Source: Tenggerimyces flavus
GTDB taxonomy: Bacteria > Actinomycetota > Actinomycetes > Propionibacteriales > Actinopolymorphaceae
DNA length: 64,000 nucleotides
Direction: 5' to 3'
NCBI RefSeq assembly: GCF_016907715.1
Contig: NZ_JAFBCM010000001.1
Coordinates: forward strand, 8,223,420 to 8,287,419
Shown in pieces: positions 1-64,000 of this stretch (its first letter is position 1; every line of letters begins with the position of its first letter). The translations under genes were made by a program, and so were the position numbers. Under the pieces are notes generated by a model. It had not been told where the DNA came from. It saw nothing but the letters and a program-made list of their open reading frames with translations, and searched no databases.

Positions 1-771
1 GAGCTCGGCGGACGCGCTGCCCGCGATGACGTTCGCGCGGCCGCCGCCGGCGATCGTGCCGACGTTCGCGAGCGTGGTCCCGTCGTCCGGGATCAGCTTC
101 CGTACGGCGGCCAGCTGGTCGACGAGCTCGTCGATCGCCGACACGCCCTTGTCCGGGTCGAGCGCGGCGTGGGCCTCGCGGCCTTCCACGTTCAGCCGTA
201 CGCGCGTCGAGCCGCGGCGCCCGCTCTTCAACACGCCGCCGGGATGCGGCGACTCGAACCCGAGAACGGCGACGGCACCCGCGAGCTCGGCCTCGACGAC
301 CGCGCGTCCGGTCGGGCTGCCGATCTCCTCGTCCGCGATCACGACGAGTCTTACCTGGCGCGTGAGCGGAATCCCCAACAGGGCAAGGGTCTTCAGCGCG
401 GCTTCGATGACGACGAGACCGCTCTTCATGTCGTACACCCCGGGGCCGGCGATCCGTTCGCCGTCGTCGACGTACGGCAGCCGGCCGATCGGCCACACGG
501 TGTCGTAGTGCCCGACGAGCAACAGGTGCTCGCCGTTGTCGGGTCCCCAGGTCGTGACGAGGTGGTCACCGTTCGCGCTCGGCACGCGCCGCGTCCGGCC
601 GCCGGTGTCGGCGTGCCCGGCGACGACGAGGTCGGCGCAGGCCGCGAGCGCCTCGAGCTCGCGCGTCGGCGACTCGGCGAGCGCGTACGTCCGCACCTGC
701 TCGCGCACGAAGTCGAGCTGGTCGGCGGCGGTCCTGGCGATCTCGGCGAAGGGGAGCACCGGGACATTCAA
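1..771 (-). CDS. M20 family metallopeptidase (N-acyl amino acid deacylase type), 3' end outside window
   Basis: Zinc peptidase of the M20/ArgE-DapE-CPG2 group that hydrolyses an amide bond on an acylated amino acid. Visible motifs are GHYDTV (about residues 87-92), DMKSG (114-118) and DEEIGS (147-152), which carry the usual metal ligands and the catalytic Glu pair. The dimerisation domain follows and the frame runs off the window edge. An in-frame TAG lies directly before TTG 771, so translation starts at TTG 771 or GTG 759; neither has a clear Shine-Dalgarno. It is divergent from a GNAT acyltransferase and an N-succinylamino acid racemase-like gene, which makes an L-N-succinylamino acid desuccinylase role likely (inference). 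Confidence 0.85.
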   Translation of the reverse strand, partial: MNVPVLPFAEIARTAADQLDFVREQVRTYALAESPTRELEALAACADLVVAGHADTGGRTRRVPSANGDHLVTTWGPDNGEHLLLVGHYDTVWPIGRLPYVDDGERIAGPGVYDMKSGLVVIEAALKTLALLGIPLTRQVRLVVIADEEIGSPTGRAVVEAELAGAVAVLGFESPHPGGVLKSGRRGSTRVRLNVEGREAHAALDPDKGVSAIDELVDQLAAVRKLIPDDGTTLANVGTIAGGGRANVIAGSASAEL

Positions 772-881
772 CTAGATACATGGTCGAGCCGGCTCGCTCA
801 GTTACGACTCCGATTTGCGGTCGTTGACCGCCCGACATTGACCGCTACCTCGACGAGCCGGCTCGACTACGCTCGTTGCCG
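772..881. promoter_or_regulatory. Divergent promoter region with paired 12-bp palindromes
   Basis: The 110-bp region between the M20 peptidase and GNAT genes holds two copies of the perfect palindrome CGAGCCGGCTCG (785-796 and 854-865, 69 bp apart) and two direct TTGACCGC repeats (824-831 and 838-845). The palindromes look like operator sites for a dimeric regulator controlling both directions. No regulator gene lies beside them in the window. Confidence 0.5.
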
Positions 882-1652
882 ATGAACGCCTCCGTGACCG
901 TCGTGCCGCTCGACGAACCCGAGCAGCTGCGTACGGCGATCGACCTCTACCGGTCCGTGTTCGAGCTCGAACGGACCGATCCCGCCGTCAGCCCCCGGCT
1001 GCTCGCGTCGCTGCGACTCAACGGTGGTTCGGTGATGGGCGCGTACGACAGCGACCGGCTGGTCGGCTTCGCGTACGGGTTCATCGGCAAGGACCCGAAG
1101 AGCGGCGAGATCTACCACTACTCGCAGACCGCGGCCGTGGACGCCTCGTACCAGGGTCGCGGGATCGGCCGCGCGCTGAAGTACGGGCAGCGCGAGTTCA
1201 TCCTCAGCACCGGAATCACCAAGATGCGTTGGTCGTACGACCCCGTCCGCGCGAGCAACGCGCACTTCAACCTGGACGTGCTCGGCGCCCGCGGCCGCTG
1301 GTTCGTGCCGAACCTCTACGGCCTGGACGACATGGGCCGCGACGCCGGCCATCGCAGCGACCGGCTGATCGTCGAGTGGGACCTCGCCGGCGAGCCCGTC
1401 CCGCCCGCCACGTCGTCGCTGACGAACGTGCCGGCGTGGGGCGAGCTCGTCCGCGACCACGTCGACCTGCTGCTCGGCGTACCGCGGCACTGGTCGAAGG
1501 TCGCGACCGACCACGAGTACGCCGAGCGACTCCGTACGGTGGTGAGCGCCGCGCTCACCGAGGCACTGGCCGACGGGTACGTCGCCACGTCCTGCGTGGT
1601 GGCCGACGACGACACCGCTTACTACCGACTCCGCCCCGCGGGCGCGTTGTAG
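882..1652 (+). CDS. GNAT family N-acyltransferase, probably D-amino acid N-succinyltransferase
   Basis: A 256-residue GNAT protein of the COG3375-like kind. The acyl-CoA pyrophosphate loop QGRGIGRALK is at about residues 91-100, preceded by the strand motif IYHYSQTAAV and followed by MRWSYDPVRASNAHFNLDVL, typical of this subgroup. ATG 882 is preferred over TTG 876. Eleven bases downstream lies an N-acylamino acid racemase-like gene, and upstream on the other strand is an M20 deacylase. In the described D- to L-amino acid conversion pathway (Geobacillus N-succinylamino acid racemase operon) this enzyme transfers succinyl from succinyl-CoA to a D-amino acid. Acyl donor and substrate are inferred from context. 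Confidence 0.85.
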   Translation: MNASVTVVPLDEPEQLRTAIDLYRSVFELERTDPAVSPRLLASLRLNGGSVMGAYDSDRLVGFAYGFIGKDPKSGEIYHYSQTAAVDASYQGRGIGRALKYGQREFILSTGITKMRWSYDPVRASNAHFNLDVLGARGRWFVPNLYGLDDMGRDAGHRSDRLIVEWDLAGEPVPPATSSLTNVPAWGELVRDHVDLLLGVPRHWSKVATDHEYAERLRTVVSAALTEALADGYVATSCVVADDDTAYYRLRPAGAL

Positions 1653-1663
1653 AAGGGAAACCC

Positions 1664-2788
1664 ATGCAGGTCACCTCCGTCGAGGCGTTCCGCGTCGAGC
1701 TGCCGCTGGTGCACGAGTTCGAGACGAGCTCGCACCGCAAGTCGTCGATCGAGCACATCCTCGTCCGCATCGCCGACGCTGACGGCGTGGTCGGCTGGGG
1801 CGAGATCGCGTCGCCGAGCGACCCGTTCTACTCCTCGGAGACGGTCGACACCTGCTGGCTGATCCTGCGCCGCCACCTCGCGCCGGCCCTGCTCGTGCAC
1901 ACCTGGGAGGAGCCCGGCGACGCGTCGCGCGCGTGGGCACGGATCCGCGGGCACAACTTCGCGAAAGCCGGCGTCGACATGGCGTGCTGGGACCTCGCGA
2001 CGCGCGCCTCGGGGGTGTCGCTCGCGTCGGCGTTGGACGGCGAACGTACGTCCGCCGTCGCTGGGGTGAGCCTCGGGATCGAGCCGACCGTCGACGACCT
2101 GCTCACCGAGGTGTCGAAGTACGTCGACGAGGGCTACCGCCGGGTCAAGCTGAAGATCGCGCCGGCGTGGGACGAGGAGCCGTCGCGGGCGGTGCGGGCC
2201 GCGTTCCCGGACCTGATGCTGCAGGTCGACGCGAACGGCGCGTACCGGTACGACGACGCCGACCACCTGCGTTCGCTGCTCGCACTGGACGCCTACGGGC
2301 TGCTGCTCGTCGAGCAGCCGTTCGCGCCTGGCGCGCTGGCCGCGCACGCCCGTTTGCAGGCCCGGCTGCAGACTCCAGTGTGCCTGGACGAGTCGATCGA
2401 CGACCTGGACCAGCTGGACTCGGCGATCGAGCTCGGCGCGGGCAAGATCCTGAACATCAAGACGTCGCGGATGGGCGGGCTCACCGTCGCCCGCCGCGCG
2501 CACGACGCCGCGACGGCCGCGGGCTGGCAGGTGTGGAGCGGCGGCATGCACGAGTTCGGCATCGGCCGGGCGGCGAACGTGGCGCTCGCGAGCCTGCCCG
2601 GGTTCTCGTTGCCCGGCGACCTGTCGGGGTCGGACAAGTACTACGCGCGGGACATCGTCGACCCGCCGATCCGCGCGCACGACGGCGAGGTGCCGGTGCC
2701 GTACGACCGGCCCGGGCTCGGGCACGAGGTGGACGAGGAGTTCGTCCGTTCCCTCGCCTCGGAGACGTTCGTTCTGACCGCGAATTGA
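1664..2788 (+). CDS. Enolase-superfamily N-acyl/N-succinylamino acid racemase (OSBS/NSAR family)
   Basis: A 374-residue protein of the o-succinylbenzoate synthase/N-succinylamino acid racemase family. The catalytic layout is complete: KLK at about 162-164 (acid/base pair), metal ligands D189 (QVDANG), E217 (LVEQPF) and D242 (CLDES), and the opposing lysine K266 (NIKTSRMGG). Start ATG 1664 follows an AGAAGGGA Shine-Dalgarno and sits 11 bp after the GNAT stop. No menaquinone genes are nearby. With the GNAT and M20 genes it fits racemisation of N-succinyl-D-amino acids rather than menaquinone synthesis; a dual OSBS/NSAR activity cannot be excluded. Confidence 0.88.
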   Translation: MQVTSVEAFRVELPLVHEFETSSHRKSSIEHILVRIADADGVVGWGEIASPSDPFYSSETVDTCWLILRRHLAPALLVHTWEEPGDASRAWARIRGHNFAKAGVDMACWDLATRASGVSLASALDGERTSAVAGVSLGIEPTVDDLLTEVSKYVDEGYRRVKLKIAPAWDEEPSRAVRAAFPDLMLQVDANGAYRYDDADHLRSLLALDAYGLLLVEQPFAPGALAAHARLQARLQTPVCLDESIDDLDQLDSAIELGAGKILNIKTSRMGGLTVARRAHDAATAAGWQVWSGGMHEFGIGRAANVALASLPGFSLPGDLSGSDKYYARDIVDPPIRAHDGEVPVPYDRPGLGHEVDEEFVRSLASETFVLTAN

Positions 2789-2884
2789 GTCGTATGTCCG
2801 CGTTTCCCACGTTGTAGAAGTCGACCGACACCGGACTGTCGAAGATCGTTCACCTCGCGGATCTGGCGTAAATTCTCTCCAGCG

Positions 2885-5800
2885 ATGAGACTGCCGCTGT
2901 CATTCTCCTTCGGCGGGAGGTCGATCGTGCCCAAGCGCGTCCGCGCCATGCTGCTCTCCGTCCTGGCGCTTCTGCTCGTGTCCGGCCTGCAGCCCGCCGT
3001 GTCGGTGGCGACCGCGGCGGTCCCCTCCGCGGTCCCGTCGGCCGCCGCCGTACCAGGCGCGATCGAGACGTACGAACGGTCCCGGCCAGTCGCGCCCGGC
3101 GTCACCGTCGAGCAGCTCGAGACGCTCGACGCCCGCGGCTGGCAGCAGGGCAACGCGCTGACGATCGACACCGGCAAGGGCGCGCGGATCGACTACCTGG
3201 GCAACGACTCGTTGACCACGCTCAAGCCGCTGAACGAGACGGCCGACGCCGCCGGCGCGGTCGCGGCGATCAACGGCGACTTCTTCGACATCAACAACTC
3301 CGGCTCGCCGCTCGGCCCGGCTGTCGACGACGGCAAGATCGTCAAGTCGCAGTCGGAGGACCCGTACCGCGTCGTCGGCTTCGACCAGAACGGCCTCGGC
3401 CGCGTCCTCGAGGTGCTGTTCGAGGGCACGGCGACTCTGCCTTCAGGCCCGGTGCGGCTCGATCGGCTGAACAGCCCGCTGCTGAACAAGGACGAGCTCC
3501 AGGCGTTCACCACGCTGTGGGGCTCGTACACGCGGTCCCGTTCGGTGCAGGGCGTGGAACGCGTCGTCGAGGTCACGGTCACCGACGGCATCGTCACCGC
3601 CGTACGCGATGCCGCTGGCGAGGGCGCGATCGCCCCCAACACGACGATCCTGCTTGGGCGCGAGGCGGGCGCCGACACGTTGGCGGCACTCCGGCCCGGC
3701 GACAGGGTCGCGGTGGATCTCGAGCCGCGGCCGTCGGACGGCGGCGCCTTGCACGCGGCGATCGGCGTGCACTCGCTGCTGGTGAAGGACGGCGTGGCGC
3801 AGCCCGTGAACGACGCCGAGTTCGCCGGCCGTACCGGGATCGGTTTCTCCAAGGACGGCAAGAAGATCTTCATCGTCTCGGTCGACAGCGACCGGCAGAC
3901 GCACAGCCGCGGCGCGACCCTGACGGAGATGGGTCGGCTGCTGGCGGCTCGCGGCGCCTGGGTGGGTGTCGAGCTCGACGGTGGCGGCTCGACCACGCTG
4001 GTGACCCGGCTCCCCGGTGCGCCGAAGGTGCAGGTCGACAACACGCCAGGCGACGGCTCCGTGCGGCCGGTCCCGAACGGTCTCGCGGTCATGGGCCCGA
4101 AGGGCAGCGGCAAGCTCGCCGGCTTCTGGGTCGACACCGCCGCCTCGCGCGAAACCGCGGCGAGTGACAGCCCTGTTTCCGGTCACGCGCGTCCGGACCG
4201 GGTGTTCCGGGGGCTGTCCCGGTCGTTGACGGCCACGCCGTACGACGAGGTGTACGGGCCCGTCACCAGATCCGTGCCGATCTCCTGGTCCGCTTCGCGC
4301 GGCTCGGTGAAGAACGGCATCTTCCGCGCGAGCTACGAAGGCCCGACCACCATCACCGCCCGGTCCGGTTCCGCGCGCGGCACGTTGTCGCTCGACGTCC
4401 TCGGGCCGGTGGCACGGCTCGCACCGACGGCGCAGACCGTGAACGTCCCCACCATCAACGCCAGTGGGACCTTCGGGATCGTCGGGTTCGACGCGTTCGG
4501 TACGTCGGCTCCGATCGATCCTTCGGACATCCGGCTGGAGTACGACCACGCGGTGTTCGAGGTCACGCCAGCCGCCGACGGCCGGTTCACCGTGACGCCG
4601 CGCAAGGAGTCCGGCGCTGGACTGGTCACCGCCCGGGTGGGCTCGCGGTCGACCCAGCTCGCGGTGTCGGTCGGGGTCGAGAAGCAGATGTTGGCGACGT
4701 TCGACGACGCGGACAAGTGGACGGTCGGCGTGGCCCGGGCCACAGCTACCGTGAGCAAGGTGCCGGACGGCGAGGACGGCGCGGGGCTGAAGCTCGCGTA
4801 CGACTTCACGCAGACGACGTTGACGCGGAACGCGTACGCGATTCCGCCTGTGCGGTTGGGCGTTCCGGGCCAGGCTCGGTCGTTCGGCGTGTCGATGTAC
4901 GGGTCCGGGAAGGGCGAGTGGACGGCGTTCGGTCTGTACGACGCGACGGGGAAGTTCACCGCTGTGTACGGGCCATACGTGACGTGGTTCGGCTGGCAGA
5001 ACATCGAGCTGGAGGTCCCGGCGGGGCTGCCGCAGCCGGTGACGATCGGTCGGATCTACACGCTGGAGACGAAGGCGGCCGCGCAGTACACGGGCGACGT
5101 GCTGATCGACAACCTGTACGTGAAGGCCGCGCCGGCCGTCTCCGTGCCGCCCGCGGCTCCCGTCGAGGCGTCGTTCGTCCAGACGCAAGCCGACGTTGAC
5201 GGTCGCAAGTGGCGCTTCGCGGTGATGTCGGACGCGCAGTTCGTGGCTCGGGACCCGGATTCGCCACTGGTGCAGGCGGCTCGGCGTACGCTGCGGGAGA
5301 TCAAGGCGGCGCGCCCCGACTTCTTCGTGATCGCCGGCGACTTCGTCGACGAGGCGACCGAGGCGGACTTCCAACTGGCCAAGCGCGTTCTCGATGAAGA
5401 GATCGGGACGTCGCTGCCGTACTACTACGTGCCGGGCAACCACGAGATCATGGGCGCGGCGATCACGAACTTCGAGAAGTACTTCGGCGCGACGAACCGT
5501 TCGTTCAACCACAAGGGCACGAAGTTCATCACGCTGAACTCGTCGGCGGGCACGTTGCGCGGTGGTGGGTTCGATCAGATCGCCATGCTGCGTTCGGCTT
5601 TGGACTCGGCGGCGCGTGACCGTACGGTGAGCTCGGTCGTGCTGATCGAGCACCACCCGCCGCGCGACCCGACGCCGGCGAAGAACAGCCAGCTCGCCGA
5701 TCGGCACGAGGCGGCTCTGCTGGAGGACTGGTTGGCTTCGTTCCAACGCTCCACCGGCAAGGGCGCGCTCTTCGTCGGCGCGCATGTGGGAACGTTCCAT

Positions 5801-6250
5801 GCTTCGAAGGTGGACAACGTGCCGTACCTGGTGAACGGCAACTCCGGCAAGGCACCGGCGACCGACCCGTCCGAGGGCGGGTTCACTGGGTGGACCCTGT
5901 TCGGGGCCGATCTCGTGTCGGCGCCGGAGCAGGCTCGCGCGAAGCGTTTCCCCTTCCAGGGTGGGCCAGACTGGGTGTCGGCGCAGATCCGTCCGCACGT
6001 CGACGAGCTCTCCCTGACCGCTCCGTCGACGCTCGCGGTGGGGTCGTCGGGCGCGGTGAACGCGTCGGTCATGCAGGGTACGCGTTCGGTGCCGGTCGCG
6101 TACCCGGTGAGCGCGGACTGGAAGACGACGTCGAACCTGCGGCTCGACCTCGCGTCAGGCACGGTGCGGGCACTCCGGGCCGGGCCGGCGATGGTGTGGG
6201 TCAAGGTGAACGGCGTGACACGTTCGGTGGCCATCGAGATCACCCGCTAG
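2885..6250 (+). CDS. Secreted phosphodiester glycosidase / calcineurin-like phosphoesterase multidomain protein
   Basis: An 1121-residue exported protein. The N-terminus has a long hydrophobic segment (about 22-45) read as a signal peptide; ATG 2948 is an alternative start closer to it. Next comes a NAGPA/DUF2233-type phosphodiester glycosidase domain with INGDFFD (about 129-135) and ELDGGGSTTLV (about 362-372). A middle part of beta-sandwich-like repeats and a carbohydrate-binding-like stretch follows. The C-terminal third is a metallophosphoesterase: VMSDAQF (about 780), AGDFVDE, PGNHEIMG (about 849-856) and VGAHVGTFH. It probably removes masked sugar phosphates or polymer phosphodiesters outside the cell. 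The substrate is unknown. Confidence 0.85.
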   Translation: MRLPLSFSFGGRSIVPKRVRAMLLSVLALLLVSGLQPAVSVATAAVPSAVPSAAAVPGAIETYERSRPVAPGVTVEQLETLDARGWQQGNALTIDTGKGARIDYLGNDSLTTLKPLNETADAAGAVAAINGDFFDINNSGSPLGPAVDDGKIVKSQSEDPYRVVGFDQNGLGRVLEVLFEGTATLPSGPVRLDRLNSPLLNKDELQAFTTLWGSYTRSRSVQGVERVVEVTVTDGIVTAVRDAAGEGAIAPNTTILLGREAGADTLAALRPGDRVAVDLEPRPSDGGALHAAIGVHSLLVKDGVAQPVNDAEFAGRTGIGFSKDGKKIFIVSVDSDRQTHSRGATLTEMGRLLAARGAWVGVELDGGGSTTLVTRLPGAPKVQVDNTPGDGSVRPVPNGLAVMGPKGSGKLAGFWVDTAASRETAASDSPVSGHARPDRVFRGLSRSLTATPYDEVYGPVTRSVPISWSASRGSVKNGIFRASYEGPTTITARSGSARGTLSLDVLGPVARLAPTAQTVNVPTINASGTFGIVGFDAFGTSAPIDPSDIRLEYDHAVFEVTPAADGRFTVTPRKESGAGLVTARVGSRSTQLAVSVGVEKQMLATFDDADKWTVGVARATATVSKVPDGEDGAGLKLAYDFTQTTLTRNAYAIPPVRLGVPGQARSFGVSMYGSGKGEWTAFGLYDATGKFTAVYGPYVTWFGWQNIELEVPAGLPQPVTIGRIYTLETKAAAQYTGDVLIDNLYVKAAPAVSVPPAAPVEASFVQTQADVDGRKWRFAVMSDAQFVARDPDSPLVQAARRTLREIKAARPDFFVIAGDFVDEATEADFQLAKRVLDEEIGTSLPYYYVPGNHEIMGAAITNFEKYFGATNRSFNHKGTKFITLNSSAGTLRGGGFDQIAMLRSALDSAARDRTVSSVVLIEHHPPRDPTPAKNSQLADRHEAALLEDWLASFQRSTGKGALFVGAHVGTFHASKVDNVPYLVNGNSGKAPATDPSEGGFTGWTLFGADLVSAPEQARAKRFPFQGGPDWVSAQIRPHVDELSLTAPSTLAVGSSGAVNASVMQGTRSVPVAYPVSADWKTTSNLRLDLASGTVRALRAGPAMVWVKVNGVTRSVAIEITR

Positions 6251-6263
6251 GCGAACGGCGGCG

Positions 6264-6294
6264 GGCCTGCCCGAGCTCGGGGCTCGGGCAGGCC
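6264..6294. terminator. Bidirectional hairpin terminator
   Basis: A perfect 13-bp stem (GGCCTGCCCGAGC, 6264-6276, pairing with 6282-6294) with a 5-nt loop lies between two convergent genes, 13 bases after one stop codon and 23 bases before the other. A T-rich stretch (TTTGTTGTTTC) follows on the plus strand, so it can end transcription from the large secreted phosphoesterase gene and, read from the other side, from the facing gene. Confidence 0.8.
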
Positions 6295-6317
6295 TTGCTG
6301 CCGTTTGTTGTTTCTCC

Positions 6318-7265
6318 TTAGCGCGTAGGGATGACGGCTGCCTGGTCAGCGGCGGTCGGCGGGACGAACCACAGCGTGGCGAACGGGAGCCGGTGGACGC
6401 CGACCTCGAGCACGGCGTCGCCGAGCTGCTCGACGTGCCTGGCCGGAGTGCGGTTCAGCTTCCACACCAGGCCGAGCAGGCCTTGCCGCCCGGGCTTGGC
6501 CGGGGTGACGTGGATGACCCGCGACGTTCCGTTGTCGATCGGAGTGAAGGCGGTGAATCCGTCACCAGTGTTGACGATTCGCCAGCCCACCGCCGCTAGC
6601 GTTCGCCGGAAGTTGGCCCGGTCGGAGTCGGACAGCCCGTACACGACGGCCTGGATGTTCTCGACGAGCTTGCTCGGGTCGTACTTGGTCACCAACCCCT
6701 CGCGACGATTGCGCGGGGTGTCCTTACCCGCGTCGGGCACGTACTCCATGTTCCAGACGAACGTGGTCGGCGACGTCTCGGCCCACTTGGGGTTGACGGT
6801 CTTGAACCACGGCACGTTCACGCCGTTGACGTTGCGCGAGATCATGTCGACCGGGCTGACGCCGTCGGCACCGAACTCCCGCGCCCAGCGGGCTTGCACC
6901 GACTCGATGCCGCCGGCCTTCTCGTCGCCGAGCGCCAGGCCCATGAAGTCGGTCCCCAGCCCGAACGTTCCGTCCGGGAAGGCCTCCAGGTAGGTCTCGC
7001 GGCCGTAGACGTACGTGCCGGTGTAGGTCAGGTCCGGCCGTGTGGTGGTGCGGGTCTCGACGGTGCCGAACGTGTCCTTGAGGTACGCGTTGGTCTGGAG
7101 CGCCTTCATCGTGGCCTCGGAGAACAGGCCGTAGGTGTGGTTGAGGTAGACGGGCGCGTTGCCCGCCTCGCTCTCTGGGGCGGCCGACGCTGTCGCCGGG
7201 ATCGCCGTGGCGAGCGCGACGATCGGAAGTGCGATCAGCGCGACTCGGCGAATCAAGCTCAACAT
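6318..7265 (-). CDS. Secreted protein of unknown function (DUF5829-like)
   Basis: A 315-residue protein with a clear signal peptide: basic start, hydrophobic core, and a probable cleavage after the TASA motif at about residue 28. The mature part begins with VYLNHTYGLFSEAT and contains YVYGRETYLEAF and VWNMEYVPDAG. This resembles uncharacterised actinobacterial exported proteins that I associate with DUF5829; the assignment is from memory and tentative. No catalytic motif is recognised. It is convergent with the phosphoesterase gene and shares the hairpin terminator between them. Downstream of the amidohydrolase stop on the same strand, it may have its own promoter or be the upstream member of nothing larger. 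Confidence 0.6.
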   Translation of the reverse strand: MLSLIRRVALIALPIVALATAIPATASAAPESEAGNAPVYLNHTYGLFSEATMKALQTNAYLKDTFGTVETRTTTRPDLTYTGTYVYGRETYLEAFPDGTFGLGTDFMGLALGDEKAGGIESVQARWAREFGADGVSPVDMISRNVNGVNVPWFKTVNPKWAETSPTTFVWNMEYVPDAGKDTPRNRREGLVTKYDPSKLVENIQAVVYGLSDSDRANFRRTLAAVGWRIVNTGDGFTAFTPIDNGTSRVIHVTPAKPGRQGLLGLVWKLNRTPARHVEQLGDAVLEVGVHRLPFATLWFVPPTAADQAAVIPTR

Positions 7266-7292
7266 GCTGGCGAACCTAGCGGCGGGTTCCGC

Positions 7293-8564
7293 TTAGCGTG
7301 GGGTGCCAATCGATTTGGCCAGGTAGGTACCACTCTCGGTCACTCGTTCGACGATCTCTGTCACGTTGTGGTGGGCGATTGCGCCTGCCTGCTTGACGAT
7401 TCTTCCGGCGACGAGAACGGTGTCGACAGCGCTGCGGTCAGCGTTCATCACGATGGCTGCCACTGGGTCGTGGAGTGGGGCCATCGAGAGCGTGTCCGTA
7501 CGCAGCACCATCAGATCCGCCTGCATGCCTGGGCGGAGGGCGCCGACTCGATCGGCGAGTCCCGCCGCTTCGGCGCCGCCGGTGGTGGCCATCCGGAGGA
7601 TCTGCGCGCTGGTGATGCTGGTCTTCGCGCGTTCGAGCGAGTAGGCCACGCGCATCACGCTGAACATGTCGGTCGACGTACTGGTCATCGCGTCCACTGC
7701 CAAGCCGGTGTTGACACCCGCGGCCAGAGCGCGGCCGGTGATCGGTTGGCCGTGTCCCATCTGGGCTTCGACGATCGGGGCGATCGAGAGGCCGCCGCCC
7801 GAGTCGGCGACGGTTTGGAGGGCCTTGTCGGTGAACTGGTTCGCGTGCGCGTACAGGATGTCCGGGCCCAGCAGGTCCTCGTCGCGCAGGAAGTCGATCA
7901 GGTCGTCGCCGTGGGCGTGCACGCTGATCGGTACGCCGAGCTCACGCGCGAGCTGCCACTCGGCACGGGCCACCTCTGGGCTGGAGAAGCCTGGCCCACG
8001 GGCCGCGATGATCAGGGTCACGAGTGGGTCGTCGAGCGTGGCGTGGACGCGCCGAATGTCTGTGGGCATGGGAGTGGAGGCCGCGTCTGGGCCGGCGAGC
8101 GACGGCGATCCGTACCCGAACTGCGCGCGGATGCCGGACGCGCGCAGGGCGTCGATCGCCGCGTCGGTGTGCTCGGGCGTGAGCTGCAGGTGGGACCAGT
8201 CGACGAGTGTGGTGATGCCGCTGTCCAGCGCCTCGACCGCGCCGGCGAGCGTGGCGGCGTGAATGTCCTGCGGGCGGTAGTTCGGGGCGATGGTGTTGAG
8301 GATGCGCTGTAGGTAGCCGCCGAGGGTGTCGTCGGGGTCGATCATCCGGATCGCGGCCTGCCAGGTGTGCCGGTGGGTGTCGACGAAGCCGGGTAGGACG
8401 ATCCGGTGGGTGGCGTCGATGACGGTCACGTCCGAGCCGACGGCGAGGTCGGGGCCGATCTCGGCGATCCGCGTCCCGTCGACGAGCAGGTCCGCCCGAC
8501 GCGGCCGGGTCGGGTCTTCAGCCGGGTCGACGAGCAGGCCGTTCTTCAGCAGCAGAGATGTCAT
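7293..8564 (-). CDS. Metal-dependent amidohydrolase (cytosine deaminase/TrzA-ATZ-like)
   Basis: A 423-residue amidohydrolase-superfamily hydrolase. It has the composite beta-sandwich around a TIM barrel, with the HxH pair in DTHRHTWQ (H64, H66), the VHAHGDD and LYAHANQF metal/catalytic histidines and the late Asp in AVDAMTSTSTDMF. The C-terminal AGLADRVGALRPGMQADLMV motif is typical of deaminase/chlorohydrolase types. ATG 8564 is chosen because AAGG precedes it at good spacing; an upstream start at 8582 is possible. It is divergent from a marR gene 74 bp away, with operator-like repeats between, so MarR control is likely. The substrate is not predictable. Confidence 0.85.
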   Translation of the reverse strand: MTSLLLKNGLLVDPAEDPTRPRRADLLVDGTRIAEIGPDLAVGSDVTVIDATHRIVLPGFVDTHRHTWQAAIRMIDPDDTLGGYLQRILNTIAPNYRPQDIHAATLAGAVEALDSGITTLVDWSHLQLTPEHTDAAIDALRASGIRAQFGYGSPSLAGPDAASTPMPTDIRRVHATLDDPLVTLIIAARGPGFSSPEVARAEWQLARELGVPISVHAHGDDLIDFLRDEDLLGPDILYAHANQFTDKALQTVADSGGGLSIAPIVEAQMGHGQPITGRALAAGVNTGLAVDAMTSTSTDMFSVMRVAYSLERAKTSITSAQILRMATTGGAEAAGLADRVGALRPGMQADLMVLRTDTLSMAPLHDPVAAIVMNADRSAVDTVLVAGRIVKQAGAIAHHNVTEIVERVTESGTYLAKSIGTPR

Positions 8565-8580
8565 GGCGGAAACCTTAGCC

Positions 8581-8613
8581 AAAAGCTTTTCGGAAAGCTA
8601 TTTCGAAAGCTAT
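8581..8613. promoter_or_regulatory. Tandem MarR-type operator in divergent promoter
   Basis: Two nearly palindromic 16-mers overlap in this AT-rich island: AGCTTTTCGGAAAGCT (8584-8599) and AGCTATTTCGAAAGCT (8597-8612). A 9-bp direct repeat GAAAGCTAT recurs 12 bp apart. They lie between the amidohydrolase and marR starts, the expected place for MarR autoregulation and control of the divergent enzyme gene. Confidence 0.65.
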
Positions 8614-8638
8614 CTGCTGAGCAAAGTAAGCTGGAAGC

Positions 8639-9154
8639 ATGACGCGGCAGGGCGGCGACGAGGTGGACGAGCTGGTGGCGGCTTGGCAGCGGGAGCTGCC
8701 CGAGCTGGCCACGGCGGAGTTGGAGCTGGCCAAGCGGGCGGCCAAGCTGAGCGCGATCCTGGGGGGTGCTTCGAAGGACGTGATCAGCGACCACGGCCTG
8801 ACGTGGGCGGAGTTCGACGTGCTGGCCACCCTGCGCCGCTCGGGCCCCCCGTACCAACTGCGACCGAGCGCCCTGACGCGCTCGCTGCTGTTCACCTCGG
8901 GCGGGATCAGCAACGTGCTCCAGCGCCTCGAAGCAGCCGGCCTCGTCGAGCGCGGCGAGGACTCTTCCGACGCCCGCTCCCGATGGGTGCAGCTGACCAT
9001 GAAGGGGCAGCAGGAAGCGGAAGCAGTCCTCCGGGCCTCGGCCGAAGCCCAAGATGACGTCCTGATGGAGGTCCCGCCCTCAGTCCTCAGATCAGCCGCC
9101 GACGCCCTCCGCGAAGTCCTCCTCGCCCTCCGCCCCCCACCCCGCCCCCGCTAA
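8639..9154 (+). CDS. MarR family transcriptional regulator
   Basis: A 171-residue winged-helix regulator. The MarR core is visible: helix segment LTWAEFDVLATLRRSG, recognition region RPSALTRSLLFTSGGISNVL, the wing LVERGEDSSDARSRWVQLT and a C-terminal dimerisation helix. ATG 8639 follows a GGAAG Shine-Dalgarno. The gene is divergent from the amidohydrolase across a tandem palindromic operator, so it probably represses that gene and itself. The C-terminus ends in a proline/arginine-rich tail. The ligand is probably a substrate of the amidohydrolase (inference). Confidence 0.88.
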   Translation: MTRQGGDEVDELVAAWQRELPELATAELELAKRAAKLSAILGGASKDVISDHGLTWAEFDVLATLRRSGPPYQLRPSALTRSLLFTSGGISNVLQRLEAAGLVERGEDSSDARSRWVQLTMKGQQEAEAVLRASAEAQDDVLMEVPPSVLRSAADALREVLLALRPPPRPR

Positions 9155-9302
9155 CCACCAGCCTGGCCGTGGTCCTCCATCTCCGAGGGCCTCGACCGGC
9201 CAAGACCGGCAGCGCCACCGACCATCCCGCCCCTCAGCCCGGCGCGGAGTCCTTCTGCGATCCGGTCACCGTGTCGCGTTCGTTCACCGCGGCAGAGTAT
9301 GA

Positions 9303-10163
9303 ATGGTTCACATGCATCCATTGCGCTTCGGACTGAAGCTGTCGCAGCACGCGACGATCGAGGAGTACCGGGAGTTCTGGCAGATCGCCGATGACGCGGG
9401 CTTCGACCACACCTGGGTCATGGACCACCTCGCGACCATCGGCGGCCCCGAGACCGGGATCATCCACGAGGGTTGGGAACTGCTCGCGGCGATGGCGGTG
9501 ACCACGTCGCGTACGCGGATCGGCTGCATGGTGACCGGCAACACGTACCGGCACCCGGGCGTCCTTGCCAAGATCGCCACCACCGTCGACCACCTGTCCG
9601 GCGGCCGGCTGGAGTTCGGGCTCGGTGCCGCATGGGCGGAGATCGAGCACACGATGTTCGGCCTGCAGTTCAACACGATCGGCGAGCGGATGGACCGCTT
9701 CGAGGAGGCCCTGCAGATCATCCGGTCGCTCTGGACCGAGGAACGCACCACGTTCGACGGCCGGCACTACCAGCTCAAGGAAGCGATCGCGAACCCCAAA
9801 CCAGTGCAGAAGCCGTACCCGCCGATCTGGATCGGCGGCAGCGGCCGCAAGCGCACGTTGCGGCTGACGGCGGAGTACGCGGACGCGTGGAACGTCGCCG
9901 GAGCGCCCGACGACGCCACTGCCCGCGAGCTGCACGAGGTCCTCGACCGGCACTGCGAGGACGTCGGCCGCGACCCGGCGTCGATCCGGCGCACGACGCA
10001 GTACCGCCCGGGCGCCGACGCGGACGAGGCGATCCGCGACACCGAACGCCTGATCGGGCTCGGCTTCACCGAGGTCGTGTACGTCGTCGCGCAGCCGGAC
10101 GCCGTACGGAACGCCGAAGCGGCCGCCAAGCTCCTCCCTCGCCTGCGCGAGCTCGGCGCCTAG
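9303..10163 (+). CDS. LLM class (F420-dependent type) oxidoreductase
   Basis: A 286-residue luciferase-like TIM-barrel oxidoreductase. Recognisable segments are FGLKLSQHATIEEYREFW, WVMDHL, TVDHLSGGRLEFGLGAAW, EALQIIRSLW and PPIWIGGSGRKRTLRL, which match actinobacterial F420-linked members of the LLM family. Cofactor choice (F420 versus FMN) is inferred. ATG 9303 lies close to a second in-frame ATG at 9312, and no strong Shine-Dalgarno is present, so the mRNA may be nearly leaderless. Its last 4 bp overlap the end of the convergent MutL-like gene. The substrate is unknown. Confidence 0.85.
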   Translation: MVHMHPLRFGLKLSQHATIEEYREFWQIADDAGFDHTWVMDHLATIGGPETGIIHEGWELLAAMAVTTSRTRIGCMVTGNTYRHPGVLAKIATTVDHLSGGRLEFGLGAAWAEIEHTMFGLQFNTIGERMDRFEEALQIIRSLWTEERTTFDGRHYQLKEAIANPKPVQKPYPPIWIGGSGRKRTLRLTAEYADAWNVAGAPDDATARELHEVLDRHCEDVGRDPASIRRTTQYRPGADADEAIRDTERLIGLGFTEVVYVVAQPDAVRNAEAAAKLLPRLRELGA

Positions 10164-11479
10164 AGCAGATTCGCCCGCACCAACGCGCGAGCCGCGTCGG
10201 GGTAGTCGTCGGCGAGCAGGCCGGCGGCGGCGAGGACGTAGTGCTTGTCGACGGTCCGGCGGGGGGTCTCCGGCAGGAGCCAGCCACCGCCGGTCTCGTC
10301 GGCCAGCGCGCCCTCGAGAACCCGTTCGGCGAGGTCCGCTCCGCCGTGCCGCAGCAGGCCGCCCGAGCCGACGAGGACCGCCAAGCCACGCAGGTCCTTG
10401 CCCGTGCGTTCGACCACCCGGCCCGCGGGCGTCGTCACGACCTGCGAACGGCCGGCGTGGCGGCGCAGCGCGACGGTGATCGCGGTCTTCGCGAGGAGCT
10501 CGTCGATCGCGAGGTCCTCCCCGGTCGTCGCGACGAAGGCCGGATCGTCCGTACGTTGCTTGACCGCGGCGTCCATCGGGTCGTCGAGCAGACCCTCGCG
10601 CTGGCCGGCGGCGACGATGCCCGCGGCGTTCCAGCGCAGGCCGAGGTCGCCCTCGACGGTACGGCTCACCGGCAGCGTCGCGACGACCTCGCGCGACAGC
10701 TCCGACGCTTCGGGGTCGACGGCGAGAACCGAGTGCACGTCGGTCGTCGCTCCCCCGACATCCACCACGGCGACGTCACCCGAGCCGGCCGACGCGAGGA
10801 CCTCGACGCCGCGGAGGACGAGGTCCGGCGTGGCGCCGCGCACGATCGCGGCGAACTCGTCCCGGCGGGAGAGCTCCTTGCCGCCGATCACGTGCCGGAC
10901 GAACACCTCGCGAATCGCTGCTCGAGCCGACTCCGGCTTCACGACGCCGATCTCCGGCAGCACGTTGCCGGCAGGTACGTACGCCACGCTCGCGGCCTCG
11001 AACAGCGCGGCGATCTCGTCGCGCAGCTCCACGTTGCCCGCCACCGCGATCGGAAGCGCAATGCGGGCTTGCGCGAGGAGATTCGCGTTCGTACGAAGGA
11101 CTTTCGTGTTCCCGCCGTCCGTGCCGCCGACGAGCAGAATGATGTCCGGCCGCGCCGTCAACATCTCGTTGACATCGACCTCGCCGGACGCGACGTGCAC
11201 GACCAGACCGCCCGACGACATCGCGACCCGGCGACCGGCCTCGCTCGTGACGAGCTCCTCGTTCCCGACGACAGCGATGCGCAACCCACCGCCAGCGCTC
11301 GAGCAGGCCCGTACCTCGTCGACCGGACCGACCGTGGCGCGGATCGCGTCCAGCGCCTCCATCAGATCGGTGCCGATCGTCGTCGGATGGCTCGCCGTCG
11401 CCAGCAGCGCGCCGGACTCGGCGTCGACGAGCACAGCCTTGGTGAACGTCGAGCCGAAGTCGACGCAGAGGATCCGCAC
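10160..11479 (-). CDS. MutL/GlmL-like ASKHA-fold ATPase
   Basis: A 439-residue protein of the glutamate mutase L (MutL/GlmL) family, in the ASKHA (actin/Hsp70/sugar kinase) fold. The phosphate-1 motif CVDFGSTFTKAVLVD is at residues 5-19, the phosphate-2 motif VAVVDVGGATTDVHSV is central, and LLVGGTDGGNTKVL follows the family pattern. Members occur near B12-dependent mutases or alone, and their exact role (chaperone or reactivator) is uncertain. No mutase gene is in this window. It begins just after a methyltransferase gene on the same strand (11-bp gap), which suggests co-transcription. Confidence 0.8.
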   Translation of the reverse strand: MRILCVDFGSTFTKAVLVDAESGALLATASHPTTIGTDLMEALDAIRATVGPVDEVRACSSAGGGLRIAVVGNEELVTSEAGRRVAMSSGGLVVHVASGEVDVNEMLTARPDIILLVGGTDGGNTKVLRTNANLLAQARIALPIAVAGNVELRDEIAALFEAASVAYVPAGNVLPEIGVVKPESARAAIREVFVRHVIGGKELSRRDEFAAIVRGATPDLVLRGVEVLASAGSGDVAVVDVGGATTDVHSVLAVDPEASELSREVVATLPVSRTVEGDLGLRWNAAGIVAAGQREGLLDDPMDAAVKQRTDDPAFVATTGEDLAIDELLAKTAITVALRRHAGRSQVVTTPAGRVVERTGKDLRGLAVLVGSGGLLRHGGADLAERVLEGALADETGGGWLLPETPRRTVDKHYVLAAAGLLADDYPDAARALVRANLL

Positions 11480-11489
11480 GCTGGACAGC

Positions 11490-12263
11490 CTACGTGCGCC
11501 CCTGCGCCGCCCATGCCCGCGCGGTCAGCGCGATCTCGCCCTTGGGCAGTGCTGCGCGCAGCCGTTCGCGAATCGCCACCTGCTGGTACTCGTCGAGCCG
11601 GTCGAAGTACGCCGGCGCCGCGCCCTGTCCGCCGAGGAACGGCTGCCAGTAGTCGTCGAAGTCGGCGAAGACGGTAGGAATCTCGATCCCCTCGACCTTG
11701 ACATCTGCCAACCCCGCTTGGGAGAACAGCGCGGTCAACCCGCCGGGACGGCAGACCGGGAAGCGCGGCCCCTCGTCGAGCTCCAGCGCGTTCTCGTCCA
11801 CGGTGATCGCCGCGTCCCAGAACAGCCGCATCATCTCCATGCCCTCGGCGTAGGCCCAGACGTACACGCCTATGTATCCACCAGGCTTGGCGATTCGCCG
11901 CATCTCGGTCATGGCGCGCTCGTAGTCGGGGACGAAGTTGAGCATGAGCCCGCCGACAACGCGGTCGAACTCACTATCGCCTGCCGGGATGTCCGTCGCG
12001 CTCCCCACCCGACCCTCGAACGGCCCGTCCGCGTTCCGGATGGCCACGCCCAGGAACCCCTCGGACGGGTCGACACCCACCACCCGCACAGGCTGCCGAG
12101 TGGCGAGGATCGCGTGCGACAGCGCACCCGTCCCGCAACCCACGTCACACCAGGCCGCGCCCGGCGCATCGGGCAACCAGTCGAGGAACTTCGGAGCAAC
12201 CTGCCGACTCCACCGTCCGACGTACCGCTCATACGGCCCGCCGTCCGTCCACACCTCAGTCAT
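11490..12263 (-). CDS. Class I SAM-dependent methyltransferase
   Basis: A 257-residue methyltransferase. Motif I is WCDVGCGTGALS (about 41-52), followed by VVGVDPSEGFL and a UbiE-type RRIAKPGGYIGVYVWAY segment. The C-terminal part, with tryptophans and an FDDYWQPFLGGQG motif, is typical of the subfamily. ATG 12263 is chosen because AGGAGAT lies about 11 bases upstream; an upstream in-frame start would bury this site. It is the first of two same-strand genes with the MutL-like ATPase. The methyl acceptor is unknown. Confidence 0.82.
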   Translation of the reverse strand: MTEVWTDGGPYERYVGRWSRQVAPKFLDWLPDAPGAAWCDVGCGTGALSHAILATRQPVRVVGVDPSEGFLGVAIRNADGPFEGRVGSATDIPAGDSEFDRVVGGLMLNFVPDYERAMTEMRRIAKPGGYIGVYVWAYAEGMEMMRLFWDAAITVDENALELDEGPRFPVCRPGGLTALFSQAGLADVKVEGIEIPTVFADFDDYWQPFLGGQGAAPAYFDRLDEYQQVAIRERLRAALPKGEIALTARAWAAQGRT

Positions 12264-12367
12264 CGTGCTTATCTCCTGAACCCCGCCCGGAGCCAGTATC
12301 CCGCCCACCCACCCCCGGCGGACACGTTTCGCTGGCGAACGGCGGGCGCCTCTGGGAATGTGGGCGT

Positions 12368-13390
12368 GTGACGCGGAGCGAGGTGGTGGTGCTGGGGGCG
12401 ACGCCGGCGGGGATGGTGGCGGCGCTGGATTTGGGGCGGCGGGACATCACCGTGCGCGTGGTGCGGTGGGGCCGCGACCCCGGTGGCGAGGTCACGTTGC
12501 TGCCGCGTACGCAGGACGTGCTCGACGACCTCGGCGTACGGGAACGCCTGCTCCCCCACACCACCGGGCAGGACAAGCGGCCGAAGCGCAGGAAGAAGTG
12601 GGACGGACGCCCGTTCCCCGACCCGATGACCGTCACCGTCCACGGCCTGACGAACGTGCTCCACGGCAAGCTCACCGAACAGGGCATCCGCATCTTGACC
12701 AGCAGCGGCGACGCGAGCGAGTACGTCGTCGAAGCTCACCAGGGCGCCCGCGGTGAGGCCGGCCACGACACGTTCCAGGACGGCAACCGCCTCTTCGTCG
12801 ACCACGACGACCACAACCTCGCCATCCAAGACGCCTACAACCTCGGCTGGAAGCTCGCCGCCGTCCTCTACGGTGCCGAGCAGGAGCTCCTCGAGACGTA
12901 TGCGGCCGAACGCGCGCTCGCCCGCAACCAGCGCGACGGCGCCCAGAACTGCCACTACCGCGAGCTGCGGATGAGCCTCCAGCTCGGCGGCCGGAAGACG
13001 CGCATCCAGTCCGGCGACCGCGTCCCCGACCTCCGTCTCTGGGGCCCGGAGTACGGCGACGTACGCCTGTACGAGCTCCTCCGCGGCCCCCGCTGGACCG
13101 TCCTCGGCATCGGCAGCGTCACCGCCGAAGCCGTCCTGTCGATCCGCAACCGCTTCGGCAGCTCCGTCCGCGCCGAGGTCATCGGCGGTGGCGTCGGCCC
13201 CAACACCGTTCGCGGCGTCACGCTGCAGGACCGCCACGGCGACTCGCTCCGCCTGCTGACCAGGAACGCCGGCATGCTGCTCGCGATCCGCCCCGACGGC
13301 TACCTCGGCCTGCGCAGCAACCCCGACCCCGACATCGTCGGCGCGTACTTCGAGGGCACCCTCGGCATCTGGGACGAGGCCGCTCTCTAA
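12368..13390 (+). CDS. Internally deleted FAD-dependent aromatic hydroxylase (PHBH family), probably degenerate
   Basis: A 340-residue open frame related to class A FAD monooxygenases, which are usually near 450-550 residues. The N-terminal dinucleotide fold (VVVLGATPAGMVAALDL) and the C-terminal thioredoxin-like part (LRLWGPEYGDVRLYELLRG ... IRPDGYLGL) are present. The middle, about 150 residues with the DG motif and the GDAAH-type FAD ribityl motif, is missing: the frame passes from SGDASEYVVEAH straight to DHNLAIQDAYNLGWKLAAVL. The intact homologue at 47279-48691 shows what is lost. It may be an in-frame decay product; the frame is still open. GTG 12368 is the start. Confidence 0.7.
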   Translation: MTRSEVVVLGATPAGMVAALDLGRRDITVRVVRWGRDPGGEVTLLPRTQDVLDDLGVRERLLPHTTGQDKRPKRRKKWDGRPFPDPMTVTVHGLTNVLHGKLTEQGIRILTSSGDASEYVVEAHQGARGEAGHDTFQDGNRLFVDHDDHNLAIQDAYNLGWKLAAVLYGAEQELLETYAAERALARNQRDGAQNCHYRELRMSLQLGGRKTRIQSGDRVPDLRLWGPEYGDVRLYELLRGPRWTVLGIGSVTAEAVLSIRNRFGSSVRAEVIGGGVGPNTVRGVTLQDRHGDSLRLLTRNAGMLLAIRPDGYLGLRSNPDPDIVGAYFEGTLGIWDEAAL

Positions 13391-13533
13391 CGGACAGGGC
13401 CGCAACCAACCTGGCCCAGAGCGGCGGCTCTCTAGCTGAATGGTGCCGCGTGTAGATCCACCCCGCAGAACGCCACCGTGGGAACGCAACCGCCCGCGTC
13501 GGCGTTCTGCACGTGGGAGGTCAAAGCGACGAT

Positions 13534-14391
13534 ATGCAGGTCAACGTGCATTGCCAGCGCAACCAGCTGAAGACGACGGCCATCTTGGCGACGGCGTCCG
13601 CGGTGGTGTTGCTGGCCGGATACGGGGTCGGTGGCCGGGTCGGTCTGGCCGTCGCCCTCGTACCCACGTTGGCCATGAACGGCGCCGCCTTCTTCTGGAG
13701 CGACCAGATCGCGCTCCGCTCGATGCGCGCCCACCCGGTCAGCGAGACGCAGTACCCGGAGCTGTGCCGCATCGTCCGCGAGCTGGCCACGACGATGCGC
13801 CTGCCGATCCCCGCGGTGTACGTGTCGCCGGTCAGCACGCCGAACGCGTTCGCCACCGGCCGCAACCCGCGCCGGAGCGCCGTCTGCGTGACCTCGGGCC
13901 TGCTGCGGCTGCTCGACGCCCGCGAGTTGCGCGCCGTGGTCGGGCACGAGCTCGGACACGTGGCGAACAGGGACATCCTGGTCTCGTCGGTCGCCTCGGC
14001 GCTCGCGAGCATGATCATGTTCGTGGTCAAGGTCGCCGCGTTCGGCCGTACGCGCAACCCGCTGAGCTCCCTGTTCCTCCTCGTCGTCGGCCCGCTCGCG
14101 GCGACGCTGATCCAGGTCACGATCACCCGGTCGCGGGAGTACGAGGCCGACGCCGCCTCCGCCCAGCTGACCGGCGAACCGCTCGCGTTGGCGAGCGCGC
14201 TGCGCAAGCTGGACGCGGCGACGCGGCGCAACCCGTTGCCGCCCACGCCGGCACTGCGCCCGACGGCCGCGCTGATGATCTCGAACCCGTTCCGCGGCGG
14301 CATCCTCTCGCGGCTGTTCTCCACCCACCCGTCGACGAACGAGCGGGTCGCCCGTCTCGAACGGATGGCCGGGCTGCGCCGCTGGCGCTGA
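13534..14391 (+). CDS. M48 family membrane metalloprotease (HtpX-like)
   Basis: A 285-residue zinc protease of the M48/HtpX family. Two N-terminal hydrophobic helices (about residues 13-55) anchor it. The zinc site HELGH is at about 138-142, with the third ligand Glu in SREYEADAASAQL. Two more hydrophobic segments lie between them (ASALASMIMFVVKVA and LFLLVVGPLAATLI). This matches membrane quality-control proteases, though the chain ends soon after STHPSTNERVARLERM as in short actinobacterial versions. ATG 13534 is used with GGAGG 13 bases upstream; GTG 13513 is an alternative. Confidence 0.88.
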   Translation: MQVNVHCQRNQLKTTAILATASAVVLLAGYGVGGRVGLAVALVPTLAMNGAAFFWSDQIALRSMRAHPVSETQYPELCRIVRELATTMRLPIPAVYVSPVSTPNAFATGRNPRRSAVCVTSGLLRLLDARELRAVVGHELGHVANRDILVSSVASALASMIMFVVKVAAFGRTRNPLSSLFLLVVGPLAATLIQVTITRSREYEADAASAQLTGEPLALASALRKLDAATRRNPLPPTPALRPTAALMISNPFRGGILSRLFSTHPSTNERVARLERMAGLRRWR

Positions 14392-14495
14392 TTCATCGCT
14401 ATGAGCGATCGGTCTGAGCACATTCTTCTGTTGGCGTGCTGCTGATTTGCGACGAATGCTGGGTAGAGAGACCTCCGACGAAGGGTGATGCATCC

Positions 14496-15359
14496 ATGCA
14501 GCAGCGCGAGATAGGCCAAACCAGCGTCGGGGCGATCGGCCTCGGCGGCATGCCGATGTCGATCGAGGGGCGGCCAGAAGAGTCCCGTTCGGTGGCCGCG
14601 ATCCACGCGGCGCTGGACGCGGGCGTGACGTTGATCGACACGGCGGACGCGTACCACCTGTACGCGAACGACGTCGGCCACAACGAGTCGCTCATCGCCG
14701 GCGCGCTGGCGTCGTACGGCGGAGACGCTTCGGACGTGCTCGTGGCCACCAAGGGCGGGCACCTGCGCCCGGGCGACGGCTCGTGGCAGGTCGACGGCTC
14801 GCCCGCGTACCTCCGCTCGGCCGCCGAGGCGTCACTGAAGCGGCTCGGCGTGGACGCGATCGGGCTGTACCAGTTCCACCGGCCGGACCCTTCGGTGCCG
14901 TACGCGGAGTCGGTGGGCGCGATCCGGGACCTGTTGGACGAGGGCAAGATCCGGTACGCGGGCATCTCGAACGCCACTCCTGCACGGATCCAGGAGGCGA
15001 ACGAGATCCTGGGTGGGCGGCTGGTGTCGGTGCAGAACCAGTTCTCGCCGGCCTTCCGGTCGAGTGAGCCTGAGCTCTCGTTGTGTGCTGAGCTGGGGAT
15101 CGCGTTCCTGCCTTGGAGCCCGTTCGGCGGGATCCGGCGCGCCGGGGAGCTGGGCTCCCGCTTCGCCCCGTTCCAGACGGTGGCGGACGCCCACGGCGTC
15201 AGCCCGCACCAGGTGGTGCTGGCCTGGATGCTGGCGAAGGCGCCCGTGGTGATCCCGATCCCCGGCTCGAGCCGCCCGGAGACGATCCGCGACTCCGTCC
15301 AGGCCGTGGACCTGTCGCTGTCGGCAGAGGAGATCGCGTCGCTGGACGCGACCGCCTAG
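14496..15359 (+). CDS. Aldo/keto reductase
   Basis: A 287-residue NADPH-dependent oxidoreductase of the aldo/keto reductase superfamily (TIM barrel). It shows GLGGMPMSIEG, LIDTADAY with the catalytic Asp/Tyr, VATKGGHLRPGDG with the catalytic Lys, and the C-terminal cofactor loop VIPIPGSSRPETIRDSVQ. ATG 14496 follows an AAGGG Shine-Dalgarno. It stands alone between an M48 protease gene and a convergent hypothetical gene, with a long palindrome after its stop. The carbonyl substrate cannot be told. Confidence 0.9.
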   Translation: MQQREIGQTSVGAIGLGGMPMSIEGRPEESRSVAAIHAALDAGVTLIDTADAYHLYANDVGHNESLIAGALASYGGDASDVLVATKGGHLRPGDGSWQVDGSPAYLRSAAEASLKRLGVDAIGLYQFHRPDPSVPYAESVGAIRDLLDEGKIRYAGISNATPARIQEANEILGGRLVSVQNQFSPAFRSSEPELSLCAELGIAFLPWSPFGGIRRAGELGSRFAPFQTVADAHGVSPHQVVLAWMLAKAPVVIPIPGSSRPETIRDSVQAVDLSLSAEEIASLDATA

Positions 15360-15397
15360 AGGCCGCCTCCCGATCGCGGTCGCCTCACTCCTGCCGG

Positions 15398-15473
15398 GTG
15401 ATCATGTTCGTGATCATGAAGCCAGACTGGTCGTATACGCCGGGTTTGCCTTCATGATCACGGACATGATCAC
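15398..15473. terminator. Long inverted repeat between convergent genes (TGATCATG family)
   Basis: Two 23-base arms (15398-15420 and 15451-15473) are complementary with one mismatch around a 30-base loop. Each arm contains TGATCATG or its complement. It lies between convergent stops (15359 and 15482) and can act as a bidirectional terminator. The same TGATCATG core forms the palindrome at 25781-25816 between another convergent pair. Confidence 0.65.
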
Positions 15474-15481
15474 GCCGCTCC

Positions 15482-16081
15482 CTAGGTCACGAACATCCGT
15501 CGCCAGGCGTCGAACGCCTTGGCGTCGAGGGAGAAGACCACGTGTGCGGCGTCGAAGACAACTTGTTTGTGCTGCCACAAGTCCACCCCGCGCTGGGCGG
15601 CGAGGGTCTTGGCGTGGGCGAGGAGGCCGTCGAGGAGAGCCGGGACTGGGACAGCCGGGAACGGTGATCTCAGCAGCCAGAGGCGTCGGCCGGGGAAGAC
15701 GTCGACCCCCATTGCGCCGAGTTCGTCCGCGGCGGGGTCGGTGTCGTGCTCGTCGTCGGCCGCCGTGGGTGGGATCAGGTGGACATTCGAGTGCCAGACG
15801 TGCGGGACCCGGTTCGGCAGCCAGCCGCGGTGCTCCGCCGGCCAGGCGAAGGGGAGGACGAGGTTGACCACGTGCGGTTCGGGCAGGTGCCAGCCGTCCC
15901 GCGCCAGCTGGGCGATCTCTGTCAGCTCAGACGGTTCCGGCCACGACCACGGCCCATGGGCTGCCTCGTACTGCGCCAGCGGCAGCCGGCCGGTCAGCGC
16001 AGCGAGGGTGGCGAGGCGGGGTGGCAGCGGTGGGAGGTCGTCGTTCGCGATCAGCGACGGGACGTCCCACCAAGCCGCCAT
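15482..16081 (-). CDS. Hypothetical protein
   Basis: A 199-residue protein rich in Trp, Pro and His that I do not recognise. No signal peptide or membrane helix is seen. It begins MAAWWDVPSLIANDDLPP, has a central NLVLPFAWPAEHRGWLPNR and an acidic linker (ADDEHDTDPAADELG). It starts 7 bp after the yajQ stop on the same strand, so the two are probably one transcript. Codon use is like that of its neighbours, supporting a real gene. Confidence 0.6.
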   Translation of the reverse strand: MAAWWDVPSLIANDDLPPLPPRLATLAALTGRLPLAQYEAAHGPWSWPEPSELTEIAQLARDGWHLPEPHVVNLVLPFAWPAEHRGWLPNRVPHVWHSNVHLIPPTAADDEHDTDPAADELGAMGVDVFPGRRLWLLRSPFPAVPVPALLDGLLAHAKTLAAQRGVDLWQHKQVVFDAAHVVFSLDAKAFDAWRRMFVT

Positions 16082-16088
16082 GCCACAC

Positions 16089-16583
16089 CTACCGGTAGTT
16101 CACGAACTGCAGTGCGAAGTCGAGCTCCTTGCCCTTGAGCAGGTTGATGACATCCTGCAGGTCGTCCTTCTTCTTGCTCGTCACCCGCAGCTCGTCGCCC
16201 TGGACCTGGACCTTGACGCCCTTCGGGCCCTCGTCGCGGACGATCTTGGCGACCTTCTTGGCGTTCTCCTGGGAGATGCCCGCCTCGAACGTCGACTCGA
16301 TCCGGTACTCCTTGCCCGACTGCTTCGGGTCGCCGGTCTCGAGCGTCTTGAGCGAGACGCTCCGCTTGACCAGCTTCTCCTTGAACACGTCGAGAACGGC
16401 CTTCGCGCGCTCCTCGGAGTTCGCGACGATGAGCACCCCGCCCTCGCCCTGCCAGGTGATCCTGGCGTCGGTGCCCTTGAAGTCGTACCGCTGCGAGATC
16501 TCCTTGGCAGCCTGGTTGAGGGCGTTGTCAGCTTCCTGGTGGTCGACCTTGCTCACAATGTCGAACGACGACTCGGCAGCCAT
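16089..16583 (-). CDS. YajQ family nucleotide-binding protein
   Basis: A 164-residue YajQ/UPF0234 protein of full family length. It starts [20 protein letters not shown] and has the conserved ISQRYDFKG and ALQFVNYR end. Members bind nucleotides, and some bind cyclic di-GMP and act with transcription factors; which ligand applies here is unknown. It is divergent from tRNA-Tyr and is followed 7 bp later by a small hypothetical gene. Confidence 0.95.
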
Positions 16584-16697
16584 CCGGACTCCAATCTCAG
16601 TAGACGGCAGAGCGACAGCGCTGGCACCCTGACCTGGGTAGGGAGAGTGCGAGACACCTGCGCTATCCTCTCAACTCGCCGCTGCAGCGCGGCACCC

Positions 16698-16779
16698 GGC
16701 AGGTTGCCCGAGCGGCCAAAGGGAGCGGTCTGTAAAACCGTCGGCTACGCCTACACTGGTTCGAACCCAGTACCTGCCA
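16698..16779 (+). tRNA. tRNA-Tyr (GUA)
   Basis: An 82-base class II tRNA. The 7-bp acceptor stem GGCAGGT pairs with ACCTGCC (16772-16778), followed by discriminator A. The anticodon loop CTGTAAA gives anticodon GUA. There is a long variable arm (GGCTACGCC) as expected for bacterial tRNA-Tyr, and a TTCGAAC T-loop. The next bases are CAG, so the full CCA is not encoded. A TATCCT -10-like element lies at 16664-16669 about 29 bases upstream. Confidence 0.96.
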
Positions 16780-16793
16780 CAGCACGAGAATCG

Positions 16794-16829
16794 GCCCCTG
16801 ACCTGCACCAACAGGTCCGGGGCTTCTTC
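16794..16829 (+). terminator. Rho-independent-type terminator after tRNA-Tyr
   Basis: A GC stem made of GCCCC plus GACCTG (16794-16805, one internal mismatch) pairs with CAGGTC plus GGGGC (16812-16823) around a 6-base loop, followed by TTCTTC. It starts 14 bases after the tRNA. Confidence 0.8.
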
Positions 16830-16908
16830 ATGTCCTGGTTCCTGCCGGTGAGCTTGACCGCCCCGGTGATCTTGCAGTACGCAGCAAGGGGATGCCAGGC
16901 TCGGCGCC

Positions 16909-17523
16909 ATGACGGGCAAGCGTGCTGAGCTGTTCCTCACCTGGATGGGACTCATCGACAGTTACACGCTCGATCGAGCGCGGAAGGACCTCATCCAAGA
17001 CGAGCTCGACTTCGAGCCACACCCGGGAGCATGGGGCATCCGCCCGCGGAGCGAGCAACGTACGAAGCACGCCGACGGCGATGACAGCGGCCAGTGGGTC
17101 GCCGAGCGCGACTGGGACCTGGCGACCGACGAGTACGACGGCAAGCCGGTCGTGATGCCCATGACCACCATCAACTGGCTGCTCAACCACTTCGGCGCCG
17201 CGCCCGGCTTGTTCGCCGAGCTCGAGATCGTCGGCGGCCCCATCACCCCGACTCGCGAGATCTACGACCGCATGTGGGGCCACACGATCATCCCCACTGT
17301 CGTCGACGGCCTGGCGCGATTCAACGACGGCTGGGCCGCGCTCAAGGAAGCGCTCCAGAACACGACCGACGAGATGCTCGAGCGGGACTACCCGGGACAT
17401 CCCTGGCGACGCGGCGACCACGCCCTCGCGGCGATGCTCAACGAGGTGAGCCACCACGGCACGCAGATCTGCATGGTGCGCGACATCTACGCCAACCGTT
17501 ATGGCAGGACCCGTCAACGCTGA
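16909..17523 (+). CDS. DinB family protein
   Basis: A 204-residue four-helix-bundle protein of the DinB/YfiT-like superfamily. Metal-ligand histidines are visible in NWLLNHFGAAPGL and in the late helix NEVSHHGTQICMVRD. Many relatives are metal-dependent thiol transferases or simply uncharacterised. ATG 16909 has weak Shine-Dalgarno support. It is convergent with a phosphotransferase gene, with 4 bp between stops. Confidence 0.8.
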   Translation: MTGKRAELFLTWMGLIDSYTLDRARKDLIQDELDFEPHPGAWGIRPRSEQRTKHADGDDSGQWVAERDWDLATDEYDGKPVVMPMTTINWLLNHFGAAPGLFAELEIVGGPITPTREIYDRMWGHTIIPTVVDGLARFNDGWAALKEALQNTTDEMLERDYPGHPWRRGDHALAAMLNEVSHHGTQICMVRDIYANRYGRTRQR

Positions 17524-17527
17524 TGCG

Positions 17528-18316
17528 CTAGAGGAGGGCGTTGGCGAACTGGTCGTAGCGGGCGGTCCACCAGCGGCGCCGGCGGTCGAACTTCTCGATG
17601 CCTCCGCGTTGGTTCATCATCGCGACGGCGTTCGGGTCGGCCGAGGCGAGGCTGCGGCGCGCGGCTGCTTCGATGCGGGCGAGGGCGTCGTTCATCGCGG
17701 GGAGCAGTTCTGCCCGGCCGTCTCGGTCCAGTCCGTAGGCGTCGGCGACGAGTCGTAACCGCGCCTGTCGGTCGGCGGGCTGCCAGCCGATCCGGTCCTG
17801 GTCGAAGTCGTGCTCGATCGGTACGCAGAGGCGGGCGAGCTGGGCAACGTCGTACACCGGGCGGCCAGGGGCGGCGAACTCGAAGTCGAGCAGCGCAACG
17901 GCGACGCCATCGCGGAAGACGACGTTCGAGAGCTCCACGTCGTTGTGGCACACGATCGTTCCGCCAGCCGGGTCAGCCAGACCGTCGTTCCAGGCGAGAC
18001 CCTGAGGGTCGAACTCGCGGGCGGCGTCGTGCAGCCCGCGCAGCAGCCTGGCGACAGAAGCCAGCGCCGTGTCGGACTGGCTCCAGTCCGGATAGGGCGC
18101 CACGGGGACCTCGCCATCGATGAACACGAGGCGCTCTCGCCCATCCTCGTCGATGCCGGCTGGCATCGGGGCGCCCTCGAATCCGGCGTCCTTCACCGCC
18201 CGCAGGAAGGCGTGAATCGAACCCGAGTACGGGCTCGACGGACGAAGCACATGCGGACCGACGCGAACGACCTGGCCCGCGTTCGCGATCCCGCCATCGA
18301 GCCGCTGCTCCGACAC
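17528..18316 (-). CDS. Aminoglycoside phosphotransferase-fold kinase (APH family), paralogue A
   Basis: A 262-residue kinase-fold protein with catalytic loop CHNDVELSN and metal motif LLDFEFAAPG. It belongs to a compact subgroup with a short N-lobe (QVVRVGPHVLRP) and closely resembles the gene at 21089-21883 (shared VVFRDGVAVALLDF-type core). GTG 18316 is chosen because the protein then starts at the same place as that paralogue; ATG 18349 is upstream and in frame. It phosphorylates a small hydroxyl compound in principle, but the substrate is unknown. The start lies 75 bp from a divergent APH-like gene. Confidence 0.78.
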   Translation of the reverse strand: MSEQRLDGGIANAGQVVRVGPHVLRPSSPYSGSIHAFLRAVKDAGFEGAPMPAGIDEDGRERLVFIDGEVPVAPYPDWSQSDTALASVARLLRGLHDAAREFDPQGLAWNDGLADPAGGTIVCHNDVELSNVVFRDGVAVALLDFEFAAPGRPVYDVAQLARLCVPIEHDFDQDRIGWQPADRQARLRLVADAYGLDRDGRAELLPAMNDALARIEAAARRSLASADPNAVAMMNQRGGIEKFDRRRRWWTARYDQFANALL

Positions 18317-18391
18317 ACCACCACCCTGACAGAAGGAGGGCTGCGTCATATTCCAGTGCGTCGAAGAACGGCGAGCCCTAGGTTGCGTGGG

Positions 18392-19318
18392 GTGACCGAC
18401 CTTGCGCACCTCGGCGTGCCGACCGGGCCGATGATCCGCGTCCACGGCGGGTTCGCCAACCGGATGTACCGGCTCGACACCGACCAGGGGTCGTTCGCGG
18501 TGAAGGAGTTGAACGTCGTCGACCGCCGCTCGGCCTACCGCGTCGAGGACGTGTTCAGGTTCGAGCGGGCTGCCTTCGCCGCCGGCGTCCCGATGCCAGA
18601 GCCGATCTCCGCCGATGCCGGGGTGCTCGTGCACCGGTGGATCGAGGGAGAGAAGGTGCCCGAAGCACCGGTGTCCGCGGCGTACGCGTTCGAGATCGGT
18701 GCGATCCTCGCGCGCATTCATGCACTCGACGTCGAGTGGACCCACGTGTCGAACGAGGACCCGACGGCACGAGACTGGCCCGAGCTCGCCGAGCGGGCGG
18801 CGGCGACCGGACAGCCGTGGGCCGATGAGCTCGCCTCCCACGTCGAGACGTTCCTCGCGATCGCCCACTTCGTCGACACCTGCGAACGGCCGGGCCCCGT
18901 CGTCCTGACCCACAAGGACATCCAGCCGTGGAACCTGCTCGCCCAAGACGGTCGGCCGGTGGTGCTCGACTGGGAGCTCTCGGGGATGCTCGACCTGTCC
19001 AGTGAGCTCGGCTCGACCGCATTGAGCATCGCGAAGGGACCCGGCTACGACAGCATCGAGCCCGCCATCTTCCGCGCGGTCCTCGACGGGTACGTCGCGG
19101 GCGGCGGCGCGCTGCCGCCGCCGGGTCCGAGCTGGTTCGTGTTCCTGATCGGCGGCTGGCTGGGGCACACGAGGTGGAACATCCTCCGCTGCCTCGCCGG
19201 CGTCGAGGCGACCACCGGCCCCGACCTCGCGCTGTCGCACGAGTCTGCGTGGAACGGCGTACGCGGCCTGCCCGACCTGTTCGGCCGAATTCCGGACCTC
19301 GAGGCACTGCTCGGGTGA
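18392..19318 (+). CDS. APH/choline kinase-fold phosphotransferase
   Basis: A 308-residue kinase-fold protein. The N-lobe strand FAVKELN supplies the ATP lysine, the catalytic loop is THKDIQPWNLL and the metal motif VVLDWELSG, all intact. GTG 18392 is used as start; no strong Shine-Dalgarno is evident. It resembles homoserine/aminoglycoside kinase-like proteins often labelled phosphotransferase. It lies divergent from paralogue A and convergent with the exo/endonuclease-fold gene (10 bp between stops). The substrate is unknown. Confidence 0.78.
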   Translation: MTDLAHLGVPTGPMIRVHGGFANRMYRLDTDQGSFAVKELNVVDRRSAYRVEDVFRFERAAFAAGVPMPEPISADAGVLVHRWIEGEKVPEAPVSAAYAFEIGAILARIHALDVEWTHVSNEDPTARDWPELAERAAATGQPWADELASHVETFLAIAHFVDTCERPGPVVLTHKDIQPWNLLAQDGRPVVLDWELSGMLDLSSELGSTALSIAKGPGYDSIEPAIFRAVLDGYVAGGGALPPPGPSWFVFLIGGWLGHTRWNILRCLAGVEATTGPDLALSHESAWNGVRGLPDLFGRIPDLEALLG

Positions 19319-19328
19319 CAAGTGGAGG

Positions 19329-20144
19329 TCAGGTCAGCTCGGCTGTCGCGCGGACGCCGAGATGGTCCGACGGATAGAACCCGTCGCAGTCCGGTGCGCC
19401 TCCGAACAGCCGGGCCTCCACCGGAGCGAGATCTCGGCTGAGGAACACGTAGTCCAGGCGTACGACCGAGTCGTGGCTGGGCATCGTCGGTCCAGGACGG
19501 TCCGGGTGGATCGCCGCCCAGGCGTCGACGAGTGGTCGTGCACCCTGGCTGAGGATGGCGAGCTCCGGCGTCCCCCGGTCAACGGTGTTGAGGTCGCCCA
19601 CGACCACCAGCCGCTCCAGCGGCAGGCCAGCCAGGTAGTCGACCAGCGCTCGCGCGGCTCCGATGCGAGCGGCGGCCGAACGGGGTGACCAATGGGCCAC
19701 GACGACGTTCGTGTCGCCACCCGGCGTCGCGACCACGGCGTGCAGGATGCGAGCGGCGCCGTAGCCGCGTTTGGCCTCTTCCCGGGCTTCGGTCGAGGAC
19801 AAGGAGACGGTGGTCCACGACCTGATGCGGTGCGGCGTGAGAACGGCGAGCTGACTGTCCGGCTCGCCCGCGTGGCTCATGCCCAGTCTGGAGGCCAACG
19901 CGTCTCCCGCAGGCTCACCACCGTCCTCGTCCAGCACCTCCTGCAAGCCGACGATGTCGAACTCGGCCTTCCTCAGCGCGTCCGCGATCAGTGGCAGCCG
20001 CCGGGACCAGACGCCACGTTCGGGCCGCATCGTGACCGCGGCGCTGCCCGGGATGGCGCCGCGGACAATGCCTCGGTCGAGGGCGTAGCGCCAAGGCTCA
20101 CCGCTGCGCCACACGTTGAAGGTGCCTACAGTCAGAGAGCCCAA
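19329..20144 (-). CDS. Endonuclease/exonuclease/phosphatase (EEP) fold protein
   Basis: A 271-residue DNase I-like hydrolase. The EEP motifs are in order: GTFNVW, DIVGLQEVL (metal Glu), VVVAHWSP, VVVGDLNTVD, LDYVFLS and FYPSDHLGV (catalytic Asp-His). It acts on phosphoesters; the target may be nucleic acid or a small phosphodiester. TTG 20144 is chosen because GGAAGGG lies just upstream and because longer N-terminal extensions would overlap the divergent kinase gene and are of low complexity. No signal peptide is seen. Confidence 0.82.
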   Translation of the reverse strand: MGSLTVGTFNVWRSGEPWRYALDRGIVRGAIPGSAAVTMRPERGVWSRRLPLIADALRKAEFDIVGLQEVLDEDGGEPAGDALASRLGMSHAGEPDSQLAVLTPHRIRSWTTVSLSSTEAREEAKRGYGAARILHAVVATPGGDTNVVVAHWSPRSAAARIGAARALVDYLAGLPLERLVVVGDLNTVDRGTPELAILSQGARPLVDAWAAIHPDRPGPTMPSHDSVVRLDYVFLSRDLAPVEARLFGGAPDCDGFYPSDHLGVRATAELT

Positions 20145-20172
20145 GAGCAACCCTTCCAGGTACGGAGGTCGG

Positions 20173-21084
20173 ATGAGGCATCGCGAGCCGGTCGCCGACG
20201 GACCTGGATGGGCGGCGGTGATCGCCGAGAGTGTGCCTGGCGCATCGGTACGCGGAGTATCTCGCGTCGGTGGTGGGGTGGTCGCCGAGACGTTCGCTGT
20301 CGACACCTCCGACGGAGGCGTCATCGTCAAGCGCTACCCACGGCGGCGCAGCACGACGGTGCAGAACGAGTGGGAACGGCTCAGCTTCGCCCAGCGGATG
20401 GACGTTCCCGTGCCGCGGCCGCTGGCCCTCGACGCCGAGGGCCGCTGGTTCGGCATGCCGGCGCTCGCCATGACCCGCCTCGATGGCAGCCCCGATGTCA
20501 GTCCAAGCAACGTCGACGGGTGGTTGCAAGAGCTCGCGTCCGCACTCGCCGCCATCCACGCCACCGACACAGCTGGCGCCGGTGGGGCGCTCCTGCGGAA
20601 GTCGGCCGTAGAGACCTGGCGGCCGCCGAAGCCCCGACGACCGAGCACGTTGGTCGATCACACCGTGGCTGCGATCCAATGCCATCTCCCGAACGTGTCC
20701 TGGCAGCCGGTCCTGATCCACGGCGACTTCCATCCAGGCAACACGTTGTGGAACGACGGCAAGCTCACCGGCATCGCGGACTGGTGCGAGTCCCGGCTCG
20801 GCCCGGCCGCGTACGAGCTCGCCTACTGCCGGGCCGACGTCGCCCTCCTGCTCGACCGCGAAGCCGCGGACCGGCTGACGGACCACTACGTGACCGCAGG
20901 CGGCGCGACACCTCAAGACCTCCCGGTCTTCGACCTGGTCTGCGGTCTCGATGCCCTCCGCAAGAGCGCCCGCATGCTCACCGCCTACCGGCAACAAGGA
21001 CGCACCGACAGCCCACGGCAGTTCGCCGACCGGGCCAGCGCCTTCCTCCGGCACACGCTCGCCGAGCTGGGTGCGCCATGCTGA
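20173..21084 (+). CDS. APH family phosphotransferase
   Basis: A 303-residue kinase-fold protein. It has an N-lobe with GGGVVAETFAVD and VIVKRYP (ATP lysine), the catalytic loop IHGDFHPGNTLW and the metal motif IADWCES. ATG 20173 has a strong GGAGGT Shine-Dalgarno 5-9 bases upstream. It is 4 bp ahead of the next APH gene, so the two are one transcript. The function is probably phosphorylation of a hydroxylated small molecule; antibiotic resistance cannot be claimed from the sequence. Confidence 0.82.
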   Translation: MRHREPVADGPGWAAVIAESVPGASVRGVSRVGGGVVAETFAVDTSDGGVIVKRYPRRRSTTVQNEWERLSFAQRMDVPVPRPLALDAEGRWFGMPALAMTRLDGSPDVSPSNVDGWLQELASALAAIHATDTAGAGGALLRKSAVETWRPPKPRRPSTLVDHTVAAIQCHLPNVSWQPVLIHGDFHPGNTLWNDGKLTGIADWCESRLGPAAYELAYCRADVALLLDREAADRLTDHYVTAGGATPQDLPVFDLVCGLDALRKSARMLTAYRQQGRTDSPRQFADRASAFLRHTLAELGAPC

Positions 21085-21088
21085 GGCG

Positions 21089-21883
21089 ATGACCGACAAC
21101 GCGTTGGTGGGTGGGATGAACCCGAATCGGGGCGTGATTCGGGTCGGCGACACGGTGCGGCGGCCGGGGATGCGCAGTCCGGTGCGGGCCCTGTTGCGGC
21201 ACCTGGAGGCGGTCGGGTTCGACGGTGCGCCGCGGTACCTCGGCGAAGACGAGGACGGTCGGGACGTCGTGTCGTGGGTCGACGGCGACGTCCCCGTCCC
21301 GCCCTACCCGGCATGGGCGCTCACCGACGAGGCGCTCGAAGCACTCGGGCACCTGGTGCGGGACTACCACGAAGCGGTCGCCACGTTCGACGCCACCGGG
21401 CTGGAAGGCTGGTCCACCGAGTGGTGCGACCCGCACGGTGGGCCGATCGTCTGCCACAACGACCTGTTCCCGGAGAACGTCGTGTTCCGCGACGGCGTCC
21501 CGGTCGCGCTGATCGACTTCGACGAGGCAGGTCCGGGCCGGCCCCTGTGGGACCTCGCGATCGCCGCCGAGGAGTGGGCGCCACTGCACGCGCCGGGTGC
21601 GCGGCTGGCCACGCCGGACGCCCTCGACGCGGCCCATCGCCTCGGCGTGCTCACCGCCGCGTACGGCCTCGCGCCCGACCGCGCCGACGAGCTGCTCGAC
21701 CTCGTGACGGAGATGAAGGAGCAAACGACTACGAACATCAAGGCCCAAGCCGCGGCCGGCGACCCGGTCTGGAGCCAGCACCTCGCGGAGACCGACTTCG
21801 ACGCCCGCGTCGAGGCGGACGCCAAGTGGCTCACCGACCTACGCACCACGTTCGCCGCCGCTATCGCCAGCCAGAACAAGTGA
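21089..21883 (+). CDS. APH family phosphotransferase, paralogue B
   Basis: A 264-residue member of the same short subgroup as 17528-18316: short N-lobe VIRVGDTVRRPG, catalytic loop CHNDLFPEN and metal motif LIDFDEAGPG. The whole chain aligns with paralogue A, which suggests local duplication about 3 kb apart in inverted orientation. ATG 21089 lies 4 bp after the preceding stop. The last 45 bp overlap the end of the convergent MFS gene. Confidence 0.8.
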   Translation: MTDNALVGGMNPNRGVIRVGDTVRRPGMRSPVRALLRHLEAVGFDGAPRYLGEDEDGRDVVSWVDGDVPVPPYPAWALTDEALEALGHLVRDYHEAVATFDATGLEGWSTEWCDPHGGPIVCHNDLFPENVVFRDGVPVALIDFDEAGPGRPLWDLAIAAEEWAPLHAPGARLATPDALDAAHRLGVLTAAYGLAPDRADELLDLVTEMKEQTTTNIKAQAAAGDPVWSQHLAETDFDARVEADAKWLTDLRTTFAAAIASQNK

Positions 21884-23002
21884 GCGGCAAGCTCGGAGGA
21901 TGGCGCTCGACACCAGGCCCATGAGCGCACAGGCCAGCCACAGCACGGTCGGGCCGGCCCGCTCGAGCAGCGCGGTACCCAGCACCGGTCCGAGCGCGGT
22001 GCCGACGCCCCAGGCGGCGTACGCGACGCCCAGATAGCCGCCGCGCATGCCGGCCGGCGCCAGGTCGGTGAACGTGGCAGCGAACATCACCGCGATCCCG
22101 ATCTCACCCGCAGTCCACACCAGCGCCGCCAAGCCGTAGCCGAGCCCGCTGTCCACGAAGACACCCAGCCCGAAGCCGATCCCGACCAGCAGCGCCGAAA
22201 CACTCAACACCGCATAGCGATCCAGCCCGGCGAGCACACGCACCGCGAACGGCTGGGCGACCAGGATCACCACACCGTTCAGACCGAGCACCATCCCGAA
22301 CGTCGACGTGCCCAACCCGCCCGCAGCCATGACGAGCGGGAGCGACGAGAACGCCTGGGCGAACAGCGCGAAGTGCGCCGCGAAGACCAAGGCCAGCGCC
22401 AGCAGTCGGCGGTCTCCGAGCACAGCCGGCAGCAGCCGGGCACGGCCCGTCGGCGCAGACGGGCGGGTCTCGGGCATCCGGCGCCAGACGATCAGCGCCG
22501 CGATGACGGCGGCGGCCGCGTTCAGCCAGAACAGCAGGCCATAGCCGTACTGGACCAAGAGCCCGCCCGTGGCGGTGCAGACGGAGAAGCCGAGGTTCGA
22601 CGCCCAGAAGAGCAGGCCGAACGACCTGATCCGCTCCCGCTCGCCAGGGAGGTCGGCCACCGTCGCCGATCCCGCCGGACGGAACAGCTCCGAGAGCAGA
22701 CCGACCAGGAGCGCCGCCACCCAGATCGCCGGCAACGTGTCCGCCGAGGCGAGCGCGAGCAGGGCCAGCGCTGTGCCGGAGAACCCGATCAGCATCGTGC
22801 GCCGCCGGCCGATCCGGTCGCCCAGCCAGCCACCGGCCAGCAGCGACACCACCGCGCCGATGCCGACGGCCGTCGCGACCGAGCCCGCGGTCCCGGCCGA
22901 GAGGTGGCGGTCCTGGGTCAGGTACAGAACGAGGAACGTCTGCACGAACCCGCCGGCACGAACGACGAAGTGGCACGACGCGAGCGCCCTGATGACTGTC
23001 AT
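21839..23002 (-). CDS. MFS transporter
   Basis: A 387-residue major facilitator with about 12 predicted membrane helices. The cytoplasmic loop motif A appears as GGWLGDRIGRRRTML (about residues 56-70). The drug:H+ antiporter-like N-half and a charged central loop (WRRMPETRPSAPTGRARLL) suggest an efflux or small-solute carrier. ATG 23002 is chosen over TTG 23011. The C-terminal end overlaps the convergent kinase gene by 45 bp. The substrate is unknown. Confidence 0.85.
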   Translation of the reverse strand: MTVIRALASCHFVVRAGGFVQTFLVLYLTQDRHLSAGTAGSVATAVGIGAVVSLLAGGWLGDRIGRRRTMLIGFSGTALALLALASADTLPAIWVAALLVGLLSELFRPAGSATVADLPGERERIRSFGLLFWASNLGFSVCTATGGLLVQYGYGLLFWLNAAAAVIAALIVWRRMPETRPSAPTGRARLLPAVLGDRRLLALALVFAAHFALFAQAFSSLPLVMAAGGLGTSTFGMVLGLNGVVILVAQPFAVRVLAGLDRYAVLSVSALLVGIGFGLGVFVDSGLGYGLAALVWTAGEIGIAVMFAATFTDLAPAGMRGGYLGVAYAAWGVGTALGPVLGTALLERAGPTVLWLACALMGLVSSAILRACRSLVLAGDSGGERGA

Positions 23003-23165
23003 GCCAGCCAAGCTAGGCAGGCAAGGTCGTTCAGGAAAAGCGATGATTCTCGATCAAGTCGATCGCGTTTCGACATGGTCGGTGCCGCCCGGGCCGACCA
23101 GGCCCGAGACGTTCGAAAATAGGTAGCGTCTCGGTGTCGATCTCGCCGTGGCCCGTTTGTCCTAG

Positions 23166-23252
23166 ACCGAGTACCAGGCGATCGAGCTGGCCTCCCGCAT
23201 CCCCGCGGCCCGGCAGGGCGGCGCGATCGAGATCCGTCCGCTGCACGAATGA
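23166..23252 (+). pseudogene. Remnant of a DGPF/YCII-domain protein (3' end only)
   Basis: Twenty-eight codons after an in-frame TAG (23163-23165) encode the end of a YCII/DGPF-type protein: [16 protein letters not shown], then IEIRPLHE and stop. This is the usual last segment of the protein encoded just before ECF42-type sigma factors, and its TGA overlaps the sigma ATG (ATGA) as in intact operons. The rest of the gene is gone: only about 160 bp separate it from the MFS start. Confidence 0.65.
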
Positions 23253-23620
23253 CCGACGTCCTGGACCGCGTCTTCCGCGAGCTGTGGGGACGCGTCCTGG
23301 CAGCACAGGTCGGGTTCCTCAGCGACTTCGACCTCGCCGAGGAGGCCGCCCAGGAGCCGACGATGGCGCAGCGGCTGGTGCGGGCCAAGCGGAAGGTCAG
23401 GACCTCGGGCATTCCGTTCCGGGTCCCGGCCGACCATCTGCCGCCGGATCGGCTGGCCGCCGTACTGGCCGTCGCCTACCTGATCTTCAACGAGGGTTAC
23501 ACGAGTGGCGTCGATCTTGCCGCCGAGGCGATCCGGCTCGGCTGCGCACTGGTCGAGCTGATGCCGGACGAGGCGGAACGCCGGCATCTCGAGCGTCGTC
23601 TCACCGATCTCGGGCGCTAG
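23249..23620 (+). pseudogene. Internally deleted ECF42-type sigma factor remnant
   Basis: A 123-codon open frame stitched from three parts of a sigma factor that is normally near 400 residues. Part one is the region 2 start ([12 protein letters not shown] ... FDLAEEAAQ). Part two is the region 4 recognition helix onward ([16 protein letters not shown] ... [12 protein letters not shown] ... [16 protein letters not shown]). Part three is the last residues [14 protein letters not shown]. About 90 residues are missing at the first junction and most of the C-terminal extension at the second. Both deletions kept frame. It is probably non-functional as a sigma factor. Confidence 0.7.
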
Positions 23621-23680
23621 TTCTCGGCAGTAGGGTGCAGTCTCGACGCCTGCCGATGGTCACGGTGAGGAGAAACGTCC

Positions 23681-25126
23681 ATGGCAGTGGACGATTCGGG
23701 ACGAATTGGCGACTACGCGGTGCTCTGCCGGCTGGGTGCCGGTGCGATGGGAACGGTCTATCTGGCGCAATCACCCGGTGGGCGACCCCTCGCGGTGAAG
23801 GTCGTGCGCGCCGACCTCGCGGACGACCCGTCGTTCCGGGAGCGGTTCCGGCGCGAGGTGGACATGGCGCGTTCGGTCGGGGCGTTCTGGACGGCCGCGG
23901 TGGTGGACGCCGATCCTTCGGCCGAGCGTCCGTGGCTGGCAACGGAGTACGTGGCTGGCCCGAGCCTGGCCAAGGCGGTCGCGTCGCACGGGCCGCTGCC
24001 GGAGGCGTCGCTGCGTCGGCTCGCGGCCGGGCTCGCGGAGGCGTTGGCGGCGATTCACGCGGCTGGGCTGGTGCATCGCGACCTCAAACCATCCAACGTC
24101 CTGCTCGCCTCGGACGGTCCGCGGGTGATCGACTTCGGCATCGCGAAGGCGGCGGTCGCCGAGGTGGGGCTGACGGCGACCGGGGTGATGTTCGGGACGC
24201 CGGGCTACCTGTCGCCTGAGCAGATCACGGGTTCCTCGGTCGGGCCATCCAGCGACGTCTTCGCGCTCGGTGCCGTGTTGGTTTTCGCGGCGACCGGGCG
24301 TGGACCGTTCGGTGAGGGTGAGACGTCGGCGTTGATGTACCGGGCTCTGCACGACGAGCCCGAGCTCAGCGGCGTGCCGGCCGCGCTGCGCGAGTTCGTC
24401 GCCGCCTGCCTACAACGGGATCCGTCGCTGCGGCCAGAGCCCGCGTGGCTGCTGGCGCGGCTGCGGGACGTCGTCGGACCACCTCCGCCGGACGGCACCT
24501 GGTTGCCGACGCCGGTACGGACGCTCGTGCAGCAACGACAGACGGAGCTCCGGCAGCTGGCTCCCCCGTCCGCACCCAACCCGACGCGGGCGTACACGGC
24601 AGTGGCGACAGCGCCGGCCGGGGGCGCGCGCTTCCGTACGTCACGGGTCGTCGCCGCGTCGTGGGGCTCGGGATCCGTCGTGGGCGCACTGATCGCGGGC
24701 GGGGCGGCCGATCCGGCCTCCGGTTACGGCGTGGTGGGTCGGTTGGTCGCGTTCTGCCTGTTCATCGCGCTGGGGATCTTCGGGATTCGCCTGCTGATAC
24801 AGGCGATTCGTCCGCAGTTCGCGGTGGAAGTCTCGCCCGACGGGCTGGTGGTGTCGCGCGGGAACGAGCGCCGGCAGCTGCCGTGGGCGGCGATCGCTCG
24901 TACCCGGGTCGTCGAGCACAACAAGAAGCCCTGGTTAGCGATCTGGCTGGCTGGGCATCCTTCCAGCTGGCCCGTACCGGCGACCGCGATGTTCCGCCCG
25001 TACCACGGGGGCTTCCGCGTGTACCCCATCGCGCACGAACGCCGGCGCCCCCACCGCGACGCCGAGGCCCGCGAGCTGCGTGCCGCTCTGGGCTGGTACG
25101 GGCGGACGACCTACGACCCGACGTAG
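23681..25126 (+). CDS. Membrane serine/threonine protein kinase (Hanks type)
   Basis: A 481-residue kinase. The glycine loop LGAGAMGTVY is at about 18-27, the ATP lysine in LAVKVV, the catalytic loop HRDLKPSN, the metal motif VIDFGIAK, and GTPGYLSPEQ marks the activation end. After the kinase domain (to about 265) comes a Pro-rich linker, two hydrophobic segments (about 320-380, including VAFCLFIALGIFGIRLLI) and a C-terminal domain resembling a PH-like fold (FAVEVSPDGLVVSRGNERRQ). There are no PASTA repeats. ATG 23681 has AGGAG upstream. A methyltransferase gene follows after 16 bp. Confidence 0.9.
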   Translation: MAVDDSGRIGDYAVLCRLGAGAMGTVYLAQSPGGRPLAVKVVRADLADDPSFRERFRREVDMARSVGAFWTAAVVDADPSAERPWLATEYVAGPSLAKAVASHGPLPEASLRRLAAGLAEALAAIHAAGLVHRDLKPSNVLLASDGPRVIDFGIAKAAVAEVGLTATGVMFGTPGYLSPEQITGSSVGPSSDVFALGAVLVFAATGRGPFGEGETSALMYRALHDEPELSGVPAALREFVAACLQRDPSLRPEPAWLLARLRDVVGPPPPDGTWLPTPVRTLVQQRQTELRQLAPPSAPNPTRAYTAVATAPAGGARFRTSRVVAASWGSGSVVGALIAGGAADPASGYGVVGRLVAFCLFIALGIFGIRLLIQAIRPQFAVEVSPDGLVVSRGNERRQLPWAAIARTRVVEHNKKPWLAIWLAGHPSSWPVPATAMFRPYHGGFRVYPIAHERRRPHRDAEARELRAALGWYGRTTYDPT

Positions 25127-25142
25127 CCGCGGAGGTGCCTTG

Positions 25143-25742
25143 GTGGGCAAGAACGAGGAGAACGTACGGAAGTATCGGGTGCTGTCCCCGATCTACGACC
25201 TCTTCGCGCGCAATCCGCTGATCGAGAAGCCGCGCCAGCGACAGTTCGAGCTCGCCGCCATCCGGCCGGGTGACCGCGTCCTGGTCGTCGGCGTCGGCAC
25301 GGGGCTGGACCTCGAACTCGTGCCGGCTGACGCGCGGGTGACCGGCATCGACCTGTCCGCGGACATGCTGCGGCAGGCCGAGCTCAAGGTGCGGCGGGAC
25401 GACTGGACGCTGCTGCGGATGAACGCCGAGCAGCTGGAGTTCGACGACGACTCGTTCGACGTCGTCGTCATGAACTGCATCCTCAGCGTGGTCGCCGATC
25501 CCACCAAGGCGCTCAGCGAAGCCGCTCGCGTGCTCGCGCCGATGGGGAGCATCTGGATCCTGGGCAAGTTCATCGAGACTCCGCCGAGCCTTCCCCGCCG
25601 CGCCCTCAGCTCAGCCCTCGTCGCGATCGGCGGCGCCGACCTCACCAGGTCCCTGACCAGGACGATCGGCACCACCCCGCTCCGTACGGCCCGGCACGAA
25701 CGCGCCCTGATCGCCGACATCATCCAGCTCACCCCCGCCTAG
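25143..25742 (+). CDS. Class I SAM-dependent methyltransferase (UbiE-like)
   Basis: A 199-residue methyltransferase with motif I VLVVGVGTGLDLELV, acidic loop VTGIDLSADML and the UbiE-like FDVVVMNCILSVVADP. The C-terminal part (LGKFIETPPSLPRRALSSAL) suggests a lipid or quinone-like substrate, by resemblance only. GTG 25143 is used, with GGAGGTG about 7 bases upstream; TTG 25140 is equally near. It is the second gene after the Ser/Thr kinase and is probably co-transcribed with it. Confidence 0.82.
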   Translation: MGKNEENVRKYRVLSPIYDLFARNPLIEKPRQRQFELAAIRPGDRVLVVGVGTGLDLELVPADARVTGIDLSADMLRQAELKVRRDDWTLLRMNAEQLEFDDDSFDVVVMNCILSVVADPTKALSEAARVLAPMGSIWILGKFIETPPSLPRRALSSALVAIGGADLTRSLTRTIGTTPLRTARHERALIADIIQLTPA

Positions 25743-25780
25743 CCGCAGCGTCCGGCGGTCGCTTCGACCGATCCCGACCC

Positions 25781-25816
25781 GGGGCGAATGATCATGTTTA
25801 CATGATCATTGGCCCC
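25781..25816. terminator. Palindromic bidirectional terminator (TGATCATG family)
   Basis: An 11-bp perfect stem (AATGATCATGT, 25787-25797, with 25800-25810) is extended by GGGGC/GCCCC outer arms and followed by TTTA. It lies between convergent stops at 25742 and 25880 and shares its TGATCATG core with the inverted repeat at 15398. Confidence 0.75.
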
Positions 25817-25879
25817 TTTACGTGGGGTGTACGCCAGGTAGAGGGGCCACTGGCCAGGTGAGGCGACGAAGTCCAAAGC

Positions 25880-27073
25880 CTAGGTCGCTAGTCCTAGGCG
25901 CAGGGCGCGGCTGAGCAGGATGGGGGCACCGGCGAGGGCGCAGAGGGCGGCCGCGGCGAGCATCGCGGTGGCAGGGCTCAGCTGGGCGGCCAGCGTTCCG
26001 AGCAGCAGGTCGCCGAGCAGCATCGTCAGCATCTGCACGACGATCAGCACGGACTGGAAGCGCGCCAGCATGTCCGGCGGAGTGCGCAACAGGTACAGCG
26101 GGAAGAGGTGGCTGGTGAACAGCGCCGTACCGACGCCCATGACCGCGGTGCCGGCGAACGCGAGGTACGGCTCGGGCACCAGCGCCGCGATGACGACGCC
26201 CGCCGCCGCGAGCAGCGGTCCGGCCACCAGCAGCACGACGGGGCGCCTGTACGTCCCGACCTTCGCCACCACCAGCGAGACCGCGAGCGCGCCCACGATC
26301 CAGAACGCCTCCATCAGCCCCGCGTCGCCCACGGTCCAACCGCGGCTGCGCGCCAGCAACGGAACCGCCAGCCCGAGCATCGGGATCACGCTGCCCGCCA
26401 CGATCCCCACCGCGCACAGCATCGCGACCACGCCGGGCACCGAACGGACGGCACGCAGCCCCGCGCGCAGCTCCAACGAGGCGGAGCCGCCCACGGTGCG
26501 CGGAGGTTCGTACGGCGGCCGTACCACCAGCAGAACGACCAGAACGCCAACGAAGCTTGCCAAATCCGCCAGCATCGCCCCGCTGAACGAAATCGCCACG
26601 ACCACCGCGCCCAGCGGCGGCCCGGCCATCCGCGCGATCTCCATCGCCGACCCGGTCAGCGACATCGCCCGCGCCACACCGGACTCCGGGAAGAAGAGCC
26701 GCGGGAACGCGTTGTTCGCCGGCCGCCGGAAGGACCCGACGATCCCGCCACACACGGACAGACCCACCAGCACAGCAGCGGAAACGGGCACGAAGTGCGC
26801 GAGCAGCAGGTAGCCGGCGAGCAGCAGGCACATCGCGATGTCGGAGGCGATGATCGTTCGCCGCAACCCCCATCGGTCGGCGGACACGCCGCCCACCAGA
26901 GTGAGCAGCAGCGGCGGCACCAGGCCGGCGACCATCACCGCGGTGACGACGCCGGCGCCGAGGCCCGACGCGGTCCATGACAACGCGAAGTAGAAGATGC
27001 CGTCGCCGATCGCGGAGATCGTGGCCGCGCCCAACCAAGCGAGGAATCCCCCACGCAGCAAGCGAGAACTCAC
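25880..27073 (-). CDS. MFS exporter coupled to MerR-clamp regulator
   Basis: A 397-residue major facilitator with about 12 membrane helices, of the MFS_3/EntS-like efflux type. Visible segments are LLTLVGGVSADRWGLRRTI (motif A, about 54-72) and SFRRPANNAFPRLFF. GTG 27073 overlaps the TGA of the upstream MerR gene (GTGA), so translation is coupled and the two are one unit. Efflux genes under MerR regulators often export the compound that the regulator senses. The odd sensor domain of that regulator makes a compound binding the DNA sliding clamp a candidate substrate (inference). Confidence 0.86.
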   Translation of the reverse strand: MSSRLLRGGFLAWLGAATISAIGDGIFYFALSWTASGLGAGVVTAVMVAGLVPPLLLTLVGGVSADRWGLRRTIIASDIAMCLLLAGYLLLAHFVPVSAAVLVGLSVCGGIVGSFRRPANNAFPRLFFPESGVARAMSLTGSAMEIARMAGPPLGAVVVAISFSGAMLADLASFVGVLVVLLVVRPPYEPPRTVGGSASLELRAGLRAVRSVPGVVAMLCAVGIVAGSVIPMLGLAVPLLARSRGWTVGDAGLMEAFWIVGALAVSLVVAKVGTYRRPVVLLVAGPLLAAAGVVIAALVPEPYLAFAGTAVMGVGTALFTSHLFPLYLLRTPPDMLARFQSVLIVVQMLTMLLGDLLLGTLAAQLSPATAMLAAAALCALAGAPILLSRALRLGLAT

Positions 27074-28116
27074 GACTGCGGACGTCCCGGCATCAGCAGG
27101 ACGCACAGGCTGTTCTGCTCGACCGGGAACAGCTGCACCGCCCGATCCGTACCCGCGTACACCAGCGAGACCAACGTCCCGACCATCACGTCCAGGGCCG
27201 ACCGCAGCAACGACGAGGAGAGCCACAACGTCTCCGGCTGCCCGGAGGTGACGGCCTGGACCCGAGCACCCTCGCTGTCGCCCGCCACGCTCACCACGAG
27301 CCGATCCGTCCCTGCCGCAAGGCGAATCGGCGTCTCGTCCGCAGGCAACAGCCGGGCCAGCACGGAACGGTCGAACGTCACCCGTCCCACTCGTTCGGCC
27401 GGAATGATCAACCGGTACGCCGGAAACCGGTCGTCCTCCGTCGTGAACGGCACCACGCCGGACTCGTCGCACACCTCGAGCGCGCCCGAGGCGAACGAGA
27501 CCGTCACCACATCGCGCCGCGCCAGGTGATCGGCCAACTCCTCCAGCCCAGCGAGGGAAACGAACGCTCGACGATCCGCGACCTGCGCCTCGGCGACCGG
27601 AATCGTCCAGTACGCAAGCCAATACCGATCCGTCGCGACCACCGTGATCCCGCCGGGACCCAGATCGAGGAGGACGCCACGCAACGGATCCTCAACGACA
27701 GAAGCAGCTCGCGCCACCCGCCGCAGTCCCGCCGCCAACGCCGGCCCGTCGACCGTCACGGCAACGGGAGAGATGCTGGCCTCGCCCGAGAGGGCCGACA
27801 CGATCTCGTCCACCGTCGCCGAAGCCTGCCGAGCGTTGCGCGCCGCCCGTTCGGCGAACCCGGCCAGGATCTCGGCCGCACGCGACGGAGGACCGGCCAA
27901 CACCATCCGCATGGAGTCCACCGGCACGCCGACGTCGCGCATCCGCCGGATCAGCAACGCACGGCGTTCGAGCTCGGGCGTGTAGTACCGGTACCCCGTC
28001 CGCGGGTCCACCTCGGCCGGCGGGAGCAGCCCCGCCTCGTCGTAGTAGCGCAGGGCGCTCGGCGCCAGCTCGACCGCGCGAGCGAACGCGCTGATCGTCA
28101 ACAACGGCTCCGACAC
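27070..28116 (-). CDS. MerR regulator fused to sliding-clamp (DnaN) domain 2-3-like sensor
   Basis: A 348-residue protein. Residues about 6-75 are a MerR winged helix (LTISAFARAVELAPSALRYY, GYRYY), and about 76-112 the coiled dimer helix. Residues about 120-240 look like DnaN domain 2 (GVLLDLGPGGITVVATDRYW; DDRFPAYRLIIP) and 241-348 like domain 3, ending with the clamp-like LLMP. Domain 1 is absent. The retained TDRYWL and LLMPG correspond to the TDGHRL and VMPM segments lining the peptide-binding cleft of E. coli DnaN. GTG 28116 is chosen because the promoter places the transcript start almost on it. An MFS exporter overlaps its stop. Confidence 0.85.
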   Translation of the reverse strand: MSEPLLTISAFARAVELAPSALRYYDEAGLLPPAEVDPRTGYRYYTPELERRALLIRRMRDVGVPVDSMRMVLAGPPSRAAEILAGFAERAARNARQASATVDEIVSALSGEASISPVAVTVDGPALAAGLRRVARAASVVEDPLRGVLLDLGPGGITVVATDRYWLAYWTIPVAEAQVADRRAFVSLAGLEELADHLARRDVVTVSFASGALEVCDESGVVPFTTEDDRFPAYRLIIPAERVGRVTFDRSVLARLLPADETPIRLAAGTDRLVVSVAGDSEGARVQAVTSGQPETLWLSSSLLRSALDVMVGTLVSLVYAGTDRAVQLFPVEQNSLCVLLMPGRPQS

Positions 28117-28123
28117 ATCTCGG

Positions 28124-28155
28124 AGTATCAACCTTCATCCGGCTTGAAGGTCAAC
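28124..28155 (-). promoter_or_regulatory. MerR-type autoregulatory promoter/operator
   Basis: On the minus strand, -35 TTGACC (28155-28150) and -10 GATACT (28129-28124) are 20 bp apart, longer than the usual 17. A perfect dyad fills the spacer: ACCTTCA (28131-28137) with TGAAGGT (28145-28151), 7 bp between. This is the standard MerR activator layout. Transcription would begin near GTG 28116, giving a leaderless mRNA. Confidence 0.75.
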
Positions 28156-28166
28156 TGGCGCGGGGC

Positions 28167-28197
28167 TTGACAGCAGGTCGACGTTCGTGGCTACCCT
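28167..28197 (+). promoter_or_regulatory. Candidate promoter of the pseudokinase gene
   Basis: TTGACA (28167-28172) and TACCCT (28192-28197), 19 bp apart, point toward the gene at 28340. They lie just beyond the MerR dyad, so the regulator could affect both directions. Confidence 0.4.
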
Positions 28198-28339
28198 CGT
28201 AGACAGCGCGTTGGGAGCGCGCCGCGGGCTCGCCGGAAGGCTCGAAGCCATCCCAGTTGGTGAGTTGACGAGTTGAGCGACGGATGCCGAAGCTCTTGAC
28301 CTGCTCGTGCGAGCCCGGGCGGAAGAGCCGTGGTGTCCC

Positions 28340-29491
28340 ATGAAGACGCTCCCCGACAACCCCAACCTCGATCACCTGCGTCAGCAGGCCAAGGACCTGC
28401 TCGCGGGCCTGCGCGACAGCAGGCCGCAGACGACGCTGTCCGAGGCTCAGGCGCAGCTCGCCCAGCAGTACGGGTTCCGTACCTGGCCCGAGCTCAAGGC
28501 CGAGGTCGACCACCGCACCGGAGCCGGCGACCAGGCCGATGCCGCGCTGGCCCGGGCAATCGCCGCGGCGTACGACCTCGGCGAGATCACCGGGCCGATG
28601 CGGTCGATCGCACGACCGGACGACAGCGGGCGGCGGTGGTCGCTCGAGACCGCGCGCGGCCGGTTCGAGGTGCGCACGATGGACGACTGGTGGCCGATCG
28701 TCGACGCCGACACCGGCGTCGCGTTGCAGGAGGCGGCCGCGAAGGCGGGCGTAGAGCTGCCGTTGCCCGTACGCAGCCGCGCCGGCGCGGTCATCGAGAC
28801 GATCGGCGACCACACCTGGCGCGTCGACGAGTGGGTGCACGCCGGCCCACCGCTGTCGGCACCGGTCGGCGCGAAGGCCGCGTACGGCGCGGGCCAGATC
28901 CTCGCGACGCTGCACGGCCTCGGGCTCGAGGTCGACGGGATCTCGCCGTACCACTCCCGTCGGCTCACCGACGAGACCTGGGCCGACCTCACCACGAAGG
29001 CGAAGGGCGCGGACATCGACTGGGCCGGCGACCTCTCGAACGCGTCGTACAACCTGGCCGATCTCGAGCGCATCGGTGCGGACGTCGAGCCGCCCGCTCC
29101 GGTGCTGACGCACAACAACCTCACGCCGAACAACGTCCGGCGAGCTGCCGAAGGTCGGCTGATCGTGGTCGGATGGGAGCACGTCGGTGGGCTGCCGCCG
29201 AGCTGGGAGCTCGCGATCGCCCTGCAGCAGTGGGTGTTGCGCAGCCCGACAGGCGCCCGGGCGATGCTCGACGGCTACCGGGAGGTGGCGGGCTCCCTGC
29301 CGCGGTTGGATCTCCCGATGTTCCGCGGCGCGGTGATCAGCCTGGCGAACTACGTGTGGGGCCAGGTCGACTACGCCCTCGCCGCGACCGCGGAGGCCGA
29401 CCGCCAGCATGGCAACCGCAGCGTGCGGCATCTGCTCAGCGGACTGCCCACGCGGAGCGACCTGGAACGGCTGGTCGACCTAGCCGGCTGA
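28340..29491 (+). CDS. APH-fold pseudokinase with LPDNPNLDHLRQQAKDLL N-terminal module
   Basis: A 383-residue protein. Residues about 3-58 form a small helical module (LPDNPNLDHLRQQAKDLL ... YGFRTWPELKAEV) found at the N-terminus of various actinobacterial proteins. The rest resembles an aminoglycoside phosphotransferase, but the catalytic loop reads THNNLTPNN where active relatives have HxDxxxxN, and the metal motif reads VVGWEH instead of xDW/DF. Both key aspartates are lost, so it is probably a binding rather than catalytic protein. ATG 28340 is used. It is divergent from the MerR-clamp gene, and its end overlaps the S41-like gene by 12 bp. Confidence 0.75.
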   Translation: MKTLPDNPNLDHLRQQAKDLLAGLRDSRPQTTLSEAQAQLAQQYGFRTWPELKAEVDHRTGAGDQADAALARAIAAAYDLGEITGPMRSIARPDDSGRRWSLETARGRFEVRTMDDWWPIVDADTGVALQEAAAKAGVELPLPVRSRAGAVIETIGDHTWRVDEWVHAGPPLSAPVGAKAAYGAGQILATLHGLGLEVDGISPYHSRRLTDETWADLTTKAKGADIDWAGDLSNASYNLADLERIGADVEPPAPVLTHNNLTPNNVRRAAEGRLIVVGWEHVGGLPPSWELAIALQQWVLRSPTGARAMLDGYREVAGSLPRLDLPMFRGAVISLANYVWGQVDYALAATAEADRQHGNRSVRHLLSGLPTRSDLERLVDLAG

Positions 29492-31126
29492 CCCGGGCAG
29501 CACGGCGAGGATGGCCTCCATTGCTGGGTCGCGTTGCTCCTCGTACGCAGCGAACGTCGGCGGCGCGTACAGGTGCGGCGCGATCCAGCTCCGCCGGTCG
29601 AGCGGTGTCATGCCCTGCCAGTACAGGTTGGAGATGTTGCACCGCATGCCGCTGTAGGGCAGGACGAACGGGTTGGTCTCGCCGATGAACTGCAGGCTCG
29701 AACCGGTCGGCTCGCCCACCACGGTGATGCTCGGTCCGGACAGCCACTCGAGGTACTTCGCGGTGTTGCCTGCCGCGGAGAACGTCCGCCGCCCGACGAT
29801 CATGAAGATGCCGTCCGGGTGGTCGAGCTGGCGCGCGCCGATGATGCGTTTGAGCAACGTACCCACGAGGAACGTGTTGCCGCCGCCATTCCAGCGCAGG
29901 TCGACCACGAGCCGTTCGACCTCGTTCGCGTCGAGGAAGTCGCCCAACCGATCGGTGAAGGCGGCGAGCGACTCGCCCGGATCCTCCGCGACCCGGTTGA
30001 ACTGCAGGTAGACGAGCCGGTGCTCGGGAACGTGCTCGAACCAGTACGCCGCCTCGACGTCGCGAAGGTAGAACGGCAACGGCGCCCCGAGCTGGTTGTG
30101 GTACTGCGCCATCGCCTTGCTCTCCGGGAAGTGCCGGGGCCGCGCCTCGTCCTCGGGCTCGGCAGCCACCTCGACCTCGCCGGAGGACGTTGTCAACCGC
30201 ACCTTGCCCGGGTCGTCGACAAGGCCGAGCACGTGCAGGTACGGCGTCCGGCGCAGCCACCCCGGGCTCGACTCGAGCGGGTTGCGTTCGTTGTCGCGGC
30301 CGATGAGTGGGTCGACACCCCGTACGACCTCGTCGATCGGCCGACCGTCGAAGGCCAGGATCCGCGCACCGAGCAGGCTCTGGTGCGACTCCTCGGCGGC
30401 GACGACGTAGACGCCGTCGTCGAAGAGGTACGGATGGATCGGCAGCGCGAGCGCGAGGTCCGTTCCCGCCTTGGGCGACAGGCTCGCGTGGCCGTCGCCG
30501 AGCGATGCGATGAGCTTGGTCAGCTCGACCGCGACCTCCTCGTCGCGCAGCCGGGGGAGGTCCTCGTGGAGCCGCCCGGCAGCGGCGTCGAACCGTTCCT
30601 GGTGCTCCGGCGTGAACGGCACCGGCCGCCGGCGATACGCCTCGCGGACGACCACGGCGAGGTCCGTACGCCAGCCCTCGTCGCGGTCCATGCCCTCGAC
30701 GTTCACGACGCCGAGCACCGCCGGGAGCCGTTCGTCGGTACGCAGACTGGCGAACACCTCGAGCTCGAGAACCTCGTCGGCGTGCACGAAACCCTCGCGC
30801 ATCGCCTGCTCCATCAGCTCCATCGCGGCGTCGAAGTCGCCGAGCCCGGCGTGACAGGACGCCATCATCACGGGCACGACGCCGCGGAACGTGGCGAAGC
30901 GGTCGCCGTGGTAGACGCCGAGCCGCCGCACCTGCTCGAACGCGGGCAGCGCACCCGCGAAGTCACCGGCGAACCACCGAGCCTCGGCGAGCTGGTCCCA
31001 GCCGCGCCCGTCGTGCGGATTGGCCTCGACGACCCGCGCCCACAGCGCGGCCGCCGCCGCCCACTCCTCCGCCGCCGACCGTGCCCCCGCCTCGTCGACG
31101 ACCTGCCGATACTCCCGAGCGTCCAT
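29480..31126 (-). CDS. TPR-containing S41-family peptidase-like protein
   Basis: A 548-residue protein. The first 110 residues are TPR-like helices (EEWAAAAALWARVVEANPHD ... WFAGDFAGALPAFEQVRRLG). The remainder is an S41 C-terminal-processing-peptidase fold: LIASLGDGHASLSP, a diverged PDZ-like middle, VVDLRWNGGGNTFL and the nucleophile segment GRRTFSAAGNTAKYL with Ser. No signal peptide is present, so it is probably cytoplasmic, unlike secreted CtpA types. ATG 31126 has a GGGAGGG Shine-Dalgarno. It lies 44 bp downstream of the nuoN stop and could be read through from the nuo operon. Confidence 0.8.
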   Translation of the reverse strand: MDAREYRQVVDEAGARSAAEEWAAAAALWARVVEANPHDGRGWDQLAEARWFAGDFAGALPAFEQVRRLGVYHGDRFATFRGVVPVMMASCHAGLGDFDAAMELMEQAMREGFVHADEVLELEVFASLRTDERLPAVLGVVNVEGMDRDEGWRTDLAVVVREAYRRRPVPFTPEHQERFDAAAGRLHEDLPRLRDEEVAVELTKLIASLGDGHASLSPKAGTDLALALPIHPYLFDDGVYVVAAEESHQSLLGARILAFDGRPIDEVVRGVDPLIGRDNERNPLESSPGWLRRTPYLHVLGLVDDPGKVRLTTSSGEVEVAAEPEDEARPRHFPESKAMAQYHNQLGAPLPFYLRDVEAAYWFEHVPEHRLVYLQFNRVAEDPGESLAAFTDRLGDFLDANEVERLVVDLRWNGGGNTFLVGTLLKRIIGARQLDHPDGIFMIVGRRTFSAAGNTAKYLEWLSGPSITVVGEPTGSSLQFIGETNPFVLPYSGMRCNISNLYWQGMTPLDRRSWIAPHLYAPPTFAAYEEQRDPAMEAILAVLPGSAG

Positions 31127-31170
31127 GCCCTCCCCTTCGACGACAGCGATCCCCGGTGCAGGCTACGGCG

Positions 31171-32619
31171 TCAGAGCGGCAGCCGCACAACGTCGAGGAC
31201 GTTCAGCGCGAGGTCCGGCGCGACCGACAGCACGACCGCGACCGCGGTGGTGAGGCCGACGGCCACGGCGGCCGGCCAGGGGGTCGGCGTGCGCGCCGGG
31301 GCCTCGGGCCGCGGCGCGAAGAGCAGCGCCGTCCAGTACAGGTAGTACGCGAGCGCGATCACGACGTTCACCGCCATCACGACCGCGAGCCAGCCAACGC
31401 CGCCGTCGACGGCCGCCTGGAAGATCACCACCTTGCCGAACAGGCCGATCACGCCCGGTGGCAGTCCGGCCAACGCCAGCAGGAAGAACCCGAACGCCAG
31501 CGCGCGCGGCCGGTCGACCCAGAACAGCCCGCGGTAGTCCTCCAGCGACGAGGACGTCAACGCCACCACGGCGAACGCGCCGAGGTTGACCACCGCGTAG
31601 ATCACCAGGTACGCGACCGTGGCCGGCAGCACCGACACGCCCGGACCCGCCGAACCCAACGGCACCAGCAGATACCCGGCCTGCGCGACCGAGGACCAGG
31701 CGAGCAGCCGCACCGCGTGTTTCTGCCGCAAAGCGACGAGGTTGCCGAGCGTCATCGTCAACGCCGCCAGCACCGCGACCACCGGCGCCCACACCGACAC
31801 GAGCGGCGCGAAGCCGACGCTCAGCACGAGCAGCAGCCCGACGAGTCCGGCGGCCTTCGAGACCACGGACAGGAACGCCGCCACCGGGACGGGCGCGCCG
31901 ACGTACGTGTCCGGCACCCAGAAGTGGAACGGCACCGCCGCCACCTTGAACGCCAACCCCGCCAGCGTCAGCACCACGCCAACACCCACCACCGACGACG
32001 GCGCCGAGCCGCGTGCCAGCTCCGCGGCGATCCGGTCCAGGTGCACCGCGCCGGTCGCGCCATACACCAACGAGACGCCGAACAGCATCACGGCGACGGA
32101 GACCACCGAGACGAGGAAGAACTTCATCGCCGCCTCGGCACCGCGCCGATCGCCAGATCGCAACCCCACCAGGGCGAACGCCGGCAGCGACACGGTCTCC
32201 AGCGCGACCACGATCGTGATCAGGTCCCGCGACGCCGCCAGCGCCATCGCGCCGGTCGCCGAGCACAGCAGCAGGAAGTGGTACTCCCCCGCCGGGACGC
32301 CCTCGCGCAACGTGCCACGCGCCGACAGCAGCACGACGACGGCGGTGGCGGCCGCGACCAGTACCTGGAATACCGCGGCGGTCGAATCCACCACGTACGA
32401 ACAGGATTGCTCGACGCAGAACGTCGCCCGCGGCGCTCCCCAGAGCGGAAGCACCAACAGCAGCGCGAGGGCGAGACCACCGACCGAGATCCACGTCGCC
32501 ACCCAGCGCAGCCGCGCGGGAACGAACGCGTCGGTGAGGAGCACCGCGCCGGCCGTCAGGGCGACGGCGAGTACGGGCCCGAGTGCCAGCCAGTCGACGC
32601 TTTGGATCACCCCGTTCAC
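31171..32619 (-). CDS. nuoN: NADH-quinone oxidoreductase subunit N
   Basis: A 482-residue antiporter-like membrane subunit of complex I with about 14 helices. It has the conserved KFFLVSVVSVAVMLFGVSLV region, the lysine-bearing FKVAAVPFHFWVPDTYVGAP and SVAQAGYLL. It forms one of the proton channels. GTG 32619 overlaps the nuoM stop (GTGA), and this is the last gene of the operon. The length matches the family. Confidence 0.93.
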   Translation of the reverse strand: MNGVIQSVDWLALGPVLAVALTAGAVLLTDAFVPARLRWVATWISVGGLALALLLVLPLWGAPRATFCVEQSCSYVVDSTAAVFQVLVAAATAVVVLLSARGTLREGVPAGEYHFLLLCSATGAMALAASRDLITIVVALETVSLPAFALVGLRSGDRRGAEAAMKFFLVSVVSVAVMLFGVSLVYGATGAVHLDRIAAELARGSAPSSVVGVGVVLTLAGLAFKVAAVPFHFWVPDTYVGAPVPVAAFLSVVSKAAGLVGLLLVLSVGFAPLVSVWAPVVAVLAALTMTLGNLVALRQKHAVRLLAWSSVAQAGYLLVPLGSAGPGVSVLPATVAYLVIYAVVNLGAFAVVALTSSSLEDYRGLFWVDRPRALAFGFFLLALAGLPPGVIGLFGKVVIFQAAVDGGVGWLAVVMAVNVVIALAYYLYWTALLFAPRPEAPARTPTPWPAAVAVGLTTAVAVVLSVAPDLALNVLDVVRLPL

Positions 32620-34118
32620 CGCCCCACCAGAAGCTGCACGGCCGGATCGGTCACGGCCAGAATCGCCTTCGGGTACAGGCCGAGCACGATCGTCAACGCC
32701 ACCAGCGGCACCCACGCGCCGAGCTCGATCGGCGTGACGTCCTGCCGAGCGCCCAACGTGTCCTCCCCTTGGCACATGCGTCGCACCAGCAGCAGGAAGT
32801 ACGCCGCTGTCAGCACCGCGCCGAGGCCGGCGAGCACCATCAGCACGACGTACGTTCCGCGCGACAACGAGGCGTGCGGCTCGTACGCGCCGAGCAGCGA
32901 CAGCATCTCGCCCCAGAACCCGGCCAGGCCGGGCAGGCCGAGGCTCGCGACGCAGGCAAAGACGAACAGCCCACCCAGGCGGGGCATGCGCGCGTACAGT
33001 CCGCCGCCGAGCGACGCCAGCTCACCCGTACCGTGCCGGTCCTTGATCGCGCCTGCCAGGAAGAACAGCAGCCCGGTGATCAGCCCGTGCGCGACGCCGG
33101 CGAACAGCGCGCCGTTCACGCCGACCGGCGTCAGCGTCGCGATGCCGAGCACGACGAAACCCATGTGCCCGACGGAGGAGTACGCGATCAGCCGCTTCAG
33201 CTCGCGCTGCGCCAGGCAGGCCAGCGCGCCGTACAGGATGCCGACCGTCGCCAGCCCCGCGAGGAAGGGCGCCACCGCCCGGGCGCCGTCGGGAACGACC
33301 GGCAGCCACACGCGCACGAACCCGTACGTGCCCATCTTCAGCAGCACGCCCGCCAGCAGCACCGAGCCGATCGTCGGTGCCTTCGCGTGCGCGTCCGGCA
33401 GCCAAGAGTGCAACGGCCACAGGGGGCTCTTCACCGCGAGGCCGATCGCGATCGCCGCGGCCGCGAGGATCTGGGCGCCGCGCGCGATGCCTTCGCCTTC
33501 GCCGGAGGCGAGCTCCACGATGTCGAACGTTCCCGCGTTGGCGTAAACGATAAGGAAACCGAGCAGCATCACGGCGGAGCCGAGCAACGTGTACAGGATG
33601 AACGTGTTCGCCGCGCGCCGCCGGCCCGCTGGATCGTGCTGGTCGCCCCAGACCGCGATCACGAACCACATCGGGATCAGGACGACCTCGAAGAAGAGGA
33701 AGAACACGATCAGGTCGAACGAGACGAACGTGCCGACCATCCCGACTTCGAGCAACAGGGCAAGGGCGACGAGCGCGCGGACGCGTCCGACCTCCGGCGT
33801 GATGCGGGTCGTGTAGAGCAGGCAGAGGAAGACGAGCAGCGTGGTCAGCAGGACCATCGGCAGCGAGACGCCGTCGAGGCCGAGGTGCCAGCGGACGTCG
33901 ATCGCGCTGATCCAGCTGACGTTCGTCTCGAACTGCACCCTTCCGGAGTCGCCGTAGTCGAACAGCGCCGCGATCAGCAGCGAGATCAGGAGGGTCGCGC
34001 CTGCTACCGCGAGGCCGACGAGGGGGACCTTCTCGTACGGGATCCAGCGCGGGAACGCCAACAGCGCAACGGATCCGGCGAGTGGGAGGGCGAGGAGCAG
34101 CCAGAGGAGGACGTTCAC
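32616..34118 (-). CDS. nuoM: NADH-quinone oxidoreductase subunit M
   Basis: A 500-residue antiporter-like subunit with about 14 helices. The helix-7/8 lysine motif LAVKSPLWPLHSWLPDAHAK and VGHMGFVVLGI are conserved. It pumps protons in the membrane arm. GTG 34118 overlaps the nuoL stop by 4 bp, and its own TGA overlaps the nuoN start, so expression is translationally coupled. Confidence 0.94.
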   Translation of the reverse strand: MNVLLWLLLALPLAGSVALLAFPRWIPYEKVPLVGLAVAGATLLISLLIAALFDYGDSGRVQFETNVSWISAIDVRWHLGLDGVSLPMVLLTTLLVFLCLLYTTRITPEVGRVRALVALALLLEVGMVGTFVSFDLIVFFLFFEVVLIPMWFVIAVWGDQHDPAGRRRAANTFILYTLLGSAVMLLGFLIVYANAGTFDIVELASGEGEGIARGAQILAAAAIAIGLAVKSPLWPLHSWLPDAHAKAPTIGSVLLAGVLLKMGTYGFVRVWLPVVPDGARAVAPFLAGLATVGILYGALACLAQRELKRLIAYSSVGHMGFVVLGIATLTPVGVNGALFAGVAHGLITGLLFFLAGAIKDRHGTGELASLGGGLYARMPRLGGLFVFACVASLGLPGLAGFWGEMLSLLGAYEPHASLSRGTYVVLMVLAGLGAVLTAAYFLLLVRRMCQGEDTLGARQDVTPIELGAWVPLVALTIVLGLYPKAILAVTDPAVQLLVGR

Positions 34119-35977
34119 GAGACCACCACCCCGGCGGCGATCGCGAGGAGGACGACACCGGCGAGCAGGAGGGTGAGGTACGTCTGCGCGTTTCCGGTCT
34201 GGATCATGCGCAGGAGGCCGGCGATCGCGCGGGCGGCGCGGCCGGAGCCGAGGACGTAGAAGTCGACGACGTCGCGGTCGCCGGCGACCACCGTGCGGGC
34301 GAGGCCGTACACCGGGCGGACGACCCAGCGTTCGTAGAACGCGTCCACGCCGAACGCGTTGGCGAGGATGGGTTCGAAGCGGCCCAGCGTGCGGGAGGGG
34401 TCGCGCTTGTCGATCCGGTGCCACTCGCCGATCACGAACCCGGCGGCGAGCACTGCCAGTGCGACGGAGATCACCGCGGTCAGCGGGTGCACGAGCTCGC
34501 CAGCCTCCAGTGTCGGCGCGGGACCGTTGCCCAGCCAGCTCGTCAACGTAGCCGGCATGAACGCCAACAACCCAAGCAGGGCTGCGGGAACGGCGAGGAC
34601 GACGAGCGGCCACCGCATCAGCACCGGCGCCTCCGCCCTCTCGCCGGCGGCAGTCGGACCGAAGAAGACGCGGAGCCACAGCCTCGTCGCGTACATCGCC
34701 GTCACGACCACGGTCGCGAAGCCGGCAACGAGGACCAGCCACGCCACGAGGTTGCCGTGCAAGGCCGACTCCTGCGCGACGCCGAGGATCGCGTCCTTGG
34801 AGAAGAAGCCGGACAACGGAGGCAGCCCGACCAGCGCGGCAAGGCCGACCGTCATCGTCCAGAACGTCACCGGCATCGCGCGCCGCAGCCCGCCCATCGC
34901 CGACATCGCGTTGCCGCCCACGGCGTGGATCACCGAGCCCGCGCACAGGAACAGCAGCGCCTTGAACGCGCCGTGGCTGACCAGGTGCAGGAAGCTCGCG
35001 GTGTAGCCGCCGACGGCGAGTCCGGCCAGCATGTACGCGAGCTGGCTCACCGTCGACCATGCCAAGACGCGCTTGACATCGTCCTGGGCGAGGGCGGCGA
35101 GCGCCGCGCCGAGCATGGTGATCGACGCGATCACCGCGAGGACGGCCATCGTCACGGGCGCGAGCGCGAACACGTTCAGCATGCGGGCGACGAAGAACAC
35201 GCCGGCAGCGACCATCGTCGCGGCATGGATCAACGCGGACACGGGGGTGGGGCCGGCCATGGCGTCGGGAAGCCAGACGTGCAAGGGGAACTGGGCTGAC
35301 TTGCCCACCACTCCGCAGAGGAGAAGGAGGGTCGCGAGCGTCACCATGCCGGTGGACAGCTCGCCGTTCGCTGCTAGGCGCTGGAGCTCACTGATCCGAA
35401 ACGTACCGGCCGACAGCCCGAGCACGAAGATGCCGAACAGGAAGCCGATGTCGCCGAGCCGCGTGACGATGAACGCCTTCACCGCGCCGTCGCGGGCGTC
35501 GGCGCGCTCCCAGTGGTGGCCGATCAGGAAGTACGAGCAGATGCCCATCAGCTCCCAGCCGACCAGCAGCACCAGCAGATCGTCCGCGGCGACCACGACG
35601 AGCATCGCCGCGGTGAAGAGCGAGACCATCGCGACGTACGACGGGTAGCGCGCGTCGCCGCGCAGGTAGTCGACGGAGTAGATCTGGACGGCCAGGGCGA
35701 CGCTCGCGACCAGCAGGCTGGTGAACGCGGACAGGCCGTCGGCTCGGAACGCGAGGTCGAAGCCGACGCTTCCGGTGGGGATGTGCGCGAGCGACAGGAG
35801 CTGCGTACCGAGGTCGCCGACCAGGCCCGCGCCCACGACGCCCCAGGCGGACAGGAACGCGATGCCCGCGCCGACGACGCCGATCGCTCCTATCGCACGG
35901 GGTTGGCGGTGTCCGAGCGCGAGGGCCAGGACGCCAGCTGCGATCGAGGCGACGATCGCGATGAGGAGCAGGCTCAT
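34115..35977 (-). CDS. nuoL: NADH-quinone oxidoreductase subunit L
   Basis: A 620-residue distal antiporter-like subunit with the long C-terminal lateral-helix part. Characteristic segments are [38 protein letters not shown] and [21 protein letters not shown] 35977 overlaps the nuoK stop (ATGA). The length agrees with the family (about 610-650). Confidence 0.95.
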
Positions 35978-36303
35978 GCGCGCGACTCCGCCTGGTCGCG
36001 GTCGGCGAGCTCGACCAGCTTGTCGACGTCGACAAGCTTCCGCGTACGGAACACGAGCAGCACGATCGCGAGCCCGAGGCCGATCTCGGCGGCGGCGATC
36101 GTGATCACGAACAGGGTGAGGATCTGCCCGCTGTGCAGGGTGTCGTGCAGCCAGGCGTCGAACGCGACGAGGTTGAGGTTGACCGCGTTCAGCATCAGCT
36201 CGACGCCCATCAGCACCATGACCGCATTGCGGCGCGCAAGGACGCCGTACACACCGATCGCGAACAGCGCGGTCGCCAGCAGCAGCGGGTAGAGGAGCGG
36301 CAT
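35974..36303 (-). CDS. nuoK: NADH-quinone oxidoreductase subunit K
   Basis: A 109-residue three-helix membrane subunit. The two buried glutamates of the E-channel are seen in [14 protein letters not shown] and [19 protein letters not shown]. Its ATG (36303-36301) shares one base with the nuoJ stop, and its stop overlaps the nuoL ATG. The C-terminus has a short charged tail ([15 protein letters not shown]). Confidence 0.94.
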
Positions 36304-36818
36304 CAGTCGTTCGCCTCCGCCTTGTCCCGGCGGGACAGCGTGATCGCGCCGACGAGAGCGGCGAGGAGGAGGACGGAGAGGATCTCGAACGGGAGGACCC
36401 AGCTGGAGAACACGGCGCGGCCGGTCGCTCCGGCGCCGCCGATCTCGACGGTGTGGAGGTCGATGACCTCGCCGTTGAAGCCGGCGACGATCGTCGCACC
36501 GAGGACGGCGGCGACGGCTACCGCTACCGCGCCGGCGAACCAGGCGTTCTTCGTGGTGAGGTCGTGGCTGAGCCCGATCGGCGCTTTGGTGAGCATCAGC
36601 GCGAACAGCAGCAGGACGACCACGGCGCCTACGTAGATGAGGATCTGCACCCAGGCGACGAACTCCGCGGTCAGCAGGAGATAGCAGCCGGCGATCGCGC
36701 CGAGGGTCACGACCAGCCAGAGGGCGGAGTGCACGAGCCGTTTGGTGGAAACGACGAGCAGCGCGGAGCCGATCGCGATCACACCGAAGAGGAGGAACAG
36801 CACGTTCACTGCCGTCAT
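36303..36818 (-). CDS. nuoJ: NADH-quinone oxidoreductase subunit J
   Basis: A 171-residue membrane subunit with five helices, including the pi-bulge helix segment [20 protein letters not shown] typical of NuoJ. ATG 36818 overlaps the nuoI stop by 4 bp. It forms part of the quinone-proximal membrane module with NuoA, H and K. Confidence 0.92.
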
Positions 36819-37342
36819 GCGTCTGCCTCGCGGGCTTTGTCGACCACCTTCTCCGCGGCGGCGATCTCCTTCGGAGCCTCGGCGTGTTCGTCGACCGGGG
36901 GCGGCGGCGGTACGGTCCACATCCACTCGCGGAGGCGGTCCTTCTCGTGCGTCATCTCCTGGATGTCGGTGCCGGCGTACTCGAACTCGGGCGACCAGAA
37001 GAGGGCGTCGAACGGGCAGGCCTCGATGCAGATGCCGCAGTACATGCAGAGGGAGAAGTCGATCGCGAACCGGTCGAGGACGTTGCGACTCCGTTCCCTC
37101 GCACCTTCCTCGGTCGGCGGCTGGGTCTCCTTGTGCGAGTCGATGTAGATGCACCAGCACGGGCACTCACGCGCGCACAGCATGCAGACGGTGCAGTTCT
37201 CCTCGAACAGCGCGATGACGCCGCGGGAGCGTGGGGGCAAGTCGGGCTTGACGTCGGGGTACTGCTGGGTGACCGAGCGCTTGGTGAGGTTGTCGAATGT
37301 CACCTTGAGACCCTGGGCGAGTCCCTTGCCGGGTAGTTCCAT
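36815..37342 (-). CDS. nuoI: NADH-quinone oxidoreductase subunit I (2x[4Fe-4S] ferredoxin-like)
   Basis: A 175-residue iron-sulfur subunit with two tetranuclear cluster motifs: C50, C53, C56, C60 and C99, C102, C105, C109 ([12 protein letters not shown]). It hands electrons to the N2 cluster in NuoB. In this operon no NuoE, F or G is encoded, so NuoI may be the direct entry point for electrons from a ferredoxin (inference). A C-terminal extension contains a PPPPP stretch and helix. ATG 37342 adjoins the nuoH stop. Confidence 0.94.
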
Positions 37343-38299
37343 CTAGAAGGCCACCTCCACGACGCCGGTCAGGGCGAGTTGGAACAGAGCGAGGGGAACG
37401 AGGAATTGCCAGCCGAGCTTCTGGAGCTGGTCCGCCCTCAGTCTGGGGTAGGCGACGCGGGCCCAGATGACGACGAACGCCACGCCCCCTGTTTTGAGGA
37501 GGGTCCAGAGCCAGCCGAGCTGGTCGTCGAACGGACCCTTCCAGCCGCCGAGGAACAGCACGGTGGTGAGGGCGCCGAGGACCACGATGCCGGCGTACTC
37601 GGCGAGCAGGAAGAGAGCGAACCTGATGCCGGTGTACTCCGTGTACGGGCCGAAGATGATCTCGGCGTCGGCGATGGGCATGTCGAACGGTGGCCTGTGC
37701 AGCTCGGCGAGGCCGGCTACGAAGAAGCAGAGCATGCCGGGGAGCTGCCAGATCAGCCACCAGGGTTGCCATTGGTCGACGATGCCTTGCAGGCTCAGGG
37801 TGCCGGCTGCCATCGCGACACTGGCGGCGGCGAGGACGAACGGGAGCTCGTAGGCGAGCAGCTGGGCAGCGCTTCGGAACGCGCCGAGCAGGCTGTACTT
37901 GTTGGCGCTCGCCCACCCGCCCATCAGGCTGCCAAGGACGCCGACGCCCATCGCGGCGAGGACGAAGAACAGTCCGGTCTCGAGATCCGCGCCGACGAGG
38001 CCCGGGCCTAGCGGGATGGCTACGAGGGCGATGAGGTACGGGATCAGGGCGACGACTGGGGCGAGCTGGAAGACCCGCCTGTCGGCGTTGGTGGGGACGA
38101 TGTCTTCCTTCTGCGCGAACTTGACGCCATCGGCGACGAGCTGCGCCCACCCGTGAAACCCGCCCGCGTACATGGGACCCAGGCGGGACTGCATGTGTGC
38201 CATGACCTTGTGCTCGGTCTGGCCGACGAGGAGGGGCAGGACGAGGAACGCGACGAAGACGACGCCGATGCGGAGCACGAACTCGAGCACCTCAGGCAT
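37343..38299 (-). CDS. nuoH: NADH-quinone oxidoreductase subunit H
   Basis: A 318-residue membrane subunit with about eight helices that forms the quinone tunnel with NuoB and NuoD. Conserved signatures are HMQSRLGPMYAGGFHGWAQL, AYELPFVLAAASVAM and ELHRPPFDMPIADAEI. ATG 38299 is chosen since GGAGGGG sits 7 bases upstream; ATG 38305 has no room for a site. Its start lies inside the end of nuoC (8-bp overlap). Confidence 0.94.
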   Translation of the reverse strand: MPEVLEFVLRIGVVFVAFLVLPLLVGQTEHKVMAHMQSRLGPMYAGGFHGWAQLVADGVKFAQKEDIVPTNADRRVFQLAPVVALIPYLIALVAIPLGPGLVGADLETGLFFVLAAMGVGVLGSLMGGWASANKYSLLGAFRSAAQLLAYELPFVLAAASVAMAAGTLSLQGIVDQWQPWWLIWQLPGMLCFFVAGLAELHRPPFDMPIADAEIIFGPYTEYTGIRFALFLLAEYAGIVVLGALTTVLFLGGWKGPFDDQLGWLWTLLKTGGVAFVVIWARVAYPRLRADQLQKLGWQFLVPLALFQLALTGVVEVAF

Positions 38300-39149
38300 C
38301 CGCATCCCCCTCCGGCCGCCGAGGTGGGGATGTGGGTTGGGCTTCGGAATCGCCGTCGCCGGGCTGGTTCTCCTCAGCCACCTCACCAGCCGCCCGTTGG
38401 GCCGCGGCGTCCTGGATGGTGGTCGGGTCGGCCGGTGCGGCTGGCTCGGTGCCCGGCCGGCCGGTGGCGTGCTCCGTCGCAGCAGTCACCGCACGAGCTG
38501 GGCGTTCGCGACGTTCACGCCGCGCTGGGCGGGCCGGGGCTGTGGCGGCCGAAGGGTCGGGCGTCGGCGAGCCGGGCTCCCGCGGCCCCCAGGCGTCCGG
38601 CCCCGGCACTCCCGGCGGCGCCACGCGGCGGCGGGAGGGCGAGCGGCCGGTGTCGTGGTCGGACTCCCCCGGCTCCTTCGCACCCGGCCAAGCCTTCGCC
38701 ACGCGGGCGGCGAGCACGAAGTCCTTGCGGAGCGGATGGCCCTCGAACTCGTCCGGCAACAGCAGCGGCGCCAAGCCCGGGTGCCCCGGAAAGTCGATGC
38801 CGAACATCTCGTGCGTCTCACGTTCGTGCCATGACGCACCCGCGAAGACCCCTACAGCCGTGGGCAACGAGGCAGCCGCCTTCGGCACCCGCGTACGCAC
38901 CACCAGGTGCTCGACCGAACCCGGCCCACGCAAAGCCGCCAGATGGCAGGCGACGGTGAAGGCATCCAGCTCGTCCACCGCCGTCAGGAAGTCGAAGAAC
39001 GAGAACCCATGCGCCCGCAACGCCGACAGCGCGTCGATCCACCGTTCACTCGGGACGTCGAACGTCGGCGGCCCAAAGCCCTCGTCGTACGTCACCTCGA
39101 TGTCGAGCGCAGCCGTCAACGCGACCTTGACGGACTCCCGCCAACTCAC
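38292..39149 (-). CDS. nuoC: NADH-quinone oxidoreductase subunit C with long low-complexity tail
   Basis: A 285-residue protein. Residues 1-165 are a NuoC (30 kDa) domain with [20 protein letters not shown] and [12 protein letters not shown]. The remaining 120 residues are a Pro/Ala/Arg/Glu-rich, apparently disordered tail that has no similarity to NuoD. In typical operons nuoD follows; here nuoH follows directly. GTG 39149 overlaps the nuoB stop (GTGA). The tail may be a linker or partner-binding region (inference). Confidence 0.9.
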
Positions 39150-39763
39150 GACTTCGTCTCCGGCCCACGACCAGGCGGCTGCTCGATCAACGACCGCAGG
39201 TAAGCCGCCGGCCCCCGCCGCTTCCGCTCGACCGGCGCCACTGGGGAAGCCGGATACCGCTCAGCCAAAGACTCGTGCGCGATCTTCTCCTGCAGCTTGA
39301 CGATCCCCTGCAACAGAGCCTCCGGCCGCGGCGGACACCCCGGCACATAGACGTCCACCGGAACGATCTGGTCGACGCCCTTCGTCACGCAGTACGAGTC
39401 CCAGTACGGCCCACCGGAGTTCGAACAGGACCCGAACGAGATCACGTACTTGGGCTCCGGCATCTGCTCGTACAACCGCCGAATAGCCGGCGCCATCTTG
39501 TCCGTCACCGTCCCCGACACGACCATCAGGTCGGCCTGCCGCGGTCCCGGAGCGAACGGGATCACGCCGAGCCGGATGAAGTCGTGCCGCGACATCGACG
39601 AGGCGATGAACTCGATCGCGCAGCAGGCGAGGCCGAAGTTGAACACCCAGAGCGAGTAGCGCCGACCCCAGTTCAGCACCAGCCGCAACGGCTCCGGCGC
39701 CAACTGCTGCAGAGCCCCCAGCCGCTGCGGACCCACGGTCGGCATGGGCAGATCTACGTCCAT
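39146..39763 (-). CDS. nuoB: NADH-quinone oxidoreductase subunit B
   Basis: A 205-residue subunit that holds the N2 [4Fe-4S] cluster. The ligand cysteines are C47-C48 (GLACCAIE), C113 (GSCSNSGG) and C143 (GCPPRPE). It passes electrons to quinone. ATG 39763 lies inside the nuoA end (10-bp overlap). It has a C-terminal basic/Pro-rich extension relative to the shortest homologues. Confidence 0.95.
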
Positions 39764-40140
39764 GTCAGCACCCCCTTGCGCCAGGCGTAGAGCAGACCGA
39801 CCGCGATGAAGCCGAGGAACACGAACATCTCCACGAGCGTCCCCCACCCGAACCCCGGCGCGGCGAAGACCGTCGCCCACGGAAACAGGTAGATGGCATC
39901 GACAGCGAACACCACATAGAGATAGGCGAAGACGTAGTAGCGAACGTGCACCTGCGCCCATCCCGAGCCGACCGGGTCGACGCCCGACTCGTACGTGAGC
40001 AGCTTCTCGCGGGTCGGCCGGGTCGGCCGGAGCAGCCGGTTGGCCCCGAAGGCGAGCGCGGCGAACGCGATGCCGACGAGCACGATCCCCAGAACGGTCG
40101 TGTAGGTCGCGTAGTAGTTCGCGGTGCCGGCTGGGCCCAC
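39754..40140 (-). CDS. nuoA: NADH-quinone oxidoreductase subunit A
   Basis: A 128-residue membrane subunit with three helices and the conserved loop [20 protein letters not shown], followed by [21 protein letters not shown]. It is the first gene of the operon. GTG 40140 is the start, with AGGAGG 11 bases upstream. The promoter must lie in or before the 190-bp palindromic repeat that precedes it. Confidence 0.94.
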
Positions 40141-40184
40141 GCTGTGCTCGCCTCCTTCACCCGTGCGGGAGAGTTTAGGGGGTT

Positions 40185-40374
40185 AGGCCGCGTCTGCTGA
40201 ACCTCGCCTGGCGCGCGACACCTCCCAGAAATCGGCAGAGGCCGCCTGGACGTGGTGGGACTCGTCACCCAGATAGCCAATCGAGTTCCTCCTGCACCAC
40301 GCCCAGCCGGGCGCGATGCGCCGCGCGCCATCGCGCTGCGCGCGATGACCAGCGATCTTCAGCAGACGCGACCT
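40185..40374. repeat. Palindromic intergenic repeat, copy 1
   Basis: A 190-bp element bounded by 17-base inverted ends with one mismatch (40185-40201 with 40358-40374; core GCGTCTGCTGAA). The interior shares long blocks with copies at 42004 and 55280, including ACTCGTCACCC and CTCCTGCACCACGCCCAGCC. The right end overlaps the stop codon of the amino acid ABC ATPase gene, so it may also terminate that transcript. No transposase is present. Confidence 0.75.
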
Positions 40375-41134
40375 AGAACCGCCTAGCCGCCAGGACCTGC
40401 TGGAGGAACTGCTGGGTCCGCGGCTCGATCGGGTCGTCCAGCACCTGCGCCGGCGGACCCTGTTCGAGGATCACGCCGTCGTCGAGGAAGCACACCCGAT
40501 CGGCAACCCGGCGGGCGAACGACATCTCGTGCGTCGCCAGCAGCATCGTCGCCCCGTCCAGCTTGAGGTCCCGGATCAGCGCCAGCACCTCCCCCACGAG
40601 CTCCGGATCGAGTGCCGACGTCACCTCGTCGAACAGCATCAGCCGCGGCGAGTTCACCAGCGCGCGGACGATCGCCACCCGTTGCTGCTGGCCGCCGGAC
40701 AGCCGGTCGGGGTACTCGCGCGCCTTGTCGGCGAGACCGACGCGCTCGAGCAGCCCGAGCGCCGTCCGTTCCGCCTCGACCTGAGCCCGCCGGTGGACGC
40801 GGCGCGGCGCGAGCGTCACGTTGTCCAGGACGGTCATGTGCGGGAACAGGTTGAACGACTGGAAGACGATGCCGATCTTCTGCCGGATCGCGTCGGCGTT
40901 CACGCGCGGGTCGGTGATGTCCTGGCCGTCGAGCTGGATGACGCCGTCGTCGACCCGCTCGAGCAGGTTGACGCAGCGCAGCAACGTCGACTTGCCCGAC
41001 CCCGAAGCACCGATCAGCGCCACGACCTCGTGCTCGTCGACGCTGAGGTCGATGCCGCGGAGGACGTCCACGCGGGCGGCACGCTTGCCGAACGACTTGT
41101 GAACGTCGTAGCAAGCGAGCACCGGACCGGCCAT
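40373..41134 (-). CDS. Polar amino acid ABC transporter ATP-binding protein
   Basis: A 253-residue GlnQ/HisP-like ATPase. Walker A GASGSGKST is at 42-50, the Q-loop in FQSFNLFPHM, the signature LSGGQQQR, Walker B MLFDEVTSALD and the H-loop ATHEM. It drives uptake with the permease encoded directly upstream (adjacent, no gap) and the binding lipoprotein upstream of that. Its stop codon lies in the arm of the palindromic repeat. Confidence 0.93.
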   Translation of the reverse strand: MAGPVLACYDVHKSFGKRAARVDVLRGIDLSVDEHEVVALIGASGSGKSTLLRCVNLLERVDDGVIQLDGQDITDPRVNADAIRQKIGIVFQSFNLFPHMTVLDNVTLAPRRVHRRAQVEAERTALGLLERVGLADKAREYPDRLSGGQQQRVAIVRALVNSPRLMLFDEVTSALDPELVGEVLALIRDLKLDGATMLLATHEMSFARRVADRVCFLDDGVILEQGPPAQVLDDPIEPRTQQFLQQVLAARRF

Positions 41135-41992
41135 CTACGCAGCCCCCTCTGCGGACTGCCGCCGTGCCGCCCGCAGCGTGACCCAGTCGGTGACCGCGAC
41201 GAGCGGCACCGCGAGCAGCACGAAGAGCACTCCCGCGACGACGTACGGCGTGAAGTTGAACGACTGGCCGGTCGCGATCTGGGCTGCCGACACCGCGTCG
41301 ATCGGGCCGGCCAACGAGATGAGCCCGACGTCCTTCTGCATCGCGACGAGGTCGTTCAGCAACGGCGGCGAGACCCTGCGTACGGCCTGCGGCAGGATCA
41401 CGAACCGCATCGACTGCCGGTAGGTGAGGCCGAGCGAACGGGCGGCCGCGCGCTGGCTCGGATGCACCGACTCGATGCCGGCGCGGAAGACCTCGGCGAG
41501 GTACGCGCCGTACGTCAGCACGATCGCGGCACCGCCCAGCACCAGCACGCCGGGCGTCCCCGCGAGCCGCAGACCAGGGACGCCGAGCGCCATCACGTAG
41601 ATCACGATGATCAGCGGCATGCCGCGGAAGCCATACGTATAGGCCGTCGACAGCGCGCGCAGGGGGAAGAAGACGGGGCCGCGCAACGTCCGCATCAGGG
41701 CGACCAACAGGCCAAGCGCGAACGCGCAGATCGCGCAGACGACGAGCAGCCTGATGTTCAGCCAGAGCCCGCGCAGGATCGCGGGGAACGTGTCCGCCGC
41801 GATCTTCGGGTCGAGGAACCGCTCCTGCACGCGCTCCCAGCCGGGTGCGCCCGTGACCGCGAAGTAGAGGACGACACCGAGCACTGCCGTCGAGGCCGCC
41901 GCGACGAGCACCGAACGTACGGTCTGGCGGCTCCTGAACCGCTGTCGCTCTACTTGTAAGGCGCTCGGTGCCGGCGCGTCGGCTGATGGCAT
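41135..41992 (-). CDS. Polar amino acid ABC transporter permease
   Basis: A 285-residue HisM/GlnP-type permease. Membrane helices are at about 27-48, 75-100 and in the C-terminal half. The EAA-like coupling loop reads HPSQRAAARSLGLTYRQSMR, followed by VILPQAVRRVSPPLLND. It pairs with the ATPase gene whose start adjoins its stop. A single permease gene suggests a homodimer. ATG 41992 is the start. Confidence 0.92.
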   Translation of the reverse strand: MPSADAPAPSALQVERQRFRSRQTVRSVLVAAASTAVLGVVLYFAVTGAPGWERVQERFLDPKIAADTFPAILRGLWLNIRLLVVCAICAFALGLLVALMRTLRGPVFFPLRALSTAYTYGFRGMPLIIVIYVMALGVPGLRLAGTPGVLVLGGAAIVLTYGAYLAEVFRAGIESVHPSQRAAARSLGLTYRQSMRFVILPQAVRRVSPPLLNDLVAMQKDVGLISLAGPIDAVSAAQIATGQSFNFTPYVVAGVLFVLLAVPLVAVTDWVTLRAARRQSAEGAA

Positions 41993-42003
41993 CAGGTCAC
42001 TCT

Positions 42004-42180
42004 AGGCCCGGGCTGCCGGATATCGCCGGGCAGGCGACACCCCGCATCCCGCCTGGCCGCGGTGCACCTCGTCACCCATATAACCAATATGAATTCCTCC
42101 TGCACCACGCCCAGCCGGGCGCGGATGCGCCGCCTGCCGCGCGCTTCGCGCTAGGCCGACGCTCTCCGTCAGCCAGGGCC
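42004..42180. repeat. Palindromic intergenic repeat, copy 2
   Basis: About 177 bp between the permease and binding-protein genes of one transporter. Its central 60 bases are essentially identical to those of copy 3 (for example CCCATATAACCAATATG), while the outer arms differ: GGCTGCCGGATATCG (42011-42025) is imperfectly complementary to 42160-42174. The right arm includes the stop codon of the binding-protein gene. Exact ends are approximate. Confidence 0.65.
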
Positions 42181-43059
42181 CAGGACCGGGGCCCCGGCCA
42201 CGTCAGCGAGCCACTCCTGCGCGAGGTCGTCCAACGTGCCGTCCTCGCGCAGCGCGTCCACAGCCCTGCTCACGCAGGTGGTGAGGGGCGAGCCTTTGTC
42301 GAGGACCAGGCCGAACTGCTCCGGCGTACCCTGCCCCAACTCGAACTGGCCGACGACCTTGCTGCCCTCGATCTCGGCGCCCGTCATATAGAAGGCAGTC
42401 GGGAGGTCGACGACGAGGCCATCGATCTGACCGTTCTGCAGGGACAGCTTGGCGTTGTCGTTGTTGGGGAAGACCCGGGGCTCGACGGTGGGCTTCACCA
42501 GGTCGGTGATCACCGAGTAGCTCGTGGTGCTGACCTGGGCGCCGAGGCGGGCATCCTTCAGGTCGGCGAGGCTCTCGGCGTTGGCGATCTTGCTGCCCTC
42601 GAGCGCGATGATCGCCTGGCTGACGTCGTAGTACGGGCTGCTGAAGTCGACGGCCTTCTTGCGGTCCTCGGTGATGGAGAACTCGTTGATGTCGAAGTCG
42701 AAGTCCTTCGGGCCGGGCTGGATCGCGTTGTTGAACTTGACCCGCGTCCACACGACGTCGGGCTGCTCGAAGCCCATTTCCTTGGCCACGGCGTACGCGA
42801 CGGCGCCCTCGAAACCCTTGCCGGACTCGGGCTTGTCGTCCTCGAACCACGGCCCGTAGACGGGCTGGTCGGTGGCGATCGTCAGCTTGCCCTTCGTCCG
42901 TACGGGGAGGCCGTCGGTCGCGCACGGGTCGGACGACGCGGTGGGCGTGGTCGCCGACGGCTGGTCGGTCGGCGCGGACGTGGTGGGGTCCTCGGGGGCG
43001 CAGGCGGCGACGGCGAGAGCTGCGGCAGCGGCGAGGGCGAGGACGGCAGGGGCGCGCAT
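42169..43059 (-). CDS. Amino acid ABC transporter substrate-binding lipoprotein
   Basis: A 296-residue family 3 solute-binding protein. A signal peptide with lipobox AVAAC places the lipidated cysteine at residue 20, followed by a Thr/Ser/Pro linker. The binding domain has KLTIATDQPVYGPWF, the periplasmic-fold hinge segments FDFDINEFSITEDRKKAVDF and DGLVVDLPTAFYM, as in glutamate/glutamine or general polar amino acid binders. It is the promoter-proximal gene of the three-gene transporter operon, separated from the permease by repeat copy 2. Confidence 0.9.
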   Translation of the reverse strand: MRAPAVLALAAAAALAVAACAPEDPTTSAPTDQPSATTPTASSDPCATDGLPVRTKGKLTIATDQPVYGPWFEDDKPESGKGFEGAVAYAVAKEMGFEQPDVVWTRVKFNNAIQPGPKDFDFDINEFSITEDRKKAVDFSSPYYDVSQAIIALEGSKIANAESLADLKDARLGAQVSTTSYSVITDLVKPTVEPRVFPNNDNAKLSLQNGQIDGLVVDLPTAFYMTGAEIEGSKVVGQFELGQGTPEQFGLVLDKGSPLTTCVSRAVDALREDGTLDDLAQEWLADVAGAPVLGPG

Positions 43060-43547
43060 GGGTGGCTCCGGTGACGAGATGGCGCTGGCGAGGGTCAGGA
43101 TACGGCCGCGTGATCTTGCCCAGCGCGGCCTGTGGACGACGCCAGCACTACGGCTTCGACCGAGCTATGGTGTCGAACACACGTTCGAAGACCGTCGTTC
43201 TCCCTGGAGGAGTGATCATGATCACGTCGTTCCGGCACCAACCTGCCTGGCCAGTTGGGGCTCCTCGCGCAACTGTGACGAAGCGCACGCCCCGGCGCCG
43301 ATTCGCCCCTTCCGTCACGTATTTCCGCAGGTCAGCGGGGACACTGCCGAAGGTGGGGAATCGTTTGCCTGGCAAGGACTGGCCGTGGGCGGACACCGCA
43401 CGTGGGCACGTGTCTCGAAATCGTGAGACCTCCCATCGGGCTGAGACGCACCGACGTACGATGAAATCGAGAAGAAGAACGTTCGCTAAAGCGCCGCCAC
43501 CCGGCGGACATCCCGCCCCGATGCGGCGTGAGGAGGTCGTCGCTCCG
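43060..43547. other. 488-bp intergenic region with orphan SOS-type promoter and open leader
   Basis: Between the transporter and korA starts. It holds a perfect LexA-type box, a GGAGG site (43206-43210) and the 14-bp palindrome GTGATCATGATCAC (43212-43225) around an ATG at 43218. From that ATG the frame stays open into korA for 110 codons, but the codon usage is not typical of the neighbours and the peptide resembles nothing I know, so I treat it as untranslated leader or gene remnant. No other gene is visible. Confidence 0.5.
43173..43188. promoter_or_regulatory. LexA (SOS) box
   Basis: TCGAACACACGTTCGA matches the actinobacterial LexA consensus TCGAAC-N4-GTTCGA at every fixed position. A TATGGT -10-like hexamer (43166-43171) abuts it, so LexA bound here would cover the transcription start of a plus-strand transcript. 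Confidence 0.65.
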
Positions 43548-45458
43548 GTGACCAAGCAGGTGCTGCAGGTCGACCGTGTGATCATTCGCTTCGCCGGAGA
43601 CTCCGGTGACGGAATGCAGTTGACCGGTGACCGATTCACCCAGGAGACGGCGGCCTTCGGCAACGACCTCTCCACTTTGCCCAACTTCCCGGCGGAGATC
43701 CGCGCACCGGCTGGCACGTTGCCGGGCGTCTCCTCGTTCCAGATCCACTTCGCCGACCACGACATCCTCACGCCCGGCGACGCGCCGGACGTGCTGGTCG
43801 TGATGAACCCAGCCGCGCTCAAGGCCAACCTGCCGGACCTGCCGCGCGGCGCGACGATCATCGCCGACAGCGACGAGTTCACCAAGCGCAACCTCACGAA
43901 GGTGGGTTACGACGCGAACCCGCTCGAGGACGACTCGCTCGCGGCCTACCAGCTGCACTCGTTCGCGCTCACCTCGATGACGACCGAGGCGGTCAAGGAG
44001 TTCGGGCTGTCCCGCAAGGACGCGTCCCGGGCGAAGAACATGTACGCGCTGGGCATCGTGTCCTGGCTGTACAACAGGCCGACCGACTCGACGTTGTCGT
44101 TCCTGACCTCGAAGTTCGCGAAGGTGCCGGCGATCCGCGACGCCAACATCGCGGCGTTCCGGGCCGGGTGGAACTTCGGCGAGACCGCCGAGGCGTTCGC
44201 GGTGTCGTACCAGGTCAAGCCGGCCGAGATGAAGGCGGGAACGTACCGCAACATCTCCGGCAACCTGGCCTTGGCGTACGGGCTGATCGCGGGCACCCAA
44301 CGCGCCGGGCTGCCGCTGTTCCTGGGGTCGTATCCGATCACCCCGGCGAGCGACGTGCTGCACGAGCTCAGCCGGCACAAGTCGTTCGGTGTGACGACGT
44401 TCCAGGCCGAGGACGAGATCGCCGGCATCACCGCGGCGATCGGCGCCGCCTTCGGTGGCGCGGTCGGCGTCACGTCGACCTCCGGCCCGGGCATGGCACT
44501 GAAGGCGGAGTCGATCGGGCTCGCGGTGTCGCTCGAGCTGCCGTTGGTCATTGCCGACATCCAGCGCGCGGGACCGTCGACCGGCATGCCCACGAAGACC
44601 GAGCAGGCCGACCTGCTGATGGCGATGTACGGGCGCAACGGCGAGGCCCCGGTGCCGATCGTCGCGCCGCAGTCGCCGGCCGACTGCTTCGACGCGGCGA
44701 TCGAGGCAGTGCGGATCGCGGTCACGTACCGGACGCCGGTGATCATGCTGTCCGACGGCTACCTGGCGAACGGCTCGGAGCCGTGGCGGATCCCGAAGGT
44801 GGCGGAGCTGCCCGAGATCAAGGTCGAGTTTGCGACCGAGCCCAACCACGAGACCGAGACCGGCGAGCGGGTGTTCTGGCCGTACAAGCGCGACCCGGAG
44901 ACGCTGGCCCGTCCGTGGGCGGTGCCGGGGACCGCGGGCCTGGAGCACCGGATCGGCGGCATCGAGAAGGCCGACGGGCACGGCAACATCTCCTACGACC
45001 CGGACAACCACGACCTGATGATCCGCACGCGTCAAGCCAAGATTGACGCGATCGCTCGGACGATTCCTCCTCTGGAGGTGGACGATCCGACCAGCGACGC
45101 GCGGGTGCTCGTGCTGGGCTGGGGTTCGACGTACGGCCCGATCGGCGCGGCCTGCCGGGCGGTTCGCGAGCTCGGGACACCGGTCGCGCAGGCGCACCTG
45201 CGGCACCTCAACCCGTTGCCGCCGGACCTCGGCGAGGTCCTGAAGGCGTACGACCGGGTGCTGGTGCCGGAGATGAACCTGGGCCAGCTGTCGATGCTGC
45301 TGCGCGGCAGGTTCCTGGTCGACGTGGTCAGCTACAACCGGGTGCGAGGCATGCCGTTCACCAGCACCGAGCTGACGGCGGCGATCACCGACCTGGTGGG
45401 CTCGCTGGAGGACGCCGACGAGTCGGCGCCCGCGGAGCAGGAGATGCGCGTTCGATGA
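43548..45458 (+). CDS. korA: 2-oxoacid:ferredoxin oxidoreductase alpha subunit (2-oxoglutarate type)
   Basis: A 636-residue fused gamma-alpha subunit. The N-terminal gamma domain begins VDRVIIRFAGDSGDGMQLTG. The alpha domain contains GSYPITPASDVLHELSRH (TPP-proximal) and FQAEDEIAGITAAIGAAFGG. With KorB it decarboxylates a 2-oxoacid, probably 2-oxoglutarate, to the acyl-CoA and reduces ferredoxin. GTG 43548 is preferred as AGGAGG lies 11 bases upstream; ATG 43521 is possible. The stop overlaps the korB ATG (ATGA). Confidence 0.92.
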   Translation: MTKQVLQVDRVIIRFAGDSGDGMQLTGDRFTQETAAFGNDLSTLPNFPAEIRAPAGTLPGVSSFQIHFADHDILTPGDAPDVLVVMNPAALKANLPDLPRGATIIADSDEFTKRNLTKVGYDANPLEDDSLAAYQLHSFALTSMTTEAVKEFGLSRKDASRAKNMYALGIVSWLYNRPTDSTLSFLTSKFAKVPAIRDANIAAFRAGWNFGETAEAFAVSYQVKPAEMKAGTYRNISGNLALAYGLIAGTQRAGLPLFLGSYPITPASDVLHELSRHKSFGVTTFQAEDEIAGITAAIGAAFGGAVGVTSTSGPGMALKAESIGLAVSLELPLVIADIQRAGPSTGMPTKTEQADLLMAMYGRNGEAPVPIVAPQSPADCFDAAIEAVRIAVTYRTPVIMLSDGYLANGSEPWRIPKVAELPEIKVEFATEPNHETETGERVFWPYKRDPETLARPWAVPGTAGLEHRIGGIEKADGHGNISYDPDNHDLMIRTRQAKIDAIARTIPPLEVDDPTSDARVLVLGWGSTYGPIGAACRAVRELGTPVAQAHLRHLNPLPPDLGEVLKAYDRVLVPEMNLGQLSMLLRGRFLVDVVSYNRVRGMPFTSTELTAAITDLVGSLEDADESAPAEQEMRVR

Positions 45459-46522
45459 CCGACACTGTCAACCTCGGCTTGCCCTCGCTCACGGGTGTCC
45501 CGAAGGCCGATGCCCCGCAGACGCGGAAGGACTTCACCTCCGACCAGGAGGTGCGCTGGTGCCCGGGCTGCGGTGACTACGCGATCCTGGCGGCGATGCA
45601 GGGCTTCCTGCCGGAGCTGGGGGTGCGGCGCGAGAACGTCGTGTTCGTCTCCGGCATCGGCTGCTCGTCGCGGTTCCCGTACTACCTGAACACCTACGGC
45701 GTGCACGGTATCCACGGCCGAGCGCCGGCGATCGCGACCGGTCTGGCGACCTCGCGGCCGGACCTGTCGGTGTGGGTGATCACCGGTGACGGTGACGGCC
45801 TGTCGATCGGCGGCAACCACCTGATCCACGCGCTGCGGCGTAACGTGAATCTGAAGATCCTGCTGTTCAACAACCGGATCTACGGGCTGACGAAGGGCCA
45901 GTACTCGCCGACGTCCGAGCTGGGCAAGGTCACCAAGTCGACGCCGTTCGGCTCGCTGGACGCTCCGTTCAACCCGGTGTCGCTGGCACTGGGCGCCGAG
46001 GCGACGTTCGTGGCCCGGACGTTCGACACCGACCGTCAGCACCTCACCTCCGTGCTGCGCGCGGCGGTCTCCCACCGCGGCGCCTCGCTGGTGGAGATCT
46101 ACCAGAACTGCAACATCTACAACGACGGCGCCTTCGACCTGCTGAAGGACCGGGACACCTCGGCCGAGGCCGTGATCCGCCTCACCCACGGCGAGCCCAT
46201 CCGCTTCGGCGCCTCGAACGAGCACGGCGTGATCCGCGACCCATCGTCCGGCGCACTCCGCGTGGCCGAGGTCGCCGAGGTCGGCGAAGACGCGGTCCTG
46301 GTCCACGACGCGTACGCCGACGACCCCACCACAGCCTTCGGCCTCTCCCGCCTCTCCGACCCGCAAACCCTCAACCGCACCCCCGTCGGCATCTTCCGCC
46401 AGGTCGACCGCCCCACCTACGACGACCTCGCCCGCGACCAGCTCGAGCAAGCCACCGCCAAGAAGGGCCCCGGCGACCTAGGAGCCCTCTTGACCGGATC
46501 CGACACCTGGACCGTGAACTAG
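45455..46522 (+). CDS. korB: 2-oxoacid:ferredoxin oxidoreductase beta subunit
   Basis: A 355-residue TPP-binding subunit. The [4Fe-4S] and TPP features are seen in VRWCPGCGDYAIL, SGIGCSSRFPYYLNTYG with more cysteines, and the Mg-TPP motif ITGDGDGLSIGGNHLIHALR. It also has NRIYGLTKGQYSPTSELG, typical of actinobacterial KorB. It is coupled to korA by a 4-bp overlap. Reduced ferredoxin could feed the NuoEFG-less complex I encoded 3 kb away (inference from gene proximity). Confidence 0.93.
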   Translation: MTDTVNLGLPSLTGVPKADAPQTRKDFTSDQEVRWCPGCGDYAILAAMQGFLPELGVRRENVVFVSGIGCSSRFPYYLNTYGVHGIHGRAPAIATGLATSRPDLSVWVITGDGDGLSIGGNHLIHALRRNVNLKILLFNNRIYGLTKGQYSPTSELGKVTKSTPFGSLDAPFNPVSLALGAEATFVARTFDTDRQHLTSVLRAAVSHRGASLVEIYQNCNIYNDGAFDLLKDRDTSAEAVIRLTHGEPIRFGASNEHGVIRDPSSGALRVAEVAEVGEDAVLVHDAYADDPTTAFGLSRLSDPQTLNRTPVGIFRQVDRPTYDDLARDQLEQATAKKGPGDLGALLTGSDTWTVN

Positions 46523-46581
46523 CTACCACTGCCGATCGCGAGCCGGGCATGGGCTCCGACCTCTCCGGAAGGATGCTGCCC

Positions 46582-47292
46582 ATGGATCACGATGAGCTTG
46601 TTCGGAGGTTCGCGGCGTTGACGACGGCGCATGTCGCGGATGGGTGTGTGCGGGCTTCGGTTGCTGTGCGGTGTGGGCCGGCGGGGCTGCGGCCGGTCTC
46701 CGCTGGGGACAGGCTGGTCGGGCGGGTGTTGCCCGCGCGGCATGCGGGGAGTGTGGATGTCTTCCTGGAGGCGTTCGAGTCCGCCGAGCCTGGCGATGTG
46801 CTGGTGGCCGACAACGCCGGGCGTCTTGATGAGGCCTGCGTGGGCGACCTCGTCGTCGCCGACGCACGGGCGGCCGGCGTCTCCGGGGTGCTGATCTGGG
46901 GACTGCACCGCGACACCGCCGACGTCCAGGCGATCGGGCTGCCGGTGTTCAGCCTCGGCGCCGTGCCTACCGGACCGTTGCGGCTCGACCCACGAGCTGA
47001 CGATGCTCTCGAGGCGGCAACCGTGGGCGAGTGGACGGTAGGCCGCGACGACCTGGTGTTCGCCGACGACGATGGTGCGCTGTTCGTGCCGGCCGACCGG
47101 GCCGCGGACGTTCTCGACCTGGCCGAGACCATCCGCGACACCGAACACCGGCAGGCCGAACGGATCCGCACCGGCGAGGCGACGTTGCGCGAGCAGGTAC
47201 GGTTCACCGAGTTTCTCCAGCGCCGTAAGGACAATCCCAGCCTCACCCTGCGCGAACACCTCCGCGACGTCGGCGGCGCTATCGAGGTGTGA
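46582..47292 (+). CDS. RraA-like family protein
   Basis: A 236-residue RraA/4-hydroxy-4-methyl-2-oxoglutarate aldolase-fold protein. The active-site region reads GDLVVADARAAGVSGVLIWG followed by LHRDTADVQAIGLPVFS, retaining the Arg-Asp pair used for metal and substrate. Members are class II aldolases or RNase E inhibitors; without RNase E context an aldolase/decarboxylase role is more likely, but the substrate is unknown. ATG 46582 follows GGAAGG by 8 bases. The end overlaps the convergent monooxygenase by 14 bp. Confidence 0.8.
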   Translation: MDHDELVRRFAALTTAHVADGCVRASVAVRCGPAGLRPVSAGDRLVGRVLPARHAGSVDVFLEAFESAEPGDVLVADNAGRLDEACVGDLVVADARAAGVSGVLIWGLHRDTADVQAIGLPVFSLGAVPTGPLRLDPRADDALEAATVGEWTVGRDDLVFADDDGALFVPADRAADVLDLAETIRDTEHRQAERIRTGEATLREQVRFTEFLQRRKDNPSLTLREHLRDVGGAIEV

Positions 47293-48691
47293 CGCCGCTC
47301 AGGTAGTCCTCGACGTCGGCCGGCTCGTCGGTGACGAGACCGACGTACCCGTCCGGCCGCACCAGCACGATCGGCGCCTCGTAGACGTCCGTCACGTAGG
47401 TCGGCACGCCCACCGTGGTCGGCAACGGTGCGTGGGTGAGCAACGTCCACTCACCACCGCGGAACAGGTCGAACAGCCGGCCCTCCGCGATCACGCCGTC
47501 CGGCGCCCGGTCGCCCGCGCGCAGCGAGCCGACGTCGACGGCGTCGCGCGACAGCGGTCGGCCGCGGTACGACACGTCGAGCTGCCGAGTCTCCTCGCCG
47601 CGCTCATGCGCGTCCGCATCGCCGTCGGTGTACTTCTTCAGCAACGCCGCGCTGATCCCGAGCACCCGAGCGGCGTTCGGCAACCGCTCCCCCTCGTATG
47701 TCTCCACCAGGGCAGCCGGCGCGCCAGCCAGCACCGCGGCGAGCTTCCAGCCGAGGTTGAACCCGTCCTGCACGCCGGTGTTGAGACCCTGCCCACCGGT
47801 CGGCGGATGCACGTGCGCCGCGTCGCCGGCGAGGAACACGCGACCGACGTGGAAGCGTTCGGCCATCCGCACGTTCGGACGCCAAACCGACAACCAGGTA
47901 AGGTTTTCCAGACGCAGATCGGCGCGGCCGGAGTACTTGTCAAGACGCTCTTGCAGGTACGCGAGGTCCGGCTCCCCGATCTCCTCGGTCAGCGGTGTCG
48001 CGTACACGAACGACGACTCGCCCTTACCAGCAAGCGGAGTCAGCCCGACGCCGACCTGCGCGCCCGAACCGTCGCCGAACCAGTGCCCGACCGCGTGGTC
48101 GAGCCCCGGGATGTCGACATCGGCCAGCACCACCCGGATCGAGTCGTCCGTGTCGCCGAGGAACCCGACACCGAGTCCCTTGCGCACGACCGACCGCCCA
48201 CCGTCGGCGCCAACGAGGTAGCTCGCGCGGAGCTGCTCGTCCGCGCCGTCGCGCGCCACGGTCACCGCGACGCCGTCGCCGTCCTGCGCGAACGAGACCA
48301 CCTCGGTCCCGAGCTCCACGACACCACCGTGCTCGAGGAGCCGCTCGCGGAGGATCTCCTCGGTGCGGTCCTGCGGGACGAGCCAGGGGTTCGGGTACGG
48401 CACCTCGGCGGTCGGCTCGAGCCGCTCGTACTGCCCGACCTCCCCCACGAAGGTCCCGTCCTGGTACGCGCGCATGGCCGGCGGCAGCTGCCCGGACTCG
48501 AGGATCCGGTCGAGCACGCCGAGCCGGTCGAACACCTCCAGCGTCCGCGGCTGCAGCCCGTCGCCGCGCGAACCCACCGCGTACGAGGTCGCCCGGTCGA
48601 CGATCCGGAACGGCACCCCGCGGCGCGCCAGCTCGATCGCCACCGTGAGCCCGGTCGGGCCTGCCCCCGCGATCAGCACTGGATCGTTCAT
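47279..48691 (-). CDS. FAD-dependent aromatic monooxygenase (PHBH/rifampicin monooxygenase-like)
   Basis: A 470-residue class A flavoprotein hydroxylase. The FAD dinucleotide motif is LIAGAGPTGLTVAIELARRG (5-24), the DG motif YLVGADGGRSVVRK and the ribityl motif VFLAGDAAHVHPPTGGQGLN, followed by a C-terminal thioredoxin-like domain. It hydroxylates aromatic or polyketide-type substrates with NAD(P)H and O2. It is divergent from a TetR regulator with two operator palindromes between, so it is probably induced by its substrate, perhaps an antibiotic (inference). Confidence 0.9.
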   Translation of the reverse strand: MNDPVLIAGAGPTGLTVAIELARRGVPFRIVDRATSYAVGSRGDGLQPRTLEVFDRLGVLDRILESGQLPPAMRAYQDGTFVGEVGQYERLEPTAEVPYPNPWLVPQDRTEEILRERLLEHGGVVELGTEVVSFAQDGDGVAVTVARDGADEQLRASYLVGADGGRSVVRKGLGVGFLGDTDDSIRVVLADVDIPGLDHAVGHWFGDGSGAQVGVGLTPLAGKGESSFVYATPLTEEIGEPDLAYLQERLDKYSGRADLRLENLTWLSVWRPNVRMAERFHVGRVFLAGDAAHVHPPTGGQGLNTGVQDGFNLGWKLAAVLAGAPAALVETYEGERLPNAARVLGISAALLKKYTDGDADAHERGEETRQLDVSYRGRPLSRDAVDVGSLRAGDRAPDGVIAEGRLFDLFRGGEWTLLTHAPLPTTVGVPTYVTDVYEAPIVLVRPDGYVGLVTDEPADVEDYLSGVTPR

Positions 48692-48700
48692 GGTCCACTC

Positions 48701-48750
48701 CTTAACAACGTTAAGTCCAACGCTGTCGACATTGCCTTAACGCTGTTAAG
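48701..48750. promoter_or_regulatory. Paired TetR operators
   Basis: Two palindromes of the same form lie between the monooxygenase and tetR starts: CTTAACAACGTTAAG (48701-48715) and CTTAACGCTGTTAAG (48736-48750). The 6-bp half-site CTTAAC/GTTAAG is identical in both, and the centres are 35 bp apart. This is the expected site for TetR control of both genes. Confidence 0.82.
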
Positions 48751-48788
48751 GTGTCAACCAGCGGAATGCAAAGGAGAAGGAAAGGCCG

Positions 48789-49439
48789 ATGGCGCTGACC
48801 AAGCAGACCGTGGTGCGGACCGCGTTGGAGTTGCTCGACGAGGTCGGCCTCGACGGCCTGACGCTGCGCAAGCTCGCCGCGAAGCTGAACGTCCAGGCTC
48901 CGGCGCTGTACTGGCACTTCGCCAACAAGCAAGCCCTGCTGGACGAGATGGCGACGACGATGCTCGCCGACAGCCTGCGCACGATGGCGCCCCAGCAGGA
49001 CGAGCTGAGCTGGGAGACCTGGGCCCGCACGTACGGCAGCAGCTATCGCCGGATGCTGCTCGAACATCGCGACGGGGCGAAGATGTTCAGCGGGACGTAC
49101 CTCACCGACCGGTCGCTGTATGAGCCGATGGAGACGGTGATGGCGATGTTCGCGCGCGTCGCCAGCTCGATCGAGGAGGCCGTGATCGGGCTGACGACGA
49201 TCAACTCGTATGTCGTCGGCTTCGTGATCGAAGAGCAGGCGGTCTATCCCAAGCCAGGCGAGCGGAACGACCAGTACGACCCCACCGACCGCGCCCGCCG
49301 CGTCGGCGACGAGCTCCCGCTGACCCAAGCCGCCGGCGAGCATATGTTCAGCGACCCCGACCGCCGCTTCGCCCGGGGTTTGGACCTGATCATCCGCGGC
49401 ATGCAAGCCACCTACGAGCCGGCCCACAGCGCGGACTGA
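48789..49439 (+). CDS. TetR/AcrR family regulator (TetR_C tetracycline-repressor type)
   Basis: A 216-residue repressor. The HTH is LTLRKLAAKLNVQAPALYWH (about 26-45), followed by FANKQALLDEM. The longer C-terminal ligand domain with HRDGAKMFSGTYL and NSYVVGFVIEEQA matches the tetracycline-repressor-type C domain. ATG 48789 follows AGGAGAAGGAAAGG. It is divergent from the FAD monooxygenase and most likely binds the two CTTAAC palindromes between them. Confidence 0.9.
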   Translation: MALTKQTVVRTALELLDEVGLDGLTLRKLAAKLNVQAPALYWHFANKQALLDEMATTMLADSLRTMAPQQDELSWETWARTYGSSYRRMLLEHRDGAKMFSGTYLTDRSLYEPMETVMAMFARVASSIEEAVIGLTTINSYVVGFVIEEQAVYPKPGERNDQYDPTDRARRVGDELPLTQAAGEHMFSDPDRRFARGLDLIIRGMQATYEPAHSAD

Positions 49440-50031
49440 CGCACCCGCCGGTCGTCCACAGCTTGCGCGCACTTCCCTAGCCGAAACGGGGTTCCTGGCC
49501 ATGCTTGCCACGAGGTAAACCCCAGCCTGGATAGGGAAGTCGCCACCCCTGTGTAAACCAGATCGGTCGGCGGCGCGGGCGGTGTCGAGGCGGACCGGTG
49601 GTGCTTGATGTGGCGAGGCCTGTTGGGTCGGGGGCACCCTGGTCCGAACCTCCTCGAGCGAGGGGACCCTCCGCCCTTCGCGAAACTGTGGGGTTCTGGT
49701 CGCGACACGCCAGCGTGTCGCGACCAGAACCCCACAGTTTGATGCCACATGGTGGATGGGCCGGGCTATGGGACGAGGGGTCCCCTGACCCAAACCGCGG
49801 GGCCACGCTGGCTGTCGAGCCGACCCCGTGGTGCTGGCGTTGCGCAGGCTGACTGGGTCGGGGGCACCCTTGTCCGAACCTATGGGACCAGGGTGCCCCC
49901 GACCCAAACCACCGGCCACGATGGCGGTGGCGGGCAGCCGAGGGTGGGTGCGTGGGAGAGCCACAAGAAGAGCGCTCCGAGCCACTCCCTGCGATTCATC
50001 TGATGACCGGACGATGCCGTAGCCTGGCGGC
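49440..50031. repeat. 592-bp gene-free region of nested direct and inverted repeats
   Basis: No credible gene. It contains: a hairpin with ACTTCCCTA (49471-49479) and TAGGGAAGT (49532-49540) as outer arms; a perfect 28-bp inverted repeat with a 2-base loop (49683-49710 and 49713-49740); and four copies of a GGGTCGGGGGCACCC-type unit, two direct (49625-49645, 49855-49875) and two inverted (49771-49791 diverged, 49885-49905). The direct copies are part of related 60-bp stretches (49592-49651 and 49821-49881). Short open frames here change with the repeats and have no family resemblance. Confidence 0.8.
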
Positions 50032-50982
50032 ATGGCGGGTGGGCAGGCGATGGGTGAGGGCCAGCGCGGAATTCTGTTCGGCGTCGGCGCCTATGCGGCT
50101 TGGGGGCTCTTCCCGCTCTACTGGACCCTCCTCGAGCCCGCCACCGCGTTCGAGATCCTCGCCCACCGGATCGTGTGGTCGCTCGTCTTCGTCGCCGGAC
50201 TGCTCCTTGTCACCCGGCGCAACGGCTGGTGGACCGCCATGCGGGCGAGGCCGAGGACGGTCGCCTACCTCGCGATCGCGGCCGTGGTCATCGCGGTCAA
50301 CTGGTTCGTCTACATCTGGGCCGTCAACCACGGCCACGTCGTCCAGACCAGCCTCGGCTACTACATCAACCCGCTCGTCACCGTTCTGCTCGGCGTCGCC
50401 CTCCTCCGCGAACGGCTCAACAGGACCCAGTGGATCGCGATGGCCGTCGCCGGCGCCGCGGTGGTGCTGCTGACCGTCGACTACGGCAAACCGCCGTGGA
50501 TCTCGTTCTGCCTCGCGATCAGCTTCGCGATCTACGCCGTGTGCAAGAAGAAGGCGAATGCCGGCGCCATCGAGAGCCTCACGGTCGAGACCGCCGTCCT
50601 GATGCCCGTCGCGCTCGGCTACATCGTCTTCCTGCACGCCACCAGCCAGGCCACGTTCGGGCACCAAGGCATCGGCAAGGCGCTCCTGCTCATGTCCGCG
50701 GGCGTCATCACCGCGATTCCCCTCCTGCTCTTCGCCGGCGCCGCGACCAGAACGAGCATGGTCACGCTGGGCCTGCTGCAGTACCTCGCCCCGACGATTC
50801 AGCTGGTGATCGGCGTCGCGCTCTTCCACGAGCCGATGCCGCCGACACGACTCGCCGGTTTCGCGATCGTCTGGCTCGCGCTCGCGATCTTCACCTGGGA
50901 CGGCTTGGCTCGCCGGCGGGCTTCAAGGCGAGCACCTGCCGGGCCATCGTCAGGAACAACTCCCGTCGTCGAGCAAGGGTGA
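50032..50982 (+). CDS. rarD: EamA family transporter RarD
   Basis: A 316-residue ten-helix EamA (drug/metabolite) transporter with the RarD signatures GVGAYAAWGLFPLYW, EILAHRIVWS and NHGHVVQTSLGYYINPL. RarD-type proteins are linked to chloramphenicol sensitivity in other bacteria, but the natural substrate is unclear. ATG 50032 is used; MGEGQRG at 50050 is a close alternative. The basic/Pro C-terminal tail is encoded where the gene overlaps the next, convergent gene by 92 bp. Confidence 0.92.
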   Translation: MAGGQAMGEGQRGILFGVGAYAAWGLFPLYWTLLEPATAFEILAHRIVWSLVFVAGLLLVTRRNGWWTAMRARPRTVAYLAIAAVVIAVNWFVYIWAVNHGHVVQTSLGYYINPLVTVLLGVALLRERLNRTQWIAMAVAGAAVVLLTVDYGKPPWISFCLAISFAIYAVCKKKANAGAIESLTVETAVLMPVALGYIVFLHATSQATFGHQGIGKALLLMSAGVITAIPLLLFAGAATRTSMVTLGLLQYLAPTIQLVIGVALFHEPMPPTRLAGFAIVWLALAIFTWDGLARRRASRRAPAGPSSGTTPVVEQG

Positions 50983-51697
50983 TCGGTCCCCACAACGACC
51001 GTTCCAACCCCGCGATCGCCGGGCTCATCGCGAAGCGCGCGACCCAGCGGTGCAGCCACTTCGGGTTCGGGCAATAGCGTCCCTCGGCGGCGAACCAGGC
51101 GACCAGCGTGTGCCGCAGCACCTTCCCCAACAGCTCGTGGAACAGCAGCCCATCGCCGCGCGAGGCACAGTCGCCGAGGTCGTGGTCGTACGACGACAGC
51201 TCGGCCGCGACCATCGTCAGCGACCGCGTCACCAGCTCCTCGGGGAACGTGGTCAGTTTGTCACGAATTGCCCCGGCTACCCCGTTCGTGTCCGCGAGCA
51301 GAGTCCCGTACACGAACCCCGAGACGGCGTACAGCGGCATCGGGAACGCCGCCTCCTCCCAGCCCCAGCCCTGCCGTACGTCGGAGACCCAGCTCTCGAA
51401 CGTCCGACGCGTCCGGTGCGCCACCTCGACCCGCTGTCCCTCGACCCAGAACCGGTCGAGCACGTACCCCGGCTGGTAGTCGAAGCTCGTCGGCCGCCGC
51501 TGGGAGTCGTTCAGCTCCCGCACCGGCCGGCCACGCAGCCGCGGCGCCTCGTCTCGGTCCCAGACGATGACCAGGTCCAACGCCGACGTGGTGGTGTAGC
51601 CGGCCACGACCGAACCGTGGCCGTACGCGAAGGACAGGCCGCCGAGCGCCCGGTACGCGGGTATGACCCGCTGGGCGATCTCGAGGGTTCTGTCCAC
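50891..51697 (-). CDS. Nucleotidyltransferase-like protein of unknown function
   Basis: A 268-residue protein with a recognisable but reduced nucleotidyltransferase core: FAYGHGSVVAGYTTTSALDL followed by VIVWDRDEAP, where the G-S and a single acidic pair stand in place of the usual GS-DxD. The rest is helical with many Trp and Arg. I do not recognise a specific family beyond DUF4037-like proteins. GTG 51697 is chosen; GTG 51733 would add 12 residues. Its 3' end overlaps rarD by 92 bp, an unusually long antisense overlap. Confidence 0.6.
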   Translation of the reverse strand: MDRTLEIAQRVIPAYRALGGLSFAYGHGSVVAGYTTTSALDLVIVWDRDEAPRLRGRPVRELNDSQRRPTSFDYQPGYVLDRFWVEGQRVEVAHRTRRTFESWVSDVRQGWGWEEAAFPMPLYAVSGFVYGTLLADTNGVAGAIRDKLTTFPEELVTRSLTMVAAELSSYDHDLGDCASRGDGLLFHELLGKVLRHTLVAWFAAEGRYCPNPKWLHRWVARFAMSPAIAGLERSLWGPITLARRRELFLTMARQVLALKPAGEPSRPR

Positions 51698-52039
51698 CCT
51701 CCCACTCTCGCCTATTCGAATGCTTCCGCGCACGCTCGCCTACCATCCGGTTGCGACCAGCAGCGGCTACCGACACGGCTGGTCGAGGGAAAGTGGCCCA
51801 TATGTACCGTACGCCCGGCTTAGGACGACACTGACCGGGGGGAAAGATCAGCAGGCCGTGACCGGCCACCAGCGCTCCGCGACAGCGCGAGCCGTTAAAG
51901 CCGCGTTTGACGAGGCGGTCCGCTGCGCGACAGCCCATGGACACCGTACGTTCAGATTGCGTCTCCGCCGCGATCGAATTCCGGGCCTAGCGTCACGGCC
52001 GAGCCCGTTCTCCCCGCGTTGACCAGGAGTAGCTAGCCG
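51698..52039. other. Divergent intergenic region upstream of phoX
   Basis: These 342 bp separate the nucleotidyltransferase-like and PhoX starts. I see AGGAG 8 bases ahead of the PhoX ATG. I see no tandem PHO-box repeats, no tRNA and no convincing small gene. A TTCGAAT palindrome-like stretch at about 51715 is the only other notable feature. Confidence 0.5.
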
Positions 52040-54067
52040 ATGAAGCGTGTCATGCTGCCATTGATCCACCGGCGAGGTTCCCGCAGCCACGTCACCTGTG
52101 AGTACCGCTGCGGCAACGCCTGCGACAAGCCGGTGCCGAACAAGTCCGACAACAAGTACCTCGGGGACATCATCCAGTCGGCGCTGAGCCGCCGAAACCT
52201 CCTCAAGGGAAGCGCCGCCGGCGCGCTCGTGCTGAGCACCGGATCCATGCTCGCCGGCGCCACGACGGCAGCCGCCGACTCGACGGGGAACGGCGCCGCC
52301 AAGCACGGTGGTGGCGGCGGAGGCGGCGGGTTCAAGCTGAACAGCCTCAAGTTCGACACGGTCCCGCCGAACAGTGACGACAAGCTGACGGTCCCGAAGG
52401 GCTTCCAGCAGGCGGTCATCGTGGCCTGGGGCGACCCGATCGTGCCCGGCGCGCCGGCGTTCAACCTCGACGCCCAGACGCCGAAAGCCCAGGAAGGCCA
52501 GTTCGGCTACAACTGCGACTACGTCGCGGTCATGCCGCTGGACAAGGACTGGAGCCACGAGCGCGCGCTGCTCGTCGTGAACAACGAGTACACCAACGAG
52601 AACAACATGTTCGACGGCTGGACGACCGGCGCCGCCGCCACCGTCGACCAGCTGAAGATCGCCCAGGCCGCGCACGGCCTCTCGGTCGTCGAGATCGAGC
52701 GGGTCGGCCGCACCGGCCGCTGGGCGCAGCGCAAGAAGGGCAGCCGCCGGTACAACCGCCGCATCACCGCGACGACCAAGATCCAGGTGACTGGCCCGGC
52801 CGCGGGCCACGCGCTGCTGAAGACCGCCGCGGACCCGTCCGGCCGCTGGGTCAAGGGCACGATCGGCAACTGCTCCGGTGGCACCACGCCGTACGGCACC
52901 ACGCTGCACGGCGAGGAGAACTTCAACGGCTACTTCGAGGCGTCCGGCCCCGTGAACAGCGCCTACGAGGCGGCGTTCAAGCGGTACGGCCTCCCGCTGG
53001 CGGTCAACGCCGGCCGCTCCTGGGCCCGCGTCGACGAGCGCTGGGACGTCGCGAAGAACCCGAACGAGGCCAACCGGTTCGGCTGGATCGTCGAGCTCGA
53101 CCCGTACGACGCCGACGCCGCCCCGCGCAAGCGCACGATGCTCGGCCGGATGAAGCACGAGGGCGCGACCACCACGCTCTCCGAGGACGGCCACCTCGTC
53201 GCCTACACCGGTGACGACGAGCGCTTCGACTACCTCTACAAGTTCGTCTCGCGCGACAAGTACCGCCGCGGCCACTCCCGCCGCGACCGCGAGCACAACC
53301 TGAGCCTGCTCGACCGCGGCACGCTCTACGTCGCGCGCTTCCTCGACGAGCAGCCCGGCGACACCGAGTACGACGGCATCGGCGAGTGGATCCCGCTGAC
53401 GTCGGACAAGGAGTCGTACGTCGACGGCTTCACCGTCGCCGAGGTGTTGATCAACACGCGGCTCGCGGCCGACACGGTCGGACCGACGAAGATGGACCGG
53501 CCCGAGGACGTCGAGCGCAACCCGGTCAACGGCTCGGTCTACATCGCGTGCACGAACAACACCGCACGGACGCCGGCCCAGGTCGACGAGGCCAACCCGC
53601 GCCCGGCGAACAAGGACGGGCACATCATCGAGCTGGACGAGGCCGGTGGCGACGCCGCGTCGGACCTGTTCCGGTGGCGGATCTTCCTGGTCTGCGGCGA
53701 CCCGACCGACCCGTCGACGTACTTCGGCGGGTACGACAAGACGAAGGTCAGCCCGATCTCCTGCCCGGACAACGTCGCGTTCGACAAGTCCGGCAACCTG
53801 TGGATCTCGACCGACGGCAACACGCTCGGCTCCAACGACGGCTTCTTCGCGGTGCCGACCAAGGGCGCGGAGCGCGGCCACGTCAAGCAGTTCTTGACAG
53901 TGCCGGCCGAGGCCGAGACGTGCGGGCCGTGGATCACCGACGACCAGCGGACCGCGATCGTCGCGGTGCAGCACCCGGGTGAGGGTGGCACCGTCGCGGA
54001 GCCGACCTCGCACTGGCCGTTCGGCGGCGTGCCCCGCCCATCGGTGGCTTGCGTCTGGAAGGACTGA
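52040..54067 (+). CDS. Tat-exported PhoX family phosphatase (DUF839)
   Basis: A 675-residue Ca/Fe-type alkaline phosphatase of the PhoX family. A Tat motif SRRNLLK at residues 50-56 sits behind a 49-residue extension with three cysteines (C20, C24, C28), an arrangement I know from actinobacterial PhoX proteins. A Gly-rich linker follows the hydrophobic core. The beta-propeller carries CDYVAVMPLD, NNEYTNENNMF, GTTLHGEENFNGYF and LSEDGHLVAYTGDDERFDYL. It releases phosphate from phosphomonoesters outside the cell. ATG 52040 has AGGAG upstream. It is convergent with a methyltransferase gene. Confidence 0.9.
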   Translation: MKRVMLPLIHRRGSRSHVTCEYRCGNACDKPVPNKSDNKYLGDIIQSALSRRNLLKGSAAGALVLSTGSMLAGATTAAADSTGNGAAKHGGGGGGGGFKLNSLKFDTVPPNSDDKLTVPKGFQQAVIVAWGDPIVPGAPAFNLDAQTPKAQEGQFGYNCDYVAVMPLDKDWSHERALLVVNNEYTNENNMFDGWTTGAAATVDQLKIAQAAHGLSVVEIERVGRTGRWAQRKKGSRRYNRRITATTKIQVTGPAAGHALLKTAADPSGRWVKGTIGNCSGGTTPYGTTLHGEENFNGYFEASGPVNSAYEAAFKRYGLPLAVNAGRSWARVDERWDVAKNPNEANRFGWIVELDPYDADAAPRKRTMLGRMKHEGATTTLSEDGHLVAYTGDDERFDYLYKFVSRDKYRRGHSRRDREHNLSLLDRGTLYVARFLDEQPGDTEYDGIGEWIPLTSDKESYVDGFTVAEVLINTRLAADTVGPTKMDRPEDVERNPVNGSVYIACTNNTARTPAQVDEANPRPANKDGHIIELDEAGGDAASDLFRWRIFLVCGDPTDPSTYFGGYDKTKVSPISCPDNVAFDKSGNLWISTDGNTLGSNDGFFAVPTKGAERGHVKQFLTVPAEAETCGPWITDDQRTAIVAVQHPGEGGTVAEPTSHWPFGGVPRPSVACVWKD

Positions 54068-54085
54068 CCCGCCAAGCAGGTAGTG

Positions 54086-54125
54086 CACCGCCGCTCGCCG
54101 GGTTTCACTCCGTCGGGCGGCGGTG
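54086..54125. terminator. Hairpin between convergent genes
   Basis: CACCGCCG (54086-54093) pairs with CGGCGGTG (54118-54125), with further partial pairing inside. It lies 19 bases after the phoX stop and before the end of the facing methyltransferase gene. There is no T-tract, so termination strength is uncertain. Confidence 0.5.
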
Positions 54126-54140
54126 GCAGGTTCGCAGGCG

Positions 54141-55196
54141 CTAGGGCCGCGCCTCGTACACGATGTTGAACGGCGTCTCGGCCACGCGGCGGAACCTGGA
54201 CAGGCCCGCCTCCTTGGCGATGTGGCGGATCGGCTCCTCGCCGGCCTGGGCGCCGAGGGAGTACCCGCCGTCCTGGGACAGCGCGTTCGGCACGCACAGG
54301 AACGAGGAGAACGAGTAGTACGAACGCCCCACCAGGTTGAAGTTGTCCTCGACGGCGTTGCCGGCGAACGGCTCGACGACCATCCAGGTGCCGTTCGGGC
54401 CGAGCGACTCGCGGATGTGCCGCGCGGCGAGCAGCGGGTCGCCCATGTCGTGCAGGCAGTCGAACGAGGTGACGAGGTCGTACGGCCCGCCGCCGAAGTC
54501 CTGCGCGGACGCCGCCTCGAAGCTCACCCGATCGCTCAGGCCGGCGTCGGCGGCTCGCTTGCGCGCCTCCTCGATCGAGCCCTGGTGGTAGTCGAAGCCG
54601 ACGAACTCCGACGCCGGGAACGCCTGCGCCATCAGCAGCGTCGAGGCGCCGTGACCGCAGCCGACGTCGGCGACGCGGATGCCGTGCTGGAGGCGCTCGA
54701 CCACGCCGTCCAGCGCAGGGAGCCAGCTCGGGAGCAGGTTGCCGATGTAGCCCGGACGGAAGAACCGTTCGCAGCCCTCGAACACCTCGGGGTCGTGCTG
54801 GTGCCAGCCGAAGCCCTCACCGGTCTTGAACGCCTCGGTGATCTGGTCGACCGAGCGCAGCGTGCCGACCGCGAGCTGGAACGCGCCGGGCGCGAACACC
54901 GGCGCGAACGGGTCGGTGAGCGCGAACGCCTGCTCCTCGGTGAGCGAGTAGCGGCCCGTGGCCGGGTCGTACTCGACGTAGCCGCCGGCGGCCTGGCCGC
55001 GCAGCCACTCCTCGACGTACCGCGGCGCCGTCTCGGTGCGCGCGGCCAGTTCCTCGGGCCGCTGCGGCCCCTCGGCGAGAGCCTTGTACAGCCCGAGCCG
55101 GTCCCCCACCACCACGTTGCCGGCCGCCATCGCGGCGCCGACGTCGCCGACGAACTTGCCGACGAACTCCATCAACCGTCCTTCGTCCACTGCCAT
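54141..55196 (-). CDS. Class I SAM-dependent methyltransferase with N-terminal winged helix
   Basis: A 351-residue two-domain methyltransferase like mycobacterial Rv2258c. The N-terminal winged-helix/dimerisation part (GDRLGLYKALAEGPQRPEEL; GYVEYDPATGRYSLTEEQ) precedes the Rossmann domain with motif I VADVGCGHGASTLLMAQAF, FVGFDYHQGSIEEAR and FDCLHDMGDPLLAARHI. ATG 55196 is selected by a GGGAGGGAC site about 9 bases upstream. The acceptor is unknown. Confidence 0.87.
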   Translation of the reverse strand: MAVDEGRLMEFVGKFVGDVGAAMAAGNVVVGDRLGLYKALAEGPQRPEELAARTETAPRYVEEWLRGQAAGGYVEYDPATGRYSLTEEQAFALTDPFAPVFAPGAFQLAVGTLRSVDQITEAFKTGEGFGWHQHDPEVFEGCERFFRPGYIGNLLPSWLPALDGVVERLQHGIRVADVGCGHGASTLLMAQAFPASEFVGFDYHQGSIEEARKRAADAGLSDRVSFEAASAQDFGGGPYDLVTSFDCLHDMGDPLLAARHIRESLGPNGTWMVVEPFAGNAVEDNFNLVGRSYYSFSSFLCVPNALSQDGGYSLGAQAGEEPIRHIAKEAGLSRFRRVAETPFNIVYEARP

Positions 55197-55279
55197 CTTC
55201 TTGTCCCTCCCACGTCTGGTGTCGTGGGCAGTCTCGGCTCGGGCGGTGGGCATTCGATGGGCAACCGCTGGGAAGGGGT

Positions 55280-55456
55280 GGGCGTGTCTCTCAAATAGCG
55301 CCGGTCATCGCGCGTAGCGCGATGGCGCGCGGCGCCCCGCGCCCGGCTGGGCGTGGTGCAGGAGGAATTCATATTGGTTATATGGGTGACGAGGTGCACC
55401 GTGTCCAGGCGGGATGTGGGGTGTCGCGCGCCAGGCGATCTTTGAGAGACACGCCC
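55280..55456. repeat. Palindromic intergenic repeat, copy 3 (inverted orientation)
   Basis: A 177-bp element with perfect 16-bp inverted ends, GGGCGTGTCTCTCAAA (55280-55295) and its complement (55441-55456). The interior is copy 2 in reverse orientation, almost base for base over 60 bp. The terminal arms differ from those of copies 1 and 2, yet each copy is complementary to itself. Its right end touches the CCTATAGGAT box of gntR. Confidence 0.8.
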
Positions 55457-55464
55457 TATAGGAT
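55455..55464. promoter_or_regulatory. GntR box upstream of gntR
   Basis: CCTATAGGAT, a near-palindrome, 38 bp before the gntR start. The same decamer recurs inside a perfect 14-bp palindrome upstream of the GH36 gene, suggesting autoregulation. Confidence 0.6.
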
Positions 55465-55501
55465 TGCCCGGTCCCATGCAGGATTTCCGGGGGGAGGTTT
55501 C

Positions 55502-56185
55502 GTGGCCAGGAACGATCGCGCGATGCTCGTCGACACCGTCTATGACGCGCTCAAGGAACGCATCATGGACCAGGCGGTCGCGCCCGGCAGCAGGCTGACG
55601 ATCGAGCTGCTGGCGGTCGAGCTCGAGGTCAGCCCGACGCCCGTCCGCGAGGCCCTCGCCCGGCTGGCGGCGGAGCGGCTGGTGACGTTCGAGCCGTTCA
55701 AGGGGTACGCGACGATGCCGCTGCTGACCCAGCGCCAGCTCGCGGATCTGCTGCACGTGCGGCGGCTGCTCGAGATGGACGCAGCCCAGCTCGCGGCGAC
55801 CCGGGCGATCCTCGCCGACCTGCGGGCGATGGAGCGCGAGCTCGCCGCGATGGACCTGCTGGAGCCGACGCCGCAGTACCGGGACTTTCGTTCGTACGTG
55901 CATCACGACCAGCTGTTCCACGAGGCGCTGGTCGCCGCGTCGGGCAACGTGTTCCTGCTCGACACGTTCCGCGGGCTGCACGTGCACGCGCAACTGGCGC
56001 GGCTCGTGCACGAGTTCGGGGAGTTCGACAACCGGGAGAACGCGGTGGAGCACCGCGCGATCTTCGACGCGGTGAAGGCGCACGATGCGGGAGGCGCCGC
56101 GGAGGCCGTCCGCGCGCACCTCGACCGCTACGAGTGGCAGCTCGGCGAGTTCCTGGACAGCGAGACCCACCCCGCCCGCCGCTAG
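55502..56185 (+). CDS. GntR family regulator (FadR/FCD type)
   Basis: A 227-residue regulator. The winged helix (VDTVYDALKERIMDQAVAPG; VSPTPVREALARLAAERLV) is followed by an FCD helical domain with metal-ligand histidines in DQLFHEALVAASGN and the final VEHRAIFDAVKAHD. GTG 55502 has a GGGGGGAGG site upstream. It precedes and is co-oriented with the alpha-galactoside operon, with a shared CCTATAGGAT box before both, so it probably represses that operon until an acidic sugar or similar ligand binds. Confidence 0.9.
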   Translation: MARNDRAMLVDTVYDALKERIMDQAVAPGSRLTIELLAVELEVSPTPVREALARLAAERLVTFEPFKGYATMPLLTQRQLADLLHVRRLLEMDAAQLAATRAILADLRAMERELAAMDLLEPTPQYRDFRSYVHHDQLFHEALVAASGNVFLLDTFRGLHVHAQLARLVHEFGEFDNRENAVEHRAIFDAVKAHDAGGAAEAVRAHLDRYEWQLGEFLDSETHPARR

Positions 56186-56227
56186 GCCCGGGCCAGGAGC
56201 GGCCGGCGATCTTGTAGCGATCAAGAT

Positions 56228-56241
56228 GATCCTATAGGATC
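56228..56241. promoter_or_regulatory. GntR operator upstream of the GH36 operon
   Basis: GATCCTATAGGATC, a perfect 14-bp palindrome, 40 bp before the GTG of the glycosidase gene. It contains the decamer also found upstream of gntR. Confidence 0.72.
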
Positions 56242-56281
56242 CTGCGAACTACTACAGGACACAAGCCTGGAGGAGTGCGCG

Positions 56282-58279
56282 GTGCTGAAGTGTGACCTCG
56301 ACCAGGGCGGCCTCGCCGTCGAGCTGGGTCCGTGGGCGGAGCTCGCGAGCAGCGAGGCGTTCGGCGTACGGGTCGACGGCGAGCTGCTCACCGCCCGATC
56401 TCCCGGGCTCCGCGTCCAGGGCCTCGACCGGACGATCCTCGGCGACGGCGTCGAGGAGACCGTGGTCCGCTACGAACGAGCGGACACTCCCGCGCTCGCG
56501 GTCGAGTGGCACGTCGAGCGCCGCGACGCCCTCGAGCTCGCCGAGGCGTGGGTGGTCGTCCGCAACCTCGGCCCCGGAGAGCTCACCGTCGACCGGCTCG
56601 ACTCGATCCGCGTCGACCTCGCGACGGGCGGCGCAGGCGCCGAGCTCCGGTCGTTCACGAGCAGCTGGGGCTTGGAGTTCGAGCCTGTCAACCAACCGTT
56701 GACAGGCGACAGAACCCTGCAGACGTTGGCCGGACGCTCGTCCAAGAACGAGCATCCCTGGTTCGCGCTCGTCCGTCCCGACGGCGTCGCCCTCGCCGGC
56801 GCACCCGTCTGGTCGGGCAACTGGGTGTTCCGGTTCGAGGAGACACCGCAGGGGCACCGGCTCTCGGGCGGGCTCCACGACGAGGGATTCGCCAAGCGGC
56901 TTGGCCCTGGTGAGGACATCGAGGCGCCGCACGTCGTCCTCGCTACGGGTGCCGACGTCGACGCCACCTCCGTCGCGTTCGCCCACGTAGCCCGCGAGAC
57001 GGCGCCGGCGAACGCGCTCGCGAGCCAGCTTCCGGTCGAGTGGAACACCTGGTGGACGTACGAGGACCACAGCATCGACGAGCAGGTCTTCCGCGCGAAC
57101 GTCGACGCCGCCGCCGAGCTCGGCATCGAGGTCTGCACGCTCGACGCCGGCTGGTTCGGCCCCTCCGACACCGGCAGCCACTGGACCGACCACCGCGGCG
57201 ACTGGGACCACGTCAACGCCGAACGCTTCCCGAGCGGGCTCCGCGCCCTCGCCGACTACGTGCACGAACGCGGCATGCGGTTCGGCATCTGGTGCGAGAT
57301 CGAGGCGATCGGGCCCAAGGCGGCCGTCGCCGAACGCCGGCCGGACCTCCCCGCGAGGCGGGACGGCCAGCCCCTCGGCCAGGTCTGCTTCGGCAATCCC
57401 GACGCCGCGCAGTGGGCGTACGAGACCCTCGACCGCCTCGTCAGCGACGAGGGCGCGGACTGGATCAAGCTCGACTTCAACCTCGACCCCGGCCTCGGCT
57501 GCAACCGGACCGACCACGGACACGGCCCGGACGACGGGCTGTTCGAGCACTACCGCGGCTACTACGGCGTCCTCACCCGCATCCGCGAACGCCATCCCGA
57601 CGTCGTCCTCGAGAACTGCTCTTCCGGCGGCCTCCGCATCGACCTCGGCATGCTCCGGCAGACGCACCTCACGTTCCTCAGCGACCCCGACTGGCCCGAG
57701 CACGGACTCCAGCTGCTGTGGGGCGCAAGCCTCATGCTGCCGCCGAACCTGTTGCTGCACTGGGGATTCTCTGAGTGGTACGGCGACCACCGGCACCAGA
57801 CGTTCGACCCGCGCGACCCCAACCTCCAACCCCACCAGGTCGACTACTACCGCCGCATCGCCATGGTCGGCTCGACCGGCCTGTCCTGGGGCCTGCCCAA
57901 CCTCCCGGAGAACGTGCACGCACGACTCGCCAGCAACAACCGCACGTACGCGGAGCTCGTCCGCCCGTACATCCGCGACGCCGACCTGCACCGTCTGACC
58001 GACCAGCCGAAGCGGTTCGGCGAGGGCGACCGCTGGGCCGGCTTCCAGTACGCGCGGCCCGACGGCAGCAGCCATCTCGCGCTGCTGTTCCGCCTGCCTG
58101 GTGGGGAGGACGAACGCACGATCGCCCTACACGGGCTCGCCGAGGACGCCGACTACGACGTCAGCTGGCTCGACGCGGACCGGCGCGAGACCCGCGGCGG
58201 CGCCGACCTGATGACCACCGGCCTCCACCTGCGGCTGCCCGAGGAAGGCTCGGAGATCGTCGTGCTGGTGAGGCGCTGA
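56282..58279 (+). CDS. Alpha-galactosidase (GH36)
   Basis: A 665-residue retaining glycosidase of family GH36 (clan GH-D). An N-terminal beta-supersandwich is followed by the barrel with VCTLDAGWFG, the nucleophile in WIKLDFN (about D398), ENCSSGG and the acid/base Asp in FLSDPDWPE (about D468). It has no signal peptide, so it acts on imported oligosaccharides. GTG 56282 has GGAGG upstream. It is the first gene of an uptake operon under the GntR box. Confidence 0.88.
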   Translation: MLKCDLDQGGLAVELGPWAELASSEAFGVRVDGELLTARSPGLRVQGLDRTILGDGVEETVVRYERADTPALAVEWHVERRDALELAEAWVVVRNLGPGELTVDRLDSIRVDLATGGAGAELRSFTSSWGLEFEPVNQPLTGDRTLQTLAGRSSKNEHPWFALVRPDGVALAGAPVWSGNWVFRFEETPQGHRLSGGLHDEGFAKRLGPGEDIEAPHVVLATGADVDATSVAFAHVARETAPANALASQLPVEWNTWWTYEDHSIDEQVFRANVDAAAELGIEVCTLDAGWFGPSDTGSHWTDHRGDWDHVNAERFPSGLRALADYVHERGMRFGIWCEIEAIGPKAAVAERRPDLPARRDGQPLGQVCFGNPDAAQWAYETLDRLVSDEGADWIKLDFNLDPGLGCNRTDHGHGPDDGLFEHYRGYYGVLTRIRERHPDVVLENCSSGGLRIDLGMLRQTHLTFLSDPDWPEHGLQLLWGASLMLPPNLLLHWGFSEWYGDHRHQTFDPRDPNLQPHQVDYYRRIAMVGSTGLSWGLPNLPENVHARLASNNRTYAELVRPYIRDADLHRLTDQPKRFGEGDRWAGFQYARPDGSSHLALLFRLPGGEDERTIALHGLAEDADYDVSWLDADRRETRGGADLMTTGLHLRLPEEGSEIVVLVRR

Positions 58280-58282
58280 CCG

Positions 58283-59473
58283 ATGCGCATCGACGCCGTC
58301 GACTTCTTCTACCTCGCGATGCCGGAGATCCGCGACGTCGGCGACGGCAGCCAGGACATGCTGCTGGTCCGGGTACTCGCTGGCGACGAGGTCGGCTGGG
58401 GTGAGTGCGAGGCCTCGCCGCTCACCTCGATCGCGAGCCTCGTCACGCCGATGTCGCACAGCGCGTGCAAGCCCGTTCTCGCTTCCGTGCAAGGCGAAAC
58501 CCTGAACGACGCCAAGGACATCGCGAGGATCTCCCAGCGGGTAAGGGAGAACAGCCTCGATCTCCTGCAGGCGCCGCACACGTACTCCGGTATCGAGATC
58601 GCGCTGTGGGACCTGCTCGGGAAACACCTCGACGCACCGGTGTACGCGCTCCTCGGCCAGTCGAAGGCACATCGCAAGGTCGCGTACGCCTCGGTCCTGT
58701 TCGGTGACACGCCCCAGCAGACGTACGAGCGGGCGAAAGAGATCGCCGACCGCGGCTTCCGCGCCGCCAAGTTCGGCTGGGGGCCGTACGGCCACGGCAC
58801 GGTCGCCGTCGACGCCGAGCTCGTCGAGGCCGCTCGCGCGGGACTCGGCGACGAGCCCCGGCTGTTCGTCGACGCCGGGACGGTGTGGGGCGAGGACGTC
58901 GAGGCGGCGGCCGCGCGACTGCCCGCTCTGGAGGCGCATCGCGTCGGCTGGCTGGAGGAACCGTTCGGCACCGCCGCGTTCGGTGCCTACAGCCGGCTCG
59001 CCGCGGACGGTCGCGTGGCGATCGCGGCCGGGGAAGGCGCCCACGATCCGCGCGGCGCGATGAACCTCATCGACTACGCCGGCATCGCGTACGTCCAGGT
59101 GGAGACCGGCCGCATCGGCGGCATCGGGCCGTCGGCGCGGGTCGCGGAGTACGCAGCCGAACGCGGCATCGGCTACATCAACCACACGTTCACCTCCCAG
59201 CTCGCGCTCGCCGCCTCGCTGCACGCGTTCGCCGGGCTGGCCGACTCGACGCTCGCCGAGTACCCCGCCGAGCCCTCGCCGCTCGCCGCGGCACTGACGA
59301 CCGACCGCATCGAACCCGACGCCGACGGCACGATCGGGCTGCCCGACGCCCCCGGCCTCGGCCTCACGCCGACGCCGGCGAACGTCCGCGGCTACCTGAT
59401 GGACGTGGAGATCCGCGTCGGCGACACGGTGCTCTATGCGACCCCGCCGCTGGAGGAGGGAGCGCCGCCGTGA
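58283..59473 (+). CDS. Mandelate racemase/muconate lactonizing enzyme family protein
   Basis: A 396-residue enolase-superfamily enzyme. Metal ligands are in FVDAGTVWG (Asp), WLEEPFG (Glu) and AGEGAHDP (Glu). The base motif reads AAKFGWGP, a K-x-x-W form rather than KxK, and INHTFTSQLALAA carries a His late in the barrel. Sugar-acid dehydratases show such layouts, but the exact reaction cannot be read. It lies 3 bp after the GH36 stop and overlaps the permease start by 4 bp, so it probably acts on a galactose-derived acid (inference). Confidence 0.82.
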   Translation: MRIDAVDFFYLAMPEIRDVGDGSQDMLLVRVLAGDEVGWGECEASPLTSIASLVTPMSHSACKPVLASVQGETLNDAKDIARISQRVRENSLDLLQAPHTYSGIEIALWDLLGKHLDAPVYALLGQSKAHRKVAYASVLFGDTPQQTYERAKEIADRGFRAAKFGWGPYGHGTVAVDAELVEAARAGLGDEPRLFVDAGTVWGEDVEAAAARLPALEAHRVGWLEEPFGTAAFGAYSRLAADGRVAIAAGEGAHDPRGAMNLIDYAGIAYVQVETGRIGGIGPSARVAEYAAERGIGYINHTFTSQLALAASLHAFAGLADSTLAEYPAEPSPLAAALTTDRIEPDADGTIGLPDAPGLGLTPTPANVRGYLMDVEIRVGDTVLYATPPLEEGAPP

Positions 59474-60399
59474 CCACCACCTCCACACCTCCGCGCCGGA
59501 GGCTGAGCATGCGGCGTCGCGAGGCGATCGCGTGCTACATCTTCATGGCACCGGCGATCCTCGGCCTGCTGCTGTTCGCGATCGGCCCGATGATCGCCTC
59601 GCTCCTGCTGAGCTTCACCGAGTACGACATGCTCTCCGCGCCGCAGTGGGTCGGGCTCGCCAACTTCCAGGCGCTGATCGGCGACGAGCTGTTCCACAAG
59701 TCGTTGCGCGTCACCGCGGTCTACTCGCTCGTGACGGTGCCGACGATCCTCGTCATCTCGTTCATCCTCGCCAACCTGCTGAACCAGAAGATCCGCGGCA
59801 TCTCGTTCTTCCGTTCGGTCTACTACCTGCCCACGGTCATCTCCGGCGTCGCGGTCGCGATGCTGTGGCGCTGGATGTTCAACGGCGAGTACGGCCTGGT
59901 CAACACGCTGCTGGACAAGATCGGCATCGACGGACCGAACTGGTTCCAGGACGAGTCGTGGGCACTGCCGGCGCTGATCGTCACGAGCCTGTGGACGTTC
60001 GGCAGCACGACGCTGATCTACCTCGCCGGACTGCAGGGCGTGCCGAACGAGATCTACGAGGCGGCGCAGGTCGACGGCGCGAGCCGCCTCCGCCAGCACC
60101 TGCACATCACCATGCCGATGGTGTCGAACGTGACGTTCTTCAACCTCGTCATGGGAGTTATCGGCTCGCTGCAGGTCTTCGCCGAACCGTTCGTACTGAC
60201 CGGCGGCGGGCCGAACAACTCCACGCTGCTGCTGCCGCTCTACCTGTACCGCAACGCGTTCGAGTACCTGAAGATGGGCTACGCGTCCGCGATCGCGTGG
60301 GCGTCGTTCCTCATCGTGCTCGCGCTCACGTTGCTCGTCTTCAAGTCGCTCCCCTACTGGGTGCACCTCGAGGGCAGTACCGAAGAGAGGAACCGATGA
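59470..60399 (+). CDS. Sugar ABC transporter permease (MalF/UgpA-like)
   Basis: A 309-residue permease with six helices. The EAA loop reads YEAAQVDGASRLRQHLHITMP, here cited without its flanks, and the C-terminus ends LPYWVHLEG. GTG 59470 overlaps the preceding stop (GTGA) and has GGAGGAGGGAG upstream. It pairs with the next permease. Confidence 0.92.
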   Translation: MTTTSTPPRRRLSMRRREAIACYIFMAPAILGLLLFAIGPMIASLLLSFTEYDMLSAPQWVGLANFQALIGDELFHKSLRVTAVYSLVTVPTILVISFILANLLNQKIRGISFFRSVYYLPTVISGVAVAMLWRWMFNGEYGLVNTLLDKIGIDGPNWFQDESWALPALIVTSLWTFGSTTLIYLAGLQGVPNEIYEAAQVDGASRLRQHLHITMPMVSNVTFFNLVMGVIGSLQVFAEPFVLTGGGPNNSTLLLPLYLYRNAFEYLKMGYASAIAWASFLIVLALTLLVFKSLPYWVHLEGSTEERNR

Positions 60400-61301
60400 G
60401 CAGCGACCTCCTTCGCGCCACCGCGGCCCATCCGACGACGGGATCGTCGCCTTCCCGACCCGGCCGCCCGACGGCGCGCCGCATCGTTCGCCTGGTCCTG
60501 AGCTACTTCGTGCTGGGGCTCGGCGGAGTCGCGATCCTGATGCCGTTCTTCTGGATGCTGTCGACGGCGCTCAAGCGGCAGGAGGACGTCTACAAGTTCC
60601 CACCCGAGTGGTTCAGCTCGCCGCACTTCGCCAACTTCGCGGAGGCGCTCACCCTGGTGCCGTTCTACAAGTTCGCCCTCAACACCGCGACGGTCGTCTC
60701 GCTCGTCGTGCTCGGCACGTTGGTGTCGTGCTCGTTCGCGGCGTACGGGTTCGCGCGGCTGCGCGCGCCGGGACGGGACGCGATCTTCCTCCTCGTGATC
60801 GCGACGATCATGCTGCCGACGACGGTCACGCTCGTGCCGACGTACATCATGTTCAACTACCTCGGGTGGATCAACAGCTTCAAGCCGTTGATCATCCCCG
60901 CGTTCTTCGGTGTGCCGTTCTACATCTTCCTGCTCCGGCAGTTCTATCTGACCATTCCGCGTGAGCTGGAGGACGCCGCCCGCATCGACGGTGCCGGGTA
61001 CTTCCGCATCTGGTGGACGATCATGCTGCCGCTGAGCAAGCCCGCCTTGGCGACGGTGATGGTCTTCACGTTCATCGCGGCCTACAACGACTTCTTCGGT
61101 CCGCTGATCTATCTCACCGACGAGTCGAAGTGGACCATCGCGGTCGCCCTGTCGACGTTCACGGGGTCGCCACGCATCGGACCGCAGATGCACTTACTCA
61201 TGGCGGCGACGACGATCGCCGCGATCCCGTCGATCCTCGTGTTCTTGTTGGCTCAGCGGTACTTCGTTCGCGGCATCGTGCTGAGCGGAATCACCCGATA
61301 G
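60396..61301 (+). CDS. Sugar ABC transporter permease (MalG/UgpE-like)
   Basis: A 301-residue six-helix permease. The EAA loop reads LEDAARIDGAGYFRIWWTIM and the end QRYFVRGIVLSG is typical of MalG-type subunits. ATG 60396 overlaps the first permease stop (ATGA). No ATPase gene is in the operon within the window; such importers often share a common MsiK-like ATPase encoded elsewhere. Confidence 0.92.
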   Translation: MSSDLLRATAAHPTTGSSPSRPGRPTARRIVRLVLSYFVLGLGGVAILMPFFWMLSTALKRQEDVYKFPPEWFSSPHFANFAEALTLVPFYKFALNTATVVSLVVLGTLVSCSFAAYGFARLRAPGRDAIFLLVIATIMLPTTVTLVPTYIMFNYLGWINSFKPLIIPAFFGVPFYIFLLRQFYLTIPRELEDAARIDGAGYFRIWWTIMLPLSKPALATVMVFTFIAAYNDFFGPLIYLTDESKWTIAVALSTFTGSPRIGPQMHLLMAATTIAAIPSILVFLLAQRYFVRGIVLSGITR

Positions 61302-61318
61302 GGATGGAAGGAAGGCCC

Positions 61319-62644
61319 ATGGAGAACGTTCGGCACGGCATCGATCGGCGGCGGTTCCTCTCCGGTGCGATGGCCGCGGCAGGCGCCGTCGGGCTGCCGT
61401 TGCTGGCCGGCTGCGGCGGCGATGACGACTCCGGCGGGTCGGGCGGCAGCGGCTCGATCCGCGTACTCGCCTGGTCGAACAGCCCGAGCATCGACGCCAA
61501 CTTCAAAGCCCGCTTGAAGGCGTTCAACGACGCGCAGAAGGGCAAGATCAAGGCGACGCTGCAGCTGTTGCCGTACGACCAGTACTGGCAGAAGATCCAG
61601 CTCGCCTACTCCGCGCGGCAGCCGTACGACATCTACTACTGGGACGTGCAGGCGTACGCGCACTACAAGCGCGGACTGCTCAAGGACCTGCAGCCGGACA
61701 TCGACAACGCCAAGTTGACAGACGACGCGACGTACCCGACCAACCTCTACGATCCGTGGAAGTTCGACGGCAAGAGCATGTTCGGCTGCCCGGAGAACGT
61801 GCAGACGATGGTGTTCTTCTACAACAAGGACCTGTTCGACAAGGCCGGCGTGAAGTACCCCGACGACACCTGGACCTGGGACGACGTCATCACCGCCGCC
61901 GAGAAGCTCACCGTGCGGCAAGGCTCGAAGGTCACGCAATGGGGCCTTGACATCGGCGATCTGTCCATCTGGTGGGGACTTCAGACGCTGTCGTGGGCGC
62001 AGGACACCGCGTTCGTCGACAAGGAGCTGGAGCCGACGAAGCTCCAGCTGAGCGATCCCCGCAACGTCGAGTCGATCGCGTTCATCCAGGACCTCATCTA
62101 CAAGCACAAGGTCGCGCCGTCACCCACGCAGACGACCAGCGTCGCCCAGGACGTGGGCGCGTTCGAGAGCGGCAAGATCGCGATGCGGCCGGCGGGCGGT
62201 TGGCAGATCGCGAGCTACAAGAAGCTCTCGTTCAAGTGGGCGGTCGCACCGCTGCCGCTGTTCAAGGGCAAGCGCGTCGCGCCGTACTGGCTGGGCGGCT
62301 GGAACATCCCGAAGGCGGGCAAGGCGCAGGAGGCGGCGTTCGAGTACGCCAAGTGGAGCGCCTCGACGTTCCAGCCGCAGATGGCCAAGGACCACGACTG
62401 GATCCCGCTGCGCAACGCCGAGCGCTCCTCCGGCGTGATGCTCGAGGGTATGCCAGACGGCTTCGAGCAGAGCATCAGACAGCTCGACAACTCCCGGATC
62501 GGCGACATCTACCACGCGAACAACCTGCAGCTCATCGAAGAGGTCTTCGGGCCGACGTTCGAGCAGCTGTGGAACAACAAGCTCAAGCCGGAGCAGGCGG
62601 CCAAGCAGATGGACGACAAGGGCACAGCGCTGTTGAAGGGGTGA
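61319..62644 (+). CDS. Sugar ABC transporter substrate-binding lipoprotein
   Basis: A 441-residue family 1 extracellular binding protein. A Tat-like motif DRRRFLSG and the lipobox LLAGC (C32) mark a lipidated, possibly Tat-exported protein, followed by a Gly/Ser/Asp linker. Binding-fold segments are GSIRVLAWSN, PYDIYYWDVQAYA, ENVQTMVFFYNKDLFDKAG and GKIAMRPAGGWQI. ATG 61319 has GGAAGGAAGG upstream. It delivers an oligosaccharide, probably alpha-galactoside, to the two permeases (inference from the flanking GH36 genes). Confidence 0.91.
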   Translation: MENVRHGIDRRRFLSGAMAAAGAVGLPLLAGCGGDDDSGGSGGSGSIRVLAWSNSPSIDANFKARLKAFNDAQKGKIKATLQLLPYDQYWQKIQLAYSARQPYDIYYWDVQAYAHYKRGLLKDLQPDIDNAKLTDDATYPTNLYDPWKFDGKSMFGCPENVQTMVFFYNKDLFDKAGVKYPDDTWTWDDVITAAEKLTVRQGSKVTQWGLDIGDLSIWWGLQTLSWAQDTAFVDKELEPTKLQLSDPRNVESIAFIQDLIYKHKVAPSPTQTTSVAQDVGAFESGKIAMRPAGGWQIASYKKLSFKWAVAPLPLFKGKRVAPYWLGGWNIPKAGKAQEAAFEYAKWSASTFQPQMAKDHDWIPLRNAERSSGVMLEGMPDGFEQSIRQLDNSRIGDIYHANNLQLIEEVFGPTFEQLWNNKLKPEQAAKQMDDKGTALLKG

Positions 62645-62645
62645 C

Positions 62646-64000
62646 ATGGGCTTCGAGTGGGACGCCGAGGGCGGGCGGCTTCGGCTGTCGGCTCCGCTGA
62701 TCGAGGCGGAGTGGGTGGCGGTCGCAGCTGGTGAGCTGCTGATGGTGCGGTTGCACGACGTTCGTACCGGGCTGTCGTGGGTCGACACGACGCCGGTGGC
62801 GACCGTCCCGTTCGCCGACGTCGCTGTCGACGGCTCGCAGGTTTCGGTGGCGATTCGTGCTGCGGGCTTGCCGATTCTCGCGCGCTGGACCGTGCAGGCG
62901 TTCGCCGAGCACGCGACCGTACGGCAGTTCGTCACGCTCACGGCCTCCGAGCCGACCACGGTCGCGCGGCTGCCCGTCCTCGCCGCCTCGTTCGGGACCG
63001 CTGCCAACTCGCTCGAGGCGCATTGCGGGCTGGACCGCCGGCCCTATCGCGGGGCTGGCCGCGGCCGGGCTGACTGGTACACGTGGCGTTCGGTCCCGTT
63101 GGGGCCGGGCGTCGTGGACGCCGTACGGTCGGGGCACCGGCGCGAGGCGACCTGGCTCGGGCTGTCCTTGCCCGGTGGCGGACCGGGGATCTATGTGGGT
63201 TGGGAGTCGAATGCCCAAGCCACGTGCGAGTTCGGCGACCTCACCGGTGATGGGCGGGTCGGTGTGGACTGCGCGTTGGCCCCTTCGTACCAGCTGTCGG
63301 CGGGCGCCACGCTGACCGGGCCGGCGGGGTTCGTCGGTGTGGCCCACGGCGACCTGGACGAGCTGTCGTATCGCTGCCACCGCTTCGTCGACGACGTGCT
63401 CGCGCGAAAGGTGTCCGACGAGCGCTTTCCCTATGTGGAGTTCAACAGTTGGGGGTACGGCGCCGACATCGACGCTGACGGGATGCGGCAGTGCCTGGAC
63501 GTGTGCTCGCGCCTCGGTGTGGAGCTGTTCGTGGTCGACTTCGGTTGGGAGGACCCGGACTGGAAGCCGCTGCCGGACCGCTTTCCCAAGGGGCTCGCGC
63601 CTCTCGCCCGGGAGGCCCATGATCGCGGGCTGCTGTTCGGGATCCACCTGAGCTTCGGCAACGTGTCGTCGCTGTCGCGGATGTACGCGGAGCATCCCGA
63701 GTGGGCTCATGGGCCTGGGCAGTGGGCGTACCGCCGCGAAGGCGAGGTCTACGGGCTCACGCTCGGCAACCCGGAGACGCGCGAGTGGATCGTGCGGAAG
63801 CTCGTCGAGGTGATCGACGAGAACGGCGTGGACTACTTCCTCACCGACCACTTCCTGTGGGGCGAGCTGCCGAACACGTACGACCTGCATGCGACGAACG
63901 ACTATGTGACCGTGGCGGAGGGGTTCGACCTGGTGCTCGCGCGGGTCGCCCAGCTGCGGCCGGACGTGGTGATGGAGCACTGCGACGACGGGCTCGCGCT
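62646..64000 (+). CDS. Second GH36-like alpha-galactosidase, 3' end outside window
   Basis: At least 451 codons, starting at ATG 62646 one base after the binding-protein stop. The chain resembles GH36 enzymes: YVEFNSWGYGADIDADG, ELFVVDFGWED, LFGIHLSFGNVSSLSRMYAE, then GLTLGNPETREWI and DYFLTDHFLW, where the Asp (about residue 400) takes the nucleophile position. The window ends at MEHCDDGLA, near where the ENC-GG motif is expected. It differs from the first GH36 in this operon and may act on another linkage. Confidence 0.8.
   Translation, partial: MGFEWDAEGGRLRLSAPLIEAEWVAVAAGELLMVRLHDVRTGLSWVDTTPVATVPFADVAVDGSQVSVAIRAAGLPILARWTVQAFAEHATVRQFVTLTASEPTTVARLPVLAASFGTAANSLEAHCGLDRRPYRGAGRGRADWYTWRSVPLGPGVVDAVRSGHRREATWLGLSLPGGGPGIYVGWESNAQATCEFGDLTGDGRVGVDCALAPSYQLSAGATLTGPAGFVGVAHGDLDELSYRCHRFVDDVLARKVSDERFPYVEFNSWGYGADIDADGMRQCLDVCSRLGVELFVVDFGWEDPDWKPLPDRFPKGLAPLAREAHDRGLLFGIHLSFGNVSSLSRMYAEHPEWAHGPGQWAYRREGEVYGLTLGNPETREWIVRKLVEVIDENGVDYFLTDHFLWGELPNTYDLHATNDYVTVAEGFDLVLARVAQLRPDVVMEHCDDGLA

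Follow-up and report, generated by a model that had tools for sequence, protein, structure and literature searches.

A regulator of Tenggerimyces flavus, a soil-type bacterium, was confirmed to consist of a MerR DNA-binding domain and a long helix fused to domains II and III of the DnaN sliding clamp. In the window, that is, the whole stretch of 64,000 nucleotides that was analysed, the coupling of this clamp-fold sensor to an exporter is well supported. The reading preferred here, with a rough probability of 0.5, is a self-contained and autoregulated MerR switch, in which the clamp cleft would act as a ligand sensor driving export by a transporter of the MFS type.

Domain architecture and clamp fold

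The regulator is encoded by a 348-residue open reading frame with a GTG start, and its stop overlaps the gene of the exporter.

27070–28116, minus strand: MerR-clamp regulator gene, 348 residues, assigned from the open reading frame, profile matches and full-length relatives at 35–40% identity
27895–28098, minus strand: MerR winged helix-turn-helix, residues 7–74 (PF13411, E 2e-14)
27790–27888, minus strand: long helix, residues 77–109 (76–108 in the structural model), located where MerR proteins have their dimerisation coiled coil, a role that is presumed here
27079–27780, minus strand: sliding-clamp domains II–III, residues 113–346, putative sensor (Z 25.7; TIGR00663)
25880–27073, minus strand: MFS exporter, 397 residues when read from GTG 27073, with a 4-nt overlap (GTGA) between its start and the stop of the regulator (PF07690, E 4.9e-27)

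The MerR winged helix named in the initial annotation was recovered on this minus-strand frame by PF13411 and also by PF00376 (E 4.1e-10). The helix at residues 77–109 is taken to be a dimerisation coiled coil, as in the MerR family generally. In Pfam, the window protein matched no known effector domain up to E 10, GyrI-like and TipAS domains included. The remainder had been described as following the DnaN domain 2–domain 3 pattern with domain 1 missing, and both points held. Residues 120–343 matched positions 127–364 of the 367 in the NCBIfam dnaN model TIGR00663 (E 2.5e-6); thus, clamp domain I is absent and the MerR head stands in its place. The TIGR00663 score was 26.7 bits, far under the equivalog cut-off of 137.65, and PF02767 matched the window protein weakly (16 bits against a cut-off of 27). 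All four relatives tested exceeded the PF02767 cut-off (34.6–50.3 bits), and the E-values for TIGR00663 went down to 3.4e-19 among the MerR-clamp relatives.

The structure of the regulator was predicted with AlphaFold2 from 67 sequences, with a mean pLDDT of 92.5 and a pTM of 0.73, so that the placement of the MerR head relative to the clamp is less sure than the domains themselves. On superposition with VIA-align, model residues 112–345 (protein 113–346) were placed on residues 121–366 of the E. coli clamp with a Z-score of 25.7 and an rmsd of 3.4 over 231 residues. Moreover, the 50 Foldseek matches listed, out of 1177, were all sliding clamps. A chance resemblance to the clamp was ruled out by these profile and fold scores. 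A displaced or duplicated dnaN was also ruled out, since both dnaN itself and a dnaN-like paralog are present at other places in the genome, and the tree puts the regulator among the other MerR-clamps and not with dnaN. The paralog (L149, G000:C1:642040), which the genome has in addition to dnaN, is divergent (branch 1.33) and carries lysine at the V247 position and arginine at the M364 position.

I272 and L273 of the E. coli clamp are residues of the ring dimer interface. The segment containing them is gapped in 98–100% of 115 aligned MerR-clamp members, the window protein included, and this part of the DnaN ring interface is thus lacking. An I272/L273 double mutant is named in the available part of a clamp review (PMC11139829). 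As both domain I and the ring-interface segment are gone, a MerR-clamp should no longer close a ring, and judging from the alignment the sensor is probably monomeric and ring-incompetent. Together with the retention of subsite I of the cleft, described below, this loss is the pattern expected if a clamp had become a binding module that no longer forms rings.

A probable autoregulated promoter

The firmest functional evidence came from the promoter, which had not been part of the finding in the initial annotation.

28124–28154, minus strand: MerR-type promoter with −35 TTGACC (28149–28154), a 19-bp spacer and −10 GATACT (28124–28129), found by eye and by conservation
28131–28151, minus strand: operator dyad ACCTTCA-N7-TGAAGGT within the spacer, found by motif search

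MerR activators use promoters with a spacer of 19–20 bp, according to the available part of PMC8113463, and the dyad of the window lies inside a promoter of this kind. Between the −10 element and the start codon of the regulator lie 7 nt, and the transcript is possibly leaderless. The exact site TTGACCTTC was present in 110 of the 115 distinct upstream regions (124 loci). Three further regions had one mismatch, which brought the total to 113 of 115, and the remaining two had two and three mismatches, respectively. In shuffled controls, 14 of 2300 sequences had the site with one mismatch and none had it exactly. In addition, a −10 element (NANNNT) occurred at spacer 19 in 97% of 113 regions, compared with 0–7% at spacers of 15–18 and 20–22.

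In the case of the window, the dyad search gave a single match, namely the promoter of the regulator itself, and none in 100 shuffles. The search of the 8.5-Mb genome revealed no second operator with up to three mismatches to the exact site, and none with up to two mismatches to the degenerate form, for which a reversed control pattern gave one match. A wider regulon was rejected on this genome-wide absence at two to three mismatches; most likely, no operon other than its own is under the control of the regulator. The element reads as an autoregulated MerR promoter, in which site, spacing and conservation are observed and binding is presumed.

Standard sigma-70 and terminator scans of positions 25600–28400 found nothing, the sigma-70 scan covering spacers of 16–18 only. 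On the plus strand at 28167–28197, TTGACA and TACCCT were seen by eye 19 bp apart, directed toward a divergent Glyoxalase_8-type gene that starts near 28340; the dyad search gave no match at this element.

Distribution and phylogeny

MerR-clamps have relatives in many Actinomycetes, and their distribution is patchy. The main family was found in at least 18 of 394 genomes of the class, that of the window included (L038–L055), and a distant type C in at least six further class genomes (L153–L157, L159, family f22). In Kribbella (g5), 28 of 31 genomes had a match at E ≤ 1e-20; in five of these the unbroken match is confined to the MerR half. In a phylum sample of 159 genomes searched at E ≤ 1e-36, four matches covered both halves, all of them in the class Actinomycetes, and no MerR-clamp was found outside the class. 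Of these four, one is the window itself and one is of type C. The remaining 31 matches were restricted to the clamp part and resemble dnaN. Among 276 relatives, the best 80 all matched both models, and 79 were full length, the exception (L097) ending at profile position 314; these relatives were retrieved by MerR-half patterns and are biased toward full-length fusions. In five plasmid records, a relative covered 80% or more of a Streptomyces query. Four of these relatives are annotated only as MerR family transcriptional regulators and one has no listed gene, so the clamp half has gone unremarked in those records.

In a maximum-likelihood tree, the main family was separated from dnaN and from type C with support of 100/97. 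The window protein was placed in a clade of eight, all of them MFS-coupled, with moderate support (93/73), and its exact place is unsure as its branch is long (1.1). A further, more distant MerR-clamp, from another genus of the family to which the window belongs (L164), overlaps an MFS gene by 4 nt and is type C-like as judged by sequence alone. Six type C-like upstream regions have a similar promoter element of the TTGACCCTCGAC type, in which CCCTC replaces CCTTC by eye. Two peculiarities were noted among the members. Three Kribbella proteins (L033, L034 and L035; 401–472 residues) contain long insertions rich in Ala, Ser, Thr and Gly in the first clamp domain, and in genome G081 a relative (L037/L162) is divided between two reading frames and is followed by a TPR-like gene.

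Conservation of the partner-binding cleft

Residues of the pocket, divided into subsites I and II, were taken from the lists in the available part of the clamp review (PMC11139829) and located by alignment.

27616–27633, minus strand: cleft segment TDRYWL, residues 162–167, corresponding to E. coli T172–L177, with W166 replacing R176
27421–27423, minus strand: cleft residue P232, corresponding to E. coli P242
27082–27099, minus strand: cleft segment LLMPGR, residues 340–345, corresponding to E. coli V360–R365

The claim that TDRYWL and LLMPG are counterparts of the DnaN cleft segments was borne out by the alignment. Across the family, it is mainly subsite I of the cleft that is kept, and subsite II is changed. 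L340, M342 and P343 correspond to V360, M362 and P363 of the E. coli clamp, and M342 and P343 are invariant in the 115 aligned members. The 12 columns of subsite I had a mean entropy of 0.92, compared with 1.96 for other columns, and a value as low was obtained in 5 of 20000 permutations. Nine of the 12 columns were under 0.7, and positions 152, 246 and 247 vary, the first two being arginines. With another choice of 11 columns, in which D173 was added and R152 and R246 were left out, the values were 0.51 and 1.97, respectively (0 of 20000 permutations). In the case of subsite II, the entropy was 1.45 (1879 of 20000 permutations as low) when its two residues common to subsite I were included and 1.82 (8298 of 20000) when they were removed.

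Fold constraints alone could conserve clamp residues. Thus, the retention of subsite I was compared with that of other DnaN-conserved columns, using nine actinobacterial DnaN sequences as reference and excluding the paralog L149. At the level of at least 80% in the family, 9 of 11 subsite I columns were kept, compared with 16 of 80 elsewhere (Fisher p 1e-4), and at the 50% level the counts were 9 of 11 and 30 of 80 (p 0.007). In the window protein, in which W replaces R176, eight of the 11 DnaN-conserved columns in subsite I are retained, and 28 of the 80 elsewhere. Of three DnaN-conserved subsite II columns, one was kept at 50% or more in the family and two in the window protein; N320 is replaced by D or T and Y323 by V or L in the family, and R365 is kept in 49%. 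Subsite I is thus mostly kept across MerR-clamps, except for its arginines 152 and 246, and conservation does not extend to subsite II as a whole.

In the clade of the window, the cleft has drifted or been retuned. R176 is replaced by W in all eight members, while T172 is kept in six, Y175 in five and L177 in four. With such a retuned cleft, the ligand of this clade probably differs from that of the Streptomyces and Kribbella members. The R176W clade, together with the replacement of N320 and Y323 and the retention of R365 in only 49%, also counts against reading the regulator simply as a griselimycin sensor.

The same drift, together with the loss of subsite II and of the subsite I arginines, fits the idea that the clamp fold is a scaffold only, with an unrelated small molecule bound elsewhere or a role confined to protein contacts, and with cleft residues that persist for the stability of the fold. 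Conserved family-specific stretches outside the pocket, around E. coli 351–355 (SADQG-like) and 135–142, point in this direction as well. However, the retention of subsite I far above the other DnaN-conserved columns (the 9 of 11 against 16 of 80) and the invariance of M362 in subsite I and P363 in subsite II make this explanation unlikely.

Downstream partners

The overlap of the regulator stop with the MFS gene (GTGA), as originally reported, amounts to 4 nt if the MFS protein starts at GTG 27073; in-frame starts further upstream exist. The same 4-nt overlap was found in 31 of 32 homologous MFS partner loci. The window MFS protein also matched TIGR00900, a model of H+ antiporters (E 4.6e-31, under the model cut-off). 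Downstream genes were compared over 125 reference loci, which include two copies of the window (L038 and L150) and several duplicates from other genomes; identical sequences were removed only in counts given as distinct. An MFS gene was directly downstream in 34 loci, including the two window copies (32 others). The commonest partner was a TPR-like protein of about 150–260 residues, found downstream in 54 loci. The two partners never occurred together (0 of 125), and 37 loci had neither, in that no such gene started between −60 and +250 nt relative to the stop of the regulator. Accordingly, the coupling to an exporter proposed in the initial annotation is tight at the window and at the 32 homologous loci but does not hold as a general rule. 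The survey of genomes for MerR-clamps beside MFS genes, proposed at the same time, showed an arrangement that recurs, with MFS as the minority partner. As the TPR-like partner occupies the larger branch, export is not the general output of the family.

The MFS partners appear to form a single orthologous group: with the partner from Nocardioides as query, the MFS of the window was matched at E 1.5e-65, and 18 other matches in the genome reached 1.2e-13 at best. Distances between MFS proteins correlated with those between regulators (r 0.97, n = 24 pairs, 0 of 2000 permutations as high), a correlation that is dominated by Kribbella and to which shared descent contributes and could be the whole explanation. 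One TPR-like partner (L074) gave weak TPR_12 and NsdA-family matches. At another locus, on the minus strand (L048), the regulator and the TPR-like protein lie in one open frame of 544 residues, with the clamp at 132–364 and the TPR part at 395–522, which suggests that the two parts work together. This single frame is either a natural fusion or a sequencing artefact. Clamp-binding motifs were found in none of 24 MFS partners (4.0 in shuffles) and in one of 46 TPR-like partners (1.8 in shuffles), that is, not beyond chance in either. The four neighbours of the regulator that were scanned, a Ser/Thr kinase, a methyltransferase, the Glyoxalase_8-type protein and a TPR/S41-like protein, included no biosynthetic cluster.

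These partners bear on the possibility that the clamp domain senses endogenous clamp-binding peptides or replisome or repair proteins and reports the state of replication, with MFS and TPR-like proteins as different outputs. Subsite I, the retained part of the cleft, is where natural clamp-binding motifs dock with their hydrophobic end, according to the available part of PMC11139829, and the commonest partner is intracellular and once shares a frame with the regulator. Nevertheless, an endogenous signal is rather improbable. Under the one operator that the genome search turned up, the exporter is the sole neighbour, which fits a small exported ligand better; the spread of the main family over at least 18 of 394 class genomes is unlike that of a core replication sensor; and neither partner is enriched in clamp-binding motifs.

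Proposed mechanism and comparison with known systems

In the preferred reading, a MerR dimer, joined through the coiled coil, would occupy the one dyad of its own promoter, between −35 and −10 elements that are 19 bp apart. A hydrophobic, peptide-like ligand may then bind in the old partner-binding cleft, chiefly in subsite I, as its selective conservation suggests. On ligand binding, the promoter DNA would be distorted in the manner of other MerR activators, and both the regulator and the MFS pump would be transcribed more strongly; the pump might in turn export the ligand itself or some compound made with it. The link to MFS favours a small exported ligand in the window. That the regulator is instead a repressor or a non-functional relic is highly improbable: some MerR proteins do repress, and the relative in G081 is split over two frames, but the frame of the window is intact and the promoter geometry of activated MerR genes is kept in 113 of 115 distinct upstream regions.

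BmrR, EcmrR, TipA and AlbA resemble the MerR-clamp, as generally understood, in having a MerR domain, a coiled coil and a C-terminal ligand domain, and in their autoregulation and their link to efflux or drug binding. They also share the promoter with a 19–20 bp spacer, according to the available part of PMC8113463. Unlike the BmrR/TipA type, the MerR-clamp has a two-domain sliding-clamp fold as sensor. With the DnaN beta clamp it shares the fold and order of domains II and III and most of subsite I; it differs in having MerR for domain I, in the deletion of the I272/L273 segment, in the changed subsite II, and in being present besides the genome's own dnaN and the second dnaN-like gene.

The step from the cleft to clamp-binding antibiotics is an analogy. 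Griselimycin and mycoplanecin bind the clamp pocket, and their clusters carry an extra DnaN (griR/mypR) with a proposed role in self-resistance, as described in the available part of PMC10817943. By this analogy, sensing of clamp-binding antibiotics by the regulator is plausible. GriR and MypR resemble the MerR-clamp in being extra clamp-derived proteins thought to handle such antibiotics; in the same part of PMC10817943 they are DnaN self-resistance genes, whereas the MerR-clamp is a transcription factor. A broader proposal would make MerR-clamps widespread actinobacterial target-mimic sensors, in which a ring-incompetent clamp decoy detects natural products that attack DnaN, the response being MFS export or, in the larger branch, a TPR-like protein that possibly protects the clamp, with R176W as a shift in ligand class. 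We hold this proposal as tentative and doubtful. A sensor built on a fold like that of the drug target is not wholly without precedent: the sensor domain of the beta-lactam sensors BlaR1 and MecR1 is related to the fold that the drug attacks. BlaR1 and MecR1 are membrane receptors acting through proteolysis, while the MerR-clamp is a one-component regulator. To our knowledge, there is no precedent for a drug-target-related sensor among MerR proteins or for DnaN.

Implications

MerR regulators with varied effector domains are already known. No description of a MerR-clamp protein was recognised in the literature searched, as judged by titles and the openings of abstracts, and as far as these searches show, a sliding-clamp effector domain in a MerR regulator is new. 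The sliding-clamp fold thus joins the sensor domains of bacterial one-component regulators. The switch also offers a concrete and cheap test for clamp-binding natural products, in that a genetically encoded reporter may respond to such compounds. Should the ligand turn out to be a DnaN inhibitor, the family would indicate that such inhibitors are encountered in soil, as well as a means of resistance where the antibiotic target is a promising one. As MerR-clamp switches recur in many actinobacteria, they could be how molecules that attack replication are detected in these bacteria.
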